Origin: Wenzhouxiangella sp. AB-CW3 | GTDB lineage: Bacteria > Pseudomonadota > Gammaproteobacteria > Xanthomonadales > Wenzhouxiangellaceae | Direction: 5' to 3' | Assembly: GCF_014725735.1 (NCBI RefSeq) | Contig: NZ_CP061368.1 | Location: 3,239,225 to 3,303,224, forward strand | Length of the DNA stretch: 64,000 bases | Part shown: positions 1-64,000 of the stretch, piece by piece | How the letters are laid out: every line of letters starts with the position of its first letter | Position numbering within the stretch: the first letter of the stretch is position 1 | Translations under genes and position numbers: made by a program | Notes under the pieces: model-generated | What the model was told of the DNA's origin: nothing | Database searches by the model: none | The model's input: only the letters and a program-made list of their open reading frames with translations

Positions 1-49
1 CGAACCGGCGGTGGTCGATGATCTGATTGGCAACCGGAAGAATCGATAG
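1..49 (+). CDS. acs: acetyl-CoA synthetase, C-terminal end only (partial)
   Basis: The window opens inside a forward gene. The frame beginning at base 2 reads EPAVVDDLIGNRKNR and stops at TAG 47-49. This resembles the extreme C terminus of acetyl-CoA synthetases, which commonly end in a (D/E)P-x-VVDDL-I-x-NR type tail. The enzyme activates acetate to acetyl-CoA with ATP. The assignment rests on only 15 residues. It is strengthened by what follows: a CrbR/ErdR-type regulator, known in other gammaproteobacteria to activate acs, and an acetate-type symporter. The 5' part lies outside the window. Confidence 0.7.
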   Translation, partial: EPAVVDDLIGNRKNR

Positions 50-56
50 GAGGTGG

Positions 57-152
57 TAAAGGGTAAAAGGAAAAAGGTGAAAGGTGGAAGGAAAGACGAC
101 TTTCCGGGGCTTCCTTTTTACCTTTTACCTTTCACCTTTTACCTATAACCTG
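57..152. repeat. purine/pyrimidine inverted repeat (GTAAAAGG / CCTTTTAC family)
   Basis: A purine-rich arm (57-105, GGTAAAAGG-, AAAGGTGAAAGG-like words) is followed by a pyrimidine-rich arm (110-150, CCTTTTACC, CTTTCACC words). The arms are imperfect reverse complements, so the RNA could fold into a long hairpin in the acs-crbR gap. The pyrimidine arm runs almost to the crbR ATG, leaving no recognisable Shine-Dalgarno. The same family recurs at 3800-3944 and 36899-36964. Confidence 0.75.
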
Positions 153-159
153 TCATCCC

Positions 160-822
160 ATGACAACCGTCATCGTCGCCGACGATCATCCGCTGTTTCG
201 CGAAGCGCTGGGGCTGGCGTTGCAGAAGGCGCTGGGCGGGGTCGATATCGTCGAGGCCGGCAACATGGCCGAGCTCGAACAGGTATCGCGCGAACACGAA
301 CAGGCCGACCTGGTTCTGCTCGACCTGCACATGCCCGGCGTGCAGGGCTTTTCGGCGCTGATCTACCTGCGCGCGCACCACCCCGAACTGCCGGTGTGCA
401 TCATCTCGGCCAACGACAGCACGGTGGTCATGCAGCGCGCGATGGACCACGGCGCCGCCGCCTTCATCCACAAGTCCGCGTCCGTGGATGAAATCCGCGA
501 GGCCCTGCAAAGCGTACTGGCCGGCGACATCTGCTACCCGCCGGAACTGGATACCAGCGCCACCGGCACCCCCAGCGAGGAACTCGATATCGCCGGACAT
601 ATCGGTGAGCTGACACCACAACAGTTCCGGGTGCTGATGATGGTCGCCGAAGGGCTGCTCAACAAGCAGATCGCCTTCGAGCTCGATATATCCGAGGCCA
701 CCGTCAAGGCACACATGACTGCCATCTTCCGCAAGCTGGGAGTAAGCAATCGCACGCATGCCGTGTTGCTGACTCAGCGGCTTTCGGTGGAAGCTCCCAA
801 CTCTTCCGACGCTCGGCCCTGA
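160..822 (+). CDS. crbR: CrbR/ErdR-type response regulator (receiver + LuxR HTH)
   Basis: A 220-residue NarL/FixJ response regulator. The receiver covers about residues 3-120 with the acidic pair D8/D9, phospho-acceptor D55 in LLDLHMPG and conserved K105. A LuxR helix-turn-helix covers about 148-210 (ELTPQQFRVLMMVAEGL, ISEATVKAHMTAIFRKL). In Vibrio and Pseudomonas the CrbS/CrbR (MxtR/ErdR) system switches on acs and acetate uptake. The position directly after acs and near an SSS symporter, with a CrbS-like kinase at 6484-10083 on the other strand, supports this assignment. The family (LuxR-type regulator) is certain; the specific role is inferred from context. No clear ribosome binding site precedes the ATG because a pyrimidine-rich repeat occupies that position. 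Confidence 0.85.
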   Translation: MTTVIVADDHPLFREALGLALQKALGGVDIVEAGNMAELEQVSREHEQADLVLLDLHMPGVQGFSALIYLRAHHPELPVCIISANDSTVVMQRAMDHGAAAFIHKSASVDEIREALQSVLAGDICYPPELDTSATGTPSEELDIAGHIGELTPQQFRVLMMVAEGLLNKQIAFELDISEATVKAHMTAIFRKLGVSNRTHAVLLTQRLSVEAPNSSDARP

Positions 823-1254
823 CATTTGCACCTGCATAAGTTGTCCTGATTGCGCATGTTTGTCAGCCATGGCCCTGATTTGAATTACGCAACCGCAGAT
901 GAACGCGGATTAACGCAGATTCATGGACCTACATCAGCAATAGCAGCTGTACTCGCCCCCAACCCAAGAGCGTCGCATTCATATGTCTCAGCTCCTGGAC
1001 GCATGAAAGCCTAAGCCGTATAAGAATCGCTGACCCCAGCTCCTATCCATGATCCATGGGACAGATCAACAATCTGCGTTTATCGGCGTTCATCTGCGGT
1101 TCCCAAAGAATCCGACCGAAGGATGGCTGCACCATCTGCGCAATCAGGCAAGTTGCTGCCTCATTCAGTTGTTAGCAAGCCGCTTTCCGGCAGCAGCCCG
1201 GGTCCGGGCTGTGATAGTCTCCGCAAGCTCTCTCACCGCCCAAGCCATTTGCCA
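823..1254. other. 432-bp gap carrying a pair of inverted 31-bp repeats, no gene seen
   Basis: No convincing coding region, tRNA or terminator is visible. The main content is the inverted repeat pair at 890-920 and 1071-1101, listed separately. The short reading frames over this stretch look like chance frames. Confidence 0.6.
890..1101. repeat. inverted repeat pair, AACCGCAGATGAACGC family
   Basis: The left arm (890-920) starts AACCGCAGATGAACGCGG and ends ACGCAGATT. The right arm (1071-1101) read on the reverse strand starts AACCGCAGATGAACGCCG and ends ACGCAGATT. The arms differ at only two or three positions over about 31 bp and flank about 150 bp of non-coding DNA. The layout resembles a small MITE-like or REP-like element. 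No target-site duplication was identified. Confidence 0.75.
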
Positions 1255-1551
1255 ATGACCTGGTTTCGCCTGATCAGCATCGCCGAAGGCATTTCCCTGA
1301 TCACCCTGCTGTTCGTGGCCATGCCGCTGCGCACGCTGGCCGACATGCCCATGGCCGTTACCTGGGTGGGCTGGATCCACGGCATTCTGTTCCTGAACTA
1401 TGCTGCCGCCAGCCTGATCGCCAGCCACCTGCGCGGCTGGTCGATACCGAAGTGGCTGCTGGTACTGGGAATGGGCGTGGTGCCATTCGGTTTCATCTAT
1501 GTAGATCGCATGGTTCGCCGCGAAACCTCTTCGAAGGAGATGGCGCACTAA
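1255..1551 (+). CDS. DUF3817 small integral membrane protein
   Basis: A 98-residue protein with three predicted membrane helices. The motif GISLITLLFVAMPLRTLAD near the N terminus, followed by WVGWIHGILF, is typical of the DUF3817 family (YdzA-like), whose function is unknown. ATG 1255 was chosen because the family pattern (short head, then W/F-R-L-I-S-I-A-E-G) begins there; the reading frame is open further upstream but that extension has no membrane or family signature. The ribosome binding site is weak. The gene lies between the CrbR-type regulator and the DUF4212/symporter pair, so a link to carboxylate uptake is possible but only by position. Confidence 0.75.
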   Translation: MTWFRLISIAEGISLITLLFVAMPLRTLADMPMAVTWVGWIHGILFLNYAAASLIASHLRGWSIPKWLLVLGMGVVPFGFIYVDRMVRRETSSKEMAH

Positions 1552-1569
1552 CGCCGACGCTCCCACTCC

Positions 1570-1629
1570 TACGACCAAAGTCGGCCCTACCAATGTCGTA
1601 TGGGCACCCGGTCAGGTGATCGCTAGACT
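1570..1629 (+). promoter_or_regulatory. candidate activator site and promoter of the DUF4212-symporter pair
   Basis: Two related words, CCAAAGTCG (1575-1583, within TACGACCAAAGTCG) and CCAATGTCG (1590-1598, within TACCAATGTCGTA), lie 15 bp apart as direct repeats. Immediately downstream is a possible sigma-70 promoter: TGGGCA (1601-1606), a 17-bp spacer and TAGACT (1624-1629). The word CGACCAAAGT recurs at 10188-10197 in the divergent region next to the CrbS-like gene. A CrbR-type regulator is a plausible ligand, but this is inference. Confidence 0.4.
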
Positions 1630-1640
1630 CGGATGAAAAG

Positions 1641-1665
1641 CTCCCCGTGGACTTTCCACGGGGAG
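1641..1665 (+). promoter_or_regulatory. perfect 11-bp hairpin in the symporter leader
   Basis: CTCCCCGTGGA, a 3-base loop CTT, then TCCACGGGGAG form a perfect stem. The stem sits about 10 bases after the proposed -10 box and 34 bases before the DUF4212 start. No U-tract follows, so it is more likely a 5'-end stabilising or regulatory hairpin than a terminator. Confidence 0.6.
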
Positions 1666-1699
1666 GCTCGACACCCGAACATACAGGGAGCGATACGCC

Positions 1700-1969
1700 A
1701 TGTCCGACGATAGATCCGCAGCCGCCTACTGGAAGGCGAACATCCGTGTCATATCCATCTGCCTGGTGATCTGGGCGCTGGTCTCGATCGGTTTCGGCAT
1801 CGTGCTCAGGCCCTTGCTGGCCATGCTGCCGATCACCATCGGCGGCACCGACCTGGGCTTCTGGTTTGCCCAGCAGGGTTCGATCCTGACCTTCATCGCC
1901 CTGATTTTCTACTACACCTGGTACATGAACCGGCTCGATCGCGAGTTCGGCGTGGACGAGCAGGAATAA
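1700..1969 (+). CDS. DUF4212 protein, small partner of SSS symporter
   Basis: An 89-residue membrane protein with two predicted helices (about 18-38 and 56-76), opening with an SAAAYWKANIRV head and ending in a charged tail (NRLDREFGVDEQE). This is the DUF4212 pattern, a family found almost always just upstream of a sodium:solute symporter. An AGGGAG ribosome binding site lies 9-10 bases before ATG 1700. It is 12 bases from the next gene, so the two are one operon. By analogy with YjcH-ActP it probably assists assembly or activity of the symporter in the inner membrane. Confidence 0.85.
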   Translation: MSDDRSAAAYWKANIRVISICLVIWALVSIGFGIVLRPLLAMLPITIGGTDLGFWFAQQGSILTFIALIFYYTWYMNRLDREFGVDEQE

Positions 1970-1981
1970 GGGAGAGACACC

Positions 1982-3754
1982 ATGGACCAGTTCACACTCA
2001 ACCTGATCGTCGTCGGCGCCACCTTTGCGCTCTATATCGGCATCGCCATCTGGGCGCGTGCCGGCACCACCGCCGACTATTACGCCGCCAGCCGCGGCGT
2101 CAACCCCGTCATCAATGGCGCGGCCACGGCCGCGGACTGGATGTCGGCCGCCTCGTTCATCTCCATGGCCGGGCTGATCGCCTTCGTCGGCTACGGCAAC
2201 TCCAGCTTCCTGATGGGCTGGACCGGCGGCTACGTGCTGCTGGCCCTGCTGCTGGCACCGTACCTGAGAAAGTTCGGACGTTTCACCGTGCCCGAGTTCA
2301 TCGGTGATCGTTTCTACTCGACCACCGCGCGCATCGTTGCCGTGATCTGCCTGCTGGTGATCTCGATTACCTACGTGATCGGCCAGATGACCGGCGCCGG
2401 CGTGGCCTTCTCGCGCTTTCTCGAAGTGCAGAACACCACCGGGCTGCTGATCGCCTCGACCGTGGTGTTCATCTACGCCGTGCTCGGCGGCATGAAGGGC
2501 ATTACCTACACCCAGCTTGCCCAGTACTGCGTGCTGATCACTGCCTACACCATCCCGGCGGTGTTCATTTCGCTGCAACTGACCGGCAACCCGGTGCCGC
2601 CGCTGGGCCTGTTCTCCACCCACGCCGAGTCGAGCCTGCCGCTGTTGACCAAGCTCGACCAGGTGCTGACCGAACTGGGCTTCCATGACTACACCGGCCA
2701 CCACGCCTCGACGCTCAACATGGTGCTTTTCACGCTGTCGCTGATGGTGGGCACGGCCGGTCTGCCGCACGTCATCATCCGCTTCTTCACCGTGCCGCGC
2801 GTGGCCGACGCCCGTCGCTCGGCCGGCTGGGCGCTGGTATTCATTGCGCTGCTGTATCTCACTGCCCCAGCCGTGGGCGCGATGGCCAAGCTCAACATCA
2901 TCACCACCATCTATCCCGACGGCACGGCCGAAGATCCGATCCGCTACGACGACAAACCCGACTGGATGATCAACTGGGAACAGACCGGCCTGCTGGCCTT
3001 CGAGGACAAGAACGAGGACGGTCGCATCCAGTACTACAACGACCGCTCCGAGGAGTTCCAGTCCGTGGCCAAGGCGCGCGGCTGGGAAGGCAACGAAATC
3101 GTCACCTTCAACCAGGACATCCTGGTGCTGGCCAACCCCGAGATCGCCAACCTGCCCGGATGGGTGCTGGCCCTGATCGCCGCCGGTGGTCTGGCCGCGG
3201 CCCTGTCGACCGCCGCCGGCTTGTTGCTGGCCATCTCGTCGGCCATCAGCCATGACCTGCTCAAATCGGTCTTCATGCCGAAAATCACCGACCGGCAGGA
3301 GCTGATGGCGGCGCGCGTATCCATGGCCTTTGCCATCGGCCTGGCCACCTACCTGGGCATGAACCCGCCCGGCTTCGCCGCCCAGGTGGTGGCGCTGGCC
3401 TTCGGGCTGGCGGCGGCCACCCTGTTCCCTGCCCTGATGATGGGCATCTTCTCGAAGAAGATGAATACCCAGGGCGCGGTGGCCGGCATGCTGGTGGGTC
3501 TGATCGCCACCCTGCTCTACATCTTCACCTACCTGGGCTGGTTCTTCATTCGGGGCACCAACATGCTGCCCAATGAACCCGACTACTGGCTGTTCGGCAT
3601 CTCGCCGCTGTCGTTCGGAGCCGTGGGCGCGATACTCAACTTCGCCGCCGCCATCGTGGTGATGAAGCTGACCGCCCCGCCGCCGGAGCGCATCCAGGAG
3701 CTGGTCGAATCCATCCGCGTCCCCCGCGGCGCCAGCGGTGCGGTCGATCACTGA
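1982..3754 (+). CDS. sodium:solute symporter, acetate/ActP-like (VC_2705 type)
   Basis: A 590-residue SSS-family transporter with about 13 membrane helices. Family features include the N-terminal [19 protein letters not shown] segment (the YY-A-A/G-R-x-V head typical of ActP-like carriers) and the sodium-site region around [17 protein letters not shown] hydrophilic insertion at about residues 305-380 ([15 protein letters not shown] onward) is characteristic of the VC_2705-like subgroup. It probably imports acetate or related monocarboxylates with Na+. DUF4212 upstream, acs at the window edge and CrbS/CrbR-type regulators nearby support that substrate class. The precise substrate is inferred. 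Confidence 0.85.
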
Positions 3755-3759
3755 GGTGA

Positions 3760-3793
3760 GCCGCAGGCGCGGGCTTGAGCCCGCGCCTGCGGC
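3760..3793 (+). terminator. strong GC hairpin after the symporter gene
   Basis: A 15-bp perfect stem (3760-3774 paired with 3779-3793, core GCAGGCGCGGGC / GCCCGCGCCTGC) with a TTGA loop starts six bases after the TGA. A purine-rich stretch follows rather than a T-run, so it is a terminator-like or mRNA-stabilising hairpin rather than a textbook intrinsic terminator. Confidence 0.6.
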
Positions 3794-3799
3794 GGGAAA

Positions 3800-3944
3800 G
3801 GTAAAAGGTAAAAGGATTGGTTCCACCTTTCGCTGCCCACCCTTCCTTTTTTCCTTTCACCTTTCACCTTTCACCTTTCACCTTTCACCTTTCACCTTTC
3901 ACCTTTCACCTTTCACCTTTCACCTTTCACCTTTTACCTTTAAC
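3800..3944. repeat. 7-bp tandem array (CTTTCAC)11 with inverted purine arm
   Basis: Eleven perfect consecutive CTTTCAC units fill 3854-3930, followed by two degenerate units (CTTTTAC, CTTTAAC) to 3944. A purine arm GGTAAAAGGTAAAAGG at 3800-3815 is its imperfect complement. The array stops 8 bases before the next start codon (3953). This is the expanded member of the repeat family also present at 57-152 and 36899-36964. Confidence 0.9.
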
Positions 3945-3952
3945 CTGCCCCC

Positions 3953-4504
3953 ATGCTTCTTGAATTCATCGCCACCATCGCGCTAGGACTGGGTATCGCC
4001 GGTCTGGTCATGGCGCTCAATCTCGTGCTGGGGCGGCGCCTGCCGCGCTGGGCCATGCCGGCCGCGGCCGGGCTGGGCATGATCCTGTTCCTGGTCTACC
4101 TGGAGTATTCCTGGGCGCCGCGCACTGCCGAGCAGTTGCCCGACGGCATGGTCGTGACCTCGAAGAGCAGCCAGAGCATGTGGTACCGGCCCTGGACCTA
4201 TATCTCTCCATTGAGCCTGCGCATGATCGCCGTCGACACCCGGCGCAACCGGTCCCACCCGGACTGGCCGGGCCGCGTGATGACCACCATGGTGCTGTTC
4301 GAGCGCTGGATGCCGACGCGCGAAGTGCCCGTGGTCTTCGATTGCGATGATCATCGCCGCGCCGATCTGCATTCCGGTGTCGAGCTGGGCGAGGACGGCG
4401 CGCTCCACGGTGCCGACTGGTACCGCCTGGAAGCCGACGACCGCGGCCTTCAGGCTGCCTGCGAATCCGCTGCTCGCGGCAGACCGGCTTCGGCTGAGCG
4501 CTGA
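3953..4504 (+). CDS. hypothetical membrane protein downstream of a 7-bp repeat array
   Basis: A 183-residue protein not recognised as a named family. It has two hydrophobic helices at about residues 3-24 and 33-52, then a non-membrane domain rich in Trp and Arg ([27 protein letters not shown]) and an acidic/His-containing stretch ([14 protein letters not shown]). The pyrimidine tract directly before ATG 3953 leaves no Shine-Dalgarno. The reading frame is long, has GC-rich codon use like its neighbours and keeps a sensible topology, so it is probably real. The start codon is the first ATG after the repeat array. Function is unknown. Confidence 0.6.
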
Positions 4505-4529
4505 AGCTGAAGCGGCAGCCACAAGATCT

Positions 4530-4556
4530 CACCACAGAGACACAGAGAACACAGAG
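4530..4556. repeat. CACCACAGAGACACAGAG-family repeat, left boundary of cassette
   Basis: The 27-bp word begins CACCACAGAGACACAGAG and ends ACACAGAG. Its reverse complement, with two differences, occurs at 6445-6474. The pair flanks the HTH / membrane protein / metalloprotease genes. A related closely spaced pair lies at 14293-14398. Confidence 0.8.
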
Positions 4557-4686
4557 CAAGTCACCGCGGATCCGATGGGGGGTCTGCTGCGCCACCAATT
4601 GACCATCTCGCCGTTCAACCCGCTGCCCTCTTTCACGCCGGGCGAAATCTGATTCCTCCGCAGTAGCGTTTGACCTTTTTCATCGA

Positions 4687-4732
4687 ATATTTTATGTTTA
4701 ACGTAAACTGTGATATGTTTTAGATAAAATAT
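4687..4732. promoter_or_regulatory. AT-rich nested inverted repeats, candidate autoregulatory operator
   Basis: A perfect 9-bp inverted repeat, ATATTTTAT (4687-4695) and ATAAAATAT (4724-4732), encloses a second one, GTTTA-ACG-TAAAC (4696-4708). The region is strikingly AT-rich against the GC-rich surroundings and lies 14-60 bases before the HTH gene start, where a promoter and operator would be expected. Confidence 0.5.
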
Positions 4733-4745
4733 ACTTTTGGCATTC

Positions 4746-4973
4746 ATGTCCATACGCATCAATCTGGATATCGAGCTGGCGCGCAACAAGATGTCGCTGA
4801 CCGAGCTGTCGGAGCGAGTCGGGGTGTCGATGACCAACCTGTCGCTGCTCAAGAACGGACGGGTCAAGGCCATTCGATTCTCCACGCTGGAAGCCATTTG
4901 TCGGGCGCTGGGCTGTCAGCCCGGTGATTTGCTTGAATTCGTCGATGAGGTGCAAGGGAGAGCAGAAGAATGA
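4746..4973 (+). CDS. small Cro/C1-type HTH regulator (YozG-like)
   Basis: A 75-residue single-domain XRE-family DNA-binding protein: MSIRINLDIELARNKMSLTE, then LSERVGVSMTNLSLLKNGRV as the helix-turn-helix and FSTLEAICRALGCQPGDLLEF as the closing helices. This is the YozG-like pattern that usually accompanies a small membrane protein gene. ATG 4746 was preferred to an in-frame TTG at 4737 because the family begins with a short M-x-I/V head. It overlaps the next gene by 4 bases (ATGA), so the two are translationally coupled. The AT-rich inverted repeats upstream suggest self-control. First gene of the repeat-bounded cassette. Confidence 0.88.
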   Translation: MSIRINLDIELARNKMSLTELSERVGVSMTNLSLLKNGRVKAIRFSTLEAICRALGCQPGDLLEFVDEVQGRAEE

Positions 4974-5581
4974 ACCGTGAGTTTCTGATTCCGGGCATCG
5001 TGGCCCTGGCGCTGGCCGTGCTGTTTCCGCTTTACTGGTTTTCGGGTCTGTTCTCCACAACCGGCGAATCGTTGCTGGAAGCGTTCAAGGCCGACGCCAG
5101 CAGCCTGACACTGATCGATGGGCTGTTTGTCCTGATCGGTACCATGGAAATCTATCTGCTCCTGAGTTTGCGGCGAATCCTGCAGCATCAGCTGTACAGC
5201 GCCTTTGCCGCCGGCATGGCCTTGGCCATGGCTATTGGCATCGGTGTTTTCACGGCCACCGTCCTGTTCGATGTATCCATTGCCCTGACACCGGGCATGG
5301 CCGAGAGCACCCGCTCAACCCTGGTGCTGGTCGCCGGTTTGGTCAGTCTCGGGCTGTCGGTACTGGTCGGTCTGATTGGCCTCGCCCTGTCGATTGCCTT
5401 GCTGGCGCTGCGAAACGACGGAACGGTTCTCCTGAAGATCTTCGCCGCAATGCTGCTGATCTGTTCGCTGATGACGATGACCGTCATTCTGGCGCCGGTG
5501 GTCTACGTGTTCTACCCGGTGGCGCTGGTGTTGCTTGCGGCGTTTTTCCTGCGCGGCGGCGGCGAGGTAGAGGTGGTATGA
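4970..5581 (+). CDS. multi-pass membrane protein, HTH-linked (DUF2975-like?)
   Basis: A 203-residue protein with about five hydrophobic segments (about residues 5-27, 45-62, 76-100, 115-145 and 155-195) and almost no extramembrane domain. It is not recognised with confidence. The pairing with a YozG-like HTH is typical of DUF2975 proteins, but the sequence was not matched to that family. The HTH protein may be membrane-controlled by this partner. A GGGAGAGCAGAAGA ribosome binding region precedes ATG 4970. It overlaps the HTH gene upstream and the protease gene downstream, each by 4 bases. Confidence 0.7.
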   Translation: MNREFLIPGIVALALAVLFPLYWFSGLFSTTGESLLEAFKADASSLTLIDGLFVLIGTMEIYLLLSLRRILQHQLYSAFAAGMALAMAIGIGVFTATVLFDVSIALTPGMAESTRSTLVLVAGLVSLGLSVLVGLIGLALSIALLALRNDGTVLLKIFAAMLLICSLMTMTVILAPVVYVFYPVALVLLAAFFLRGGGEVEVV

Positions 5582-6429
5582 GAGTGGCCATGAAGAAACT
5601 GTACACACCGATTGCGCTTCTCGTTGCCCTGGCTGTGTCTCAACCGGCTCTAGCGAAGTCAGAGCTTGTTCATGGCCATCCTGTTGAGACGGACAATCTC
5701 CTGATTGTATGGGCAGACGAGTATGATGAAGAGACTCAGGAGTCGGTGAAGCTGATCTCGGAGCAGCTTTATGACAACACCGTGGCGTTTCTTCAGAAGG
5801 AACCGGCGGAGAAGGTCACTGTTGTTTTCAGAGGCAGGGCACGTGTCGGACCGGGGCCAGCCAGAGATTATCCTTTTGTAGACAGCGCCGGCGTGATCAG
5901 CCTGTTCCGCTATACCGACGAGATCAGGAATTATTTTCATGCGTTTGTGCATGAGCTGGTGCACGCGCTTCGAATCGACAGGGCCGAATCTGCCGACTGG
6001 TTTTTTGAAGAAGGATTTGCCGAATTTGTCCGATTGCGGGTTTTCGAATCCATGCACGGATTCCCCTGGCATGGGTTTTCTCCTTCAATTGTTGCAGCCG
6101 GTCATATCGTGGAGGGCAGCGATATCCCGCTGGAAACCCTGAGAGATCAACACGAGCAATTGAATATTCCATGTCGTGCACAAGCCTACTCACTTCGTTC
6201 CGCCTTCTTTGAATGGCTTGGAGACAGCTTTGGAGATGAAGCCGTCCTGAAGATGTCGCGGGAGCAAGTGGCGGGCCAGGCGCATCAATACGAGCAGTAC
6301 TTTGGGTCTTCCCTCTCTGCGCTTGCCAAGCAATGGAGAAAGGAGACCAGAAAGCTTCACGACGCTGAAAAGTTCAGAGACTATCGCAGCAATACGCCCA
6401 TCAAGCACATTCCATTGTGCAACTATTGA
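5578..6429 (+). CDS. secreted gluzincin-type metalloprotease-like protein (peptidase MA-like)
   Basis: A 283-residue protein with a signal peptide (MKKLYTPIALLVALAVSQPALA from the second Met). The zinc motif H125-E-L-V-H129 is followed after about 15 residues by WFFEEGFAEFV, matching the W-x-x-EG-x-A-E pattern that supplies the third ligand in peptidase-MA-like gluzincins. The mature protein would act in the periplasm or outside. ATG 5578 overlaps the previous gene and has a GAGGT ribosome binding site; ATG 5590 is an equally plausible start giving a classic signal peptide. By eye its GC content is near 50%, clearly lower than its neighbours, with frequent AGA/AGG codons, which suggests recent transfer. 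Substrate unknown. Confidence 0.8.
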   Translation: MRVAMKKLYTPIALLVALAVSQPALAKSELVHGHPVETDNLLIVWADEYDEETQESVKLISEQLYDNTVAFLQKEPAEKVTVVFRGRARVGPGPARDYPFVDSAGVISLFRYTDEIRNYFHAFVHELVHALRIDRAESADWFFEEGFAEFVRLRVFESMHGFPWHGFSPSIVAAGHIVEGSDIPLETLRDQHEQLNIPCRAQAYSLRSAFFEWLGDSFGDEAVLKMSREQVAGQAHQYEQYFGSSLSALAKQWRKETRKLHDAEKFRDYRSNTPIKHIPLCNY

Positions 6430-6444
6430 GGAGCCTCTGAACAA

Positions 6445-6474
6445 CTCTGTGACCTCTGTGTCTCTGTGGTGAAC
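6445..6474. repeat. CACCACAGAGACACAGAG-family repeat (inverted), right boundary of cassette
   Basis: The reverse strand reads GTTCACCACAGAGACACAGA then GGTCACAGAG. It is the inverted partner of 4530-4556 and lies 15 bases after the protease stop and 10 bases before the 3' end of the reverse-strand hybrid kinase gene. Confidence 0.8.
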
Positions 6475-6483
6475 ACCACCTCC

Positions 6484-9400
6484 TCAATCACTACCATGCT
6501 TTGTGGTATCGACCAGCCGTCCCAGCAGTGCGCGCAGTGCTGCCGGGCGGATGGGTTTGTGCAGCACGCGGCAGTCCTGGGCGCGTGCCTCGTTGCGCAC
6601 GGTCTCGGTCTGGTCGGCGGTAATCAGGATGGCGGGGATGGCGCTGTCGTAACGCGCCCGGATACGGCTGACCAGGTCGATGCCGTTCTTTTCGTCGTCG
6701 AGATGGTAGTCGGCCAGGATGATGTCGGGGCCGCCAACCAGGCGATCAACAACCTCGGCCACTTCGTCCTCGTCGCTGGCAGTGTGCACTTGACAGCCCC
6801 AGGGTTCGATCAACGAGGCCATGCCGGACAGAATCTCCGGCTCGTTGTCGATGCACAGCACCACCAGCCCGGCCAGATCGCGGGCAGAGCGACGCGGTCC
6901 ACTGCGTGCGGCATGCGCCACTTCCCCGTCCTGCCCCAACGGCACATCGATGGCAAAACAGGTGCCGTGTCCGGGCTCGGAACGCACGCTGACGGGATGG
7001 TCGAGCATGCGTGCGATACGTTCGACGATAGCCAGTCCCAGCCCGAGACCGCGTTGGCCGCGACCGCGCGAGCCTTGCAGGCGATGAAACTCGCGGAAGA
7101 TCGCCTCGGTCTGGTCGGCCGGAATACCGGGCCCGGTATCGATGACCTGGATGCTCAGAATGCCCGCCCGACGACGACAGCCCAATAGCACCCGGCCGGA
7201 TTCGGTGTAGCGCAGCGCATTGGACAGGAAGTTCTGCAGCACGCGCCGCAGCAGCTTGGGATCGGAGACCACCCGCGCCCGGCTGTCGACCTTGGAGAAC
7301 GCCAGCCCGCGTTCACGGGCAATGGCCGAGAATTCCGCATACAGGGGATCGAAGATCTCGGCAATCGAGAATTCACGAACCGAGGTCGGCATGGCGCCGG
7401 CATCCAGGCGCGAGATATCGAGCAGTGCCGAGAGCAGTTGCTCGGCACTGTCGAGCGAGCCGGCCAGGCGTTCGACCAGGTGGCGCTGCTCGTCGTCGAG
7501 CCGGTCCTGCTGATCCAGGGCCGATGCGAACAGGCGCGCGGCATTGAGCGGTTGCAGCAGGTCGTGGCTGGCCGCGGCCAGGAAACGGGTCTTGGACTGG
7601 TTGGCCTCGTCGGCCTCCTGCTTGGCCACGCGCAGGGCTTCCTCGACGCGGGCGCGCACCGTCACCTCCCGGCGCAGCTCCTCGTTGAGCTCGGTCAGTT
7701 CGCGCGTGCGCTCGGCCACGCGCTTTTCCAGTCCTTCCTTGGCCTCGGTCAGGCGCCGCTCGCTCTCGCGCAAGGCCTCTTCGGTGCGTTTGCGCTCGGT
7801 GATGTCGGTAAAACTGGTGACAAAGCCGCCGCCGGGCATGGGATTGCCGCGGATCTCGATCACCCGGCCATCGGTACCCACGCGCTCGTAGAAATGCGGG
7901 CTGCGCTTCTTCAGCCAGTCGAGGCGGCGCGCGATCAACTCCTCCTGTTCGCCCGCGCCCAGCCGTCCCTGGCTGGCGTTGTAGCGCAGCACGTCCTCGA
8001 TCGGCCGGCCGATGTGAATCAGGCCTTCCGGGTACTCGAACATCTCCAGGTAGGCACGGTTCCAGGCCACCAGCCGCAGGTCGGCATCGACCACGCTGAC
8101 CGCCTCGGACAGATTCTCCATGGCCGATTGCAGCAACTCCTGGCGGAATTTCAATTTCTCGGAGGTCTGGTCGAGCAGGTTGACCACCGCATCGAAGGGC
8201 ATGCCGGAACCGGCCAGCGCCGAGGACAGTACCTGGCGCGCCGAACTCGCCCCGATCACGCCCGAAAGCACACGCTCGGTGTGGCGGACCAGCTCGCCGT
8301 CGGCCGGCTGATCGATCGCGAGTTCCCGTCCGCGCTGACCGGCGTAATCATCAAAGGTCTCGCGCGTGCGCCGCTCGCCGAGAAAGCGCCGGGTCAGGTC
8401 CATGAAGTCGGCCACCGTGGCAATACCGGTGCGTGGCAACACGCTGGTGGTGGTGCCGCCGGCCGCGCCCATGAAGGCATTGGCCTGGATGCGGTCGATG
8501 GGACGTTCACGCCCGGCCAGCGAGCCGATGACCAGGGCACAGACATTCAACGTCAGTGACCAGAACACGCCGTGACTGAGACGGTCGTCGAAAGCAATTC
8601 CGAACAGCGCTTCGGGGTGCAGCCAGGTCAGTCCCGCCGGACCGGTCTCCAGCCAGCCCGGCAACACCCCGGTGCCACGCAGGATCACCGGCAGCATCAG
8701 GCAATAGAACCACACGACAAAACCGGTCGTCAGCCCGGCCATGGCCCCGGGACGATTGGCGCCGCGCCAGTACACGGCAGCCACCACCAGCGGCCCGAAC
8801 TGGGCGACCGCGGCAAACGACAGCAGACCGATTCCTGCCAGGCTTTCCTCGTAGCCGAACAGCCGGTAGTAACCCCAGGCAAGCAGCAGCAGGGCAACAA
8901 TGACAATACGCCGCACCATCAGCAGCAGCCGGCCGAGGTCGGCATCGCTGCGCGCCACGGCCTGTCGGTTGCGCAGCAGGGCCGGCATGACGATATCGTT
9001 CGACACCATGATCGACAGCGCCACCGCCGCCACGATGACCATGCCGGTGGCCGCGGAGAATCCGCCGAGCATGGACAGCAGGGTCAGCCATTCCTGGTCG
9101 GCCGCCATGGGCAGGGTCAGCATGAAGGTGTCGGGCGACACGCCCTCGCCGAAAGTCAGCAGGCCGGCCACGGCCACCGGCACGATGAACAGGGCGATCA
9201 GCACCAGGTAGGCGGGAAACAGCACGCGCGCCCAGCGCACGTCACGCTCGCTGGTCGACTCGACCACGGCAACATGAAACTGACGCGGCAGACAGAAGGC
9301 CGCCAGCATGGCCAGCACCATGATGGTGAGAAAGCTCAGCCTGAGATTTTCCGGCGCGAACATGCTCGCGACCAGCGCATCGTCGACCGTGAACGGATTG

Positions 9401-10083
9401 AGCGTATCGAGCCCATCGAACATCGCCCAGGTCACGAACACCCCGACGGCGAGAAAGGCCAGCAACTTGACCAGCGACTCGAAGGCCACCGCCAGCATCA
9501 GTCCCGGATGGTGCTCGGTGGCATCGAGCTGGCGCGTGCCGAACAGGATGGTGAACACGGCCAGCAGCAGGGCAATCAGCAAGGCGGTATCGAGAATCGG
9601 ACCCGGTTCTTCCGGCAACACGGTGGTCGCACCGGGATCGCTGGTGAGCAGGTTGAAGCCCATGGCGATGCCCTTGAGCTGCAGGGCGATGTAAGGCAGC
9701 ACACCCAGCACGGCGACCACGGTGACCAGCACGGCCAGGCGCTGGGTCTTGCCGAAACGCGAGGCGAGAAAGTCGGAGATCGAGGTGACGTTCTGTTCCT
9801 TGCTGATGCGTACCACGCGCAGCACAAAGCCGCCGAACACGGCAAACACCAGCAGGGGACCGAGATAGACCGGCAGGAAATCCCAGCCGGTGGTGGCGGC
9901 CTGGCCGACCGCGCCGTAGAAGGTCCAGGAGGTGCAGTAAACGGCCAGCGACAGCGAGTAGATCACCGGCTGGGAGAACAGCGGGCGCCCCTGGACCGAG
10001 CGCCGGTCACCCCACCAGGCGACCAGAAACAGCAGCGCCACGTAGGCCAGCGAAACCAGAATGATGAGCGTGGCGGAGAACAA
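6484..10083 (-). CDS. crbS: CrbS/MxtR-type hybrid sensor kinase with SSS transporter domain
   Basis: About 1199 residues. An SLC5/SSS transporter-like domain with about 13 helices fills the N-terminal half. It is followed by a PAS domain (LLQSAMENLSEAVSVVDADL to FTDITERKR), a coiled coil, HisKA with phospho-His 840 in ASHDLLQPLNAARLF, HATPase (GRGQRGLGLGLAIVERIA) and a receiver with phospho-Asp 1125 (ILADYHLDD). This order is that of CrbS/MxtR/ErcS'-type kinases, which sense carboxylate flux and drive CrbR/ErdR. The cognate-type regulator is at 160-822. The TTG at 10083 was chosen because the family begins directly at the first helix (FSATLIILVSLAYVALLF). An in-frame TTG at 10143 would add 20 residues encoded by a degenerate repeat. 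Confidence 0.85.
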   Translation of the reverse strand: MFSATLIILVSLAYVALLFLVAWWGDRRSVQGRPLFSQPVIYSLSLAVYCTSWTFYGAVGQAATTGWDFLPVYLGPLLVFAVFGGFVLRVVRISKEQNVTSISDFLASRFGKTQRLAVLVTVVAVLGVLPYIALQLKGIAMGFNLLTSDPGATTVLPEEPGPILDTALLIALLLAVFTILFGTRQLDATEHHPGLMLAVAFESLVKLLAFLAVGVFVTWAMFDGLDTLNPFTVDDALVASMFAPENLRLSFLTIMVLAMLAAFCLPRQFHVAVVESTSERDVRWARVLFPAYLVLIALFIVPVAVAGLLTFGEGVSPDTFMLTLPMAADQEWLTLLSMLGGFSAATGMVIVAAVALSIMVSNDIVMPALLRNRQAVARSDADLGRLLLMVRRIVIVALLLLAWGYYRLFGYEESLAGIGLLSFAAVAQFGPLVVAAVYWRGANRPGAMAGLTTGFVVWFYCLMLPVILRGTGVLPGWLETGPAGLTWLHPEALFGIAFDDRLSHGVFWSLTLNVCALVIGSLAGRERPIDRIQANAFMGAAGGTTTSVLPRTGIATVADFMDLTRRFLGERRTRETFDDYAGQRGRELAIDQPADGELVRHTERVLSGVIGASSARQVLSSALAGSGMPFDAVVNLLDQTSEKLKFRQELLQSAMENLSEAVSVVDADLRLVAWNRAYLEMFEYPEGLIHIGRPIEDVLRYNASQGRLGAGEQEELIARRLDWLKKRSPHFYERVGTDGRVIEIRGNPMPGGGFVTSFTDITERKRTEEALRESERRLTEAKEGLEKRVAERTRELTELNEELRREVTVRARVEEALRVAKQEADEANQSKTRFLAAASHDLLQPLNAARLFASALDQQDRLDDEQRHLVERLAGSLDSAEQLLSALLDISRLDAGAMPTSVREFSIAEIFDPLYAEFSAIARERGLAFSKVDSRARVVSDPKLLRRVLQNFLSNALRYTESGRVLLGCRRRAGILSIQVIDTGPGIPADQTEAIFREFHRLQGSRGRGQRGLGLGLAIVERIARMLDHPVSVRSEPGHGTCFAIDVPLGQDGEVAHAARSGPRRSARDLAGLVVLCIDNEPEILSGMASLIEPWGCQVHTASDEDEVAEVVDRLVGGPDIILADYHLDDEKNGIDLVSRIRARYDSAIPAILITADQTETVRNEARAQDCRVLHKPIRPAALRALLGRLVDTTKHGSD

Positions 10084-10099
10084 TTTGCTCTTGTCTTCT

Positions 10100-10120
10100 C
10101 GTGGTCTTCCCGTGGTCTTC
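10100..10120. repeat. CGTGGTCTTC tandem repeat at kinase 5' end
   Basis: Two copies of CGTGGTCTTC (10100-10109, 10111-10120) lie in an 11-bp period with flanking degenerate copies. They look like another short intergenic repeat family that extends into the apparent 5' end of the reverse-strand kinase gene, which argues for a downstream start. Confidence 0.55.
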
Positions 10121-10187
10121 AGGCGGTGGGCCCAGTCCCACAAAAAACAGCATCATAGCAGTCGATTCCGCCCGCTCGGCCACACCC

Positions 10188-10197
10188 CGACCAAAGT
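10188..10197 (+). promoter_or_regulatory. CGACCAAAGT motif in the crbS/DUF294 divergent region
   Basis: The 10-bp word CGACCAAAGT is identical to 1572-1581 upstream of the symporter pair. It lies about 28 bp before an extended -10-like TGCTAACCT (10222-10230) that could serve the DUF294 gene. It is a candidate shared regulator site, resting on sequence identity alone. Confidence 0.35.
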
Positions 10198-10266
10198 ATA
10201 AGCGCGGCCTGTCGCCCACCCTGCTAACCTGATCATCGAAGCCCGCGGAATCGGGAGGGCGGCTTG

Positions 10267-11343
10267 ATGCCGAGCGCCGATCAGGTCACCGGCCACGCGC
10301 CGGAAACGGCAATACTGCTTGATCATGTCAACCAGGCCAGCGACGGGCGGGCGCTAGCCGACATGGCCTCGCGGATGGGCAGGTTGATGCTGAAGCTGCA
10401 AGAGCGCAAGACTGGAGCAGCGGAGATCGCGCTGGCCGTCAGCCGGGTCGGCCGCGCCGTGACCGACCGCCTGCTGGCGCTGGCCGAACGAGACCTGGGA
10501 CCGCCGCCGGTGGCTTATGCCTTCATCGTTGCCGGATCGCAGGCCCGCGGCGAACAGATCGCCGGCTCCGACCAGGACAACGGTTTGATCCTGTCAAATG
10601 ACTACCGCGAGGACCATCACGGCTCCTATTTCGAACAACTGGCCGACCAGGTCTGCAGCGGCCTGGCCGAGGCCGGCTATCGTCGCTGCCCCGGCGATAT
10701 CATGGCCATCAATCCACGCTGGCGACGTCCTCTGGCCGACTGGCGGGGGCGCTTTGCCCAATGGATCGAACGCGCCGACCCGGACGCCCTGCTCAAGGTA
10801 TCGATCTTTTTCGATTTGCGCTGCATTCGCGGCGAGGCCGGCCTGCTCGATCAGCTTCGTGAAGAAGTGCTCGGCATGACGCGCTCGTCAACGCTTTTCC
10901 AGCCCCGTCTGGCAGCCGCCGCGCTCGGGTTCCGGCCGGCGCTGGGCTGGTTCGGGAGACTGCGATTTCATCGTGATGGCGATAAACAGACCATGGATCT
11001 GAAACGCCATGGCATCACGCCGGTGGTCGACCTCGCCCGGGTTCATGCACTGGCGCTGGGCGAGGCGGCGTTGTCGACCCGCAAGCGCTTGAAGCTGGCT
11101 ACGTCAGCCAACCTGATCAGCGGCGACGATGCCGACAGGCTCATCGATGCCTTCGACCATGTCGGCGGCATTCGCATCGCCCACCAGTGCCGCCGCATCC
11201 GCGACGGTGAACACCCGGACTACCAGCTACGCGCCGACGAGATCGATCAGCGCGACCGCAAGGCGCTGAAACGTTCCCTGGCAACCATCCGCGATGCCCA
11301 ACAGGCCATGGCCCGGCGCTACCACGCCGAGGCATTCCGGTGA
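10267..11343 (+). CDS. DUF294 nucleotidyltransferase-like protein (stand-alone)
   Basis: A 358-residue protein with the nucleotidyltransferase-fold signature GSQARGEQ (residues 90-97) and SDQDNG (101-106), as in GlnD-like DUF294 proteins. It is followed by a DUF294 C-terminal domain (MDLKRHGITPVVDLARVHAL to the end). It lacks the cNMP and CBS domains of its paralogue at 16998-18815. The metal-binding Asp pair in SDQD is intact, so nucleotidyl transfer to a protein or small molecule is plausible, but the reaction of this family is not established. ATG 10267 has GGGAGG seven bases upstream and is preferred to TTG 10264. It overlaps the next gene by 4 bases and leads the operon 10267-18815. Confidence 0.8.
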   Translation: MPSADQVTGHAPETAILLDHVNQASDGRALADMASRMGRLMLKLQERKTGAAEIALAVSRVGRAVTDRLLALAERDLGPPPVAYAFIVAGSQARGEQIAGSDQDNGLILSNDYREDHHGSYFEQLADQVCSGLAEAGYRRCPGDIMAINPRWRRPLADWRGRFAQWIERADPDALLKVSIFFDLRCIRGEAGLLDQLREEVLGMTRSSTLFQPRLAAAALGFRPALGWFGRLRFHRDGDKQTMDLKRHGITPVVDLARVHALALGEAALSTRKRLKLATSANLISGDDADRLIDAFDHVGGIRIAHQCRRIRDGEHPDYQLRADEIDQRDRKALKRSLATIRDAQQAMARRYHAEAFR

Positions 11344-11537
11344 AAGGGCGCCTGAGCCAGTGGTTGGTGGTGCTGTTTGCAGCCGGCTGGCTGCTGTTCG
11401 GCTTTCCGCTGATGATGCTGTGGGACCGAGAAGCCGCCCTGTTCGGCCTGCCCCTGTTTCCGCTGGGACTGTTCATCGTGTGGGGTGTGCTCATCATCGC
11501 CCTGGCCTGGCTGATGGAAAGCGGAGGACGCCGCTGA
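11340..11537 (+). CDS. small two-helix membrane protein overlapping SSS kinase gene (CbrX-like)
   Basis: A 65-residue protein starting at GTG 11340 (overlapping the DUF294 stop) with two hydrophobic helices (about 7-28 and 39-59) and a charged end (MESGGRR). Its stop overlaps the ATG of the SSS kinase (TGATG). A small overlapping ORF upstream of the SSS kinase cbrA, called cbrX, is known in Pseudomonas, and this gene has the same position and size. DUF4212 plays a comparable small-partner role for SSS carriers. Homology to CbrX is not demonstrated. Confidence 0.65.
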   Translation: MKGRLSQWLVVLFAAGWLLFGFPLMMLWDREAALFGLPLFPLGLFIVWGVLIIALAWLMESGGRR

Positions 11538-14290
11538 TGCTGCCTCTCTGGCTGGTCATTGGCGTCTCGTTCGCCTACCTGCTGATCCTGTTCGCCATCG
11601 CCTGGTGGGGCGACCGGCGCGCCGCGGCCGGACGCTCGGTCATCGGCAATGCCTGGGTCTACGCGTTGTCGATCGCGGTCTACTGCACGGCCTGGACCTA
11701 TTTCGGCAGTGTCGGGCGGGCGTCGGAAGAAGGCGTGTGGTTCCTGCCCATCTATCTCGGCCCCATGCTGGCGATGATCCTGGCCTGGCTGGTGATCCGC
11801 AAAATGGTGCGCATCGCCAAGACCTGGCGCATCACCTCGGTGGCCGACTTCATCGCCAGCCGCTACGGCAAGAGCCCGCTGATCGCCGCGTTGGTCACGC
11901 TGATCACGGTGGTCGGCATCGTCCCCTACATTGCCCTGCAGCTCAAGGCCATCTCGGCCGGCTTTGCCCTGATGACCGGCCCGGAGGCCACGACCGTGAC
12001 CGAGGCAACCGGTGCCTGGTGGCAGGACAGCACCTTCTACCTGGCGCTGGCCCTGGCCGGCTTCATCATCGCCTTCGGCACCCGTCATCTCGACATGACC
12101 GAACGCCATGAGGGCATGGTCGCGGCGATCGCGTTCGAGTCGGTGGTCAAGCTCATCGCATTTCTTGCCGCCGGCATTTTCGTGGTCTGGGGACTGTACG
12201 GAGGCCTGGGAGACCTGTTCGGTCGTGCCATGGCCGACGACAGTCTCAAGGGACTGCTGCGTTTCGACCAGGGCACCAGCGACTTCATCTACACGCAGTG
12301 GTTCGCGCTGATCCTGCTGGCCGGCCTGTCGGTGCTGTTCCTGCCGCGCCAGTTCCAGGTCATGGTGGTCGAGAACGTCGACGAGCGTCACATCAAGCGC
12401 GCCGCCTGGGTGTTCCCGCTCTACCTGTTTCTGATCAACCTGTTCGTCATTCCCATTGCGCTGGGCGGCCTGATGTACTTCGGCGCCGACACGGCCAACC
12501 CGGACTTTTTCGTGCTCTCGCTGCCGCTGGCCGAGGGGGCGAAAACGCTGGCCCTGTTCGTGTTCATCGGCGGGCTGTCGGCGGCCACCGGCATGGTCAT
12601 CGTCGAGGCCATTGCCGTGTCCACCATGATCTGCAACGACCTGGTCATGCCGGCACTGCTGCGTACCCGCCGCTTTCGCGGGCGCAGCGGCGGCGATCTG
12701 ACCCGCTTGCTGCTGACCATCCGCCGGCTGGCCATCATCGGCCTGCTGCTGCTGGGCTATCTCTACTTCCACCTGGCCGGCGAGGCCTATGCGCTGGTGG
12801 CCATCGGCCTGATCAGCTTTGCCGCCGTCGCCCAGTTCGCCCCGGCCGCGCTGGCCGGCATGTACTGGAAGGGCGGCACCGCCGCCGGCGTGCTGGCCGG
12901 GCTGGTCGCCGGTTTTGCCCTGTGGGCCTGGACGCTGATGCTGCCGTCGATTGCCCGCTCCGGCTGGCTGGCAATGGACTTTGTCGAGCACGGTCCGTTC
13001 GGCATCGGTTGGCTCAGGCCCGAATCCCTGCTGGGCATGAGCGGCTTCGATCACCTCACCCATTCGCTGTTCTGGAGCCTGCTGGCCAACATCGGCGCCT
13101 TCGTGCTGGTGTCCTTGCTGACCCGGCCCTCGGCACGCGAGGCCAGCCAGGCCGAACGTTTCGTCGATGTCTTCGAACGGGCCGACGGGCATGAACCGCT
13201 GTTCTGGCAGGGCCGCGCCAGTCGTGAGGATTTGTATGCACTGGCCGAACGCTTCCTCGGTCCGGAGGCCACCGCACGGTTGTTCGAGGAACATGCCGCG
13301 GCCATCGGCGTGGGCGAGATCGAGCATATCCCGGCCGACGCGCGCCTGGTCGAACGGGTCGAACACCAGCTTGCCGGTGCCATCGGCTCGGCCTCGGCCC
13401 GGGTGATGATGGCTTCCACGGTCGACGAGGAGCCGCTGGAACTCGACGATGTCATGCGCATCCTCGAGGAAGCCTCGCAGATTCGCCAGTACTCACTGGC
13501 GCTGGAGGAAAAATCACGCTCGCTGGAGCAGGCCACCGCGGAACTGCGTGCCGCCAACGAGAAACTGAAAAGCCTGGACCGGCTCAAGGACGACTTCATG
13601 TCCTCGGTCACCCATGAACTGCGCACGCCGCTGACTTCCATTCGCGCCACCGCCGAGATGATGCGCGACGATGCCGACATGCCCGTCAACCAGCGCCAGC
13701 AGTTTCTCGACATCATGGTGCGCGAGTCCGAACGACTGAGCCGGCTGGTCGGCCAGGTACTGGACCTGGCGCGCATCGAGGCCGGTCATGCCGAGTGGCA
13801 CAACAGCGACGTCGACATGGCCGAGATCGTCGATCAGGCCGTGGCCAGCATCACCGAACCCTACAGCGACAAGGGCGCGAAGCTGGAAGTGCGCGGCGAT
13901 CGACAACCGGCCACGATCCGGGCCGATGCCGACCGCCTGGTGCAGGTGCTGCTCAACCTGCTCTCCAACGCATTGCGTCACCTGCCCGAAGCGAACGGAC
14001 AGGTGATCGTCACCATCAACGATAAGCGCGACGGCGTGACCGTGACCGTGGCCGACAACGGGCCCGGCATCAGCCACGAAGAACAGGCCGAGGTATTCGA
14101 CAAGTTCCGCCAGGTCGGCGACCGCCACCGCCGCCAGGGCGGCACCGGCCTGGGGCTGCCGATCAGCCGCCAGATCATCGAACACTTCGGCGGCCACATG
14201 TGGGTGGCATCCGAGCCCGGCGAAGGCGCCACCTTCGGCTTCCACCTGCCCCGAAACATCGACCGCGGTGATGGCGAGATGGACAAATGA
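11537..14290 (+). CDS. SSS-domain sensor histidine kinase (CbrA-like)
   Basis: 917 residues: an SLC5/SSS transporter-like domain (about 13 helices, residues 1-540), a linker, a coiled coil (SLALEEKSRSLEQATAELRA), HisKA with H693 in SSVTHELRTPLTS and HATPase with NLLSNALRHLPE, DNGPGI and GTGLGLPISRQI motifs. There is no receiver domain, unlike the kinase at 6484-10083. CbrA in Pseudomonas (SSS + kinase, control of carbon/nitrogen use) is the best-known relative, but its partner CbrB is an NtrC-type regulator, whereas the gene next door here is a single receiver. ATG 11537 was chosen because it overlaps the upstream stop and opens on the first helix; the frame continues upstream without family features. 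Confidence 0.85.
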   Translation: MLPLWLVIGVSFAYLLILFAIAWWGDRRAAAGRSVIGNAWVYALSIAVYCTAWTYFGSVGRASEEGVWFLPIYLGPMLAMILAWLVIRKMVRIAKTWRITSVADFIASRYGKSPLIAALVTLITVVGIVPYIALQLKAISAGFALMTGPEATTVTEATGAWWQDSTFYLALALAGFIIAFGTRHLDMTERHEGMVAAIAFESVVKLIAFLAAGIFVVWGLYGGLGDLFGRAMADDSLKGLLRFDQGTSDFIYTQWFALILLAGLSVLFLPRQFQVMVVENVDERHIKRAAWVFPLYLFLINLFVIPIALGGLMYFGADTANPDFFVLSLPLAEGAKTLALFVFIGGLSAATGMVIVEAIAVSTMICNDLVMPALLRTRRFRGRSGGDLTRLLLTIRRLAIIGLLLLGYLYFHLAGEAYALVAIGLISFAAVAQFAPAALAGMYWKGGTAAGVLAGLVAGFALWAWTLMLPSIARSGWLAMDFVEHGPFGIGWLRPESLLGMSGFDHLTHSLFWSLLANIGAFVLVSLLTRPSAREASQAERFVDVFERADGHEPLFWQGRASREDLYALAERFLGPEATARLFEEHAAAIGVGEIEHIPADARLVERVEHQLAGAIGSASARVMMASTVDEEPLELDDVMRILEEASQIRQYSLALEEKSRSLEQATAELRAANEKLKSLDRLKDDFMSSVTHELRTPLTSIRATAEMMRDDADMPVNQRQQFLDIMVRESERLSRLVGQVLDLARIEAGHAEWHNSDVDMAEIVDQAVASITEPYSDKGAKLEVRGDRQPATIRADADRLVQVLLNLLSNALRHLPEANGQVIVTINDKRDGVTVTVADNGPGISHEEQAEVFDKFRQVGDRHRRQGGTGLGLPISRQIIEHFGGHMWVASEPGEGATFGFHLPRNIDRGDGEMDK

Positions 14291-14292
14291 CA

Positions 14293-14398
14293 GTTCACCA
14301 CAGACACACGGAGTGCACAGAGGACAGAAACAAGAAATGAAACTAAAGGAATTTTTATCCAGTTCTTCCTCTGTGAACTCTGTGCCTCTGTGGTGAAC
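14293..14398. repeat. CACCACAGAGGCACAGAG-family hairpin element
   Basis: The left arm 14293-14326 (GTTCACCACAGACACACGGA...) and the right arm 14366-14398, which reads GTTCACCACAGAGGCACAGA... on the reverse strand, are imperfect inverted copies separated by about 40 AT-rich bases. The element lies entirely in the gap between the SSS kinase and the receiver gene. Same family as 4530-4556 and 6445-6474. Confidence 0.8.
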
Positions 14399-14425
14399 GA
14401 TGTTTGAAGAAACAAGGAGTTTTCG

Positions 14426-14794
14426 ATGAGCACCGTACTGATTGCCGACGACGAACCCAACATCGTCATCTCGCTGGAATACCTGATGCAGCGCGAGGGC
14501 CACGAGGTGCTGGTTGCGCGCGACGGTGATGAGGCGCTGGCGATGATTGCCGAGCACCGCCCCGACCTGGTGCTGCTCGACGTGATGATGCCGGGTCGCT
14601 CCGGTTTCGAGGTCCTCAAGGCGGTGCGCGGCAACGATGAGATGGCCGCCACCCGCATCCTCATGCTGACCGCGCGCGGGCGGGATACCGACCGCACCAA
14701 GGGCGAGGCACTGGGCGCCGACGGCTACGTGGTCAAGCCGTTCTCCACGCGCGAACTGGCCGAACAGGTGCGCGATATGCTGGGAGAGAACTGA
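14426..14794 (+). CDS. single-domain response regulator (CheY-like receiver)
   Basis: A 122-residue receiver with no output domain. It has acidic residues D8/D9 (LIADDEP), phospho-acceptor D52 (LLDVMMPG), Thr in LMLTARG and Lys in YVVKPFS. An AAGGAG ribosome binding site precedes ATG 14426. As the gene directly after an SSS kinase without its own receiver, it is the natural phospho-acceptor of that kinase. It ends 2 bases before the exonuclease fusion gene, so signal output to that protein or to another effector by protein contact is plausible. The partner assignment is inferred from order. Confidence 0.88.
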   Translation: MSTVLIADDEPNIVISLEYLMQREGHEVLVARDGDEALAMIAEHRPDLVLLDVMMPGRSGFEVLKAVRGNDEMAATRILMLTARGRDTDRTKGEALGADGYVVKPFSTRELAEQVRDMLGEN

Positions 14795-14796
14795 AC

Positions 14797-16959
14797 ATGC
14801 GGCGTGCCGAAAAGTGGCTGTTTGCCGGCGTCGCCCTGGTCGGGCTGGTCTGCCTGGCCTGGCTGATCGTTGCCGGCGTGCTGCTGTGGGCGGTGCTGGA
14901 TCCGGCCGACTGGGCGACGGTCACCGAGGCCCTGGGCGGACGCGCCGGGCTGCTGATCTTTCTCTGGGCGCTGGCGCTGGTGCCGGTCACCGGTACCTTG
15001 CGTTTTTTGATTGCACGCTACATCACCGCGCCCGCCCGCCTGGCCGAGGCGGCCCGGCTGCGGCTGGACAACCCGGTCGATGAACCGCTGAAAGTCGACG
15101 GCAGCCGCGAGACGCAACAGCTCGCCGACATCTTCAATACCCTGATCACGCGCCATCGCGAATTTCAGGAAGCCACCGATGAGCGCGTGGCCGAGGCCGG
15201 ACGGCGCATCGAACTGGAACGCGGCCGGCTGGCCGCCCTGATGTCGGAACTGCGCAAGAGCGTGATCGTGTGCAATCTCGACGGGCGCATCCTGCTCTAC
15301 AACAACCGGGCCCGGCAGCAGTTTCGCCGGCTGTCGGGCGCTGCCGAGGTCACCGGCGGCGCGGAACTGATGGGACTGGGCCGTTCGATCTACACCGTGC
15401 TCGACCGCCGCCTGGTTGCCCACGCGCTCGATACCGTCCGGCGCCGGCTCGAAAGCGGCGCGGAGAGTCCCGGCGCCCAGTTCGTGACCGCCACGCCGGG
15501 CGGCAAGCTCCTGCGCGTGCAGGTCACGCCGGTGTCGGAGGTCGGCGACGGCGAAGCCTCGCCAACACGCATGGCCGGCTTCGTGCTGCTGACCGAGAAC
15601 ATCACCGACGACATGCAGGCTGATGCCGAAAAGGATCGCCTGCTGCAGTCGCTGACCGAGGGCAGCCGTTCGGCACTGGCCAACACCCGCGCCGCCATCG
15701 AGATCCTGGCCGATGACGAGGTCGATGAGGCCCTGCGCGACCGCCTGCTCGGCGTGATCCACGAGGAAGTCACCTCCTTGAGCGAACGCATCGACGAGTT
15801 GAGCGCCAGCTCCACCGAGCGACTGCGCTCACGCTGGCCGCTGGAGGAAATGCTCGGGAGCGAACTGGTCGATGCCGCCGTGCGCCACCTGGCCGAAGAA
15901 GGGGAAATCCGCGTGGCGCACGAAGGCAACGGCGAGGAGATCTGGCTGAAGGTCGACAGCTTTTCCATCCTGCAGGCACTGGCCCATCTGGCCGGGCGAA
16001 TCACGGATGAACACTCGGCCGGATCGGTCAGCCTGCGCCTGGTCCGCCACGGCAAACGAGCCGCGCTGGATCTGCTGTGGCAGGCACGGGGCGAGGGCCC
16101 GAGCGACCCGGCCTGGGAGAACGAACCGATGCAGGCGGGCAATGAGCAGCTGTCCATGAGCGTGAACGATGTCATGGAACGCCACGGCGGCACCTGCTGG
16201 CATGAAAGCACAAACGGCGAGAAACACTGCTTCCGTCTGCTGCTGCCGGTCGCCGAGCCGGTCGAGCGCGGCACCGGGGCGCTGGCCGGCGATCGCGAAA
16301 GCCGACCCGAGTACTACGACTTCGACCTGTTTGCCACCACCCCTGAGACCCATTCGCTCGACGATGCCGAGCTGGGCCGACTCACTTTCACCGTCTTCGA
16401 CACCGAGACCACCGGCCTGGACCCGACACACGACGAAATCATCCAGATCGGCGCGGTGCGCATCGTCAATGGCCGCCTGCTGCGGCATGAGTTCTTCGAG
16501 CAACTGGTCAACCCGGGCCGCAGCGTTCCGGCCGCCAGCACCGCCATCCACGGCATCACCCCGGAGATGGTCCGCGGCCAGCCGGACCTGGAAACCGTGC
16601 TGCCGGCCTTCCATGCCTTTTGCCAGGACACGGTGCTGGTAGCCCACAATGCCGCTTTCGACATGCGTTGCCTGCAGGTGGCCGAGAACCGGACAGGGGT
16701 GGTGTTCGACCAGCCGGTGCTTGACACCCTGCTGCTCTCGGCACTGGTCCACGAGCACCAGGCCGAACACAACCTGGAAGCGCTTGCCCAACGCTTCGGC
16801 CTGGCCATCGTCGGTCGCCACACCGCCATCGGCGATGCCATGGTCACCGCCGAAATCTTCGTGCGCCTGATCCCGCTGCTAGCCGAGCAGGGCATTCATA
16901 CCCTCGGCCAGGCTCGCTCGGCCGCACAGAAAACCCAGTTCGCGCGCATGCGTTACTGA
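14797..16959 (+). CDS. membrane sensor pseudokinase fused to DEDDh (DnaQ-like) 3'-5' exonuclease
   Basis: 720 residues. Two membrane helices (about 8-34 and 49-70) are followed by a HAMP-like helix, a coiled coil, a PAS-like segment (SELRKSVIVCNLDGRILLYN), then a region laid out like HisKA/HATPase. The H-box is SLTEGSRSALANTR with no phospho-His, and the usual N and G boxes are not recognisable, although the closing ERHGGTCWHES-FRLLLPV pattern remains. The C-terminal exonuclease (about 525-720) keeps all three motifs: DTETTG (D535), HNAAFD (H617) and HTAIGDA (H675, D680). DnaQ-like exonucleases adjacent to cNMP-CBS-DUF294 and SSS genes recur in gammaproteobacteria. Activity is probable; the substrate (DNA, RNA or a nucleotidylated product) is unknown. 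Confidence 0.85.
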   Translation: MRRAEKWLFAGVALVGLVCLAWLIVAGVLLWAVLDPADWATVTEALGGRAGLLIFLWALALVPVTGTLRFLIARYITAPARLAEAARLRLDNPVDEPLKVDGSRETQQLADIFNTLITRHREFQEATDERVAEAGRRIELERGRLAALMSELRKSVIVCNLDGRILLYNNRARQQFRRLSGAAEVTGGAELMGLGRSIYTVLDRRLVAHALDTVRRRLESGAESPGAQFVTATPGGKLLRVQVTPVSEVGDGEASPTRMAGFVLLTENITDDMQADAEKDRLLQSLTEGSRSALANTRAAIEILADDEVDEALRDRLLGVIHEEVTSLSERIDELSASSTERLRSRWPLEEMLGSELVDAAVRHLAEEGEIRVAHEGNGEEIWLKVDSFSILQALAHLAGRITDEHSAGSVSLRLVRHGKRAALDLLWQARGEGPSDPAWENEPMQAGNEQLSMSVNDVMERHGGTCWHESTNGEKHCFRLLLPVAEPVERGTGALAGDRESRPEYYDFDLFATTPETHSLDDAELGRLTFTVFDTETTGLDPTHDEIIQIGAVRIVNGRLLRHEFFEQLVNPGRSVPAASTAIHGITPEMVRGQPDLETVLPAFHAFCQDTVLVAHNAAFDMRCLQVAENRTGVVFDQPVLDTLLLSALVHEHQAEHNLEALAQRFGLAIVGRHTAIGDAMVTAEIFVRLIPLLAEQGIHTLGQARSAAQKTQFARMRY

Positions 16960-16997
16960 TCACCCGACCTCGACTCAGCCCCAAGGGAGCGCCAACC

Positions 16998-18815
16998 ATG
17001 AACGCCACCGACATTCGCGAATTCCTGAGTACCGTTGCGCCCTTCTCGGAGCTGGAGCGGGAGGCCATCGACAACCTGGCCGGATACTTCAGCGAGAAAA
17101 GCTTTGCCGGGGGCAAGGAAATCGGGACTTTCAGACAACCCGGCCGGCACGGGCTGTTCGTGATCCGCGCCGGCGCCGTCGCCATTCTCGACGAGGCCGG
17201 CCAGGAACTGGAACAGCGCGGCCGGGGCGAACTGTTCGGCCACGCCATCGCCCTGGACGGCGGCGTGCGCGACTATCGTGTCCGTGCCGTCGAGGACTGT
17301 CACCTGTTTCACCTGGATGCCGGCATCCTCGATCAGTTCAGTGCCGACCACGACATCGTGCGCCGTTTTCTCACCGCCGATCCCGGCGAGCGTTTGCGCT
17401 CGCTGGCCCAACGCAGCACCGGCACCCTGGCCGACATCGAGCTGCGCCAGCCAATCACGGCAAGCGCCGACACCCCCATTGCCCGCTGCGCGTCCCTGAT
17501 GGCCAGCCACCAGGTCAGTTGCCTGCCGATCACCGCCGGCGACGACCTGGTCGGCATCGTCACCGACCGCGACCTGCGCACCCGCGTGCTGGCCGCCGGC
17601 ATCGATCCGTCCGCCGCCATCGACCAGGTCATGACCCGCGACCCGCTGACCGCGCGCCTGGTCACCCGCATCGACGATGCGCTGGTGGAAATGATGCGCC
17701 TGGGCATTCACCACCTGCCGGTGCGCGACGAGTCCGGACGACTGGCCGCGGTGGTCAGTGCCGGCGATCTGCTCAGACTGCAGGCGCCGCATCCGCTCCG
17801 GCTGGTGCGCGACATCCAGCGTGCCGATGCGGTGGACGATCTGACCCGGCTGGCGCGCAAGGGTCCCTGCCTGCTGGCCAGCCTGGCCGGACGCGGCAGC
17901 GAAGTGACCGAAGTCGGGCGCATTGCCAGCATGATCACCGATGCCTGCACCAAGCGCCTGCTGCAACTGGCGCAGGAGCAACTCGGCCAGGCGCCCATGG
18001 AATGGACCTGGCTGGCCTTCGGCTCGCAGGCGCGCATGGAACAGGGCCTGGTCAGCGACCAGGACAACGGCCTGCTGCTGGCCGAAGCGCCCGACGAGGC
18101 GGCGTCACGGTACTTCAAGCAACTGGCCGAGTTCGTCTGCGACGGACTGGCCGACTGCGGCTACATTTACTGCCCCGGCGATGTCATGGCCAAGAGCCAG
18201 TGGCGCATGTCATTCGATCAGTGGCGGCACACTTTCGAGGGCTGGATGCTCGAACCCGAGCCGCAGTCGGTAATGAACTCCTCGATCTTCTTCGACATGC
18301 GTCCGGTCGCCGGTGATATTGATCTGGGCCGGAGACTGCATGGCGAAGTGCTCGACCAGGCCCGCGAGAGCAAATTGTTCCGGCGTTTCCTGGCTGCCGA
18401 GTCCATGCAGCATCGCCCGCCCCTGGGCTTTTTCGGGCGGCTGGTCCAGGAAAGCAGCGAGGACAAGGGTCAGGGCATTAATCTCAAAAAACGCGGCGTG
18501 CTGCCGATTGTCGACCTGGCCCGCGTGCGCGCGCTCGAGGGCGCCATCCGGGTCGTCCACACCGAAGAGCGCATCCAGTCCGCCGCCGAGGCCGGCATCA
18601 TGAGCGAGCGCGATGCCGACGACCTTATTCATGCCTTCCGCTTCATCGGCAATATCCGACTGAAGCACCAGGTCGCGCTCTACGAGCGCGGCGAGAAACC
18701 CAACCACCTGGTCGACCCCGATACACTTTCGGGCCTGCACCGTCGCTACCTGCGCTCGGCCTTCGGCATCGTGCGCACCGCGCAGAAGGCGCTGGCCCAG
18801 CGGTACCAGGTCTAG
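16998..18815 (+). CDS. cNMP-binding / CBS / DUF294 nucleotidyltransferase-like regulator
   Basis: 605 residues in four parts: a cyclic-nucleotide-binding-like domain (about 10-125), two CBS domains (about 150-205 and 208-262, with VTDRDL and VSAGDL ends), a DUF294 nucleotidyltransferase-like domain with GSQARMEQ (342-349) and SDQDNG (353-358), and a DUF294 C-terminal domain (about 470-605, INLKKRGVLPIVDLARVRAL). The catalytic-type Asp pair is intact. CBS pairs usually bind adenine nucleotides, so the protein could read cell energy or cyclic nucleotide state and adjust a partner. It is a paralogue of 10267-11343. An AAGGGAG site lies 8 bases before ATG 16998. The gene closes the operon. Confidence 0.88.
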   Translation: MNATDIREFLSTVAPFSELEREAIDNLAGYFSEKSFAGGKEIGTFRQPGRHGLFVIRAGAVAILDEAGQELEQRGRGELFGHAIALDGGVRDYRVRAVEDCHLFHLDAGILDQFSADHDIVRRFLTADPGERLRSLAQRSTGTLADIELRQPITASADTPIARCASLMASHQVSCLPITAGDDLVGIVTDRDLRTRVLAAGIDPSAAIDQVMTRDPLTARLVTRIDDALVEMMRLGIHHLPVRDESGRLAAVVSAGDLLRLQAPHPLRLVRDIQRADAVDDLTRLARKGPCLLASLAGRGSEVTEVGRIASMITDACTKRLLQLAQEQLGQAPMEWTWLAFGSQARMEQGLVSDQDNGLLLAEAPDEAASRYFKQLAEFVCDGLADCGYIYCPGDVMAKSQWRMSFDQWRHTFEGWMLEPEPQSVMNSSIFFDMRPVAGDIDLGRRLHGEVLDQARESKLFRRFLAAESMQHRPPLGFFGRLVQESSEDKGQGINLKKRGVLPIVDLARVRALEGAIRVVHTEERIQSAAEAGIMSERDADDLIHAFRFIGNIRLKHQVALYERGEKPNHLVDPDTLSGLHRRYLRSAFGIVRTAQKALAQRYQV

Positions 18816-18891
18816 TGGGCAGTAACTTTACTAACAAGAGCATCCGTGCCAAGCTTGCACTATCGGACCTTTCCTCTGTTGAGGTGGAGTC

Positions 18892-19407
18892 ATGATCAGC
18901 CCCGTTCGCGTCATTGCAGCCCTGACGCTTCTGATCAGCCTGGTTTCGACCGGCATCGCAGAAGAGCCAGCCATTTCCTACCAGCGCATTCACTCGCTGA
19001 TTACCGACCAGGACAACCGCATCAGCCTGAGGGTATGGGATGACGGACGCATGGAGATCCGATTTCCTTCCTACACCACTCGCGCCGGCACCTATCATCG
19101 CGACCTGCAAGACGATGAGATGGCCGAACTTCATGCCATTTTCGAGACCTTGCAGCCCATCGATCAGTCCCGACTCGACCAGCACCTGGACCAGTCGCGC
19201 AGTCAGACGCCGACCCATGTGGCCGACGCCGATGTCGTGCACTTCGAACGTCGCAGGAACGACGACCTGGAGATTTCATTGCGAGCCCCGGCACCGGACG
19301 TATGGTCACGCATTGCCCGGGATGTGGATGAACTCGCCGTCATGAACAGCGCAGAACAGGCATTGCGCAGCTGGATGGATCAGCAGATTGCCAGGTCGGG
19401 AGAATGA
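18892..19407 (+). CDS. hypothetical secreted protein
   Basis: A 171-residue protein, not recognised. It has an N-terminal signal peptide (ISPVRVIAALTLLISLVSTGIA, cleavage before EEPAIS) and a soluble domain of mixed charge with no cysteine and no visible catalytic motif. A GGTGGAG site lies just before ATG 18892. The stop overlaps the start of the metzincin-like gene (ATGA), so the two are coupled. A role as inhibitor or chaperone of the downstream protease is conceivable from that coupling only. Confidence 0.65.
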   Translation: MISPVRVIAALTLLISLVSTGIAEEPAISYQRIHSLITDQDNRISLRVWDDGRMEIRFPSYTTRAGTYHRDLQDDEMAELHAIFETLQPIDQSRLDQHLDQSRSQTPTHVADADVVHFERRRNDDLEISLRAPAPDVWSRIARDVDELAVMNSAEQALRSWMDQQIARSGE

Positions 19408-20429
19408 TTATGAAAACCGTACTGTTGGCCGGACTGATGCTCGCTGCCCTGCCATGCGCCCACGCAGGCGTGTTCATTTTTGCCGAGGGCACCAATGGCC
19501 TGGCTCCGAATGCCAATCTCATCACCCACCCCACCGGATATACCGGCGCCGACAATCAACACTTGAGCATCTCCGTGTGCATACACCCCGACAGTGAAAG
19601 CAAGACGGAGCTGGAGATTCCGGTCCGCAATTCCATCACGGTCTGGAATCAGTTCACACCCACACAGGGCAACGTGAATCGCCCGGACCCGGAGCTGGAC
19701 GTCAGTGAGGTCGATGCGGAAAGCGTGCTGTTGCACGAAGTCGGCCATTGCATTGGTCTGGCTCACCCCAACCTGGCCTCGGAGTCCGGCCTGTCAGGCA
19801 GTGATGCCCATTACGCCAAGACCCTGGAAGGCCCCAACGATGTCTATGACCTGGATCCAGGAGCAGACCAGGTGATCGGTACTCGGGACGACCAGCGCGG
19901 CGACGACCTCAACCTCAACTGGTTTCACGAGAGCAGCAATGACCCCTTCTCGTGGCCGGCGACTATCGATGGCAGCACCTATTCAGTTGATGTTTCGGAT
20001 CTCCCCACCGGCCATGAGTTTGTCGAAATCGCCGGCTGGGACGTCTGGGATGAACGGGAGCTGGATCACACCATCGCGGTGATGTTTCAGGGCATCACCA
20101 ACTCCGAGACCCGGCGCGAACTAAATCATGACGATGCCGCCATGATCCGTCTGGCTATGGGCGGCACCGACCGCACCCAGGGAACGGCCAAGGACTACAC
20201 CTATGAGCTGGAGTATGGTGGCGTCGATGATGACTGTGACATTACGGTCAAAATGACCGGCCAGAGCTTCGGAGTCTGCCAGGTATCCGCGACGTCCATC
20301 AGCACTAATCACTTCAGCATTTCGAGCGCCGAGATCGAGTTGGGCTCAACCTCGGAGTTCAACTGGCATTTCAACACCGAGCTGCTCGAGGAATTCCAGA
20401 TATTCCATGACCGCTTCGAACAGGAGTAA
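19404..20429 (+). CDS. secreted metzincin/matrixin-like metalloprotease
   Basis: 341 residues with a signal peptide (KTVLLAGLMLAALPCAHA, then GVFIF). The zinc-binding sequence HEVGHCIGLAHPN fits the metzincin consensus HExxHxxGxxH with Glu as general base. No methionine-turn was assigned, so metzincin membership rests on the zinc motif. The C-terminal half looks like a beta-rich accessory region, and the protein ends IFHDRFEQE, resembling a short tail I associate with secreted proteins of Xanthomonadales-like bacteria. ATG 19404 is used; ATG 19410 is possible. It probably degrades extracellular protein. Confidence 0.78.
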   Translation: MIMKTVLLAGLMLAALPCAHAGVFIFAEGTNGLAPNANLITHPTGYTGADNQHLSISVCIHPDSESKTELEIPVRNSITVWNQFTPTQGNVNRPDPELDVSEVDAESVLLHEVGHCIGLAHPNLASESGLSGSDAHYAKTLEGPNDVYDLDPGADQVIGTRDDQRGDDLNLNWFHESSNDPFSWPATIDGSTYSVDVSDLPTGHEFVEIAGWDVWDERELDHTIAVMFQGITNSETRRELNHDDAAMIRLAMGGTDRTQGTAKDYTYELEYGGVDDDCDITVKMTGQSFGVCQVSATSISTNHFSISSAEIELGSTSEFNWHFNTELLEEFQIFHDRFEQE

Positions 20430-20539
20430 TCCCTCCATCAGTCAGCATCGCTCCCCCTGACAGTTTTGCATGAGGCATTTGGCCACGATCCTGCGCATAG
20501 GTGGGTATCGACCCCCGATACCCAACCGCAGGATAGCCA

Positions 20540-21667
20540 ATGACCGCAATAAACCGACTGATACCCGTTCTCGCCCTTGTAGTACTGACGCTTCCAGCCA
20601 CCGCCGTCGGGTACGAACGCCAGTTCGATCAGCTCATGCACCAGGCCCACGCGGCGGTGAACGAAGAGCGAATGGAGGACGCGGCAGATTCTATCCGCGA
20701 GCTGCAGGAACTCATGGACGAGGCCGACGATCCCGAGCGCGGGCATGTCGCCCACTACTACAATCTCAAGCGCTATGTGCTCTACGAGATCGGCGAGACC
20801 GAAGCCGCTCTTGAAAGCTGCGAACGGGCGGTGGAGCGCCTGATGCCCGAAACCTCGAGCTTCGTGTACCTGGAAGATCAGCAGGTCATCCGGGCCACGC
20901 TCCGGGCCTGCCTGAACATGCACGCCTGGGACACGCTGGAACAGGCTGAGTCACTGGAAGCGCTTGTGCCGGCCTTCGAGCAGGTCATGACGATCTACAG
21001 CCTGGTCGTCAACGAACCACCGGAAACGCTGGAACGGTTTCACGTCACGCGCGCGGCCGTCCATCTGACCGCGGCACAGTTCGAACCGCTGTTCGAGAGG
21101 GCAGCCTTCGCCCAGTTGCAACCGTTTGTTGGAAACCCCGATCTGCCGTATGCCGACCACGACATCCTGAAGGCGGCCCTGGAAAGTGAGGCCTTTTCAG
21201 AGTTCGAGTATCGCCCGGCGAACGAGTCGGTGACGGTCGACGACATGCCGGCGGCCGTCCGGCCACCCGACACCATCGGTGAACACCTGGTGCCTTTGGC
21301 GGAAGCCTGCCACGCCGGCGACTGGGTGGCCTGCGACGACCTGTATGACCAGGCCCCACTGAACAGTGCCGCCCTGACTTACGGTGACACCTGTGGCGGA
21401 CGCCTGAGGAACAACGACTACTATTGCGAGGATGTTGCCGAAGACCGGCCACGCACCCTGCGACGACGTCGGGCGCAGGACATTCCTGCCGACCTGATCG
21501 ACACCAGCGTGGAACTGGCAAAGTCGTGCTATCAGGGCGAGCTCGAATCCTGCGACCAGCTCTTCGAATACTCGCCACCGGGAAGCATCGACTGGCTATA
21601 TGGCGACCTGTGCGGGCTGCGCTTCGATTCCAACCGCTACTACTGCACGCAACTGGGAAGTCTCTGA
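20540..21667 (+). CDS. hypothetical secreted protein with duplicated cysteine module
   Basis: 375 residues with a signal peptide (INRLIPVLALVVLTLPATAVG) and an alpha-helical N-terminal region with TPR-like features (about 30-220). Two copies of a roughly 45-residue cysteine module follow: LAEACHAGDWVACDDLYDQA with YGDTCGGRLRNNDYYCEDV, and LAKSCYQGELESCDQLFEYS with YGDLCGLRFDSNRYYCTQL. Each has four Cys in the same spacing, so two disulfides per module are likely in the periplasm or outside. The pattern C-x6-C-D-x-L recalls Sel1-like or CxxC-repeat proteins, but no family was assigned. Confidence 0.68.
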   Translation: MTAINRLIPVLALVVLTLPATAVGYERQFDQLMHQAHAAVNEERMEDAADSIRELQELMDEADDPERGHVAHYYNLKRYVLYEIGETEAALESCERAVERLMPETSSFVYLEDQQVIRATLRACLNMHAWDTLEQAESLEALVPAFEQVMTIYSLVVNEPPETLERFHVTRAAVHLTAAQFEPLFERAAFAQLQPFVGNPDLPYADHDILKAALESEAFSEFEYRPANESVTVDDMPAAVRPPDTIGEHLVPLAEACHAGDWVACDDLYDQAPLNSAALTYGDTCGGRLRNNDYYCEDVAEDRPRTLRRRRAQDIPADLIDTSVELAKSCYQGELESCDQLFEYSPPGSIDWLYGDLCGLRFDSNRYYCTQLGSL

Positions 21668-21675
21668 ACCGAAGA

Positions 21676-21706
21676 AACGCCGCTGCAGGATGTCTGCAGC
21701 GGCGTT
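21676..21706. terminator. bidirectional hairpin between convergent genes
   Basis: A perfect 12-bp stem AACGCCGCTGCA / TGCAGCGGCGTT with a 7-base loop lies between the ends of the cysteine-module gene and the convergent OmpA-family gene. AT ends flank the GC stem on both strands, as in a two-way terminator. Confidence 0.7.
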
Positions 21707-21753
21707 GATGCGGGCCCGGCAGTTGACCTTTCCCGCCCCGGTACAACTGGCAC

Positions 21754-22803
21754 TTACAATTCAACCAGTTCGACGCGGCGATTCTGTGAACGACCCTCTT
21801 CGTTGCGATTGGTGGCCACCGGCGCCATCATCCCGGCCCCGGCCGACTGCAGTCGGTCCTCGTCGATGCCGTGCTGATCCTCGAGCCACGACGCCACGGC
21901 CTGGGCACGCTCCATCGACAGGTTGAGGTTGTACTCGAAGTCGCCGACGTTGTCGGTGTGACCGACAATCAGCAAATCCAGCTCGGAGTTGTCCTCGAGC
22001 ACATCGGCAATGGTGGCCAGGGCATCGGCCGACTCGTCGATGATCTCGGCACTGTCGAACTCGAACAGGATGTCACGAACCGCCACGCGCCCCTCGGAGA
22101 TGATCCCGGCCTCGATCTCCTCGGCACTGAGGTCCTCACGATCGTGGGCGGCGACGATTTCGTCGCGCTCGGTCGGCTGCTCTTCAGGCGGCTCAGGTGC
22201 AGCCATTGCGAGTGTTGCTTCTTCCTGGGGCTCCTCGACGACATCGACCCGGATGGTCGGTTGACCATCGTCGCGGCGATTGTTGTACATCAACACGTTC
22301 ACGTACACGCTTTCTTCTTCGTGGCTGGCGGCCAGAAATCGCATGTCGCGTTCGCTACGGCTTCGTGGCCAGCCCAGGTGATGCACAGTGAGTCCGCTGG
22401 GTCGATCGCGATCAAACGTGTCGAAGCGGTGAAAACGCCGACCCAGATCATCCCGGCCACTGCCGGCGAACTCGATTTCGAAACCGGCCTGCTCCAGGCC
22501 CTGACGATAGGCGCGCTTGACCTGCAGTGTGCTGATCATGGTGTCCCGCAGGAGATAGGTCAGCTGGGTGTGCTCGCCCTCGAATTCGCGCTCATCCGGG
22601 AACTCACCGTCATCGTATGGGCCGAAAGTCAGCGTGACACGATCATATTCAGTGAATCGGTAGGTGATGATCTCGCTGCCGTCGACGCGTGGCACAAGGC
22701 GATGATCGCCCCATTCCTCGGGCTCTCCGGCGATGGCATGGACCGGCGCCATCAATAGTGCAACCGGCGTGGCTGTCAGCAACAGGATTCGCTTCAACAT
22801 CAT
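21754..22803 (-). CDS. OmpA-family outer membrane / peptidoglycan-binding protein
   Basis: 349 residues with a signal peptide (MLKRILLLTATPVALLMAPVHA), an N-terminal periplasmic domain of unknown type and a C-terminal OmpA-like domain (about 240-349). That domain includes FEFDSAEI, LLIVGHTDNVGDFEYN, LSMERAQAVASWL and SQNRRVEL, the residues that bind the diaminopimelate stem peptide. No beta-barrel is obvious, so it is closer to a DUF4892/OmpA-C type periplasmic protein than to full OmpA. The intergenic region to the divergent tex gene is 149 bp and should contain both promoters. Confidence 0.85.
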   Translation of the reverse strand: MMLKRILLLTATPVALLMAPVHAIAGEPEEWGDHRLVPRVDGSEIITYRFTEYDRVTLTFGPYDDGEFPDEREFEGEHTQLTYLLRDTMISTLQVKRAYRQGLEQAGFEIEFAGSGRDDLGRRFHRFDTFDRDRPSGLTVHHLGWPRSRSERDMRFLAASHEEESVYVNVLMYNNRRDDGQPTIRVDVVEEPQEEATLAMAAPEPPEEQPTERDEIVAAHDREDLSAEEIEAGIISEGRVAVRDILFEFDSAEIIDESADALATIADVLEDNSELDLLIVGHTDNVGDFEYNLNLSMERAQAVASWLEDQHGIDEDRLQSAGAGMMAPVATNRNEEGRSQNRRVELVEL

Positions 22804-22952
22804 AATAAATCAGTGATTTCGAATGAACGGTCATTGTAGGGAAATCGCCGGTCATATGGGGTGAATCCGGGAAAATGCAGTCCCGATGGCCGCTCGCCAT
22901 GTCAAGCTGGTGATGATGGCGGTGAATCGGGGATAATGCGCGGCTGTTTTCC

Positions 22953-25298
22953 ATGCCGACTCGAAACCTCCACATGACCGAAGCCGTTCAAGCCGCGATT
23001 GCCCGACAGATTTCCGTCGACGTCTCCGCCCCGCCTGGACAGGTTTCGGCGGCCATCGAACTGCTCGATGGTGGCGCGACCGTGCCTTTCATCGCGCGTT
23101 ACCGCAAGGAAGCCACCGGCGGTCTGGACGACGCGCAATTGCGACTGCTCGAACAGCGCCTGGGCTACCTGCGTGAACTCGAAGACCGGCGCGCCACCGT
23201 GCTGGCCAGCATCGATGAGCAGGGCAAGCTCAGCGATGAACTCCGGGCAGACATCGAAGCTGCCGACACCAAGGCTCGGCTCGAAGATCTTTACCTGCCC
23301 TACAAGCCCAAACGTCGCACCCGGGCGCAGATCGCGCGCGAGGCCGGCCTGGAACCACTGCTCGACGCACTGCTCGAAGACCCGGGCCGGCAACCCCAAG
23401 ACGCGGCCGAAGCCTACGTCGACAGCGACAAGGGGGTGGCCGATGCCCAGGCTGCGCTGGACGGGGCGCGCCAGATCCTGATCGAACGGGCCGGCGAGCA
23501 TGCGGATCTCATTGGAGGCTTGCGCGAGTGGCTGCACAAGGTCGGACGCATTCATGCGCAGCTTGTGGCCGGCAAGGAGAACGAGGGGGCCAAGTACCGC
23601 GACTATTTCGATCACGTCGAGCCGATCTCGAAGATCGCCTCGCACCGCCTGCTGGCGCTGTTTCGCGCCCGCAACGAGGGCATTCTCACCCTGGACCTTG
23701 AGCCGGGCGACCCGCCCGAGGAAGGTCATGACCGCGCCATCGGCCGTGTGGCTGCCGCCCTTGGAATCGATCCGGGCGCACGACCGGCCGACGACTGGCT
23801 GGCCACCGGCGTCCGCCTGGCCTGGAAGGCCCGGCTGCATACCAGCCTGAGCGTGGACCTGTTCATGCAGGCACGCGAAAAGGCCGAGGAAGAAGCCATC
23901 CGGGTGTTCAGCGACAATCTCGGCGATCTGCTGCTGGCCGCGCCGGCCGGGCCGAAAGTGGTCATGGGGCTGGACCCGGCCCTGCGCACCGGGGTCAAAG
24001 TGGCCGTGGTCGACGGCACCGGCAAGCTGCTGGACACGGCCACGGTCTATCCGCATGCCCCGCAGAAACGACGCGCCGAAGCGCTCACCGTGCTGGCCGA
24101 GCTGTGCCGGCGTCACGCCGTCGAGTTCATCGCCATCGGCAATGGCACGGCTTCGCGCGAGACCGACCAGCTCGCCTCGGAGCTGGTGCGGGCACTGCCT
24201 GGTCGCAAGCCGCAGAAACTGATCATCAGCGAGGCTGGCGCCTCGGTGTACTCGGCCTCCGAGCTGGCCAGTCGCGAGCTGCCCGATCTGGATGTCAGTC
24301 TGCGTGGAGCGGTCTCCATTGCCCGGCGGCTGCAGGACCCGCTCGCCGAACTGGTCAAGATCGACCCCAAGTCCATTGGTGTCGGCCAGTATCAGCACGA
24401 TGTCGACCAGGGCCGACTGGGCCGGGCGCTGGATGCACGCGTCGAAGACTGCGTCAATGCCGTCGGCGTTCATGTCAATACCGCCTCGGCCGCCCTGCTC
24501 TCCCGCGTCGCCGGTATCTCGGCCACGGTGGCCGCCAATATCGTCGCCTGGCGCGACGAGCACGGTGCGTTCAGAAACCGTCGTCAGTTGCTGAAAGTCC
24601 CGCGACTGGGTGAAAAGGCATTCGAGCAGTCTGCCGGCTTCCTGCGCATTGCCGATGGCGACCACCCGCTCGACGCCTCCGCGGTGCACCCGGAAGCCTA
24701 TGCGCTGGTCGAACGCATGCTGGAAACACTCGAAAAGCCGGTCACTGAAGTGATCGGCAAGCGCGATTTGATCGGACGCATCCGCGCGGCCGATTTCGTC
24801 GACCAGCGCTTCGGCCTGCCGACCATCCGCGACATTCTCGCCGAGCTGGAAAAGCCCGGCCGCGACCCCCGGCCCGAGTTCAGGACCGCACGGCTGGCCG
24901 ACGATGTCGAAACCCTGGCCGACCTCAAGCCCGGCATGGTGCTGGAAGGCACGGTCAGCAACGTCGCCGCCTTCGGCGCCTTTGTCGACCTGGGCGTGCA
25001 CCAGGACGGACTGGTCCACATCAGCGCCATGAGTCGCAAGTTCATCAAGGACCCGCGCGAGGTGGTTCGCGCCGGTGCAGTCGTTCAGGTCAAGGTGCTC
25101 GAAGTCGACCTGCAACGCAAACGCATCGCCCTGACACTACGCCTCGACGATCCTCTGCCCGGGGATGACAAACCCGCGGACGCTAAACCGGCAGGTGGCA
25201 AACAGAAACCGTCACCCTCCGGAAATCGCCGCCAGAAAGAGAAACCAGCCGCCAGGGGCAGCCTGGCCGACGCCTTCGAACGCGCGAAGCGCTCCTGA
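22953..25298 (+). CDS. tex: Tex family RNA-binding transcription accessory protein
   Basis: 781 residues, usual length for Tex/YhgF. The N-terminal helical domain begins AVQAAIARQISVDVSAPPGQ with PFIARYRKEATGGLDD. A YqgF-like RNase H fold follows (GLDPALRTGVKVAVVD). Helix-hairpin-helix elements (LLSRVAGISATVAANIVAW, LLKVPRLGEKAFEQSAGFL) lead to a C-terminal S1 domain (LEGTVSNVAAFGAFVDLGVH to LTLRLDD) and a basic, low-complexity tail. Tex influences transcription and stress tolerance by binding RNA. ATG 22953 gives seven residues more than ATG 22974; both fit. A GATAAT-like -10 at about 22931 may serve it. Confidence 0.93.
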   Translation: MPTRNLHMTEAVQAAIARQISVDVSAPPGQVSAAIELLDGGATVPFIARYRKEATGGLDDAQLRLLEQRLGYLRELEDRRATVLASIDEQGKLSDELRADIEAADTKARLEDLYLPYKPKRRTRAQIAREAGLEPLLDALLEDPGRQPQDAAEAYVDSDKGVADAQAALDGARQILIERAGEHADLIGGLREWLHKVGRIHAQLVAGKENEGAKYRDYFDHVEPISKIASHRLLALFRARNEGILTLDLEPGDPPEEGHDRAIGRVAAALGIDPGARPADDWLATGVRLAWKARLHTSLSVDLFMQAREKAEEEAIRVFSDNLGDLLLAAPAGPKVVMGLDPALRTGVKVAVVDGTGKLLDTATVYPHAPQKRRAEALTVLAELCRRHAVEFIAIGNGTASRETDQLASELVRALPGRKPQKLIISEAGASVYSASELASRELPDLDVSLRGAVSIARRLQDPLAELVKIDPKSIGVGQYQHDVDQGRLGRALDARVEDCVNAVGVHVNTASAALLSRVAGISATVAANIVAWRDEHGAFRNRRQLLKVPRLGEKAFEQSAGFLRIADGDHPLDASAVHPEAYALVERMLETLEKPVTEVIGKRDLIGRIRAADFVDQRFGLPTIRDILAELEKPGRDPRPEFRTARLADDVETLADLKPGMVLEGTVSNVAAFGAFVDLGVHQDGLVHISAMSRKFIKDPREVVRAGAVVQVKVLEVDLQRKRIALTLRLDDPLPGDDKPADAKPAGGKQKPSPSGNRRQKEKPAARGSLADAFERAKRS

Positions 25299-25357
25299 CC
25301 GGGAGGCCCGAAGCGCGCGCTATTGGCCAGGATGCCTCAGCAACCCGCCCCACCCGG

Positions 25358-26725
25358 TCACTCCAGGGTGACCAGGTAGCCGGCGCCGCGGCGGCGGATT
25401 TCCAGGACCATTTCGCGGCCTTCGGACAGCGGGAACTGGTTTCTGAGTTCGCCCAGGTTGCGCACCAGCTGACGGTTGATGGCGACGACGACATCGCCTG
25501 ATCTCAGCCCGGCCTGCCAGGCCTCGGAGTTGCGGCGGACTTCCTTGACCAGCACGCCCTGGGCGCGGGAGCGGTCTGGAATGCGTTCGAGCACGATGCC
25601 GTCGAGGCGATCGTCGAGCCGATGGCCCGATATGCGGGCATCCAGGTCTTCCTCGATACGAACCCGGGTGGAGCGTTCGCGTCCGTTTCGCAGGTAGTCG
25701 ATGCGCACGGTGCTGCCGACCGACAGCAGCCCTTCGACATGGCGGAACGCGCCGGCGCCGGTCACCGGCCGTTCGTCGATGGCCACGATGACATCACCGG
25801 CTTCCAGGCCGGCCTCTTTCAGGGCGCCGCCAGGCTCGATCCGGGTGATGACCGCGCCGCGATGCACGTCCACTTCCAGGGCTTCGCGCAACTGCGACGA
25901 CAGGTCCTGGACTTCGGCGCCAAAGCTGCCGCGACGCACCTCGCCGAACTCCACCAGCTGCGCCATGACGTGGTCGGCAGTGGTGGCGGGAATGGCAAAT
26001 CCGATGCCAACATTGCCGCCCGAGGGGGTGAAGATGGCGGTATTGATGCCGATAAGTTCGCCGCGCAGGTTGATCAGTGCGCCACCGGAGTTGCCGGGAT
26101 TGATCGAGGCGTCGGTCTGGATGAAGTTCTGGTATTCGAGTCCGCGCAGGCCGCTGCGACCCAGCGCCGAGACGATTCCGGAAGTCACGGTCTGCCCGAG
26201 ACCGAAGGGATTGCCCACCGCGACCACGAAATCACCCACGCGCAGGCGATCGGAATCGGTCAGCGGCAGTTCGTGCAGGTCGCTGGCATCGATGCGGATG
26301 ACCGCCAGGTCGGTATCGCGATCACTGCCGATGAATTCGGCGGCATACTCGCGTCCGTCCTCGAGCATCACGGCAATATCGTCGGCACCGTCGATGACAT
26401 GGTTGTTGGTGAGAATCAGGCCCTCGGCCGCATCGACGATGACACCGGAACCCAGGCTTTGCTGCACGCGCTCACGCGGCACCGTCTGAAAATCGAAGAA
26501 GCGGCGGAAGAACGGGTCGTCGAAGAACGGACTGGTGCGCACCTGGACCCGCGTGCGGGTATGCACATTGACCACGGCCGGCGTGACCTTCTCGAGGATC
26601 GGGGCCAGCGATGGCAACGGCTCGCCGTCCACTTCGGCCGGCAGTGCCGAGAGGGCCAGGCTCGCGTACAGCATCAACACGGTGGCTGAAAACAGCTTGT
26701 ATGAGTTGCGCATCGGTCTCGTCAT
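25358..26725 (-). CDS. degQ: periplasmic serine protease Do family (DegQ-like)
   Basis: 455 residues with a signal peptide ending near ALSALPAEV. A trypsin-like domain carries the triad H109 (TNNHVID), D139 (DTDLAVIR) and S213 (NPGNSGGAL). Two PDZ domains follow (about 265-355, with ALKEAGLEAGDVIVAID; about 385-455, with EAWQAGLRSGDVVVAI). This is the DegP/DegQ architecture for periplasmic protein quality control. The loop LA is short (FFDDPFFRRFF), which favours DegQ over DegP. ATG 26725 was chosen; ATG 26713 is an alternative. The long frame upstream of it has no family features. Convergent with tex across 59 bp. Confidence 0.92.
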   Translation of the reverse strand: MTRPMRNSYKLFSATVLMLYASLALSALPAEVDGEPLPSLAPILEKVTPAVVNVHTRTRVQVRTSPFFDDPFFRRFFDFQTVPRERVQQSLGSGVIVDAAEGLILTNNHVIDGADDIAVMLEDGREYAAEFIGSDRDTDLAVIRIDASDLHELPLTDSDRLRVGDFVVAVGNPFGLGQTVTSGIVSALGRSGLRGLEYQNFIQTDASINPGNSGGALINLRGELIGINTAIFTPSGGNVGIGFAIPATTADHVMAQLVEFGEVRRGSFGAEVQDLSSQLREALEVDVHRGAVITRIEPGGALKEAGLEAGDVIVAIDERPVTGAGAFRHVEGLLSVGSTVRIDYLRNGRERSTRVRIEEDLDARISGHRLDDRLDGIVLERIPDRSRAQGVLVKEVRRNSEAWQAGLRSGDVVVAINRQLVRNLGELRNQFPLSEGREMVLEIRRRGAGYLVTLE

Positions 26726-26921
26726 CGTCGCAGTAGGCGGATCGCGCCGTTTGACTGGCGCGTCGTGAAATTGGTTCCGGATGGCACGGGCTTCAAGGGG
26801 CTTCGGGACATCATCCGGCGGAAAGGCCAGTGCCGTCGTACAGGCGGCAGGCGGTTTGTTCGGAGGGGGCTTGCATTTGTGCCGAAAAACCGGATGATAT
26901 GAACGCAGATCGGGAATAAAA

Positions 26922-26939
26922 CACCCTATATGTGGTGTA
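26922..26939. promoter_or_regulatory. ACACC-n8-GGTGT inverted repeat upstream of HNH gene
   Basis: ACACCCTATATGTGGTGT contains a 5-bp inverted repeat with an AT-rich centre, 22 bases before ATG 26962. It resembles an operator half-site arrangement; a role is not established. Confidence 0.3.
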
Positions 26940-26961
26940 GCTTTGACCCCGGGAGCACTAG

Positions 26962-27576
26962 ATGTTGAACCTGGATCAACAAGTTCTGCGCACCGACGTA
27001 ACCGGCATGCCACTGGAGTGGATCGGCTATCAGTCCGCCGTGAGACTCATCGTGCTCGGTCAGGTCAGCTATGCGCTGGGCCGGGTGCTTTACCACCTGC
27101 ACGGTGGAATCAATGCCCGCAGTGGCCGACAGACGACCATACCAGTCAATGCCATCATCGCCACGCAGGGTTCACATCCCGATGCGCACCGCTTCTACGA
27201 CTGCTACACGCCGCCCTTGTCCAACCGCGCCCTGTTCCGCCGCGATGAAAACCTCTGCCTGTATTGCGGCACACAGTTTCCCGAGCGACTGCTGTCGCGC
27301 GACCACGTCAAGCCGATTGCCCAGGGCGGTGTCGACACCTGGTCGAACGTGGTGACGGCGTGCAAGCGCTGCAATAATCACAAGGGCTCGCGCACACCAG
27401 AAGAGGCTGGCATGCAATTGCTGGCCATCCCGTTTACGCCCACGCATGCCGAGTATGTCTATCTGCAGGGCAAGCGCATCCTGGCCGACCAGATGGAATT
27501 CCTGCTCGCCCACTTCCCCCGCAACAGTGTACTGCGCCGCCGTCTCGAGTCGGTTCCGGCACCAGGCCCGGCCTGA
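26962..27576 (+). CDS. HNH endonuclease
   Basis: 204 residues. The central HNH domain (about 92-150) has two zinc-binding cysteine pairs, CLYC and CKRC, and the catalytic segment LSRDHVKPIAQGG, with WSNVVTACKRCNNHKGSRTP completing the fold. This HNH_5-type protein is common as a housekeeping or DNA-repair-related gene in proteobacteria; it also resembles McrA-type nucleases in motif only. A GGGAGCACTAG stretch precedes ATG 26962. It is followed after 15 bases by a 5'-3' exonuclease gene, so a joint role in DNA processing is likely. Confidence 0.88.
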   Translation: MLNLDQQVLRTDVTGMPLEWIGYQSAVRLIVLGQVSYALGRVLYHLHGGINARSGRQTTIPVNAIIATQGSHPDAHRFYDCYTPPLSNRALFRRDENLCLYCGTQFPERLLSRDHVKPIAQGGVDTWSNVVTACKRCNNHKGSRTPEEAGMQLLAIPFTPTHAEYVYLQGKRILADQMEFLLAHFPRNSVLRRRLESVPAPGPA

Positions 27577-27591
27577 AAGCGGCGATCTTGA

Positions 27592-28524
27592 ATGACTGAT
27601 CGCCAGGCCGCCCATCTTGTCGATGCCAGCGTTTACGTGTTTCGTGCCTGGCACTCCATGCCCGACCGGTTCATGGATCCGGCCGGTCGCCCCACCAACG
27701 CGGTCTACGGCTTTGCACGATTTCTATGCGAACTGATTGAACAGTCGCGCCCCGGGCATCTGGCCATCGCATTCGACGAGTCGCTGACCCGCTCGTTCCG
27801 CAACCGCATCTATCCCGACTACAAGGCCAACCGCGAACCGGCACCGGAGGAACTCAAGCGCCAGTTTTCCTGGTGCAAGGACCTCGCCCGCGCACTGGGC
27901 CTGGCGGTCTATGCCGATGACGAATACGAGGCCGATGACCTGATTGCCACGCTGGCCAGGGACAGCCGCGAGGCCGGGCGTCCGGTCTGCGTGGTCAGTG
28001 GCGACAAGGACCTCACCCAACTGGTTGGCGAGAACGACACGTGGTGGGATTTCTCGCGCCGGCGTCGACTGGACGCCGCCGGGGTGCATGCACATTTCGG
28101 AGTCCATCCGTACCAGATTCCGGATTTTCTCGCCCTGGCCGGCGATGCGGTGGACAACATTCCCGGGGTGCCGGGCGTCGGGCCCAAGACGGCAGCCGCG
28201 CTGCTGGCCCACTTCGGGGAGCTGGATGCGGTTTACGCACGACTCGACGAAATTGCCTGGCTGAAGATTCGCGGGGCCGGCAAGCTGGCTGCAAGACTGC
28301 GCCAGCACGAACAGGCCGCGCGCCTGTCGCGGCGGCTGACCGGGCTGGCCGATGACATCCCGCACATCGAGCGACCCGCCGACATTCGCCGCGGGCGTGG
28401 ATGCGGCGATTCACTGGACGCGCTGCTGGATGCCCTGGGTTTCGGGCGCCCGCTGCGCGAGCGCCTGCACCGGCTTCGGGATGCGGCAACCGCTACTGAC
28501 CCTGCTGCCGCATCTGCTCCATGA
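27592..28524 (+). CDS. 5'-3' exonuclease / flap endonuclease (Xni/ExoIX-like)
   Basis: 310 residues covering the FEN-type nuclease fold seen in the N-terminal domain of DNA polymerase I. It has LVDASVYVFRAWH near the start, AIAFDESLTRSFRNRIYPDY with YKANR, the acidic YEADDLIATLA cluster, VVSGDKDLTQL and the H3TH region GDAVDNIPGVPGVGPKTAAALL. Free-standing versions (Xni/ExoIX) act on flaps and gapped DNA. The length fits the family. Its 3' end overlaps the convergent propeller-like gene by 32 bases, and a C-terminal Ala/Pro tail of about 14 residues lies in that overlap. Confidence 0.9.
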   Translation: MTDRQAAHLVDASVYVFRAWHSMPDRFMDPAGRPTNAVYGFARFLCELIEQSRPGHLAIAFDESLTRSFRNRIYPDYKANREPAPEELKRQFSWCKDLARALGLAVYADDEYEADDLIATLARDSREAGRPVCVVSGDKDLTQLVGENDTWWDFSRRRRLDAAGVHAHFGVHPYQIPDFLALAGDAVDNIPGVPGVGPKTAAALLAHFGELDAVYARLDEIAWLKIRGAGKLAARLRQHEQAARLSRRLTGLADDIPHIERPADIRRGRGCGDSLDALLDALGFGRPLRERLHRLRDAATATDPAAASAP

Positions 28525-29860
28525 TCTCCTGACCAACCACTTGCACACTGGCTGCATCGACGTCGAGTTGCATGATCGGCACCTCGGGCAGCTCTCCACC
28601 ACGCGGGTTGCCCTCGCCATCGACATATTGCCAGTGACTGACCGCAAGAAAATACAGGTACTGTCCGTCCATGACCCCGAAAGTGGGGGTATCGAACTCC
28701 GGTGCTGCCGCAGCAATCGGTGCCACCGCTGTCACGCCCAGGCCGTCGGAGCCCAGTTCCAGCCGGACCACGCGCTGCGGTGAAACGCCGTTCTGGATCG
28801 CTACCAGGTGACCGTCCCAGAAATACAACCCATCGATGCCGCCCTCGTTGAGCGTTTCCGGCACCGCCAGCTTCCAGGCCCCTTCCTCGCCGTCGAGATT
28901 GACCACGAAAATGCCGAGCTCGTAATCGGCCAGATAGAGCAACCGATCCTCGTCGTCGACTGCCAGCCCGCGCAGACTAGTGAAATTCTGGTGTCCGAAG
29001 AAAGGCTGCAGCCCATCGTCGTCGTTCTCGAACCGATAAACCATGGGTGCCACGGTGTCGGCGGCATACAGGTTGCCATTGCCGGCCAGCGCCAGATTTC
29101 CAAGCAGGTTGCGGCCACTGCCGGAGCTCAAGGGGAATTCGGCATCCAGCTCGCCCGATTCCAGATCGAAGCGCAGCAGACTGCTGCGCACGCCGTCCTC
29201 GCGCGCCTCGCCCTGGAACTGGGGCACACGCCCCGTGGCCACCCATAGCGCGTTCCGCTCGGCGTCCACGACAAGATCGAACACCGCCTGGAGCTCGGCT
29301 ACCTCGTCGGGCCTGGCAAAGTCTTCCCAGCGCTCGCCGTCATCACTGACTAGGATCCGGCCGTCACGGACCGTACCCAGAAACATGCGCTCACTGGCGG
29401 CATCCCAGGCCAGCGCCTCGGGCATGAGCACTTCGCTGTCCACCGTCGACCAGCGCTCCACATCACCGAAGGGCTGGCCGGCCTCGTGCATCAGGTCGCG
29501 CAGGTGATCGTAAAGGCGGGTATTGCGCATGGGCGCAACGGCCTCGATCGAATCCCAGTCTTCGGCCAGGCCCTGTTGCTGCATGCTCAGCATCATGTCG
29601 AACGCGGCGCTGAGATCGCCAGTCTGCGCATGCCCCTTGACCAGGTGGGTCATGAAATCCTGGTTATAGGGCCGCAGTCGGTGCAAGTGCTTGGTGGCCT
29701 CGACCCAGGCCTCGTGGTCGCCGGACTCGTAGGCCTGAGCTGCCTGGTTGAACCAGTGCGACAGTTGCTGACCGGACGGAGGCGAACTGGCTTCCTGGGC
29801 ACCGGCCAGCATGGGCACGACCAGCATCAGCGGCAGAATGGCGGACAAAGGATTTCGCAT
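28493..29860 (-). CDS. secreted SMP-30/beta-propeller-like protein with TPR-like head
   Basis: 455 residues with a signal peptide (RNPLSAILPLMLVVPMLAGAQ). A helical head (about 30-125, AQAYESGDHEAWVEATKHL) precedes a C-terminal region of repeated blades such as GNLALAGNGNLYAADTVAP and LRGLAVDDEDRLLYLADYE, typical of SMP-30/NHL-type six-bladed propellers. Gluconolactonase-type activity is possible, but the metal ligands were not identified. The gene stands alone on the reverse strand between convergent xni and divergent NUDIX. Confidence 0.7.
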   Translation of the reverse strand: MRNPLSAILPLMLVVPMLAGAQEASSPPSGQQLSHWFNQAAQAYESGDHEAWVEATKHLHRLRPYNQDFMTHLVKGHAQTGDLSAAFDMMLSMQQQGLAEDWDSIEAVAPMRNTRLYDHLRDLMHEAGQPFGDVERWSTVDSEVLMPEALAWDAASERMFLGTVRDGRILVSDDGERWEDFARPDEVAELQAVFDLVVDAERNALWVATGRVPQFQGEAREDGVRSSLLRFDLESGELDAEFPLSSGSGRNLLGNLALAGNGNLYAADTVAPMVYRFENDDDGLQPFFGHQNFTSLRGLAVDDEDRLLYLADYELGIFVVNLDGEEGAWKLAVPETLNEGGIDGLYFWDGHLVAIQNGVSPQRVVRLELGSDGLGVTAVAPIAAAAPEFDTPTFGVMDGQYLYFLAVSHWQYVDGEGNPRGGELPEVPIMQLDVDAASVQVVGQEIMEQMRQQGQ

Positions 29861-29964
29861 GGTAATTCCTGTTATGGTCTTTTGAGTCGTTGCGCCCTTG
29901 GGACTTCGCGCACGTCTAAACGTTCAGATCATTGGAACTGCCGCAAAGTTTCGGGAACAGGGCG

Positions 29965-30525
29965 ATGACGAAAAACAATCAACTATTGTACTCGGGAGAC
30001 TACCTGGCGTTGGCCCGGCGCGACGGCTGGGAGTATGTCGTGAGACGCCACCCGGTGGTGGTGCTCATTGCCTGGACACCGGCAGACGAGTTGCTGCTGG
30101 TCGAACAATACCGCACTCCGGTCGGGCGCCGCACCATCGAGCTGCCAGCCGGCCTGACGGGCGACGAGCCGGGACAGTCGTCGGAGTCGCTGCTGCAGGC
30201 GGCTGCCCGCGAACTCGAGGAGGAAACCGGCTGGCGCGCCGGCCGCCTGCGGCGACTCATGCGTTGTCCGACTTCGGCCGGGCTCAGCGACGAGGAAGTG
30301 GAATTCATCGAGGCCACCGATCTGGTCCGGATCGGCAGCGGCGGCGGCGACGCCAGCGAGGACATCGTCGTGCACGCCATTGACCGCGCCCGGATTGACG
30401 ACTGGCTGCGCGAGCGCTACCGGGCCGGGCTGGCGCTGGACCCGAAGATTCATACCGCGCTGTACTGGGCCGGTCTAAGCGGCCAGCCACCCGGAGAGGA
30501 CGATAAACAGGCCGAAGACGGCTGA
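29965..30525 (+). CDS. NUDIX hydrolase (ADP-ribose pyrophosphatase-like)
   Basis: 186 residues. The Nudix box is present: IELPAGLTGDEPG followed by LLQAAARELEEETGW, fitting the REUxEExGU core. The preceding LLVEQYRTPVGRRTIELPAG resembles NudF/ADP-ribose pyrophosphatases, in which E-L-P-A-G marks the start of the box. It would hydrolyse ADP-ribose or a related nucleoside diphosphate derivative. ATG 29965 was chosen because the family head (LLYSGDYLALARRDGWEYV) begins just after it; an in-frame TTG lies 33 bases earlier. The 3' end overlaps the convergent MAPEG gene by 51 bases. Confidence 0.87.
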   Translation: MTKNNQLLYSGDYLALARRDGWEYVVRRHPVVVLIAWTPADELLLVEQYRTPVGRRTIELPAGLTGDEPGQSSESLLQAAARELEEETGWRAGRLRRLMRCPTSAGLSDEEVEFIEATDLVRIGSGGGDASEDIVVHAIDRARIDDWLRERYRAGLALDPKIHTALYWAGLSGQPPGEDDKQAEDG

Positions 30526-30882
30526 AAGCATTAGCGTCACCCAGGTCAGCAGCGTGCCCCAGAAGCGTCCCAGCGACTTGCCCGGCCCGCGATTGAGACC
30601 GACCAGCCCGTGCAGGACGCGTCCGGCCAGCAGCATCAGACCCAGGACATGCAGCAACACGTCGACCGCACCGCCCAGCTCCAGCAGGAGCATCAGCAAG
30701 AGGGCCAGCGGCACGTACTCGACGAAATTGGCATGCGTGCGCACCGCCAGTTGCAGCGACTCGTGGCCGCCGCTGCCCACGCCGACGCCGAGGCCGCGGC
30801 GCAGTTTGACCACGCGAAAAGACAGCAACAACAGCAGCAGGGCCAGCAGGCTGGCATACGTGAGGGTGATGAGGGCTGGCAT
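30475..30882 (-). CDS. MAPEG family membrane protein
   Basis: About 135 residues and four membrane helices. It has the MAPEG pattern: a first helix followed by RVVKLRRGLGVGVGSGG, then RTHANFVEYVPLALLLMLLLEL with the conserved E near the second helix, and GRVLHGLVGLNR. Related bacterial proteins (YecN-like) are of unsettled substrate; some MAPEG members use glutathione. ATG 30882 was chosen over ATG 30894 by family length. A TATACT -10 box (30917-30912) may serve it. Convergent with NUDIX. Confidence 0.85.
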   Translation of the reverse strand: MPALITLTYASLLALLLLLLSFRVVKLRRGLGVGVGSGGHESLQLAVRTHANFVEYVPLALLLMLLLELGGAVDVLLHVLGLMLLAGRVLHGLVGLNRGPGKSLGRFWGTLLTWVTLMLSAVFGLFIVLSGWLAA

Positions 30883-30974
30883 GTTCGGTCCCAAAATGAT
30901 TGACTTTGGTCAGTATAGCCACGGTGGTAGACTCCGTGACGTCATGCAAACCTATTTAGCGAAGGAAATCGAAG

Positions 30975-31973
30975 ATGATGCAACGCGCACTGTTTGTTTC
31001 CGCCCTTCTTCTTTCGGGAGGCGTCATGGCTGATGCCCCGATTGCCATTGCCATTCACGGCGGAGCCGGCACCATCGAACGCGGGCAGATGACCGAGGAA
31101 CGCGAACAGACCATTCGCGACGCCCTCGAGCGCGCCGTTCGCGAGGGCCATGGCATTCTGGTCGCAGGCGGCAGCAGCATGGACGCCGTGAGTGCCGCGG
31201 TGCAGGTACTGGAAGATGCTCCCCAGTTCAACGCCGGTCGCGGCGCGGTACTGACCAATGAGGGCACTGTGGAAATGGACGCCTCCATCATGGACGGCTC
31301 CAATCTCGACGCCGGTGCGGTTGCCGGGGTACGCGGCATCCGCAGTCCCATACTGGCTGCCCGCAAGGTCATGCACGAATCACCGCACGTGATGCTGGTG
31401 CGCGACGGCGCCGAGGAATTTGCCCGTGAACACGGCCTGGAATTCAAGGACGATGACTGGTTCATCACCGATTTCCGCCGCCAGCAACTCGAGGACATCC
31501 AGGCTCGCGAATCCGACCAGGGCCAGGCCAGCACACAGCTTTCCGAGGACTGGTTCTCCACCGTCGGCGCCGTTGCCGTCGACAGCAATGGCGACCTGGC
31601 CGCGGCCACCTCCACCGGCGGCATGAGCAACAAGCGCTGGGGCCGGGTGGGCGACTCGCCCATCATCGGCGCCGGCACCTATGCCAACAACCGCTCCTGC
31701 GCCGTCAGCGCCACCGGCCATGGCGAATACTTCATCCGCCACGTGGTGGCCTACGATATCTGTGCGCGCATGAGTCATGCCGGTCTGAGCCTGGCCGAAT
31801 CGGCCGATACCGTCATCAACCAGGTTCTGGTCGAAGCCGGTGGCGACGGCGGCGTGATCGCGGTCGATGCCGAGGGCAATGTCGCCATGCCCTTCAACAC
31901 CGCCGGCATGTACCGCGCCGCCATCCGCACCGACGGTTCGGTCGAAGTCAGCATTTATCGAGATGACGACTGA
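30975..31973 (+). CDS. iaaA: isoaspartyl peptidase / L-asparaginase (Ntn hydrolase)
   Basis: 332 residues. An N-terminal signal peptide-like stretch (QRALFVSALLLSGGVMADAP) precedes the alpha chain (IAIHGGAGTIERG). The self-cleavage site is in DWFSTVGAVAVD with nucleophile T196. STGGMSNKRWGRVGDSPIIG, GAGTYANN and GHGEYFIR are typical of IaaA/EcAIII-type type-2 asparaginases that remove beta-aspartyl residues from peptides. A signal peptide suggests periplasmic location, seen in some members. GAAGGAAA before ATG 30975 is the ribosome binding site. It is followed by the AlaX-like gene after 29 bases. Confidence 0.9.
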   Translation: MMQRALFVSALLLSGGVMADAPIAIAIHGGAGTIERGQMTEEREQTIRDALERAVREGHGILVAGGSSMDAVSAAVQVLEDAPQFNAGRGAVLTNEGTVEMDASIMDGSNLDAGAVAGVRGIRSPILAARKVMHESPHVMLVRDGAEEFAREHGLEFKDDDWFITDFRRQQLEDIQARESDQGQASTQLSEDWFSTVGAVAVDSNGDLAAATSTGGMSNKRWGRVGDSPIIGAGTYANNRSCAVSATGHGEYFIRHVVAYDICARMSHAGLSLAESADTVINQVLVEAGGDGGVIAVDAEGNVAMPFNTAGMYRAAIRTDGSVEVSIYRDDD

Positions 31974-32002
31974 CGACGAGTCAACAGTAGAGCCAGTCTG
32001 CC

Positions 32003-32719
32003 ATGACCACCGACACACTGTTCAGGGATGATGCCTACCGCACCGAATGCACGGCACGAGTAGAGGCCCTCACCCCGGGAGGGGTGATACTCTGCGCCAC
32101 CGTCTTCTACCCGCAAGGCGGCGGTCAGCCCGGCGATACGGGCACCCTTAGCTGGAATGGCGGCGAAGCGGCGGTCATCGATACCCGACACGGGGATGAT
32201 GGAGCAATCCTTCACGTGCTGGCCGCAGAGAGCGCGTCACCGGGAATCGGTACCGAAGTGAAAGCCACGATCGACTTCGACCGCCGTCACCGCCTGATGC
32301 GCATGCACACCTGCCTGCATCTGCTCTCGGCGGTGCTGCCCTACCCCGTCACCGGCGGCCAGGTCGGTGACGGCAGCGGCCGGCTGGACTTCGACCTGCC
32401 CGATGCACCGCACAAGTCCGAGGTCGAACAACGACTCAACGAGCTGATCCGGGCCGATCATCCGGTTGGTTCACGCTGGATCGAGGAGGCCGAGCTGGAG
32501 GCGAGGCCCGAGCTGGTCAAGACGATGTCGGTACAACCACCCAAAGGCGCCGGTCGCATTCGCTTAATCGACATTCCCGGCGTCGACCTGCAGCCCTGCG
32601 GCGGCACCCATGTCGAGCGCACCGCCGAGATCGGGACGGTACGAGTGAAGAAGATCGAGAAGAAGGGGCGTCAGAACCGGCGCGTGAAGCTCGAGTTGCT
32701 TGAGCAGACGGCGGACTGA
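32003..32719 (+). CDS. alanyl-tRNA editing protein (AlaX-like)
   Basis: 238 residues, a free-standing copy of the AlaRS editing domain. Zinc ligands are visible in HTCLHLLSAVL (H-x3-H) and CGGTHV (C-x3-H). Other family marks are YPQGGGQPGDTG near the N terminus and GGQVGDGSGRLDFDL. The protein hydrolyses Ser- or Gly-tRNA(Ala) mischarged by AlaRS. The length fits AlaX-II/YbaK-free type. It shares direction with the upstream peptidase gene; an operon is possible but not required. Confidence 0.9.
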   Translation: MTTDTLFRDDAYRTECTARVEALTPGGVILCATVFYPQGGGQPGDTGTLSWNGGEAAVIDTRHGDDGAILHVLAAESASPGIGTEVKATIDFDRRHRLMRMHTCLHLLSAVLPYPVTGGQVGDGSGRLDFDLPDAPHKSEVEQRLNELIRADHPVGSRWIEEAELEARPELVKTMSVQPPKGAGRIRLIDIPGVDLQPCGGTHVERTAEIGTVRVKKIEKKGRQNRRVKLELLEQTAD

Positions 32720-32827
32720 CCCCGGTCAGAATCTGTCCCTTGATTCGAACCCTCCGGCAACAGCAAGAGGCGGCTCCTTGCTCGTTTTCCCGTTTCTCAA
32801 GGATAGGTGGAACCGAAATGAAACCCC

Positions 32828-33427
32828 ATGGCGAACCATCCTGAACCCGACATTCGTCCGGCCCGTCCCGCGGATGCTCCGGTACTGGCAGGCTTGATGA
32901 ACGCGGCCGGCGAGGGGCTGCCTGCCTGGCTGTGGTCACGGATGGCCGAACCCGGCGAGGACGCCATGGCCTTCGGCAGCCGGCGGGTGGCTGGCGAGGA
33001 CAGCGGCTTCAGCTACCGCAATGCCCATGTCGCCGAGATCAACGGCACGGTCGCCGGCATGCTGCTGGGCTATCGCCTGGACGACCCATACGACGTCGGC
33101 AATCTCGAAGAGTTGCCAGCAGTCATCCGGCCTCTGATCGAGCTGGAAGCGCTGGCGCCCGGTTCGTGGTACGTCAACGCGATTGCCACGCTATCCGAGG
33201 TTCGCGGCCGGGGCATTGGCTCGCGCCTGCTGGGCCTAGCCGAACGGCTTTGCCTGGACTCGGGCGCTGAAGACCTCAGCCTGATCGTGGCCCGGGCCAA
33301 CACCGGGGCAGTCAGGCTCTACGAGCGACTGGGCTTTTGCACCGTGGCAACCCGCCCGCTGGTTTCCTTCCCCGGCTGCGAGCACTCGGGCGACTGGGTC
33401 CTGATGACCAGGACCCTGAGGCATTGA
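32828..33427 (+). CDS. GNAT family N-acetyltransferase
   Basis: 199 residues. Acetyl-CoA-binding motif A is seen in YVNAIATLSEVRGRGIGSRLL (Q/R-x-x-G-x-G/A pattern: RGRGIG), followed by LSLIVARANTGAVRLYERLGF, the classic motif B. The N-terminal IRPARPADAPVLAGLMNAAG is also typical. The substrate is unknown. The 3' end overlaps the open frame of the decayed DUF885 gene on the other strand. Confidence 0.87.
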   Translation: MANHPEPDIRPARPADAPVLAGLMNAAGEGLPAWLWSRMAEPGEDAMAFGSRRVAGEDSGFSYRNAHVAEINGTVAGMLLGYRLDDPYDVGNLEELPAVIRPLIELEALAPGSWYVNAIATLSEVRGRGIGSRLLGLAERLCLDSGAEDLSLIVARANTGAVRLYERLGFCTVATRPLVSFPGCEHSGDWVLMTRTLRH

Positions 33428-34650
33428 ACCGTGAACCAATCAGCGCACAGGTCCTCGACCCAGTCCATGACGTGAGCTTCGAGCACATCCAGCGGCACCG
33501 CGCCGGTCTCGAGCACGCGGGCGTGGAACTCGCGGATACCGAAATCATCACCCAGCGCCTGCGAGGGAATGGCCATGTAGCGCTCGGCCTCCGAGACCGC
33601 GCGCGCCTCGGCTGCTGGTGAGTTGGCATACATGTACTCGAGCACGTCTTCACGCGACCAGCCGTGGTAGTGCAGACCGGTGTCGACGACCAGGCGAATG
33701 GCGCGCCACAGTTCGGCGGCATAGGCACCGAAACGGGCATAGGGATCTTCATAGATGCCCATTTCTTGGCCCAGGTACTCAGCGTACAGGCCCCAGCCCT
33801 CGACATAGGCGGTATAGCTGCCGAATCGGCGAAAGCGCGGCAGTTCTTCGGTTTCCTGCTGCAGCGCGAGCTGGAAGTGGTGACCGGGCGCGGCCTCGTG
33901 CAGGAACAGCGCCTCCACGCCCCAGCTCGGGCGGGCGCTGAGATCGTAGGTGTTGGCGTAGAAGATGCCAGGTCGCGAGCCATCGGCAGCCGGGCGCTGG
34001 TAGGAACCGCCGGCTGCACGATGCCCCGAGCCATCCCTTCGCGCATGTTGGCAATGGCCTGGTCCACCCACACGGTCCATTCGGTCACACGCTGGCGCCT
34101 GGCATCGTAGTCCTCGGCATTCCTGAACGGCTGGGCGCCGTCTCCGGAACCGAGCATCACGAGCGTATTGACCGGGTTGCGGAACTGGTTGATCGGCAGC
34201 AGTTGACCGGGGTACTCGGCCCCCTCGATGGCACGCTCACGCTCGCTTTCGAACATGCGGTAGCTGAACAGGTCCTGGCCTGCCAAGCCGTCGCTGCTGA
34301 TCGCACGCAGGCGTTCCAGGGAATCCCGGTGATGCTCGAGCACGCGGTTGCGGTGGTCTTCACCCAGCGAGTTGGGCCAGCGATCCGACCAGCGGTGGTC
34401 GCCCATGAATGTGGCCCGCAAGGGACTCAGTTCCAGGGAGGCCTCGAAGAACTGCTCATAGAGGTTGTCGAGTCGCGCGCCTCGCTCGGCGACATCATCG
34501 ACCGCCCCGTTGGCATCGGCAGATACTGCAGTCGATTCGGAGCGGACCACCTCGGGCTCGGCCGGCTCGCTGGTCACGTCATGACCGGATTCGCAGGCTG
34601 CCAGCAGCAGAAAAAAGCAACAGGAACGGCAAAAGTTTCGACATCCTCAT
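33319..34650 (-). pseudogene. DUF885 family lipoprotein, frameshifted and internally deleted
   Basis: A DUF885 (HEAAPGHHFQ-type metallopeptidase-like) gene in pieces. The start ATG 34650 has an AAGGG site and gives MSKLLPFLLLF, but the frame then stops early. Removing one T from the T6 run at 34616-34611 restores a lipobox, LLLAACESGHDV, that joins the downstream frame. That frame runs through LDNLYEQFFEASLELSPLRA to NMREGMARGIVQPA. At about 34008-34016 the family homology jumps to GGSYQRPAADGSRPGIFYAN in another frame, so roughly 150-190 residues expected in DUF885 proteins are missing. The C terminus also reads into the GNAT gene without a family-like stop. The intact protein would be an exported dipeptidase-like enzyme. 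Confidence 0.8.
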
Positions 34651-34796
34651 ATCACCCTTGGATCAGTCAGTCGCGCGGATTAGCATGCCCCGTGACGGGT
34701 ACGACCCATGAGACTGGCTTTCATGGCATCGTTGGATTTCCGACGTACGTGACTGTATTCATGGCCTTCCGCGCAATCCGAGAAGGAAAGAACAAC

Positions 34797-34973
34797 ATGG
34801 AGCTTTATTCGTTTGCCTGCCCCTGGTGCAACGAGCCCAACGAACTGCCGCTCGATCCCGGTGAACTGGGACAGGAAGTGGTGATGGACTGCCGTGTGTG
34901 CTGTCGGCCGATAGAGATCAAGCTGCCCGACCAGCCCGACGGCGAGCCCATGGTGCGCGGTGAAGGACAGTAA
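34797..34973 (+). CDS. CPXCG-type small cysteine-rich protein
   Basis: 58 residues: ELYSFACPWCNEPNELPLDP and DCRVCCRPIEIKL form two Cys pairs (CPWC, CRVC) likely binding one zinc. This is the CPXCG family, small proteins of unknown role widespread in gammaproteobacteria. ATG 34797 with AAGGAA 9 bases upstream was chosen; the frame continues upstream without family features. Confidence 0.88.
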   Translation: MELYSFACPWCNEPNELPLDPGELGQEVVMDCRVCCRPIEIKLPDQPDGEPMVRGEGQ

Positions 34974-34994
34974 CACGGCCCGCCGGTATTCCGA

Positions 34995-35024
34995 TTGACC
35001 GTGCGATCAGGCGAGATCTATACT
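34995..35024 (+). promoter_or_regulatory. sigma-70 promoter of the glycosyltransferase-like gene
   Basis: TTGACC (34995-35000), an 18-bp spacer and TATACT (35019-35024) form a good match to the consensus, 57 bases before the TTG start at 35081. Confidence 0.6.
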
Positions 35025-35080
35025 TCGGCTCACTCGCCCGTCATTCGTGATCACTCCTGCAATTTCGCCGGCCCACTGTC

Positions 35081-35917
35081 TTGAGAGATTTCATCGAAGA
35101 GCAATTCTTTCGTCTGGCCGCCAGCGGCCTGGTGCCCCGACGCCTGTTCCGGCCGAAACTGCCCGATTCACCTCCACCGGCCGGCGACCTGCTCGACCTG
35201 GAGATCGTCAGCCACTGCTGGAAGTACGGGCGTCTGCTGAACTACCAACTCAGTTCCCTCGTGCTGCACCCGCCACGCAACTGTCGCGTGACCATGACCG
35301 TGTTTCACTGCCCCGAGGATGCCGATACCGGGCACATACTCGACTACTTCGCCGGGCAGCGCGTGACCAACGTAATCTGGAACTGGCAGCCGTTGGAAAA
35401 GGAGAGGCTGTTCCGACGCGCCATCGGCCGCAACCAGGCGGCACTGGCAACACGCGCCGACTGGATTTGGTTCACCGATTGCGATGTAACCTTCCAGGTC
35501 GGTGCCCTGGACGAGCTCGCTGTCGAATTGCGCGAGCACGATGCCATACTGACCTTTCCGCAGATTCACCAGGTCAGCGAAATGCTCCAGCCCGACGATC
35601 CAATCTTTACCCACGCCGAGCAGGCGCCGGCCATACTGGACCTGGACCTGTCCCGCTTCGAACCCGAACGACGCGAAAAGGCCGTCGGCGGGCTACAGAT
35701 CCTGCGCGGCGACGTCGCCCGGGCCGTGGGCTACTGCGCCAACATCGGCGTGTACCAGCGCCCGGCAAAAAGATTCGGCAACACCTGGGAAGACCGCACA
35801 TACCGCTGGCTGCTGGGCACTCACGGTGAACCGCTGAGCACGGCCAGCTTCTACCGGATCCGGCACGCTCGGAAGGGCCGCAAGGGCAGCGACTTCCGGG
35901 TTCGGCCGCGCGACTGA
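35081..35917 (+). CDS. glycosyltransferase family 2-like protein
   Basis: 278 residues. After a short head, LEIVSHCWKYGRLLNYQLSS and RVTMTVFHCPEDADTGHILDYF look like the nucleotide-binding half of a GT-A fold. WIWFTDCDVTFQVGALDELA supplies a D-C-D motif for the metal/UDP-sugar site. The start is TTG 35081 (no ATG lies nearby in frame; MRDFIEEQFFRL opens the protein). The C terminus is basic. Donor and acceptor are unknown, and it stands alone with its own promoter. Confidence 0.7.
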   Translation: MRDFIEEQFFRLAASGLVPRRLFRPKLPDSPPPAGDLLDLEIVSHCWKYGRLLNYQLSSLVLHPPRNCRVTMTVFHCPEDADTGHILDYFAGQRVTNVIWNWQPLEKERLFRRAIGRNQAALATRADWIWFTDCDVTFQVGALDELAVELREHDAILTFPQIHQVSEMLQPDDPIFTHAEQAPAILDLDLSRFEPERREKAVGGLQILRGDVARAVGYCANIGVYQRPAKRFGNTWEDRTYRWLLGTHGEPLSTASFYRIRHARKGRKGSDFRVRPRD

Positions 35918-35984
35918 CCGATTACCAATGTACCCCGTCATTCATTCTGTAACTTACTAACGGTCTCACTTTTGAGATCATTAA

Positions 35985-36854
35985 TCAGGAGCCAGTCGCA
36001 GCCGGCTGGGGATCGAGCCCCAGATTCCGGCACAGCGCCAGGGTGGCCCGGGCGCGATTGAGCGTGTAGAAGTGCAGCCCCGGTGCGCCGCCATCGAGCA
36101 GACGCCGGCACAGTTCGGTTACCACGTCCTCACCGAAAGCCGCGATCGATTCGCGGTCGCCGGCATCATCCCAGGCTTTGAGGCGCTTGGCGATCCAGAG
36201 TGGTATTTCGGCTCCGCACATCTGCGAAAAACGCGCCAGGCCGGTGTAGTTGGTGATCGGCATGATGCCGGGCACAATGGGAACACTCACACCCAGCGAT
36301 CGAGCCTCATCGACAAACCGAAAGTAACTGTCGGCGCTGAAGAAGTACTGGGTGATGGCGCCATCGGCCCCGGCGGCGACCTTGTCACGGAAGTGCTTCA
36401 GGTCATCGTCCGGGGTCCGCGACTCGGGGTGATGTTCGGGGTAGCAGGCCACCTCGATATGAAAGGTATTGCCATAGCGCTTGCGTATGAAGCGCACTAG
36501 GTCGACCGCGTAGGGGAAGACACCGGCACCGCTGCCCGAGGGCCGGTCGCCGCGCAGGACCACCAGGCGCTTGATGCCATGCGCACGATAATCATCAAGC
36601 AGTGCCTCGATATCGTCGTCGCTTTCGGCCATACAGGAAATATGGGGAGCAGCCTCGATACCGGTGGCTTCGGCAATGGACAGCACGGTTTCGCGCGTGC
36701 GGTCACGGGTCGAACCGCCGGCACCGAAAGTCACCGACATGTAGGCCGGCTGCAGCGTGGCCAACCGGTCGCGTGCACGCTCGAATGCCACCTGCTGCGC
36801 GGCACTGCGCGGCGGGAAGAATTCGAAGCTGAGTTGGGGTGCGGAATCGGACAT
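35985..36854 (-). CDS. metF: 5,10-methylenetetrahydrofolate reductase
   Basis: 289 residues, normal for MetF. Motifs include LSFEFFPPRSAAQQ at the N terminus, YMSVTFGAGGSTRDRT, HISCMAESDDDI, RLVVLRGDRPSG and GADGAITQYFFSADSYFRFVDEA, which form the FAD/TIM-barrel site. It makes 5-methyl-THF for methionine synthesis. It is the last gene of the reverse-strand set metK-ahcY-metF that runs the methyl cycle. The gap to ahcY (111 bp) carries a GTGAAAGG-family repeat. Confidence 0.95.
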   Translation of the reverse strand: MSDSAPQLSFEFFPPRSAAQQVAFERARDRLATLQPAYMSVTFGAGGSTRDRTRETVLSIAEATGIEAAPHISCMAESDDDIEALLDDYRAHGIKRLVVLRGDRPSGSGAGVFPYAVDLVRFIRKRYGNTFHIEVACYPEHHPESRTPDDDLKHFRDKVAAGADGAITQYFFSADSYFRFVDEARSLGVSVPIVPGIMPITNYTGLARFSQMCGAEIPLWIAKRLKAWDDAGDRESIAAFGEDVVTELCRRLLDGGAPGLHFYTLNRARATLALCRNLGLDPQPAATGS

Positions 36855-36898
36855 TGCGGCTTCAACGATTAGTTGGGGCGAATATCACACTTTGCTGG

Positions 36899-36964
36899 AG
36901 GTGAAAGGTAAGAGGTAAAAGGTAAAAGGAAAGAAAGAAGTGGGCGCACCTTTCACCTTTCACC
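36899..36964. repeat. GTGAAAGG / CCTTTCAC inverted repeat between ahcY and metF
   Basis: The purine arm GGTGAAAGGTAAGAGGTAAA (36900-36919 on) and the pyrimidine arm ACCTTTCACCTTTCACC (36948-36964) are inverted copies of the family at 57-152 and 3800-3944. The right arm ends 2 bases before the ahcY stop codon. Confidence 0.75.
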
Positions 36965-36965
36965 A

Positions 36966-38426
<1,461 letters not shown>

Positions 38427-38466
38427 AAGATGGGTCCTCGTTAAGCGTTTAAGTCGGTAGCTCTTG

Positions 38467-38545
38467 AGTGTGAAGTTTGAAGTGTGAAGTGGCGGGCACC
38501 CCTTGAAGCCCCTGTCTCTTCACACTTCACACTGAACACTTCACA

Positions 38546-38547
<2 letters not shown>
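38467..38547. repeat. AGTGTGAAGTG inverted repeat between metK and ahcY
   Basis: The left arm 38467-38491 (AGTGTGAAGTTTGAAGTGTG...) and the right arm 38518-38547 (reverse strand AGTGTGAAGTGTTCAGTGTG...) can form a hairpin. The right arm overlaps the metK stop codon (38546-38548). It is a different word from the CTTTCAC family but has the same layout. Confidence 0.75.
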
Positions 38548-39766
<1,219 letters not shown>

Positions 39767-39856
39767 GACGGAAATATCTCTTGATCGGGATAGAAAGATG
39801 GATTGTAGCGCAGATGGCGTGAGGATGCATGGGTACGCGACTGCCTTGCGATCAGT

Positions 39857-41287
39857 TCACAGGTACGGGGAGAACAGCCAGCACAGGGAATCCCGCAGCC
39901 TGACAGGAAACGATCGTCCATCGACCTCCTCCAGGGTAACCGGGCGGCCCTTGCTGGCGGCACGATCGATGGCATCGATCAGCCCGGCGGCAAAGGCCTC
40001 GCCATAGACCTCGACCTGCAACTCGAAGTTGAGTCGCAGGCTTCGCGGGTCCCAGTTGGCCGACCCGATCAAGCTGTAGTAGCCGTCGACCACGAATAGC
40101 TTGGCGTGGCTGAACGGCGCGGGCTGGTAATGCACGTGCACGCCGCGAAACAGAATCTCCCAGAGCATGTTGCGGGTGGCCCAGTGGACAAACGGGAGGT
40201 TGTTGATCTCCGGCAACACGATCTGAACCCTGACCCCACGCACGGCAGCGGCCTGGATGGCACCGATCAGTTCGCGCGACGGCAGGAAATACGGCGTCAT
40301 GATGCGCACCGAATGGCGCGCCGTGGCGATGGCTGCCGACAGCAGCATGTTGAGGCGATCGAGGTCCTCGTCGGGACCGTCGGTAACGGTGCGACAAACC
40401 AGGTCACCGGTGGCTGTCGCGCGCCCCTTCGGGGGTTCCGGGTGATCACCCGCCGAAAAGGCCCACATGCGCAGAAACTCCGAGCGCAGTTGATGGACGA
40501 TGGGTCCGATCAGGCGAAAATGCACATCCTGGGTGCGATTGCGGTTATCCGGGTCCTCGACCAGGTGACGGTCGCTGATGTTCATGCCACCGGTAAATCC
40601 GACCTCGTCGTCAACCACCAGGATCTTGTGATGATTGCGCATGTTGATCGCGATCGACGGGGGCAGCAGCCGGGGCGGCAGAAACCGGGCCACGCGAACG
40701 CCCGAGCGCCCCAGCGAACGGCTGGCGCGCGGTATCGAGTACCACTCCCCAAAACCATCGATCATCACGCGCACATCGACGCCACGCGCGGCGGCATCGG
40801 CCAGTGCCTGGCGGAATTCGGACCCTGTCTTGTCGTGATCAAGTATGTAGGTGGTCAACAGCACATGGCTGCGGGCCTGCCGGATGCATTCGAGCATGGC
40901 CGGGAAAGCCTGCTCTCCGTTGATCAGCGGCTCGACGGCATTGCCGCGCACCATCGGATGCCGGCTCAGTGCCTGCCCGACCCGCCCGAGCGCCAGGAAT
41001 TCATCGTGGATCTGTTCAGGCAGCGGGTGGGTGCGATCGATACTTCGACCTCGCTCGTAGCCGATCTGCAACCGACCCAGATCCAGGCGCTGGGCCCGGC
41101 CACGGGCCCGATTGAGCCCGAAGAACAGATAAAGCAGCGGGCCGGCCACCGGTGCCAGCACGCACACCGCAATCCAGCCGAACGCCGCGCGCGGATCGCG
41201 CTTGTAGAGCAGCGCATGCAAGGCCGTGGCCGGCGCCAGCACGGCATGGAACAGCAGGATCATCAAAGTTTCGAAGCCCGGATTCAT
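39857..41287 (-). CDS. cls: cardiolipin synthase (PLD superfamily)
   Basis: 476 residues. Two N-terminal membrane helices (about 5-50) precede two HKD motifs: HHKILVVDDEVGFTGG and HAKLFVVDGYYSLIGSANWD. It joins two phosphatidylglycerols into cardiolipin at the inner membrane. GTP/Na-stress relevance fits the neighbouring Mrp antiporter, but the link is only positional. The gene is divergent from the NERD gene across 147 bp. Confidence 0.93.
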   Translation of the reverse strand: MNPGFETLMILLFHAVLAPATALHALLYKRDPRAAFGWIAVCVLAPVAGPLLYLFFGLNRARGRAQRLDLGRLQIGYERGRSIDRTHPLPEQIHDEFLALGRVGQALSRHPMVRGNAVEPLINGEQAFPAMLECIRQARSHVLLTTYILDHDKTGSEFRQALADAAARGVDVRVMIDGFGEWYSIPRASRSLGRSGVRVARFLPPRLLPPSIAINMRNHHKILVVDDEVGFTGGMNISDRHLVEDPDNRNRTQDVHFRLIGPIVHQLRSEFLRMWAFSAGDHPEPPKGRATATGDLVCRTVTDGPDEDLDRLNMLLSAAIATARHSVRIMTPYFLPSRELIGAIQAAAVRGVRVQIVLPEINNLPFVHWATRNMLWEILFRGVHVHYQPAPFSHAKLFVVDGYYSLIGSANWDPRSLRLNFELQVEVYGEAFAAGLIDAIDRAASKGRPVTLEEVDGRSFPVRLRDSLCWLFSPYL

Positions 41288-41434
41288 GGCATCGACCCAG
41301 CATCAGCCAGTCAGCAGTGTCGGCTCCCACTTCAACACTTGCAACCCAAAGGGCCCGACCTGGCCTGTCTGACTTGCAGTCTCCCACGTTCGCCTCCACC
41401 CTTCGTCTTTCCGGAGTATGGCAGAATCCACCCC

Positions 41435-42220
41435 ATGGCCGATCTTTCTCATGTCACCGAATACGCCGCCCTGACCCGACATCGCCGGGAAATGGAACAG
41501 GCCAGACAGCAGCGCCGGCGACGCCTGGCGCTGACTCTGAGCCTGGTCGTGGCCATCAGCGCGGGGGGCTACCTGGTCTCACCGCCCCTGGGTCTGATGC
41601 TGACTGGCATCGGTGCCATGGTACTGTTCTTTGCCGCGGTGACCGGTGGATCAAGCGTGCCGCATCATGTCATGGCCGGAGTCGAAGGCGAGGCCCGTGT
41701 ACTCGAGCGGCTCGGCGAGCTGCCCGATAACCACGTGGTGTTCAACCAGGTCCAGGTGCCCGACCCGCAATTGCCCAATGGACGCCGGGAACTGGATTTC
41801 GTGGTTGTGGGCCCCGCTGCGGTGACGATCATCGAAGTCAAGAATACGCCAGGCCTGATCCAGGTCGAGCCCGACCGGCGCCAGTGGCGCGTCGTGACCC
41901 GGGCCGGTTGCGGCAGCCGACCCGGCTGGAATGCCATAGACAACCCGTTGCCACAGGTCCGATCGCAGGTCGATACACTGGAACGCTGGGCGCTGCGGCA
42001 CGGCCAGGTATTGCGCCCGAAGGCCATGGTCTGCTTTGCCCGTTCCGACGCTTCAATCGCCGAACCGGAGCTGGCCGATATACCGGTGGTCACGACGAGG
42101 GAATTGCTGGAACACGTGGCGGCCACACAGTCCGGCCCGGCATTTTCAGACCATGATCGCCAGGCAGCGCTTAGCCTGTTGAAGCAAACCACGGCCCCGC
42201 AGGTTCCAGCCGCCGCCTGA
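41435..42220 (+). CDS. NERD domain (nuclease-related) membrane protein
   Basis: 261 residues. A basic head and two membrane helices (about 31-68) are followed by a NERD domain: GVEGEARVLERLGELPDNHVV, NGRRELDFVVVGPAAVTIIEVKNTPG. The E-x-D-F-x14-E-V-K pattern is that of restriction-endonuclease-like nucleases. NERD proteins are suspected nucleases of unknown target. The catalytic Asp, Glu and Lys appear intact. ATG 41435 was chosen; the frame is open far upstream without features. Confidence 0.82.
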   Translation: MADLSHVTEYAALTRHRREMEQARQQRRRRLALTLSLVVAISAGGYLVSPPLGLMLTGIGAMVLFFAAVTGGSSVPHHVMAGVEGEARVLERLGELPDNHVVFNQVQVPDPQLPNGRRELDFVVVGPAAVTIIEVKNTPGLIQVEPDRRQWRVVTRAGCGSRPGWNAIDNPLPQVRSQVDTLERWALRHGQVLRPKAMVCFARSDASIAEPELADIPVVTTRELLEHVAATQSGPAFSDHDRQAALSLLKQTTAPQVPAAA

Positions 42221-42261
42221 GGGCGCCTCGGGGGTGCCCTGGCGGCAACCCGCTCTGCGGG
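42221..42261 (+). terminator. two small GC hairpins between NERD and Mrp genes
   Basis: GGGCGCC-TCGGG-GGTGCCC (42221-42239, one G-U pair) and CCCGC-TCT-GCGGG (42249-42261). They could end the NERD transcript before the antiporter operon. No T-tract follows. Confidence 0.4.
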
Positions 42262-42303
42262 ACGCTCCAAGCCAATAACGAGAATTGATATCATTTGCTG
42301 GCT

Positions 42304-42795
42304 ATGTCTATACGTTATGTCATTTCACTGACGCTGATTCTGGCCACGCTGTGGCTGGCCATTTCCGGTGTCTACAAGCCGGTCATACTGTTTCTGGGCG
42401 CTGGTTCGGTGGCGCTGGTGGTCTGGCTGTCGCTGCGCATGGAAGTGGTCGGTGTCGAGCACAACCCCGGCCTGTTTTCCTGGCGGCTGCCCCTGTACTG
42501 GGCCTGGCTGCTGTGGCAGATCGTGATCTCGAACCTCAATGTCGCACACATCATTCTTTCGCCATCGCGCGTTAGGCCGCGCATTTTCTCGGTGCCCATC
42601 GGTCATGAGACGGCCGTGGCCAAGGTCACCTATGCCAACTCCGTGACCCTGACGCCGGGCACGGTAACCCTGCTGCTCGACGAGGACGAACTGACGGTCC
42701 ACGCACTGGATGTGCATTCGGCCCGGGAACTCGAGAGCGGCGCCATGGACGAAAAAATCGCCTGGCTCGAAGGTTCCAAGAGGGAGCGACCCTGA
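42304..42795 (+). CDS. mrpE: Mrp-type Na+/H+ antiporter subunit E
   Basis: 163 residues, two N-terminal helices and a soluble tail. VISNLNVAHIILSPSRVRPR, TYANSVTLTPGTVTLLLDED and LTVHALDV are MnhE/MrpE features. The subunit caps the antiporter complex in the inner membrane. ATG 42304 was chosen because the family opens with the first helix (SIRYVISLTLILATLWL). It starts the ten-gene operon to 49752. Confidence 0.9.
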   Translation: MSIRYVISLTLILATLWLAISGVYKPVILFLGAGSVALVVWLSLRMEVVGVEHNPGLFSWRLPLYWAWLLWQIVISNLNVAHIILSPSRVRPRIFSVPIGHETAVAKVTYANSVTLTPGTVTLLLDEDELTVHALDVHSARELESGAMDEKIAWLEGSKRERP

Positions 42796-42796
42796 C

Positions 42797-43090
42797 ATGA
42801 CCGTGGTTCTGTTGCTGACCACCCTGGCGGTGTTTGCCACCATGGCCCTGGCCCTGGTGCGCGCACTCAAGGGCCCGCGGGTATACGACCGCATCCTCGC
42901 GGTCAACGTCTTCGGCACCAAGACCGTGCTGATCGTGGCCCTGATCGCCTACATCACCGGCCACCACGACCTGATCGACGTGGCCCTGGTCTATGCCCTG
43001 ATCAACTTCATCGCCATCGTTGCCGTACTCAAGCTCAGCAAGATGCGCGATCTGGCCCGGGCCGGAAAAGGGGACATCACCGATGGCTGA
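42797..43090 (+). CDS. mrpF: Mrp-type antiporter subunit F
   Basis: 97 residues and three helices. RALKGPRVYDRILAVNVFGT and DLIDVALVYALINFIAIVA are classic MnhF/MrpF sequences, with a conserved Asp in the second helix that may take part in ion movement. ATG 42797 follows the mrpE stop by one base. It overlaps mrpG by 8 bases. Confidence 0.93.
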   Translation: MTVVLLLTTLAVFATMALALVRALKGPRVYDRILAVNVFGTKTVLIVALIAYITGHHDLIDVALVYALINFIAIVAVLKLSKMRDLARAGKGDITDG

Positions 43091-43433
43091 AACCGCGATC
43101 AATATCCTGTCCTGGATCCTGATGCTGACCGGCGGCGCCGCCGGCGTCATTGGCGGCATCGGCCTGCTGCGCCTGCCCGACTTCTACACCCGCCTGCATG
43201 CAGCCGGCGTCACCGAAACCCTGTGCGCCCTGGCCATTCTGCTGGGACTGGCGCTGCAGACCGGACTCAGCCTGGTCACCATCAAGCTGGTGCTGATCCT
43301 GGTGTTTCTGCTGTTTACAGCACCCACGGCCACCCACGCCCTGGCCAGGGCAGCCATGGTCGATGAGGTCGAACCCGAAGTCATCGACAACGAAACCGGG
43401 CCCACAACGGGAGAGCCGTCATCGAATACCTGA
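43083..43433 (+). CDS. mrpG: Mrp-type antiporter subunit G
   Basis: 116 residues and three helices. GGIGLLRLPDFYTRLHAAGV is the MnhG/MrpG signature (LPDxYTRxHAA). The C-terminal tail is acidic and longer than usual (EVEPEVIDNETGPTTGEPSS). ATG 43083 overlaps mrpF by 8 bases. The 3' end overlaps the proposed start of the DUF4040 gene by 16 bases. Confidence 0.93.
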   Translation: MAETAINILSWILMLTGGAAGVIGGIGLLRLPDFYTRLHAAGVTETLCALAILLGLALQTGLSLVTIKLVLILVFLLFTAPTATHALARAAMVDEVEPEVIDNETGPTTGEPSSNT

Positions 43434-44032
43434 TCGACGTCATCCTGCTGATCTTTCTGGTCGTGGTTGCCGTGGCCATCGTGCGGGCACGCGACCTGTT
43501 TGCCGCGGCCATGCTGTTCGCCATCTACTCGTTGCTGTCGGCCGCGCTGTTTGCCGTGCTCGATGCCGGCGACGTCGCCCTGACCGAGGCGGCCGTGGGC
43601 GCGGGTATCAGCACGATCCTGCTGCTGGCGGTGCTGGCCCTGGCCCGGCGCCACGAGTATCCCATCGACGGACACAACGTACTGGCGCTGGTGGTCGTGA
43701 CAGTGACCGGTGCGGCGCTGATCTACGCCACCCTGGACATGCCGGAGTTCGGCGGTGCCGACAACCCGGCCCAGGTGCATGTCGGCCCCTACTACGTCGA
43801 AGAAAGTTATCCCGACATGGGGGTGCCCAACATGGTGGCCGCCGTGCTGGCCAGTTATCGCTCCATCGACACCCTGGGCGAGGCCTTCGTGATTCTGACC
43901 GCCGGACTGGCCGTGTTTGCCCTGCTGTCACACAAGCCGCGTCGCCGCAAGCGCCGCCGACGACACCTGAAACACAAGGTGCGTGAGCATCGCCACCACC
44001 GGCGCAACCACGAAGAGGAGTCGTCGTCATGA
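43418..44032 (+). CDS. DUF4040 / MbhD-like antiporter subunit (MrpA C-terminal-like)
   Basis: About 204 residues. Homology to the DUF4040 family, the MbhD-like part found in MrpA tails, begins at the family-like start IEYLIDVILLIFLVVVA, of which the first codon would be GTC 43418 or ATC 43421. The first conventional in-frame start is GTG 43463, which would cut off most of helix one. GGGAGAG (43410-43416) is well placed for a start near 43421. Family marks are RARDLFAAAMLFAIYSLLSA and DVALTEAAVGAGISTILLL. The tail is a strikingly basic stretch (KPRRRKRRRRHLKHKVREHR), probably cytoplasmic. It probably contributes the E/K ion path between subunits. Confidence 0.8.
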   Translation, partial: VIEYLIDVILLIFLVVVAVAIVRARDLFAAAMLFAIYSLLSAALFAVLDAGDVALTEAAVGAGISTILLLAVLALARRHEYPIDGHNVLALVVVTVTGAALIYATLDMPEFGGADNPAQVHVGPYYVEESYPDMGVPNMVAAVLASYRSIDTLGEAFVILTAGLAVFALLSHKPRRRKRRRRHLKHKVREHRHHRRNHEEESSS

Positions 44033-44481
44033 GAGCCAACGGCATCCTGCGCGTCATTGCCCGCTTCCTGATCCCGCTGATCATGCTGTTCGGACTGTAT
44101 ATCCAGTTCCACGGCGAGTATTCTCCCGGCGGCGGCTTCCAGGCCGGCATCGTGTTCGCCGCCGGCTGGATACTGTTCGTGCTGATCTATGGCCTGGAAA
44201 CGGCACTGAAGGTGATTCCCGAGAGAGCCATGTACGTGCTGATGGTCGCTGGCGTGATCCTTTACTGCGCCGTCGGCGTGGCCGGCGTGATGCTCGGCGG
44301 GCATTTTCTGGACTTCTATCCGCTGCTGCCCGGGGAACACGCAGCACAGCAGTTCGGCATTATCACAGTGGAGTTCGGCGTCGGCGTCACCGTGGCCACG
44401 GTGGTGATGCTGGTCTTCACTCTGTTTGCACGTCGCAAGTCGGAATGGAAAGCCGCCCAGGTGGAGGACGAGCACCCATGA
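44029..44481 (+). CDS. mrpB: Mrp-type antiporter subunit B
   Basis: 150 residues and four helices. LIPLIMLFGLYIQFHGEYSP followed by GGGFQAGIVFAAGWIL is the MnhB signature. It overlaps the DUF4040 gene upstream and mrpC downstream, each by 4 bases (ATGA), indicating coupled translation and fixed subunit ratio. Confidence 0.93.
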   Translation: MRANGILRVIARFLIPLIMLFGLYIQFHGEYSPGGGFQAGIVFAAGWILFVLIYGLETALKVIPERAMYVLMVAGVILYCAVGVAGVMLGGHFLDFYPLLPGEHAAQQFGIITVEFGVGVTVATVVMLVFTLFARRKSEWKAAQVEDEHP

Positions 44482-44840
44482 TGACTGCACTGAGTTTTTT
44501 CAACTACTGGGTGGTGGTCATTCTCATGATGATCGGCTTTTACTGCGTGATTGCGCGCGGCAACATGGCCAAGAAGATCATGGGCCTGAACCTGTTCCAG
44601 ACATCGGTTTTCATCCTGTTCATTTCCGCCGGCAAGATCGTGGGTGGATCGACACCCATCCTGCGCGAAGGCGTGGAGGTCTACTCCAACCCCCTGCCCC
44701 ATGTGCTGATCCTCACGGCCATCGTGGTCGGTGTGGCGACCACGGCCGTGGGGCTTGCACTGGCGGTACGCATCAACGAAGCCTACGGCTCGATCGAGGA
44801 CGACCACCTGAGCGAAAAGGATAGCGGGGACGAGGAATGA
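44478..44840 (+). CDS. mrpC: Mrp-type antiporter subunit C
   Basis: 120 residues and three helices. NMAKKIMGLNLFQTSVFILF and DPLPHVLILTAIVVGVATTA-like sequence (here NPLPHVLILTAIVVGV) identify MnhC/NuoK-type subunits. ATG 44478 overlaps mrpB. The C-terminal tail is acidic. It overlaps the next gene by 4 bases. Confidence 0.93.
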   Translation: MMTALSFFNYWVVVILMMIGFYCVIARGNMAKKIMGLNLFQTSVFILFISAGKIVGGSTPILREGVEVYSNPLPHVLILTAIVVGVATTAVGLALAVRINEAYGSIEDDHLSEKDSGDEE

Positions 44841-46318
44841 CGATAACCGAACTGATGCCGTTCAGCGTGCTGGTGCCGCTGATCGCCGCACTCGTCTGCG
44901 CACTGCTGCCCGGGCGGTTCTGGCCATGGGCAGTCACGCTGGGTGCCTGCATCGCAGCGGCCGTGATTGCCGCGATCACGCTGCCCGCGGCAACGGACCT
45001 GACCCTCTCGTACGCCTTCGGCAACTGGCCGCCGCCCATCGGCATCGAGTACCGGGTCGATGCGGCCAATGCCTTTGTCGCGCTGCTGGTCGCCGGCATG
45101 GCCGCCATTGCCCTGACCTGGGCCAAGAAAAGCGTCGACCAGGAAATCCCGGAGCGCCAGGGCACGTTCTATGCGCTGTTCCTGCTGGCGCTGGCCGGCC
45201 TGCTGGGCATTACGCTCAGCGGCGATGCCTTCAACATCTTCGTATTCCTCGAAATCTCCTCGCTGGCCACCTACGGGCTGATCGCCCATGGCCGCGACCG
45301 GCGCGCACTGCTGGCCTCGTTCCGCTACCTGATCATGGGCACGGTGGGCGCCACCTTCCTGCTCATCGGCATCGGCTTTCTCTACATCATGACCGGCACC
45401 CTCAACCTGGCCGATCTGGCCGAGCGGGTACCCGAGGTACGCGACACCTCCACCGTGCGTGCCGCGCTGGCCTTCATCATCGTCGGCATGGGCATCAAGC
45501 TGGCGCTGCTGCCGCTGCACCTGTGGCTGCCCAACGCCTATACCTATGCGCCCAGTTTCGTCACCGTCTTTCTGGCCGGCACGGCAACCAAGGTGGCGCT
45601 ATACGTCATGCTGCGCTTCGTCTACACGGTTTTCGCCCCGGACTGGAGCTTCGTGGTTCTGCCGCTGTCGACCGTGTTCATGATCCTGGGCGTGGCCGGC
45701 ATGTTCGTCGGCTCTTGGGTGGCGCTGTTCCAGCCCAATATCAAGCGCATGCTGGCCTACTCCTCGGTGGCCCAGGTCGGCTACATGGTGCTTGGCGTGT
45801 CGCTGGCCAGCGTGATCGGGCTGACGGCGGCCTTCCTCCACCTGTTCAATCACGCACTGATGAAAACCGCGCTGTTCATGGCCGTGGGCACCGTCATCTA
45901 CCAGGTGGGGTCGGCCAGGATCAGCGACTTCCGTGGCCTGGGCAGAACCATGCCCTGGACCCTGACGGCCTTTGCCCTGGCCGGGCTGTCGATCATTGGC
46001 ATCCCCACCACGGCCGGCTTCGTCAGCAAGTGGTACCTGATACAGGCCGCGCTGGAACAGGGGCAATGGTTCCTGGTCGTACTCATCCTGATCACCTCGC
46101 TGATGGCCGTCATCTACATCTGGCGGGTCATCGAAGCCGCCTGGTTCCAGGAAAGAGACCCCAAGCAGCGCCAGGTGGGCGAAGCACCGCTGGCACTGCT
46201 GATACCCACCTGGGTCCTGGTGGCGCTCAACTTCTACTTCGGCCTTGACACACGTCTGACCGTCGGCGGCGCCACGGCCGCGGCAGAAGCCCTGCTGGGC
46301 GGGGGGATCATGCCATGA
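44837..46318 (+). CDS. mrpD: Mrp-type antiporter subunit D
   Basis: 493 residues and about 14 helices; a NuoN/MrpD-like proton pump subunit. The key Glu (VFLEISSLATYGLIA) and Lys (GMGIKLALLPLHLWLPNAYT) of the ion path are present, as is YSSVAQVGYMVLG in the later helices. It overlaps mrpC and the next large subunit by 4 bases each. Confidence 0.93.
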   Translation: MTITELMPFSVLVPLIAALVCALLPGRFWPWAVTLGACIAAAVIAAITLPAATDLTLSYAFGNWPPPIGIEYRVDAANAFVALLVAGMAAIALTWAKKSVDQEIPERQGTFYALFLLALAGLLGITLSGDAFNIFVFLEISSLATYGLIAHGRDRRALLASFRYLIMGTVGATFLLIGIGFLYIMTGTLNLADLAERVPEVRDTSTVRAALAFIIVGMGIKLALLPLHLWLPNAYTYAPSFVTVFLAGTATKVALYVMLRFVYTVFAPDWSFVVLPLSTVFMILGVAGMFVGSWVALFQPNIKRMLAYSSVAQVGYMVLGVSLASVIGLTAAFLHLFNHALMKTALFMAVGTVIYQVGSARISDFRGLGRTMPWTLTAFALAGLSIIGIPTTAGFVSKWYLIQAALEQGQWFLVVLILITSLMAVIYIWRVIEAAWFQERDPKQRQVGEAPLALLIPTWVLVALNFYFGLDTRLTVGGATAAAEALLGGGIMP

Positions 46319-47787
46319 ACCTCCTGCCGCAACTGCAACCGCTGACCGTCATCCTGATTGCCTTTGTCGGCGCGGCGCTGATTGCAATGGCCGGTGGCCA
46401 CCGATGGCTGCGCGAGGGTCTGAGCTGGCTGGCTTCGATTCTGTTCTTCCTGGCGGTCATGGGCCTGCTGGGGGCATTCCTGGCCGGTGAATCGGTCAGC
46501 CAGTCGGTCTGGGAGATCATGCCGGGGCTGACCATCGCCTTCCGGCTCGAACCGGTCGGCATGCTGTTCGCCGCCATGAGTTCCACCCTGTGGGTGCTGG
46601 CCACGCCGTATGCCATCGGCTACATGAATGCCAAGGGATACAGCAATCTCGGGCGCTTCTTTGCCTGCTATGCAATCGCGCTGGGCGCGGCGGCCGGTAT
46701 CGCGTTTGCCGACAACCTGTTCACCCTGTTCGTCTTCTACGAGATCCTGTCGGTCTCGACCTACCCGCTGGTGGCACACAGCGGCGATGAGCGGTCGCGG
46801 AAAGGGGCACGCACCTATATTGCCCTGCTGCTGGCCACCAGCATCGGCCTGATGCTGCCGGCCATGATCTGGGTCTGGAGCGCGGCCGGCACCCTGGATT
46901 TCGCACCCGGCGGCATTCTCGACGGTCAGGTCAGCCCATGGGCCGGCGCCCTGATGCTGATGCTGTTCATGTACGGCGCGGGCAAGGCCGCCCTGATGCC
47001 TTTCCACCGCTGGCTACCCGCGGCCATGGTCGCGCCGACCCCGGTCTCGGCCCTTCTGCATGCTGTGGCAGTGGTCAAAGCCGGTGTGTTCGTGGTGCTC
47101 AAGATCGCACTCTACATATTCGGTCTCGATTACCTGCGCGAGCTGGCCACCAGCGACGTGGTGCTCTACATCGCCGCGTTTACCATGCTGGCCGCATCGC
47201 TCGTGGCCATTTCCCGGGACAATCTGAAAGCCAGGCTGGCCTACTCGACGGTCAGCCAGCTGTCCTACATCGTCGTCGGCGCCATGCTGGCCGTGCAGCT
47301 GGCCGCCATCGGTGGCGGCCTGCACATGCTCATGCACGGCTTCGGGAAGATCACGCTGTTTTTCTGCGCAGGCGCCATTTACGTGGCCAGCGGCAAGACG
47401 CAGGTCAGCGAGCTCGACGGCCTCGGACGACGCATGCCGTGGACCTTCGCCGCCTTTCTGGTCGGTGCGCTGTGCGTGATCGGCCTGCCGCCGACCGGTG
47501 GACTGTGGAGCAAATGGCACTTGGTCATGGGTGCCTGGGAGTCCGGACACGGCATCATCATGCTGGCCTTCCTACTCTCTACACTGCTCAACATCGGCTA
47601 CCTGTTGCCACCGGTGCTGCGCGCCTTTCTCAGACCGCTGCCGGACGGTGAGCCGGCCGGCGTTCGGGAGGCGCCATGGATGTGCGTTGTTCCGCTGGTA
47701 CTCACCGCGCTGGGCACCATCGTACTGTTCCTGGGCGCCGGGCCGGTGTTCAGGCTGCTGGAAACCCTGTTTTTGCCGGGCGCCTGA
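46315..47787 (+). CDS. NuoL/MrpA-N-like antiporter large subunit
   Basis: 490 residues and about 14 helices. LFVFYEILSVSTYPLVAHSG holds the Glu, GAGKAALMPFHRWLPAAMVA the Lys, and PVSALLHAVAVVKAGVFVVL the His/Lys helix typical of NuoL and the N-terminal part of MrpA. The long C-terminal extension of a true MrpA is absent; the DUF4040 gene upstream supplies part of it. It probably pumps ions as the second antiporter-like subunit of the complex. Confidence 0.88.
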   Translation: MNLLPQLQPLTVILIAFVGAALIAMAGGHRWLREGLSWLASILFFLAVMGLLGAFLAGESVSQSVWEIMPGLTIAFRLEPVGMLFAAMSSTLWVLATPYAIGYMNAKGYSNLGRFFACYAIALGAAAGIAFADNLFTLFVFYEILSVSTYPLVAHSGDERSRKGARTYIALLLATSIGLMLPAMIWVWSAAGTLDFAPGGILDGQVSPWAGALMLMLFMYGAGKAALMPFHRWLPAAMVAPTPVSALLHAVAVVKAGVFVVLKIALYIFGLDYLRELATSDVVLYIAAFTMLAASLVAISRDNLKARLAYSTVSQLSYIVVGAMLAVQLAAIGGGLHMLMHGFGKITLFFCAGAIYVASGKTQVSELDGLGRRMPWTFAAFLVGALCVIGLPPTGGLWSKWHLVMGAWESGHGIIMLAFLLSTLLNIGYLLPPVLRAFLRPLPDGEPAGVREAPWMCVVPLVLTALGTIVLFLGAGPVFRLLETLFLPGA

Positions 47788-47816
47788 GGGGCCTGGCCGA
47801 GGAGCGTGTCGAAGCA

Positions 47817-48071
47817 ATGAATCTGGGCAGAATCCTTGAATACCTGGTCGCAAGGGGTCGGGCACTCAGTTACCTGATGCTGATCGTGATGGCGGCACTG
47901 GTCGTGATCGACATCATCGTGCCCGCACCCTACACGCGCTTCCCCTGGGACGGCATCGGCGGTTTTGCCGCGCTCTACGGCCTGCTGTCGTGCGTCCTGA
48001 TCATCGTCATCGCCAAGGCCCTGGGCAAGGGCCTGCTGTATCGCGAAGAGGACTACTACGATGACGATTGA
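47817..48071 (+). CDS. small membrane protein in the Mrp operon
   Basis: 84 residues and two helices (about 16-36 and 49-71) with an acidic end (YREEDYYDDD). It lies between two large antiporter subunits and overlaps the next by 11 bases. Similar unnamed small proteins occur at this place in related Mrp-like operons. It is probably an accessory subunit. ATG 47817 was chosen (GAGGAG upstream at 47809). Confidence 0.75.
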   Translation: MNLGRILEYLVARGRALSYLMLIVMAALVVIDIIVPAPYTRFPWDGIGGFAALYGLLSCVLIIVIAKALGKGLLYREEDYYDDD

Positions 48072-49752
48072 ATGGCTTCATCCAACGCTGGTGCTGCTGG
48101 CCGGCACATTGATCCTGCCGCTGCTCAAGGGTCGGGCCATGCAGGCCTGGATGGTGCTGCTGCCGCTGCTCGTACTCGGGTTGCTGACCACGCTGCAACC
48201 CGGCGTGCATGGCCAGTTCGACTTCCTGGACATGACGCTGACGATGCTGCGGGTCGATGCACTGGCCATGGTGTTTGCCTGGGTATTCGCCATCATCCTG
48301 CTGGTTGGCGCCATCTATGCATTGCATGTGCACGATCGCTTCCAGCATGCCGCGGCCTTTGTTTATGCCGCTTCTGCACTGGGCGTGGTCTTTGCCGGCG
48401 ACCTGATCACGCTGTACGTGTTCTGGGAACTGATGGCCCTGTCCTCGGTCTGGCTGATCTGGCGCCGCAAGTCCGATGCCTCGTTCCGTTCGGGCTTCCG
48501 CTACCTGATCGTTCACGCCTTCGGCGGCCTGCTGCTGCTGGCCGGCATCATCATGTATTACCTGGAGACCGGCAGCATCACCTTCGAGCAGATCGAAACC
48601 CGCGGCCCGGCATTCTGGCTGATCCTGGTTGCGTTCATGATCAACGCGGCGGTGCCACCGCTGCACGCCTGGCTGACCGATGCCTACCCGGAAGCCACCA
48701 TTACCGGGGCTGTGTTCCTCAGCGCGCTGACCACCAAGACCGCGGTCTATACGCTGATCCGCGGCTATCCCGGGGCCGAAATCCTGGTCTGGATGGGCGC
48801 GATCATGACCCTCTACGGGGTGACCTACGCCATGCTGTCGAACGAGATTCGGCGGCTGCTTTCCTATCACATCGTCAGCCAGGTCGGCTACATGGTCACC
48901 GGCGTGGGTCTGGGCACGGCCCTGGCCCTCAATGGTGCGGCCTCGCATGCTTTCACGCATATTCTCTACAAGGCGCTGCTGTTCATGGGGGCCGGCGCGG
49001 TGATCTACATGACCGGCAAGAGCAAGCTCAGCGAGCTGGGCGGGCTGTACCGGTGGATGCCATGGACCTTCCTGCTCTACATGATCGGCGGGCTGTCGAT
49101 CTCGGCCTTTCCGCTGTTTTCCGGGTACGTATCCAAGACGATGATCGTCGAGGCCGCCGCCCTGGATCAGCGCGCACTGATCTGGCTGATGGTGACCATG
49201 GCATCGGCCGGCACCTTCCTGAGCGTGGGCCTGAAGCTGCCATGGTTTACCTGGCTGGGTCGCGACTCCGGCCTGAAGCCCAGAGAGGCCCCGCTCAACA
49301 TGCGCCTGGCCATGGGTCTGGCCGCGGCATTGTGCATCATGATCGGCATCATGCCCGGGCCGCTCTATGCGCTGCTGCCCTCACCGGTGGACTTCAACGC
49401 CTACACCCTGTCGGTCTTTCTCAAGGAAATGCAGGTGCTGATGTTCACCGGCCTGGGCTTCTTCATGCTGTTGAAGTATCTCGAGGGCAAGGACCGCATC
49501 ACGCTGGACACCGACTGGCTGTATCGTCGCCTCGCCCCGGGCCTGATCAGCACGCTTGCCGCGTTGATCACGCGCACCGATCAGCGCCTGCGGCAATTCA
49601 TCATGGAACGACTGACGCGCATGGCGGATGTGGTGGAACGCAACTATGGCAAGGATGGCCGACTGGCCCGAAGCTGGCCCATCGGCTCCATGGCAATGTG
49701 GACGGCGATTGTTCTGGCCATGCTGTTGCTGTTCGGGATCGGACGCGAGTGA
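48061..49752 (+). CDS. third MrpD/NuoL-like antiporter subunit
   Basis: 563 residues and about 14 helices. The Glu is in LYVFWELMALSSVWL. At the usual Lys position of the next motif it has FMINAAVPPLHAWLTDAYPE, with Asn in place of Lys, followed by LSALTTKTAVYTLIRGYPG. This branch of the family is common as an extra subunit in E-F-G-B-C-D-type operons. It may move ions by a variant route or be structural. It ends in a perfect palindrome shared with the convergent gene. Confidence 0.87.
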   Translation: MTIEWLHPTLVLLAGTLILPLLKGRAMQAWMVLLPLLVLGLLTTLQPGVHGQFDFLDMTLTMLRVDALAMVFAWVFAIILLVGAIYALHVHDRFQHAAAFVYAASALGVVFAGDLITLYVFWELMALSSVWLIWRRKSDASFRSGFRYLIVHAFGGLLLLAGIIMYYLETGSITFEQIETRGPAFWLILVAFMINAAVPPLHAWLTDAYPEATITGAVFLSALTTKTAVYTLIRGYPGAEILVWMGAIMTLYGVTYAMLSNEIRRLLSYHIVSQVGYMVTGVGLGTALALNGAASHAFTHILYKALLFMGAGAVIYMTGKSKLSELGGLYRWMPWTFLLYMIGGLSISAFPLFSGYVSKTMIVEAAALDQRALIWLMVTMASAGTFLSVGLKLPWFTWLGRDSGLKPREAPLNMRLAMGLAAALCIMIGIMPGPLYALLPSPVDFNAYTLSVFLKEMQVLMFTGLGFFMLLKYLEGKDRITLDTDWLYRRLAPGLISTLAALITRTDQRLRQFIMERLTRMADVVERNYGKDGRLARSWPIGSMAMWTAIVLAMLLLFGIGRE

Positions 49753-49763
49753 CGCGTCACTCG
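49746..49763. terminator. 18-bp perfect palindrome containing both stop codons
   Basis: CGAGTGACGCGTCACTCG contains TGA 49750-49752, the stop of the forward antiporter gene, and TCA 49757-49759, the stop of the reverse gene. GCGCTTTT follows on the plus strand. It is probably a two-way transcription end. Confidence 0.55.
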
Positions 49764-50020
49764 TCGCGCTTTTCCCGCTTCACGACACGGTACTCGACTT
49801 CCAGGGGGCCCTGTTCGGCTGAGTCCTGTTTTCTGCTGCCCAGCAAGCGACGTACGGTTAGCACGATGAAACCGATGACCGCCAGGCCCATGGCAATGGC
49901 CAGAAAGAAAAGCCCGAGGATGAAACTCAGGGCAAGAATGCCGATGCCGGCCAGTACCAGCCCCAGGCGAGCCAGGGGATGGGACGGCGGCTGGTAGAAT
50001 TGTCGCCAGGGATCCTGCAT
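49757..50020 (-). CDS. small membrane protein, unknown
   Basis: 87 residues with two hydrophobic segments (about 17-36 and 38-58) and a charged C terminus (VEYRVVKREKRDE). Not recognised. An aromatic/Pro head (WRQFYQPPSHPLARLG) precedes the helices. The gene is divergent from the Rieske gene with only 16 bases between starts. Confidence 0.65.
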   Translation of the reverse strand: MQDPWRQFYQPPSHPLARLGLVLAGIGILALSFILGLFFLAIAMGLAVIGFIVLTVRRLLGSRKQDSAEQGPLEVEYRVVKREKRDE

Positions 50021-50036
50021 GAGTGATTGAGACTCC

Positions 50037-50375
50037 GTGAGCGCTGTTATGTTCCTGTGTCAAAGTGATGAGCTGAGCGATGGTCGCTTCCGTGAGTTCA
50101 CGGTCGAGACCGACGACGAGACCGTTTACCTCGTGGCCACCCGCCACCAGGGCCAGCCCCGGGCCTGGTACAACGTCTGCCCGCACCAGGGCCGCGCGCT
50201 CAACTTCGCGCCCGACCGTTTCCTGACCGACGATCACGGCCACCTGGTCTGCTGCGCGCACGGCGCGGTCTTCGAACCCGACCGGGGGCGCTGCATTTCC
50301 GGGCCCTGCGAAAATGCCGAGCTCAAGGCCGTGACCCTTGCCGAGGACAACGGCAGGATCACGGTCAGTCTGTAG
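50037..50375 (+). CDS. Rieske 2Fe-2S ferredoxin-like protein
   Basis: 112 residues. The cluster ligands are in CPHQGRALNF (C-x-H) and CCAHGAVFEP (C-x2-H). It is a free-standing NirD/ferredoxin-type Rieske protein, probably a cytosolic electron carrier or a subunit of an oxygenase not encoded here. The start is GTG 50037 (SAVMFLCQSDEL) or ATG 50049. It ends 18 bases before the convergent SLC13 gene. Confidence 0.88.
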   Translation: MSAVMFLCQSDELSDGRFREFTVETDDETVYLVATRHQGQPRAWYNVCPHQGRALNFAPDRFLTDDHGHLVCCAHGAVFEPDRGRCISGPCENAELKAVTLAEDNGRITVSL

Positions 50376-50393
50376 CGCCGGCGACCAGCACCA

Positions 50394-52232
50394 TCAGAAT
50401 AGCAGGTTGACCGCCACGAGCATCACCACCAGGAAGATCAGGCTCATCCCTCCGCCCACGCGGATGAAATCCTTCACCTGGTAGCCACCGGGGCCCATGA
50501 TCAGGGCATTGACCGGATGGGTGGGCAGTATGAAGGCATTGGAAGTGGCCAGACCAACGATAAGTGCGTACACGGCCGGATTACCACCGGTTTCCAGTGC
50601 GATATTGATGGCAATCGGCACCAGCAGCACGGCGGCGCCGACATTCGACATCACCAGCGTGAAGATCGTGGCCAGAACGGCCAGAACGGCCTGCACCACG
50701 ATATCGGGCACCTCGCCGAGTATTCCCAGCACCTGCTGGGCCAGCCAGGGGGCCGTACCCGTCACTTCCATGGCCAACCCCAGCGGAATCAGGCTGGCCA
50801 TGAGAAATACCGTCTTCCAGCTGACCGACTGGTAGGCCTCGTCCATGCTCAGCACGCCGGTCAGGATCATGCCCACGGCACCGGCCAGCAGGGCGATGGA
50901 CAACTGAAAATCGGTAAAGATGATCAGGAACATGCTCAGCGCGAAGAACGACAGCGCATGGACGACCTTCTGCGGACGCTGCTCTTCCTTGGGGATATCG
51001 GTGGCGACGATGAAGTCCTTGTCGCGTGCCACCGTGGCCAGATCGCGCCAGGTGGAGTGGCTGACCAGGCAGTCGCCCACCTGCAGCTCGAGGTTGCGCA
51101 GATCCTCGGAAAAAATCTCGTTGCGACGATTGACTGCCAGCACCGAGATGCCGAACCGCGACCGCAGCCGGGCCTCGGCGACGCTTTTTCCGATCAGCTT
51201 CGAGCCCGGGGGTATGACCACCTCGGAAATCCCGGCACGGGTTGGGTTGAACAGGTTGCCGAAGGCACGCAGCCGCGGCTGCAGGCGCAGCTTGTTGGCC
51301 AGTGCAAACTCGCCCACCTGTTCACGCGTGCCCATGACACCCAGCACCGTGCCCACCCAGATCATTTCATCGGCCGGCGGCGCCAGACGGGGCTCGTCGG
51401 TACTCTGTATCGCCAGCATCAATGGCGCACCGGCCAGGTGCTCGGCTTCCGCTATCCGCATGCCGACCAGCGGCGAGTCGACGGTGACCAGCATTTCGTA
51501 GACATCGCCCTGTATGCCGTAAACCTCGGCGAAATAGTTCATCGTGCGGCCTGGCGACGCGGCACGCTTGGTATCCACCGTCGGCAGCAGGTGCCGGCCA
51601 ATCAGCAGGAAATAGGACAGGGCGGCAATCAGCAGGGCCAGACCGACCAGGGTGACATCGAACAGATCGAACGGTTGCACCGCCTCGGCACCCGGCGGCA
51701 ATGACCGGTTGGAGGTCAGGATCAGATCGTTGAGAAGAATCAGCGGGGAGGACCCCACCATGGTGATGGTGCCACCGACGATGGCGCAGAAACCCATCGG
51801 CATGAGCAGTCGCGGCAGCGGTAGGTCCAGGCGGGCGGAAATACGGCTGACCACCGGCAGGAACAAGGCCGTGGCCCCGGTGTTCTGCATGAAGCCCGAA
51901 CTCACGCCCACCGTGGAAGACACCATGGACATGATGCGCGACTCCGAGCGCCCCCCCACCTTGACAATGAACCCGGCCACCACGTTCATCACGCCGGTGC
52001 GGTCCAGACCGGCACCGATGATCATGACCGCGATGATGGAGATCACGGCGTTGGATGCAAACCCGGAAAACAGTTCATCACCCGGCACCAGGCCTAGCAG
52101 CCCGACCAGCACCATGATGCAGATAGCGGCAATGTCGATGCGAACGATTTCGAAGATGAACAGTGTCACCGTCAAACCCAGCAGCATGAGCACGAGAATC
52201 ATGTCGCCACTGAGCGTGAGGCCGGCATCCAT
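50394..52232 (-). CDS. SLC13/DASS-family permease with RCK-C domains
   Basis: 612 residues. The transporter halves carry FMQNTGATALFLPVV and VMSNVGAAVLLVPIAIN, the family SNT-type sites for substrate and Na+. Between them lie two RCK/TrkA-C-like domains (about 215-300 and 305-390, e.g. VIPPGSKLIGKSVAEARLRS). Such SLC13 proteins are candidates for sulfate, dicarboxylate or other anion uptake. Substrate unknown. A 123-bp gap separates it from queC. Confidence 0.88.
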   Translation of the reverse strand: MDAGLTLSGDMILVLMLLGLTVTLFIFEIVRIDIAAICIMVLVGLLGLVPGDELFSGFASNAVISIIAVMIIGAGLDRTGVMNVVAGFIVKVGGRSESRIMSMVSSTVGVSSGFMQNTGATALFLPVVSRISARLDLPLPRLLMPMGFCAIVGGTITMVGSSPLILLNDLILTSNRSLPPGAEAVQPFDLFDVTLVGLALLIAALSYFLLIGRHLLPTVDTKRAASPGRTMNYFAEVYGIQGDVYEMLVTVDSPLVGMRIAEAEHLAGAPLMLAIQSTDEPRLAPPADEMIWVGTVLGVMGTREQVGEFALANKLRLQPRLRAFGNLFNPTRAGISEVVIPPGSKLIGKSVAEARLRSRFGISVLAVNRRNEIFSEDLRNLELQVGDCLVSHSTWRDLATVARDKDFIVATDIPKEEQRPQKVVHALSFFALSMFLIIFTDFQLSIALLAGAVGMILTGVLSMDEAYQSVSWKTVFLMASLIPLGLAMEVTGTAPWLAQQVLGILGEVPDIVVQAVLAVLATIFTLVMSNVGAAVLLVPIAINIALETGGNPAVYALIVGLATSNAFILPTHPVNALIMGPGGYQVKDFIRVGGGMSLIFLVVMLVAVNLLF

Positions 52233-52355
52233 TACGATGTTCGCTTCTTGATAAAGGCAGTTCGGGTTGGCTCTATACCATAACCCAGTTCAACTGCCGA
52301 CAAGTCGATATTACGCAAATGAACGGCGCTGGTCCGGCTCCGGTTCAGACCCCGT

Positions 52356-53084
52356 TCAGCCGGGCTGATCATTGCGATAGCGTGTCGGGTCGGCCAGCCC
52401 GGCCGCTTCGAACCCGGCCCGTCGAATACGACAGGAATCGCAATGCCCGCATGCCCGCCCCTGATCATCGGCCTGGTAGCACGAGACCGTCATGGCGTAG
52501 TCCACACCCAGATCGGCACCACGACGAATGATCTCGGCTTTGCTCAGATCGATCAGGGGGGTATGAATTCGGAATCTCGCGCCCTCGACACCGGCTTTCG
52601 TGGCAAAGCCGCAGAGCTCCTCGAATGCGGCGATGAATTGCGGGCGGCAATCAGGATAGCCGGAATAGTCGACCGCGTTGACGCCAACAAAAATATCCAG
52701 TGCGCCCAACACTTCAGCCTGCCCCAGCGCCAACGACAGCATCAGGGTATTGCGGGCCGGAACATAGGTAACCGGTATTCCGGACGTGGCTTGTTCCGGC
52801 ACATCGATGTCATCGGTCAGTGCCGATCCGCCGATGGCGCGCAGGTCGACACTGACCACGCGATGCGATGCGGCTTCCAATGCATGACTGAGCACTTCGG
52901 CGGCATTCAGTTCGGCGCGGTGCCGCTGGCCATAATCAACGGCCAGGGTATGGCATTCGAAATCCGCTTCCCGGGCACAGGCCAGAACGGTGGCCGAATC
53001 CAGGCCGCCCGACAGCAGCACTACCGCAGGGCGCCTGGCCTCTGACCGACTCGCGTTCACGGTTTGCGTCGATGCGGTGTTCAT
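52356..53084 (-). CDS. queC: 7-cyano-7-deazaguanine synthase
   Basis: 242 residues. The N-terminal PP-loop is [27 protein letters not shown] and the C-terminal zinc cluster [11 protein letters not shown] are diagnostic of QueC, which makes preQ0 for queuosine. Its ATG overlaps the stop of the upstream GGDEF gene (TGATG), so it depends on translation of that gene. No preQ1 riboswitch was seen, and no other queuosine gene is in the window. Confidence 0.96.
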
Positions 53085-54880
53085 CAGGTCAGGTCCTCGT
53101 CGGTCACGTGGCGATTCTTTCCTGCCTGCTTGCCGCGATACATCGCCGCATCGGCACGCCGGACGGCTTCGCCCACCGAATCATCATGCGACAGCTCCGA
53201 AACGCCCAGGGTCATCGACAACGGCATCTGCCCGACCTCGGTACTGGCCGGATTCGATGCCACCCGCGCGACCAGTTGCCCGGCCACGGCAGCCGCCCCG
53301 GCCCGATCGGTGTTGGGCAACAGGATCAGAAACTCCTCGCCTCCCCAGCGCGCGACCACATCACGACCGCGAACCCCATCGACCAGCAAGTCTGCCACAT
53401 GCTTGAGCACTTCGTCGCCCACGGCATGACCATGGTGATCATTGATCTGCTTGAAGCCGTCGATATCGGCCACGATGATGGCATGTCGGTCTCCGGTCAC
53501 CCGGCACCCTTCATGTGCCGATTCAAGTCGCTCGGTCATGCCACGCCGGTTGACCAGGCCGGTCAGGGAATCGGTACGGGCCACCTGTTCAAGCTGCCGT
53601 GATCGACGCACACGATCGCGGTAGAGACGGAGAAGCAAACCCAGCAACACCAGCAACAGAATGACCAGTAGCACGGTCAGCATGGTCAGGATACGCTGGC
53701 GTTCAAGTTCCAGCTTGGAGATCTCGGCCTCGCTGCGCAACAGGGCCAGATCCTGTTCGCGCTGGTCAGCCTCCATCGCCAGCCTGGTCTCTTCCACCCG
53801 CGCACTCATCTGACCCTCGGCTATCTGTCGTCGCAACAGGTTGAGTGTCTTTTGATGATCCAGTGCGGCCTGGTAGTTGCCCTGGGCTTCCTTCAGCTCG
53901 GCAAGCTGCTCGATCACATCGTAATGCAGCATGACGTTTTCATACGGATTGCGGTCGATGGCCTGTTGCAGCGTTTCGGCGGCCTTGTCATAGCGTCCGC
54001 CGGAGCGATGGATTCGACCCAGATTCAGCAGGCCCCGGGCTTCCCCGCCGGCATCTCCGATCTCACGCAGCTTGTCGATGGCTGCACTCTGGTGTTCCAG
54101 TGCTTCATCGAAGCGGCGCAGACCGGATAGGGCCTCGGCCAGATTGGTGCGGGCGTGCGCAACACCCCTGGAGTTGTCAAGGGTTTCAAACAGGGCCAAA
54201 CCCTGGCGGGCAAACTCCAGCATCTGTTCATACTCTACCCCGGCACTGGTATCGTCACCCAGCGACTCGAAACTGCCGGCCTGGCGGCCAGCCAGTGCGG
54301 CCAGGTTGACCAGCGTACCGGCCACACCTTCCTGCCAGCCGCTTTCCCGAAACCACTCCAGCGCCCTCTGATGATGCTCCCGCGCCCGAACGTAGTCGCC
54401 CATGGTGTTGTAGAGGTTGCCGATATTGCCAGCCGCCCGGGCCGCCGCAATCACATCACCCGCATCTTCACTGGCCCGCCGGGCCGAGAGATAATGAGCG
54501 ATGGCCTCGTCATGCTCTTCCAGCTCCCAGTGCAGTACACCGGCCATGAGATGTACATCGGCCCGATGCTCCGGCGCCCGCTCAAGCAGCTCAAGGGCAC
54601 GTCGCACATAGACCAGGGCCTCGTGGAATCGTCCCTTGACATGCAGATTGGCTGCCAGCGCGGACAGCAAGGCAACCTTGGCTTGAGGGCAATCGACATC
54701 TTGCCGATAGATGCGCTCGAGCGCTTCCTCGCCGCGTGAAACACCCAGATCGGCATCCTCATTGCGCAACTCGCGAATCTCTGCTGCCGTATCCAGAAGC
54801 GACACGCACACATCGGCCCGGGCCACCGTCAGGCAGCAGCCCAGCAGCAACACCAGCAGAACTCGCATCGACATGCTCAT
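53084..54880 (-). CDS. TPR-containing diguanylate cyclase (GGDEF)
   Basis: 598 residues: a signal peptide ([20 protein letters not shown]), about five TPR-like repeats (about 60-370), a coiled coil, one membrane helix ([20 protein letters not shown]) and a C-terminal GGDEF domain (about 435-598). The domain has the active motif GGEEF ([13 protein letters not shown]) and an RGRD I-site five residues before it, so product inhibition is likely. The periplasmic TPR part would sense an unknown signal. No EAL domain. Coupled to queC downstream. Confidence 0.92.
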
Positions 54881-54992
54881 GGGATCAGTATAAGCGCAGG
54901 CCGACGACCCGAACAGGGCGCACAGAACCGCCCCTCCCCGACCGCCCGACCAGACGAAGGTCAGCCGGGGGGCGGGGAACCGGCCACATCGA

Positions 54993-57900
54993 TCAAGCGG
55001 CGTGCCGGTTGACGTCGGCTAAGCGACGCCGCCATCCGATGCAACCGGCGCCAATGGCACCAATGATCAGCATCAGCAGCAGCAGACCGGTCGGAGTTCC
55101 AACCGGCACGGGGATCGGCTCCATGCCCGACACGCTGATCTCGTCGTCATCGCCGACTGATTCACCTTCCGGCGGCAGACCGGTCACGCTGGCAGTATTG
55201 ACGATATCGCCACCCAGGTCGGAGGCCTCGACCATGTAGACACCGCTGCACGTGACCGATTCCTCCGGGGCCAGTGTAGCCGGCAGCTCCGGCTCACAGC
55301 TCAGGTCGATCATGTCATCGGTGATCACCACCTCGGTGAGCGTGACGTTGCCGGTGTTGGTTGCCGTCAGCGTGTATTCGATTTCTTCGTCGACAGCCAC
55401 CGGTCCTTCCGTGCTGGCCTCCTTGACCAACTGCAATGCCGGAGAAGCTCCTTCGAACTCCACGGTGGCGTCGTCATTGTCATCGACCACCGTTTCATCC
55501 GGCGTGATCCCTCTGGCGGTGGCGACGTTGACGATGTCCTCGCCGCTGTCGACATCGGACTGGGTGATGGAATGCGTGACCGGACCGCAGCTTGCCGTTG
55601 CGCCAGCGGCAAGAACGGAGGGCTCACAGGCGATCGGCCCGCCCAGCATTGGATCATCGACGGCCACGTCACTGAGGGTCACGTTGCCGATGTTCTGCAC
55701 GATAAAGCTGTACTCGACTTCACCGGGAGCGGCGAACAGAGTCGGACTGGCCGACTTGATCAGTTGCAGTCCAGCCTCGGGCGTGATGGTGACGGTTTCA
55801 TCATCATCGACCGGCCCGGTCTGCTCACTGTCGGCAGTCGCCGTGTTCTCGACCTCGCCGGCATCGGCATCAGCCGGTGTGACCGTGTACTCGACCGCAC
55901 AGGTCACCGACTCGTCGACCCGCAGGGTACCGACATCGCCATCCCACTGGCAGTCGGCCACCGGATCGATCGGATCGACCAGCGGGTCGCTGATCACCAC
56001 GTCGGTCAGCGTCATGTTGCCATCGTTCCAGACTTCGATCTCGTAACGCAGCACACTGCCGATATCCGCCGGAGCGGGGATTGCCTCGATCAGCGACTTG
56101 GAGATGGCGAGCACGGCATCGGCATCGATCGGCGTGTTCTCGTCGTCTTCGTCGGTCACCGGTTCCGGCGAATTGCTGCCGTCGTCGGTGATTTCAGCCA
56201 GGTTGGCAATACTGTCGACGCCTGCCGGCAGCGGATCGTCCACGATCACTGCGAACGACACCGATCCACCGTCACCGACATCCAGGTCACCGATCGACAG
56301 GGTACAGGTGCTGCCGGCACTGTTGTCCGGTGTGCAGGCAAAGCCGGCATCGCTGTTGTCCGGATCAAAGCTCACGTTGTCGGGCACGACATCCGTGATC
56401 ACCACGCCGGTGGCATCCTGGTTACCGACATTGCCGTATTCCAGCGTGTAAACCACACCCCCGCCCGGCACGGCCGTCACGCCGCCATCGGTCTTGGTGA
56501 TGAACAGTTCCGGACTGGCGACAACCGGCGTGACCTCCTCGTCGGTCAGGTCGGGTTGCTCGAACGAGCGGGCGACCGCCTGGTTCTCCACTTCGTCCAC
56601 ACTGGCCGGGAACGGATCATCCAGCACCACGTCGTAGGTGACGGTGAGCGTTTCACTATCGGCCAGGCTGGCCAGCTCCACACGCACCGAGGTCTGCCCG
56701 CTGCTGTTGCCCAGGACCACGGTGCCTGCCGTGGTGGTGACACTGCCGACCACCAGCGAACTGCGCGGATCCGGCGTATCGGTAATGATCAGGTCGGTCG
56801 CCTCGGCCGCCCCGTTGTTCTCCAGCACCAGGGTGTAGCGCAGAGTATCTCCGGGGGACACATCGCCCGAACTATCGGCATCTTCATGCAGCTCGACCGA
56901 CTTGTCGAGTGACAGGGCCGGGAAACCCAGCTCATCGGAATCATCATCCGGATCCTGGTCACGACCGATATTGTCTTCCGGCTCATCCTGGTTGCAGCCT
57001 TCCGGGAAGGAACAGGCATTGTCCAGGTTGGCCTGGTTGACGATCGGATTGTTGGCATCGGCAGCCGGCGGATTGTTGGCCAGGCTGATGTCGAAAGTGG
57101 CCGTTCGGCTCACGCCCGGCAACAATCCGACTCCGCTGTCGGGCTGGAATGTCACGGTCAACTCGGAAGCCGACGACTCGGTCGTGAGCTGATAGTTGCT
57201 CGGGACGGTATCGACCTGCAAGCTGTCAAGATCCCAGTCGACTTCGCTGAGTACATCGGTGATCTCGAAATCGTAGGCCGGACCGGTACCGGTGTTCTCG
57301 ACCCTCAGGGCAATGCGCACCACCCCGTCACCGCGCGGCGTCATCGACTTCTCGATCTCGAGTTCCGGCTCGACGACTTCGATATCGGCGGTGTCGGCCA
57401 GCGGGTCGTCCGGATTGCCGAAGAAGTCGAACTCGGCCCGGTTGATCAGAACCACTTCATCGACATTGCCCGGGACATCGACCACCCGCCCGGTCACGCG
57501 CAAGGTGATCGTACGATCTTCCTCGGAGGAATTGATACCTGCCACCACTTCGTCGAAATCGAAGACGACCGTATCGTCAAAGCCATTGGCATTGCTGTCG
57601 GAGATCGTGATGATATCGCCCATGGCCTGACTGATCGTGATACCGTCGCCCACATTAAAGACCTGGGCGCTATCGGCCTCGATCACGCCGGTGGCCGGAT
57701 CAGACGGCAGGAAGTCGGTCACCACCGCATCCGAAGTCGTACCCGGCGGCACGACCACATCGATTGCGTAGGTAATCAATTCACCGATGGCCAGATCGTC
57801 CAGGTTTGGGTCATGCTGACCGGTACCGGTATCACTGAGCCCGGTCTCGAAGCTCACCTTGATCAGTGTCGGCGCCCGCATGGTGACCTGGTCCGACGTA

Positions 57901-60900
57901 GTGTCGCTGCGACGACGAGTCTGATCTTCGACGAAGTCGGGAGTGGAATCGTAATCCGCCGAAACGCTGTTGGTAAAGCTCGTGCCGGCTTCGGCACTGA
58001 TATCGACCTCGACCTCGTAAGTGATGGTGCAGCTGTCACCCAGCTCCAGAGTGTCCAGAGTGAACTCGACTTCGGAGGTGTCGCTATCGTCGACAGTCAC
58101 GGTGCCATCACAATCATCGGTTGCACTGCCCGGAACCCAGTTGAGCTCGCCGGGCAGCGAATCCACCATGACCACCGAGAAGGCATCGGCCGTCGAGGCA
58201 GCGGTGTGGCTGATGGCCAGGTCGAAAGTGACCGTGTCGCCGGCGTTGACGAAACCCGAAGAAGGATCGGCCACTGACTTGTTGAACGAGAGTCGCGGGT
58301 CAACCAGGCTAATGGTACTGGTGTCCTGAACTGGGTCATCCAGCGTATCGGCCGTGAATACTCCGCGATTGGTGGCGCTGTCACCGCTCTGGTTGCCGGA
58401 AGTGTCGAGCACCACTGCAACCACTTCGAAAACGATGCGCTGATCTTCCGCGGACAGGCCTGATCCAGGCGGATTGTTGACGCCACCCAATGACCAAGTC
58501 ACCGTGTCATCGCCGGTGTCATGAACACCCGCATCACCCTCACTCACACCCGGCACTGCCAGGTTGCTGCCGATGGAAAAGACCTGGCTGCTGACAAGTT
58601 CGAAGTCAACACTGGAGGGCAGCTCATCGACGAACACCGCGTTGGGCGTCAGCCCCTGGGCAAACTCGACTTCGATATGCCAGGTCACCGTCTCGCCGAT
58701 AGTCAGATTTGGATCATCGGTCGAACCTTCACTGGTGTCGAAGATGAACTTGTTGACCCCGGGATCGGAAATCACGATATCGTGCGTATCGCTGTCTGAG
58801 TAATCGCGATTTTCGTCTTCGGTATCGTCCTGTAGCGAAGTCCAGTCCAGCTCACCGGTATTGGTGATGGTGCTGCCGGACTGAACCGCGTCGTCGAGTA
58901 CTGCCTGGTAGGTGATCGTGGCGGATTCGCCCTGCGGGAATTCGGGCCATTCGATCGTGATGATGCCGTCGGTGTCATCGATAACCACGTCAACGTCATA
59001 ACCATCGACCCCCACCGTGCCGGTCTGATAGACCAGTTCAGCGCTCGGCAGATCATCGACAAACACCACGTTCTGTGCATCGGCCGTGGAGGCACCGGCA
59101 TGACCAATCTGGATAGTGAACTCGACCAGATCGCCGGCGTCGCCCGACGTGATGTCGCCCACCTTGGAAATAATCAACTCAGGCTCGACCAAATCGATAT
59201 CTGCCGAATCCGTGGCGGTCAGGTCGGGACCGAATTGCACGGTCGCTACGTTGGTCAACTGATCACCACTTTCGTTTTCCGACAGGTTGTTCACCCGCGC
59301 CGTGATCTCGACCTCAATCTGGTTCTCGTCGGCTGGTCCACCCGGAGGATTGACGACCTCGCCGAAGTTGAACGTCACCGTATCGTTGAGTCCCAGGGTG
59401 TTCAGGCGATCATTCTCAAGCGGCGGGGGATCGCCGGAGGGGTCACCGGACGGATTCGTCACCGTCAGGTTCGAACCGATTCCACCGGTAATCACTTCGG
59501 CCGACAGCAGCTCCATGACGCCGCCGCTGTCATGCGGCACCTGGTCGGTCAGGGTGACTTCCGGCGTCGTGCCCTGCGGCAAGGTAATCACGACACGGTA
59601 AGTGATGGTTTCGCCGATGGCCGCATCTGGCAGATCTGTGGAGTCCTCGCTGCCGGAAATCGCTGTCTTGGTCAGCACCACATCATCGATGTCCACCTCG
59701 GCTGATGCGGAATCGGCATAGTTGTTGCGGTCGTCATTCGCTCCGCCTTCGCCAGTACGTTCGCCGTTTACAGCGCCCGGTGTGCCCGGCGTGGCATCGT
59801 CCGTGCCCCGATCTCCCGGGAGACTGGTCCAGGTCACATCGGCCGTGTTTTCCAGCGGCTGACCCGGATTGACGTCGACCAGCAGCTCGGCGGTGTAGTC
59901 GATCTGCAGATTGCAGCCGGTGGGCAATGCTGCAAACTCCAGCAGCACCTGGTTTCCGGAGGACTGGTTGTTCTCCGCCGGCGCACCGGGGCAGTCGGTG
60001 AAGTCCACCTCGATGCTGCCGAGGTTCAACTCCATCTCACTGGGCAGCTCGTCATCGACCACCAGGTCGAAGGCATCAGCCGTGTTGGCGCCACCGGCCA
60101 CCGTGAAGCTCACCGTGAAATCGATTTCGTCACCGGCCTCGCCCGAATCCGGGGAGGCTGTTTTGGTCAGCCCCTCGATATCCGGCTCAACCACGGTGAT
60201 GGTTTCGACATTGGACGCGTCACCATTCTGCTCACCGTCGATCTCGACGGTGAACTGGTTGTCGCGCGTCACGCCGGCCTGGTTGCCGGCAATGTTGAGC
60301 AGCAGGGCATCGAATTCGATCACCACCCACTCGCTGTCGGCATCATCATCGGAGTTGGTCAGCGTACCCAGACTGAAGGTCACCGTCTGCCCGTCAACCT
60401 GCTCGTCACCCGAAACCGTCACCGCTCCAGACGGGATTTCGAAGGTCGGCGTGACATTCGGATCGTTGCCGGTGACCTGCGGAGAGGTGCCAATATCCGG
60501 GTCATCGGACTCGATCCCACCATCATTGGCCACGAAAGCCAGCCTTAAGGTATTCCCGTCGACCACCAGACCCGGGTCCAGCGTATCGATGACCGTAAAG
60601 TCCGGCGAAGTGCCCTGCGGCAGCTCGATGACCAGACGGTAGGTCACGATCTCGCCGATGGCCAGGTCGTTGCCGCTGGTGTGCGCTTCGGTGGAGTCCA
60701 CCACTAGCTTGTTGTTGTCCACGCTGTCGATGGTGACCTGTGCCGAGTCACTGCCGTCATACTGTCGGGCACCATTGCCATCACCCGGGCCGCCCGGCGT
60801 GTCGGAATCGGTCGGGTTGTTGGTCGTTCCACCGTCAGGCAGCGATTCCCAGTCCACATTGGCTGTGTTGTTGACGGTTGTGCCGGGCACAACGTCGATC

Positions 60901-63900
60901 GTCAGCGTGGCCTCGTAGACCACCGACAACGTACAACCAGTCGGCAGGGTGTCGAACTCGAATGCAACCGTGTTGCCCGCAGTGTTGTTGGTAATATCGG
61001 GCGAATCGCAACCGGACTGATTGGTCACGGCTGCCGAACCCGTGTTGAGTGTGGCATTGGCCGGTAGCGTGTCATCGACGCTGACGTCAAAGGCGTCAGC
61101 ACTGTTGGTGCCGCTGGCGACCGACAGGTCGATCTGGTAGCTGATGACGGTGCCGGCCTGGCCACCCGTCGGGTTGGCCGACTTGTCCACCGAAATGGCA
61201 GGCTCGACCACACGAATGCGCTGGTTGTTGGAATCGGAGCCAACCTGACTCCCATCAACGTCAACACGGAAGCGGTTGTCGCGATTCGTGCCGGCGCTGT
61301 TGCCACCAGTGTTGAGCACCAGGGCATTGAACTCGATGACGATCCATTCGTCTTCTTCACCGGTCTCTTCGTTGACGATCTCGCCGAGGCTGAAGGTCGG
61401 ATTGAAGCCGCTGCCGAAGGGTCCACCGCTGATCGCCGAAGCCGGTATCTCGAAGGTCGGCTCGACATCCGGATCAGTGCTGGCGACATTCAGACCCGTA
61501 CCGCTGAGCGTTGACGAGGTGATATTGCCTCCGCTGGCCGACACCAGCGCCACCGTAGCCGTTTCATCATCGAGAAACTGCAAGCCGTTGGGCAAGAGAT
61601 CCTCGACTTCGAAATTCGGCATCGTGCCACGTGGAATCTGCGTGACCAGTCGATAGCGGGCGATTTCGCCGATGGTCAGCTCTGGCGGGCTCGCGGTATC
61701 GCTGGTATGCGCTTCGGAGCTGGCGACCAGGGATTTGGTCAGATCGACCGAAGCGACCTCGATGTCGGCTTCGTCATCGATGGGCGGAAACTCCGGCCCA
61801 TCGGGCTGCGAGGTGTAGGCACCCACGGCAAAGTTGGTCAATTCCTGTTCGGGCTGAACACCGATGGCCACCTCGCAGGTGAAATCGATGAAGGCCACGT
61901 TGGTCTGGTCGGGCGGATCGGCCAGACCGGGCAGCGGGTCGTCGAGTTCAAGCTGGCTACCGATATCGAACAGGTTGCCGCTGAAATCCAACGAATCGCC
62001 CGCCTGATTGGTGACACTGTCGACCGAGCACCCTGTCAATCCGTCCGGCACATCGTCGAACAGGGTGACTTCGAACGCCGGCGACCGGCCCATGTTTTCC
62101 ACGGTGAGACGGAATGTGATCTCGTCACCGGCCTCGACATCGCTGATGTTGCTGTTCTCGGGAAAATCGCCCGGCGCAGGGGCGATCACACCATCACCGT
62201 CGGTACCGATCACGCCCTTGGTCAGTTCCAGCGCCGGGGCGCCAACCAGGATCTGCACCGGACCGGTGGCCGCGGCAATGTCGCCCGGCGTATTCGCCGT
62301 GAACACCTGAAAGATATTGGTCAGGAACAGGCCATCGGCAAAGGGATCGTCGGTCACCGTGGTGTAGAGATCGATCTCGATGACCTGGGGGTCCTCAGTG
62401 TCGACATCCGGCCAGTCGATCTGAATCGAGTTCTGGGTCGGGTTGATGATGATGTCGTCGGGCGTGAAATCCAGCGTATCGTTTTCCGTCAGGCAGATTC
62501 CGGCACTGCCAGGGCAGTCGCTCGGGTCGGTGCTGAAATCGGTATCCACATCCGTGACCTGAAGCACGGGCAGGGGCAAGAAATCCAGAAACTGGATATT
62601 GCGCGTATCGCCGGAGGGCACTTCCATGCGCAACCGGAACACGACATTGTCACCCGGCTCGTAGAAGTTCTGCTGATCGACCACCGACTTGTCGATCACG
62701 ATAGGGATAATGCCGACCGACGCCGAGCTGCCCTCGGTACAGGCCGTGGCACCTTCGACCAGGTCATAGGTGGCCACGACCGAGTTGGGAAGGCTGTCGG
62801 AGGCACGCACCGGCTCACCGGTTTCGCGATAATCCTGGCGCACGGTGCCCTGATAGCTGACCGAGATGGCCGTCCCGGCATCGAACTGACTCAGGCCTGT
62901 TGCGGCCAGCAGGTCCATGACCACCGTGGTGTCATTGTTGACTGTCACATCGGGCGTGACGGCGACCGACGGACCACCATCGACCGAGACGGTCACGCTC
63001 TGATCATCAAAATCGATGCCGTCACCCAGCACATCGGTGATCACCAGGTCGGAGACATTGCCGAAATCGGTGATCTGAATGGCGTAGCTGTAGTCGATGG
63101 TCTGACCGGGCGTGGCCTGCCCGGGTGAGGCCGACTTCTGGATGGCCACATGCTCGGCCGTTACCTGGGTGTTGTCCGACACCGCAGGAAGGATATTTTC
63201 CTCGTTGGCCTGATCGATGTAGGTGGCCGTCACGGAAGCGTCATTGATGATCGGGCTGGTCTGACAGATGGACTCATCAAGAATGTCGACGATATGACCC
63301 GAATAAGTCACCACGACATCGCCACCCCCGGTGGTGCCCACGTTCTCGCCGCACTCCACTTCAAGACTACCGCCCGGTGTGAGGCCATCGGGCTCTTGAA
63401 TCACCGAGCAGTCGTCCCCGGCCACGATCGTCGCCGAGCCCGGCTCGTAAAGAAAGTCCGCCGGCAGGGTATCGCTGATGGTGATCGGATCGATGGTCGC
63501 CGTATTGGCGATATCCACCGACAGCGTGTAGGTGTAGGGCCAGCTCGAGCCCGGCGGTCTTTCGGACTCGGGCGCGTTGTCGGTCTTGTCAAACACCAGC
63601 ACCGTCGGCACCACTTCCTGTTCGACCACATTGCCGACGATGGGGCCGTTGGCGCCGGTGGCCGTGTCGCCAAACTCGTAGACAGGCTGCAGGTCGATCG
63701 GCAGCGGATCGCCGACGATGGCGTCAGGGTCGATGGTCACGCAGATGTCGATCGGCAGCGGCGGTGCACCGTCCACCAGGGAGCCGACCGGCAACACGAT
63801 ATTGCGATAGGAAAAGCCTTCCGGCCCGATGACCGGCTCGCTGATTCGCGGGTCGGTCAGTTCGGTCTCGGTCACCTGCGGGTCGGGATCGACAGGGAAT

Positions 63901-64000
63901 TCACCGATGAAATTGACGTCTCCACCGCCGAACACGGACGCCGAATCGAATTGCAGCAGGGGCGGCAGCACCAGACGCACGTATGGCCCGAAACCTGTGT
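54993..64000 (-). CDS. giant DUF11-repeat surface/extracellular protein (partial, 5' end outside window)
   Basis: About 3000 residues of the C-terminal part are present. The frame is open to the window edge, and a GTG at 63980 is preceded in frame by TGFGPY, so the true start lies beyond the window. The N-terminal visible part has DUF11/SdrD-B-like beta-sandwich domains. Five alternating module pairs follow (plus-strand 61.8 to 57.0 kb): an A type with L-T-I-G-E-x-V-T-Y-R-L-V and P-Q-G-T-x-P-x, and a B type with S-G-x-A-G-D-x-x-x-F and STADAFDV-x-V-x-D-x-L-P. Five classic DUF11 repeats come next. The end, PVPVGTPTGLLLLMLIIGAI and then GWRRR, is a membrane helix with a basic end, like IPTL/PEP-type sorting tails. 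The protein is very acidic (Asp/Thr-rich) and likely a cell-surface fibre or matrix protein. Confidence 0.9.
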   Translation of the reverse strand, partial: TGFGPYVRLVLPPLLQFDSASVFGGGDVNFIGEFPVDPDPQVTETELTDPRISEPVIGPEGFSYRNIVLPVGSLVDGAPPLPIDICVTIDPDAIVGDPLPIDLQPVYEFGDTATGANGPIVGNVVEQEVVPTVLVFDKTDNAPESERPPGSSWPYTYTLSVDIANTATIDPITISDTLPADFLYEPGSATIVAGDDCSVIQEPDGLTPGGSLEVECGENVGTTGGGDVVVTYSGHIVDILDESICQTSPIINDASVTATYIDQANEENILPAVSDNTQVTAEHVAIQKSASPGQATPGQTIDYSYAIQITDFGNVSDLVITDVLGDGIDFDDQSVTVSVDGGPSVAVTPDVTVNNDTTVVMDLLAATGLSQFDAGTAISVSYQGTVRQDYRETGEPVRASDSLPNSVVATYDLVEGATACTEGSSASVGIIPIVIDKSVVDQQNFYEPGDNVVFRLRMEVPSGDTRNIQFLDFLPLPVLQVTDVDTDFSTDPSDCPGSAGICLTENDTLDFTPDDIIINPTQNSIQIDWPDVDTEDPQVIEIDLYTTVTDDPFADGLFLTNIFQVFTANTPGDIAAATGPVQILVGAPALELTKGVIGTDGDGVIAPAPGDFPENSNISDVEAGDEITFRLTVENMGRSPAFEVTLFDDVPDGLTGCSVDSVTNQAGDSLDFSGNLFDIGSQLELDDPLPGLADPPDQTNVAFIDFTCEVAIGVQPEQELTNFAVGAYTSQPDGPEFPPIDDEADIEVASVDLTKSLVASSEAHTSDTASPPELTIGEIARYRLVTQIPRGTMPNFEVEDLLPNGLQFLDDETATVALVSASGGNITSSTLSGTGLNVASTDPDVEPTFEIPASAISGGPFGSGFNPTFSLGEIVNEETGEEDEWIVIEFNALVLNTGGNSAGTNRDNRFRVDVDGSQVGSDSNNQRIRVVEPAISVDKSANPTGGQAGTVISYQIDLSVASGTNSADAFDVSVDDTLPANATLNTGSAAVTNQSGCDSPDITNNTAGNTVAFEFDTLPTGCTLSVVYEATLTIDVVPGTTVNNTANVDWESLPDGGTTNNPTDSDTPGGPGDGNGARQYDGSDSAQVTIDSVDNNKLVVDSTEAHTSGNDLAIGEIVTYRLVIELPQGTSPDFTVIDTLDPGLVVDGNTLRLAFVANDGGIESDDPDIGTSPQVTGNDPNVTPTFEIPSGAVTVSGDEQVDGQTVTFSLGTLTNSDDDADSEWVVIEFDALLLNIAGNQAGVTRDNQFTVEIDGEQNGDASNVETITVVEPDIEGLTKTASPDSGEAGDEIDFTVSFTVAGGANTADAFDLVVDDELPSEMELNLGSIEVDFTDCPGAPAENNQSSGNQVLLEFAALPTGCNLQIDYTAELLVDVNPGQPLENTADVTWTSLPGDRGTDDATPGTPGAVNGERTGEGGANDDRNNYADSASAEVDIDDVVLTKTAISGSEDSTDLPDAAIGETITYRVVITLPQGTTPEVTLTDQVPHDSGGVMELLSAEVITGGIGSNLTVTNPSGDPSGDPPPLENDRLNTLGLNDTVTFNFGEVVNPPGGPADENQIEVEITARVNNLSENESGDQLTNVATVQFGPDLTATDSADIDLVEPELIISKVGDITSGDAGDLVEFTIQIGHAGASTADAQNVVFVDDLPSAELVYQTGTVGVDGYDVDVVIDDTDGIITIEWPEFPQGESATITYQAVLDDAVQSGSTITNTGELDWTSLQDDTEDENRDYSDSDTHDIVISDPGVNKFIFDTSEGSTDDPNLTIGETVTWHIEVEFAQGLTPNAVFVDELPSSVDFELVSSQVFSIGSNLAVPGVSEGDAGVHDTGDDTVTWSLGGVNNPPGSGLSAEDQRIVFEVVAVVLDTSGNQSGDSATNRGVFTADTLDDPVQDTSTISLVDPRLSFNKSVADPSSGFVNAGDTVTFDLAISHTAASTADAFSVVMVDSLPGELNWVPGSATDDCDGTVTVDDSDTSEVEFTLDTLELGDSCTITYEVEVDISAEAGTSFTNSVSADYDSTPDFVEDQTRRRSDTTSDQVTMRAPTLIKVSFETGLSDTGTGQHDPNLDDLAIGELITYAIDVVVPPGTTSDAVVTDFLPSDPATGVIEADSAQVFNVGDGITISQAMGDIITISDSNANGFDDTVVFDFDEVVAGINSSEEDRTITLRVTGRVVDVPGNVDEVVLINRAEFDFFGNPDDPLADTADIEVVEPELEIEKSMTPRGDGVVRIALRVENTGTGPAYDFEITDVLSEVDWDLDSLQVDTVPSNYQLTTESSASELTVTFQPDSGVGLLPGVSRTATFDISLANNPPAADANNPIVNQANLDNACSFPEGCNQDEPEDNIGRDQDPDDDSDELGFPALSLDKSVELHEDADSSGDVSPGDTLRYTLVLENNGAAEATDLIITDTPDPRSSLVVGSVTTTAGTVVLGNSSGQTSVRVELASLADSETLTVTYDVVLDDPFPASVDEVENQAVARSFEQPDLTDEEVTPVVASPELFITKTDGGVTAVPGGGVVYTLEYGNVGNQDATGVVITDVVPDNVSFDPDNSDAGFACTPDNSAGSTCTLSIGDLDVGDGGSVSFAVIVDDPLPAGVDSIANLAEITDDGSNSPEPVTDEDDENTPIDADAVLAISKSLIEAIPAPADIGSVLRYEIEVWNDGNMTLTDVVISDPLVDPIDPVADCQWDGDVGTLRVDESVTCAVEYTVTPADADAGEVENTATADSEQTGPVDDDETVTITPEAGLQLIKSASPTLFAAPGEVEYSFIVQNIGNVTLSDVAVDDPMLGGPIACEPSVLAAGATASCGPVTHSITQSDVDSGEDIVNVATARGITPDETVVDDNDDATVEFEGASPALQLVKEASTEGPVAVDEEIEYTLTATNTGNVTLTEVVITDDMIDLSCEPELPATLAPEESVTCSGVYMVEASDLGGDIVNTASVTGLPPEGESVGDDDEISVSGMEPIPVPVGTPTGLLLLMLIIGAIGAGCIGWRRRLADVNRHAA

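Follow-up and report, generated by a model that had tools for sequence, protein, structure and literature searches.

A histidine kinase core lacking its phosphotransfer residues, fused to a DEDDh exonuclease in an acetate gene cluster of Wenzhouxiangella

DivL of Caulobacter is a pseudo-histidine-kinase that reads a response regulator (RR), DivK~P: it has no kinase activity, and it recognizes a single-domain RR through its DHp (PMC4211667). The substitution R553A in this region disrupts DivK binding (PMC4211667). In Pseudomonas putida, the free exonuclease PP_0353 and the CBS-DUF294 protein PP_0354 form an operon in the MxtR/ErdR regulon; a PP_0353 deletion mutant grows more slowly on pyruvate, and a role in mRNA decay has been speculated by its authors (PMC9927547). 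Here we describe a gene of Wenzhouxiangella sp. AB-CW3 that invites comparison with both, located in a 64,000-nucleotide stretch (NZ_CP061368.1, positions 3,239,225 to 3,303,224; "the window", to which all coordinates refer). Its product shares with DivL a DHp-CA scaffold, a replaced phospho-His and a conserved Arg at the +3 position (R291, the counterpart of DivL R553, PMC4211667), and DivL is among its top Foldseek matches. By analogy, it may also work like DivL in reading an RR. Unlike DivL, which carries a Tyr in place of the His and signals to the kinase CckA, it carries a Glu, lies in an acetate cluster and bears a DEDDh exonuclease in cis. With PP_0353/PP_0354 it shares the pairing of an exonuclease with a CBS-DUF294 protein and the link to CrbS/R-type acetate signaling, but PP_0353 is free of membrane, PAS or pseudokinase parts, whereas the exonuclease in the window forms the C-terminal part of a membrane protein of 720 aa. 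As in SLC5-STAC systems of the CrbS/CrbR (MxtR/ErdR) type, an SLC5-type kinase adjoins the gene and acs and actP cluster with it; CrbR, however, activates transcription, while the RR beside the fused gene has no output domain. The nuclease has the DEDDh fold and five catalytic residues of PolC and DnaQ epsilon, but it comes with no polymerase part and is instead membrane-linked, behind N-terminal signaling domains. No description of a kinase–exonuclease fusion was found in the open-access literature searched.

The host genome is complete (3.84 Mb), and its closest named relatives found are Wenzhouxiangella metagenome-assembled genomes (MAGs). With acs just upstream of the window, the genes run in the following order:

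160..822, + strand: CrbR-like response regulator of about 220 aa (an ORF, named from sequence and context)
1697..1968, + strand: DUF4212 small subunit (PF13937, E 1.2e-30)
1982..3753, + strand: ActP-like acetate symporter (an ORF with relatives in homologous loci, likewise named from sequence and context)
6484..10113, − strand: hybrid SSF-PAS-HisKA-HATPase-REC kinase, CrbS/NahK-like (Pfam)
10264..11343, + strand: short DUF294 nucleotidyltransferase without CBS (Pfam)
11537..14290, + strand: SLC5-type (sodium:solute symporter) histidine kinase, non-hybrid, the proposed RR kinase (HisKA E 2e-19 and HATPase_c E 1.2e-31, both intact)
14426..14794, + strand: single-domain RR of 122 aa, the proposed input (Response_reg E 1.7e-28, no output domain)
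14797..16959, + strand: fused pseudo-histidine-kinase/DEDDh exonuclease gene (ATG start, 720 aa)
16998..18815, + strand: cNMP-binding, 2×CBS, DUF294 nucleotidyltransferase (Pfam)

The stop codon of the RR gene lies 2 nt short of the ATG of the fused gene, and a promoter and terminator scan around the latter returned nothing exceeding chance. The symporter parts of the non-hybrid kinase and the SSF-bearing hybrid kinase align at 44%. The earlier note on this gene gave its anatomy correctly, but it missed the RR directly upstream, the active SLC5-type kinase as a source of input and the acetate-utilization context. Some further features of the region and genome deserve mention in their own right. 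The intergenic stretch that separates the SLC5 kinase from the RR contains a repeat, CTCTGTGCCTCTGTGGTGAA, with an inverted copy (14378-14397 and nearby, about 14300-14400); it recurs in the window at about 6454 and 4528, and genome-wide it has 29 matches with at most two mismatches, often as inverted pairs, versus 0 for a reversed control. At 19404-20429 there is a putative secreted zinc metalloprotease with the motif HEVGHCIGLAH. Elsewhere in the same genome a second, free exonuclease sits beside a DUF294 gene (L147:7692-10432; genome C1:3655748-3656880), an arrangement resembling the PP_0353/PP_0354 pair; this free copy and the fused exonuclease share 32% identity.

The fused protein is laid out in the order TM-TM-(HAMP)-PAS-DHp-CA-DEDDh exonuclease, with these features, all on the + strand:

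14815..14895: transmembrane helix 1, about aa 7-33 (hydropathy, 19-aa mean at most 2.9; helix in the AF2 model)
14944..15021: transmembrane helix 2, about aa 50-75 (hydropathy up to 2.06; AF2)
15007..15153: weak HAMP-like linker, aa 71-119 (Pfam HAMP E 0.15, below cut-off)
15214..15606: PAS domain, about aa 140-270 (Pfam PAS E 0.019, sub-threshold; well conserved; AF2 confidence low in parts)
15607..15819: pseudo-DHp helical hairpin, aa 271-341 (two-helix hairpin in AF2; ungapped alignment to the neighboring kinase)
15658..15660: E288, site of the absent phospho-His (alignment of 140 DHp-bearing members)
15667..15669: R291, at the +3 position (the R of HELR)
15829..16266: pseudo-CA of HATPase_c fold, aa 345-490, without N and G1 boxes (Pfam, alignment, AF2, VIA)
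15997..15999: R401, replacing the N-box Asn (alignment)
16393..16860: DEDDh 3′-5′ exonuclease domain (RNase_T), aa 533-688 (E=1e-39)
16399..16407: D535 and E537 of DTETTG (conserved in 156/156)
16660..16662: D622 of HNAAFD (155/156, one gap)
16819..16836: H675 and D680 of HTAIGDA (155/156, one gap)

The two N-terminal helices, seen in both hydropathy and the AF2 model, bear out the membrane placement proposed earlier. The loop between them is only about 16 aa long, so the fused protein has no periplasmic sensor domain.

The middle of the protein is poorly visible to profile searches. HATPase_c gave a weak match at aa 355-486 (Pfam E 2.4e-4, below Pfam's cut-off), and HisKA gave none, matching in only 11 of 72 relatives. 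Because the exonuclease filled the VIA list for the whole model, the kinase region (aa 258-496) was modeled alone, from an alignment of 70 sequences from which two rows from annotated plasmid records had been excluded. The result was a confident DHp hairpin and CA sandwich (AF2 pLDDT 86.8), whose best Foldseek matches were HK853, LvrB and DivL (E about 1e-11 for HK853 and DivL); VIA gave the CA domain a Z of 16.3 over 129 residues (rmsd 2.3). The PAS-HisKA-HATPase-like middle that the earlier note had read from the sequence is thus a kinase-like fold, with PAS and HAMP weak by Pfam. That reading would have fallen with a missing kinase fold or an intact ATP site; the fold was found and the intact site was not.

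What the fold has lost is evident from the active kinase next door. The segment SLTEGSRSALANTR of the fused protein pairs gap-free with SVTHELRTPLTSIR of that kinase, aligning SLTEGSRSAL with its SVTHELRTPL, and therefore E288 stands in for the His. Among 140 DHp-bearing members of the family, position 288 is E in 112, D in 12 and H in none, nor does the alignment place a phospho-accepting His within one column on either side; its absence, which the earlier note had pointed out, is therefore a family trait and no local mutation. The ATP site has fared similarly, as likewise claimed from the sequence: the N-box Asn is R401 here (R or K in 108/140), and the G1-box Asp is A430 (G in 113/140, D in one), such that both boxes of a HisKA-kinase ATP site are missing from the fused protein and family-wide. 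R291, by contrast with these losses, is R in 138 of the 140. Together, these data confirm that the fused protein contains a histidine kinase core without phosphotransfer residues. An unconventional kinase or ATPase activity might be imagined to persist, since the HATPase_c fold is kept and ATP-bound kinases are among the Foldseek matches, but with no His in the family, an Arg or Lys for the N-box Asn in most members and the G1 Asp replaced in nearly all, such an activity is highly improbable.

The C-terminal domain presents the opposite picture. All five catalytic residues (D, E, D, H, D) are in place in the three motifs that had been recognized in the earlier note. Their conservation was counted on 156 rows, namely the fused protein and 155 relatives passing an 80-bit exonuclease filter, and is therefore favored by the choice of sample. 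The fold is DnaQ-like, with a VIA Z of 24.2 to the PolC exonuclease (191 residues, rmsd 2.0) and of 20.8 to the epsilon exonuclease (164 residues, rmsd 1.9). The DEDDh 3′-5′ exonuclease thus looks intact, and metal-dependent hydrolysis is predicted. Its nearest solved relatives are the PolC and epsilon exonuclease domains and DinG, a kinship that would suit a nuclease for DNA repair, proofreading or phage defense whose membrane anchor was borrowed, as would the PADLOC DEDDh and PDC-S48 models lying over the nuclease part. The surroundings, however, are acetate transport and two-component signaling with no repair or defense islands, and phage records match only parts of the fused protein, leaving such a role quite improbable. 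A defense-system reading of the fused protein as a whole was rejected, the PADLOC models covering the nuclease domain only, as was a phage origin of the fused gene, given the partial matches. In one genus (L137, L139, L207:7075-9243), the TM-PAS-pseudo-DHp-CA part is kept and the nuclease motifs are lost, making a pseudokinase joined to a pseudonuclease, with a diverged REC domain next to the DHp; the nuclease is therefore not invariably the output.

Full-length relatives occur in Wenzhouxiangella, Colwellia, many Burkholderiales and Rhodocyclales, Competibacter, Accumulibacter, a Pseudomonas, Paracoccus plasmids and deltaproteobacterial MAGs. This domain layout is shared by over 140 relatives of several proteobacterial classes, so the fusion is not a product of chance. 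The usual gene run is an SLC5-type histidine kinase, a single-domain RR and the fused gene, often with DUF294 and acetate genes nearby, and the Paracoccus plasmids carry this same cassette. Across 80 named loci, the neighbors include the single-domain RR in 66, the SLC5 kinase in 52, ActP in 48, DUF294 in 46 and Acs in 20. Two sets of variants were also seen. Proteins of about 700-750 aa (L140/L204, L141/L205, L217, L218) have a related exonuclease, N-terminal in L140 and L141, and show no match to the other domains of the fused family. Shorter relatives of 467-512 aa (L180-L184, L206) consist of a PAS-like part and the exonuclease, without DHp or CA, adjoined by DUF294 and ActP/Acs.

The family also varies naturally in the RR and in the DHp. 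To compare the two, each domain and the presence of an adjacent RR were scored in 155 relatives, and exclusion of three contig-edge fragments left 152. Genomes without an adjacent RR were searched for RR orthologues, whose scores were bimodal (at least 150 bits vs. at most 125), and low-scoring DHp cases were decided by reading the segment and its motif. Where an RR is present, adjacent or as an orthologue elsewhere in the genome, the DHp is kept in 130 members and lost in none; where it is absent, the DHp is kept in six (L093, L094, L115, L126, L129, L199) and deleted, shortened or unrecognizable in 16. The RR-bearing group includes six members with DHp profile scores of 11-23 bits (L177, L187, L191-193, L197), judged retained by motif reading, and the RR of L187 is not a clear orthologue. 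The 16 DHp losers all retain the exonuclease, and nearly all adjoin DUF294 and acetate genes. In a phylogeny computed with the DHp columns left out, DHp loss requires seven changes, six of them forced by well-supported (starred) branches. Ten independent pairs differ in the RR, and in these the DHp changed the same way in seven and the opposite way in none, with three ties (all branches; two-sided sign test about 0.016, post hoc, since the data that revealed the pattern also served to test it); restricted to starred branches, a stricter test gave a median p of 0.125. Half of the losses (8/16) come from a single family. In the alphaproteobacterial family f233, a separate clade of RR beside the SLC5 kinase was present in 10/10 genomes examined, and an additional RR adjoins the fused gene only in the two genomes keeping the DHp; the genome-wide absence of the RR thus has a narrower sense for f233, which retains a different, kinase-adjacent RR. 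Mutual information between the RR and the fused protein was not enriched in the DHp (0.5×), its signal being dominated by shared history. Overall, lineages losing the RR tend to lose the DHp, the putative RR docking part.

This pattern bears on whether the pseudokinase does more than hold the protein together. Conceivably, it is only a dimerizing spacer, such that a PAS ligand gates the exonuclease directly, the RR has some other partner and the DHp disappears by neutral drift. The 467-512-aa relatives, which dispense with DHp and CA yet keep their PAS-like part, exonuclease and gene neighbors, fit such an arrangement, as does the standing of PAS among the best-conserved non-nuclease parts. 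Against it, drift would have to spare all 130 RR-bearing members while striking about seven times independently, always in RR-less lineages, and R291 would have little reason to be so nearly invariant; we consider a mere spacer unlikely.

We favor instead, as somewhat the more probable account of the fused protein, a DivL-like membrane-anchored pseudokinase that reads the RR and passes the signal in cis to gate the 3′-5′ exonuclease. Judging from family knowledge and gene order, the SLC5-type kinase upstream would sense a small carboxylate such as acetate or pyruvate and phosphorylate the single-domain RR. The RR~P would then dock on the pseudo-DHp hairpin, as DivK~P does on DivL, and would exchange no phosphate there because the His is a Glu and the ATP site is gone. 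Docking together with PAS input may change the dimer and so turn the exonuclease on or off. Finally, the exonuclease, perhaps with the DUF294 nucleotidyltransferase, might trim the 3′ end of an RNA or DNA and thereby adjust acetate or pyruvate metabolism. The observed anatomy, the conserved cassette and the RR–DHp co-loss frame this account, and control of the nuclease by the scaffold is supported only indirectly, by the conserved synteny and the co-loss; the RR could act with another partner instead. Equally, docking need not lead to the nuclease at all: the pseudo-DHp may serve as a decoy or sink, retaining RR~P at the membrane and modulating RR signaling, while the nuclease acts on its own. 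DivL binding does lengthen the half-life of DivK~P (PMC4211667), and the one genus whose nuclease is apparently dead keeps its DHp beside a diverged REC domain. Three points nevertheless make a decoy distinctly unlikely: elsewhere in the family the catalytic residues of the nuclease are conserved, the RR lacks an output domain from which it could be titrated, and several proteobacterial classes have kept the fusion in cis. Because RR and DHp have been lost naturally in the family, the docking hypothesis is directly testable.

We therefore return to gating of the exonuclease by an RR-reading scaffold, and regard the fusion as a pseudokinase of a known, RR-reading kind with an unusual output. 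More tentatively, and as a possibility we would not yet call probable, the cassette may constitute a two-component pathway that acts through a nuclease and not through a promoter. Its members would be a carboxylate-sensing kinase of the SLC5 type, a single-domain RR, a membrane pseudokinase gating a 3′-5′ exonuclease and a nucleotidyltransferase that partners this exonuclease at the same 3′ ends, together providing post-transcriptional control of acetate and pyruvate metabolism in many proteobacteria. If this is true, a two-component system that senses carbon would be tied directly to nucleic-acid turnover, the acetate regulon's poorly understood pair of exonuclease and DUF294 protein (PP_0353/PP_0354) would gain a regulatory input, and a second kind of RR-sensing pseudokinase would join DivL.
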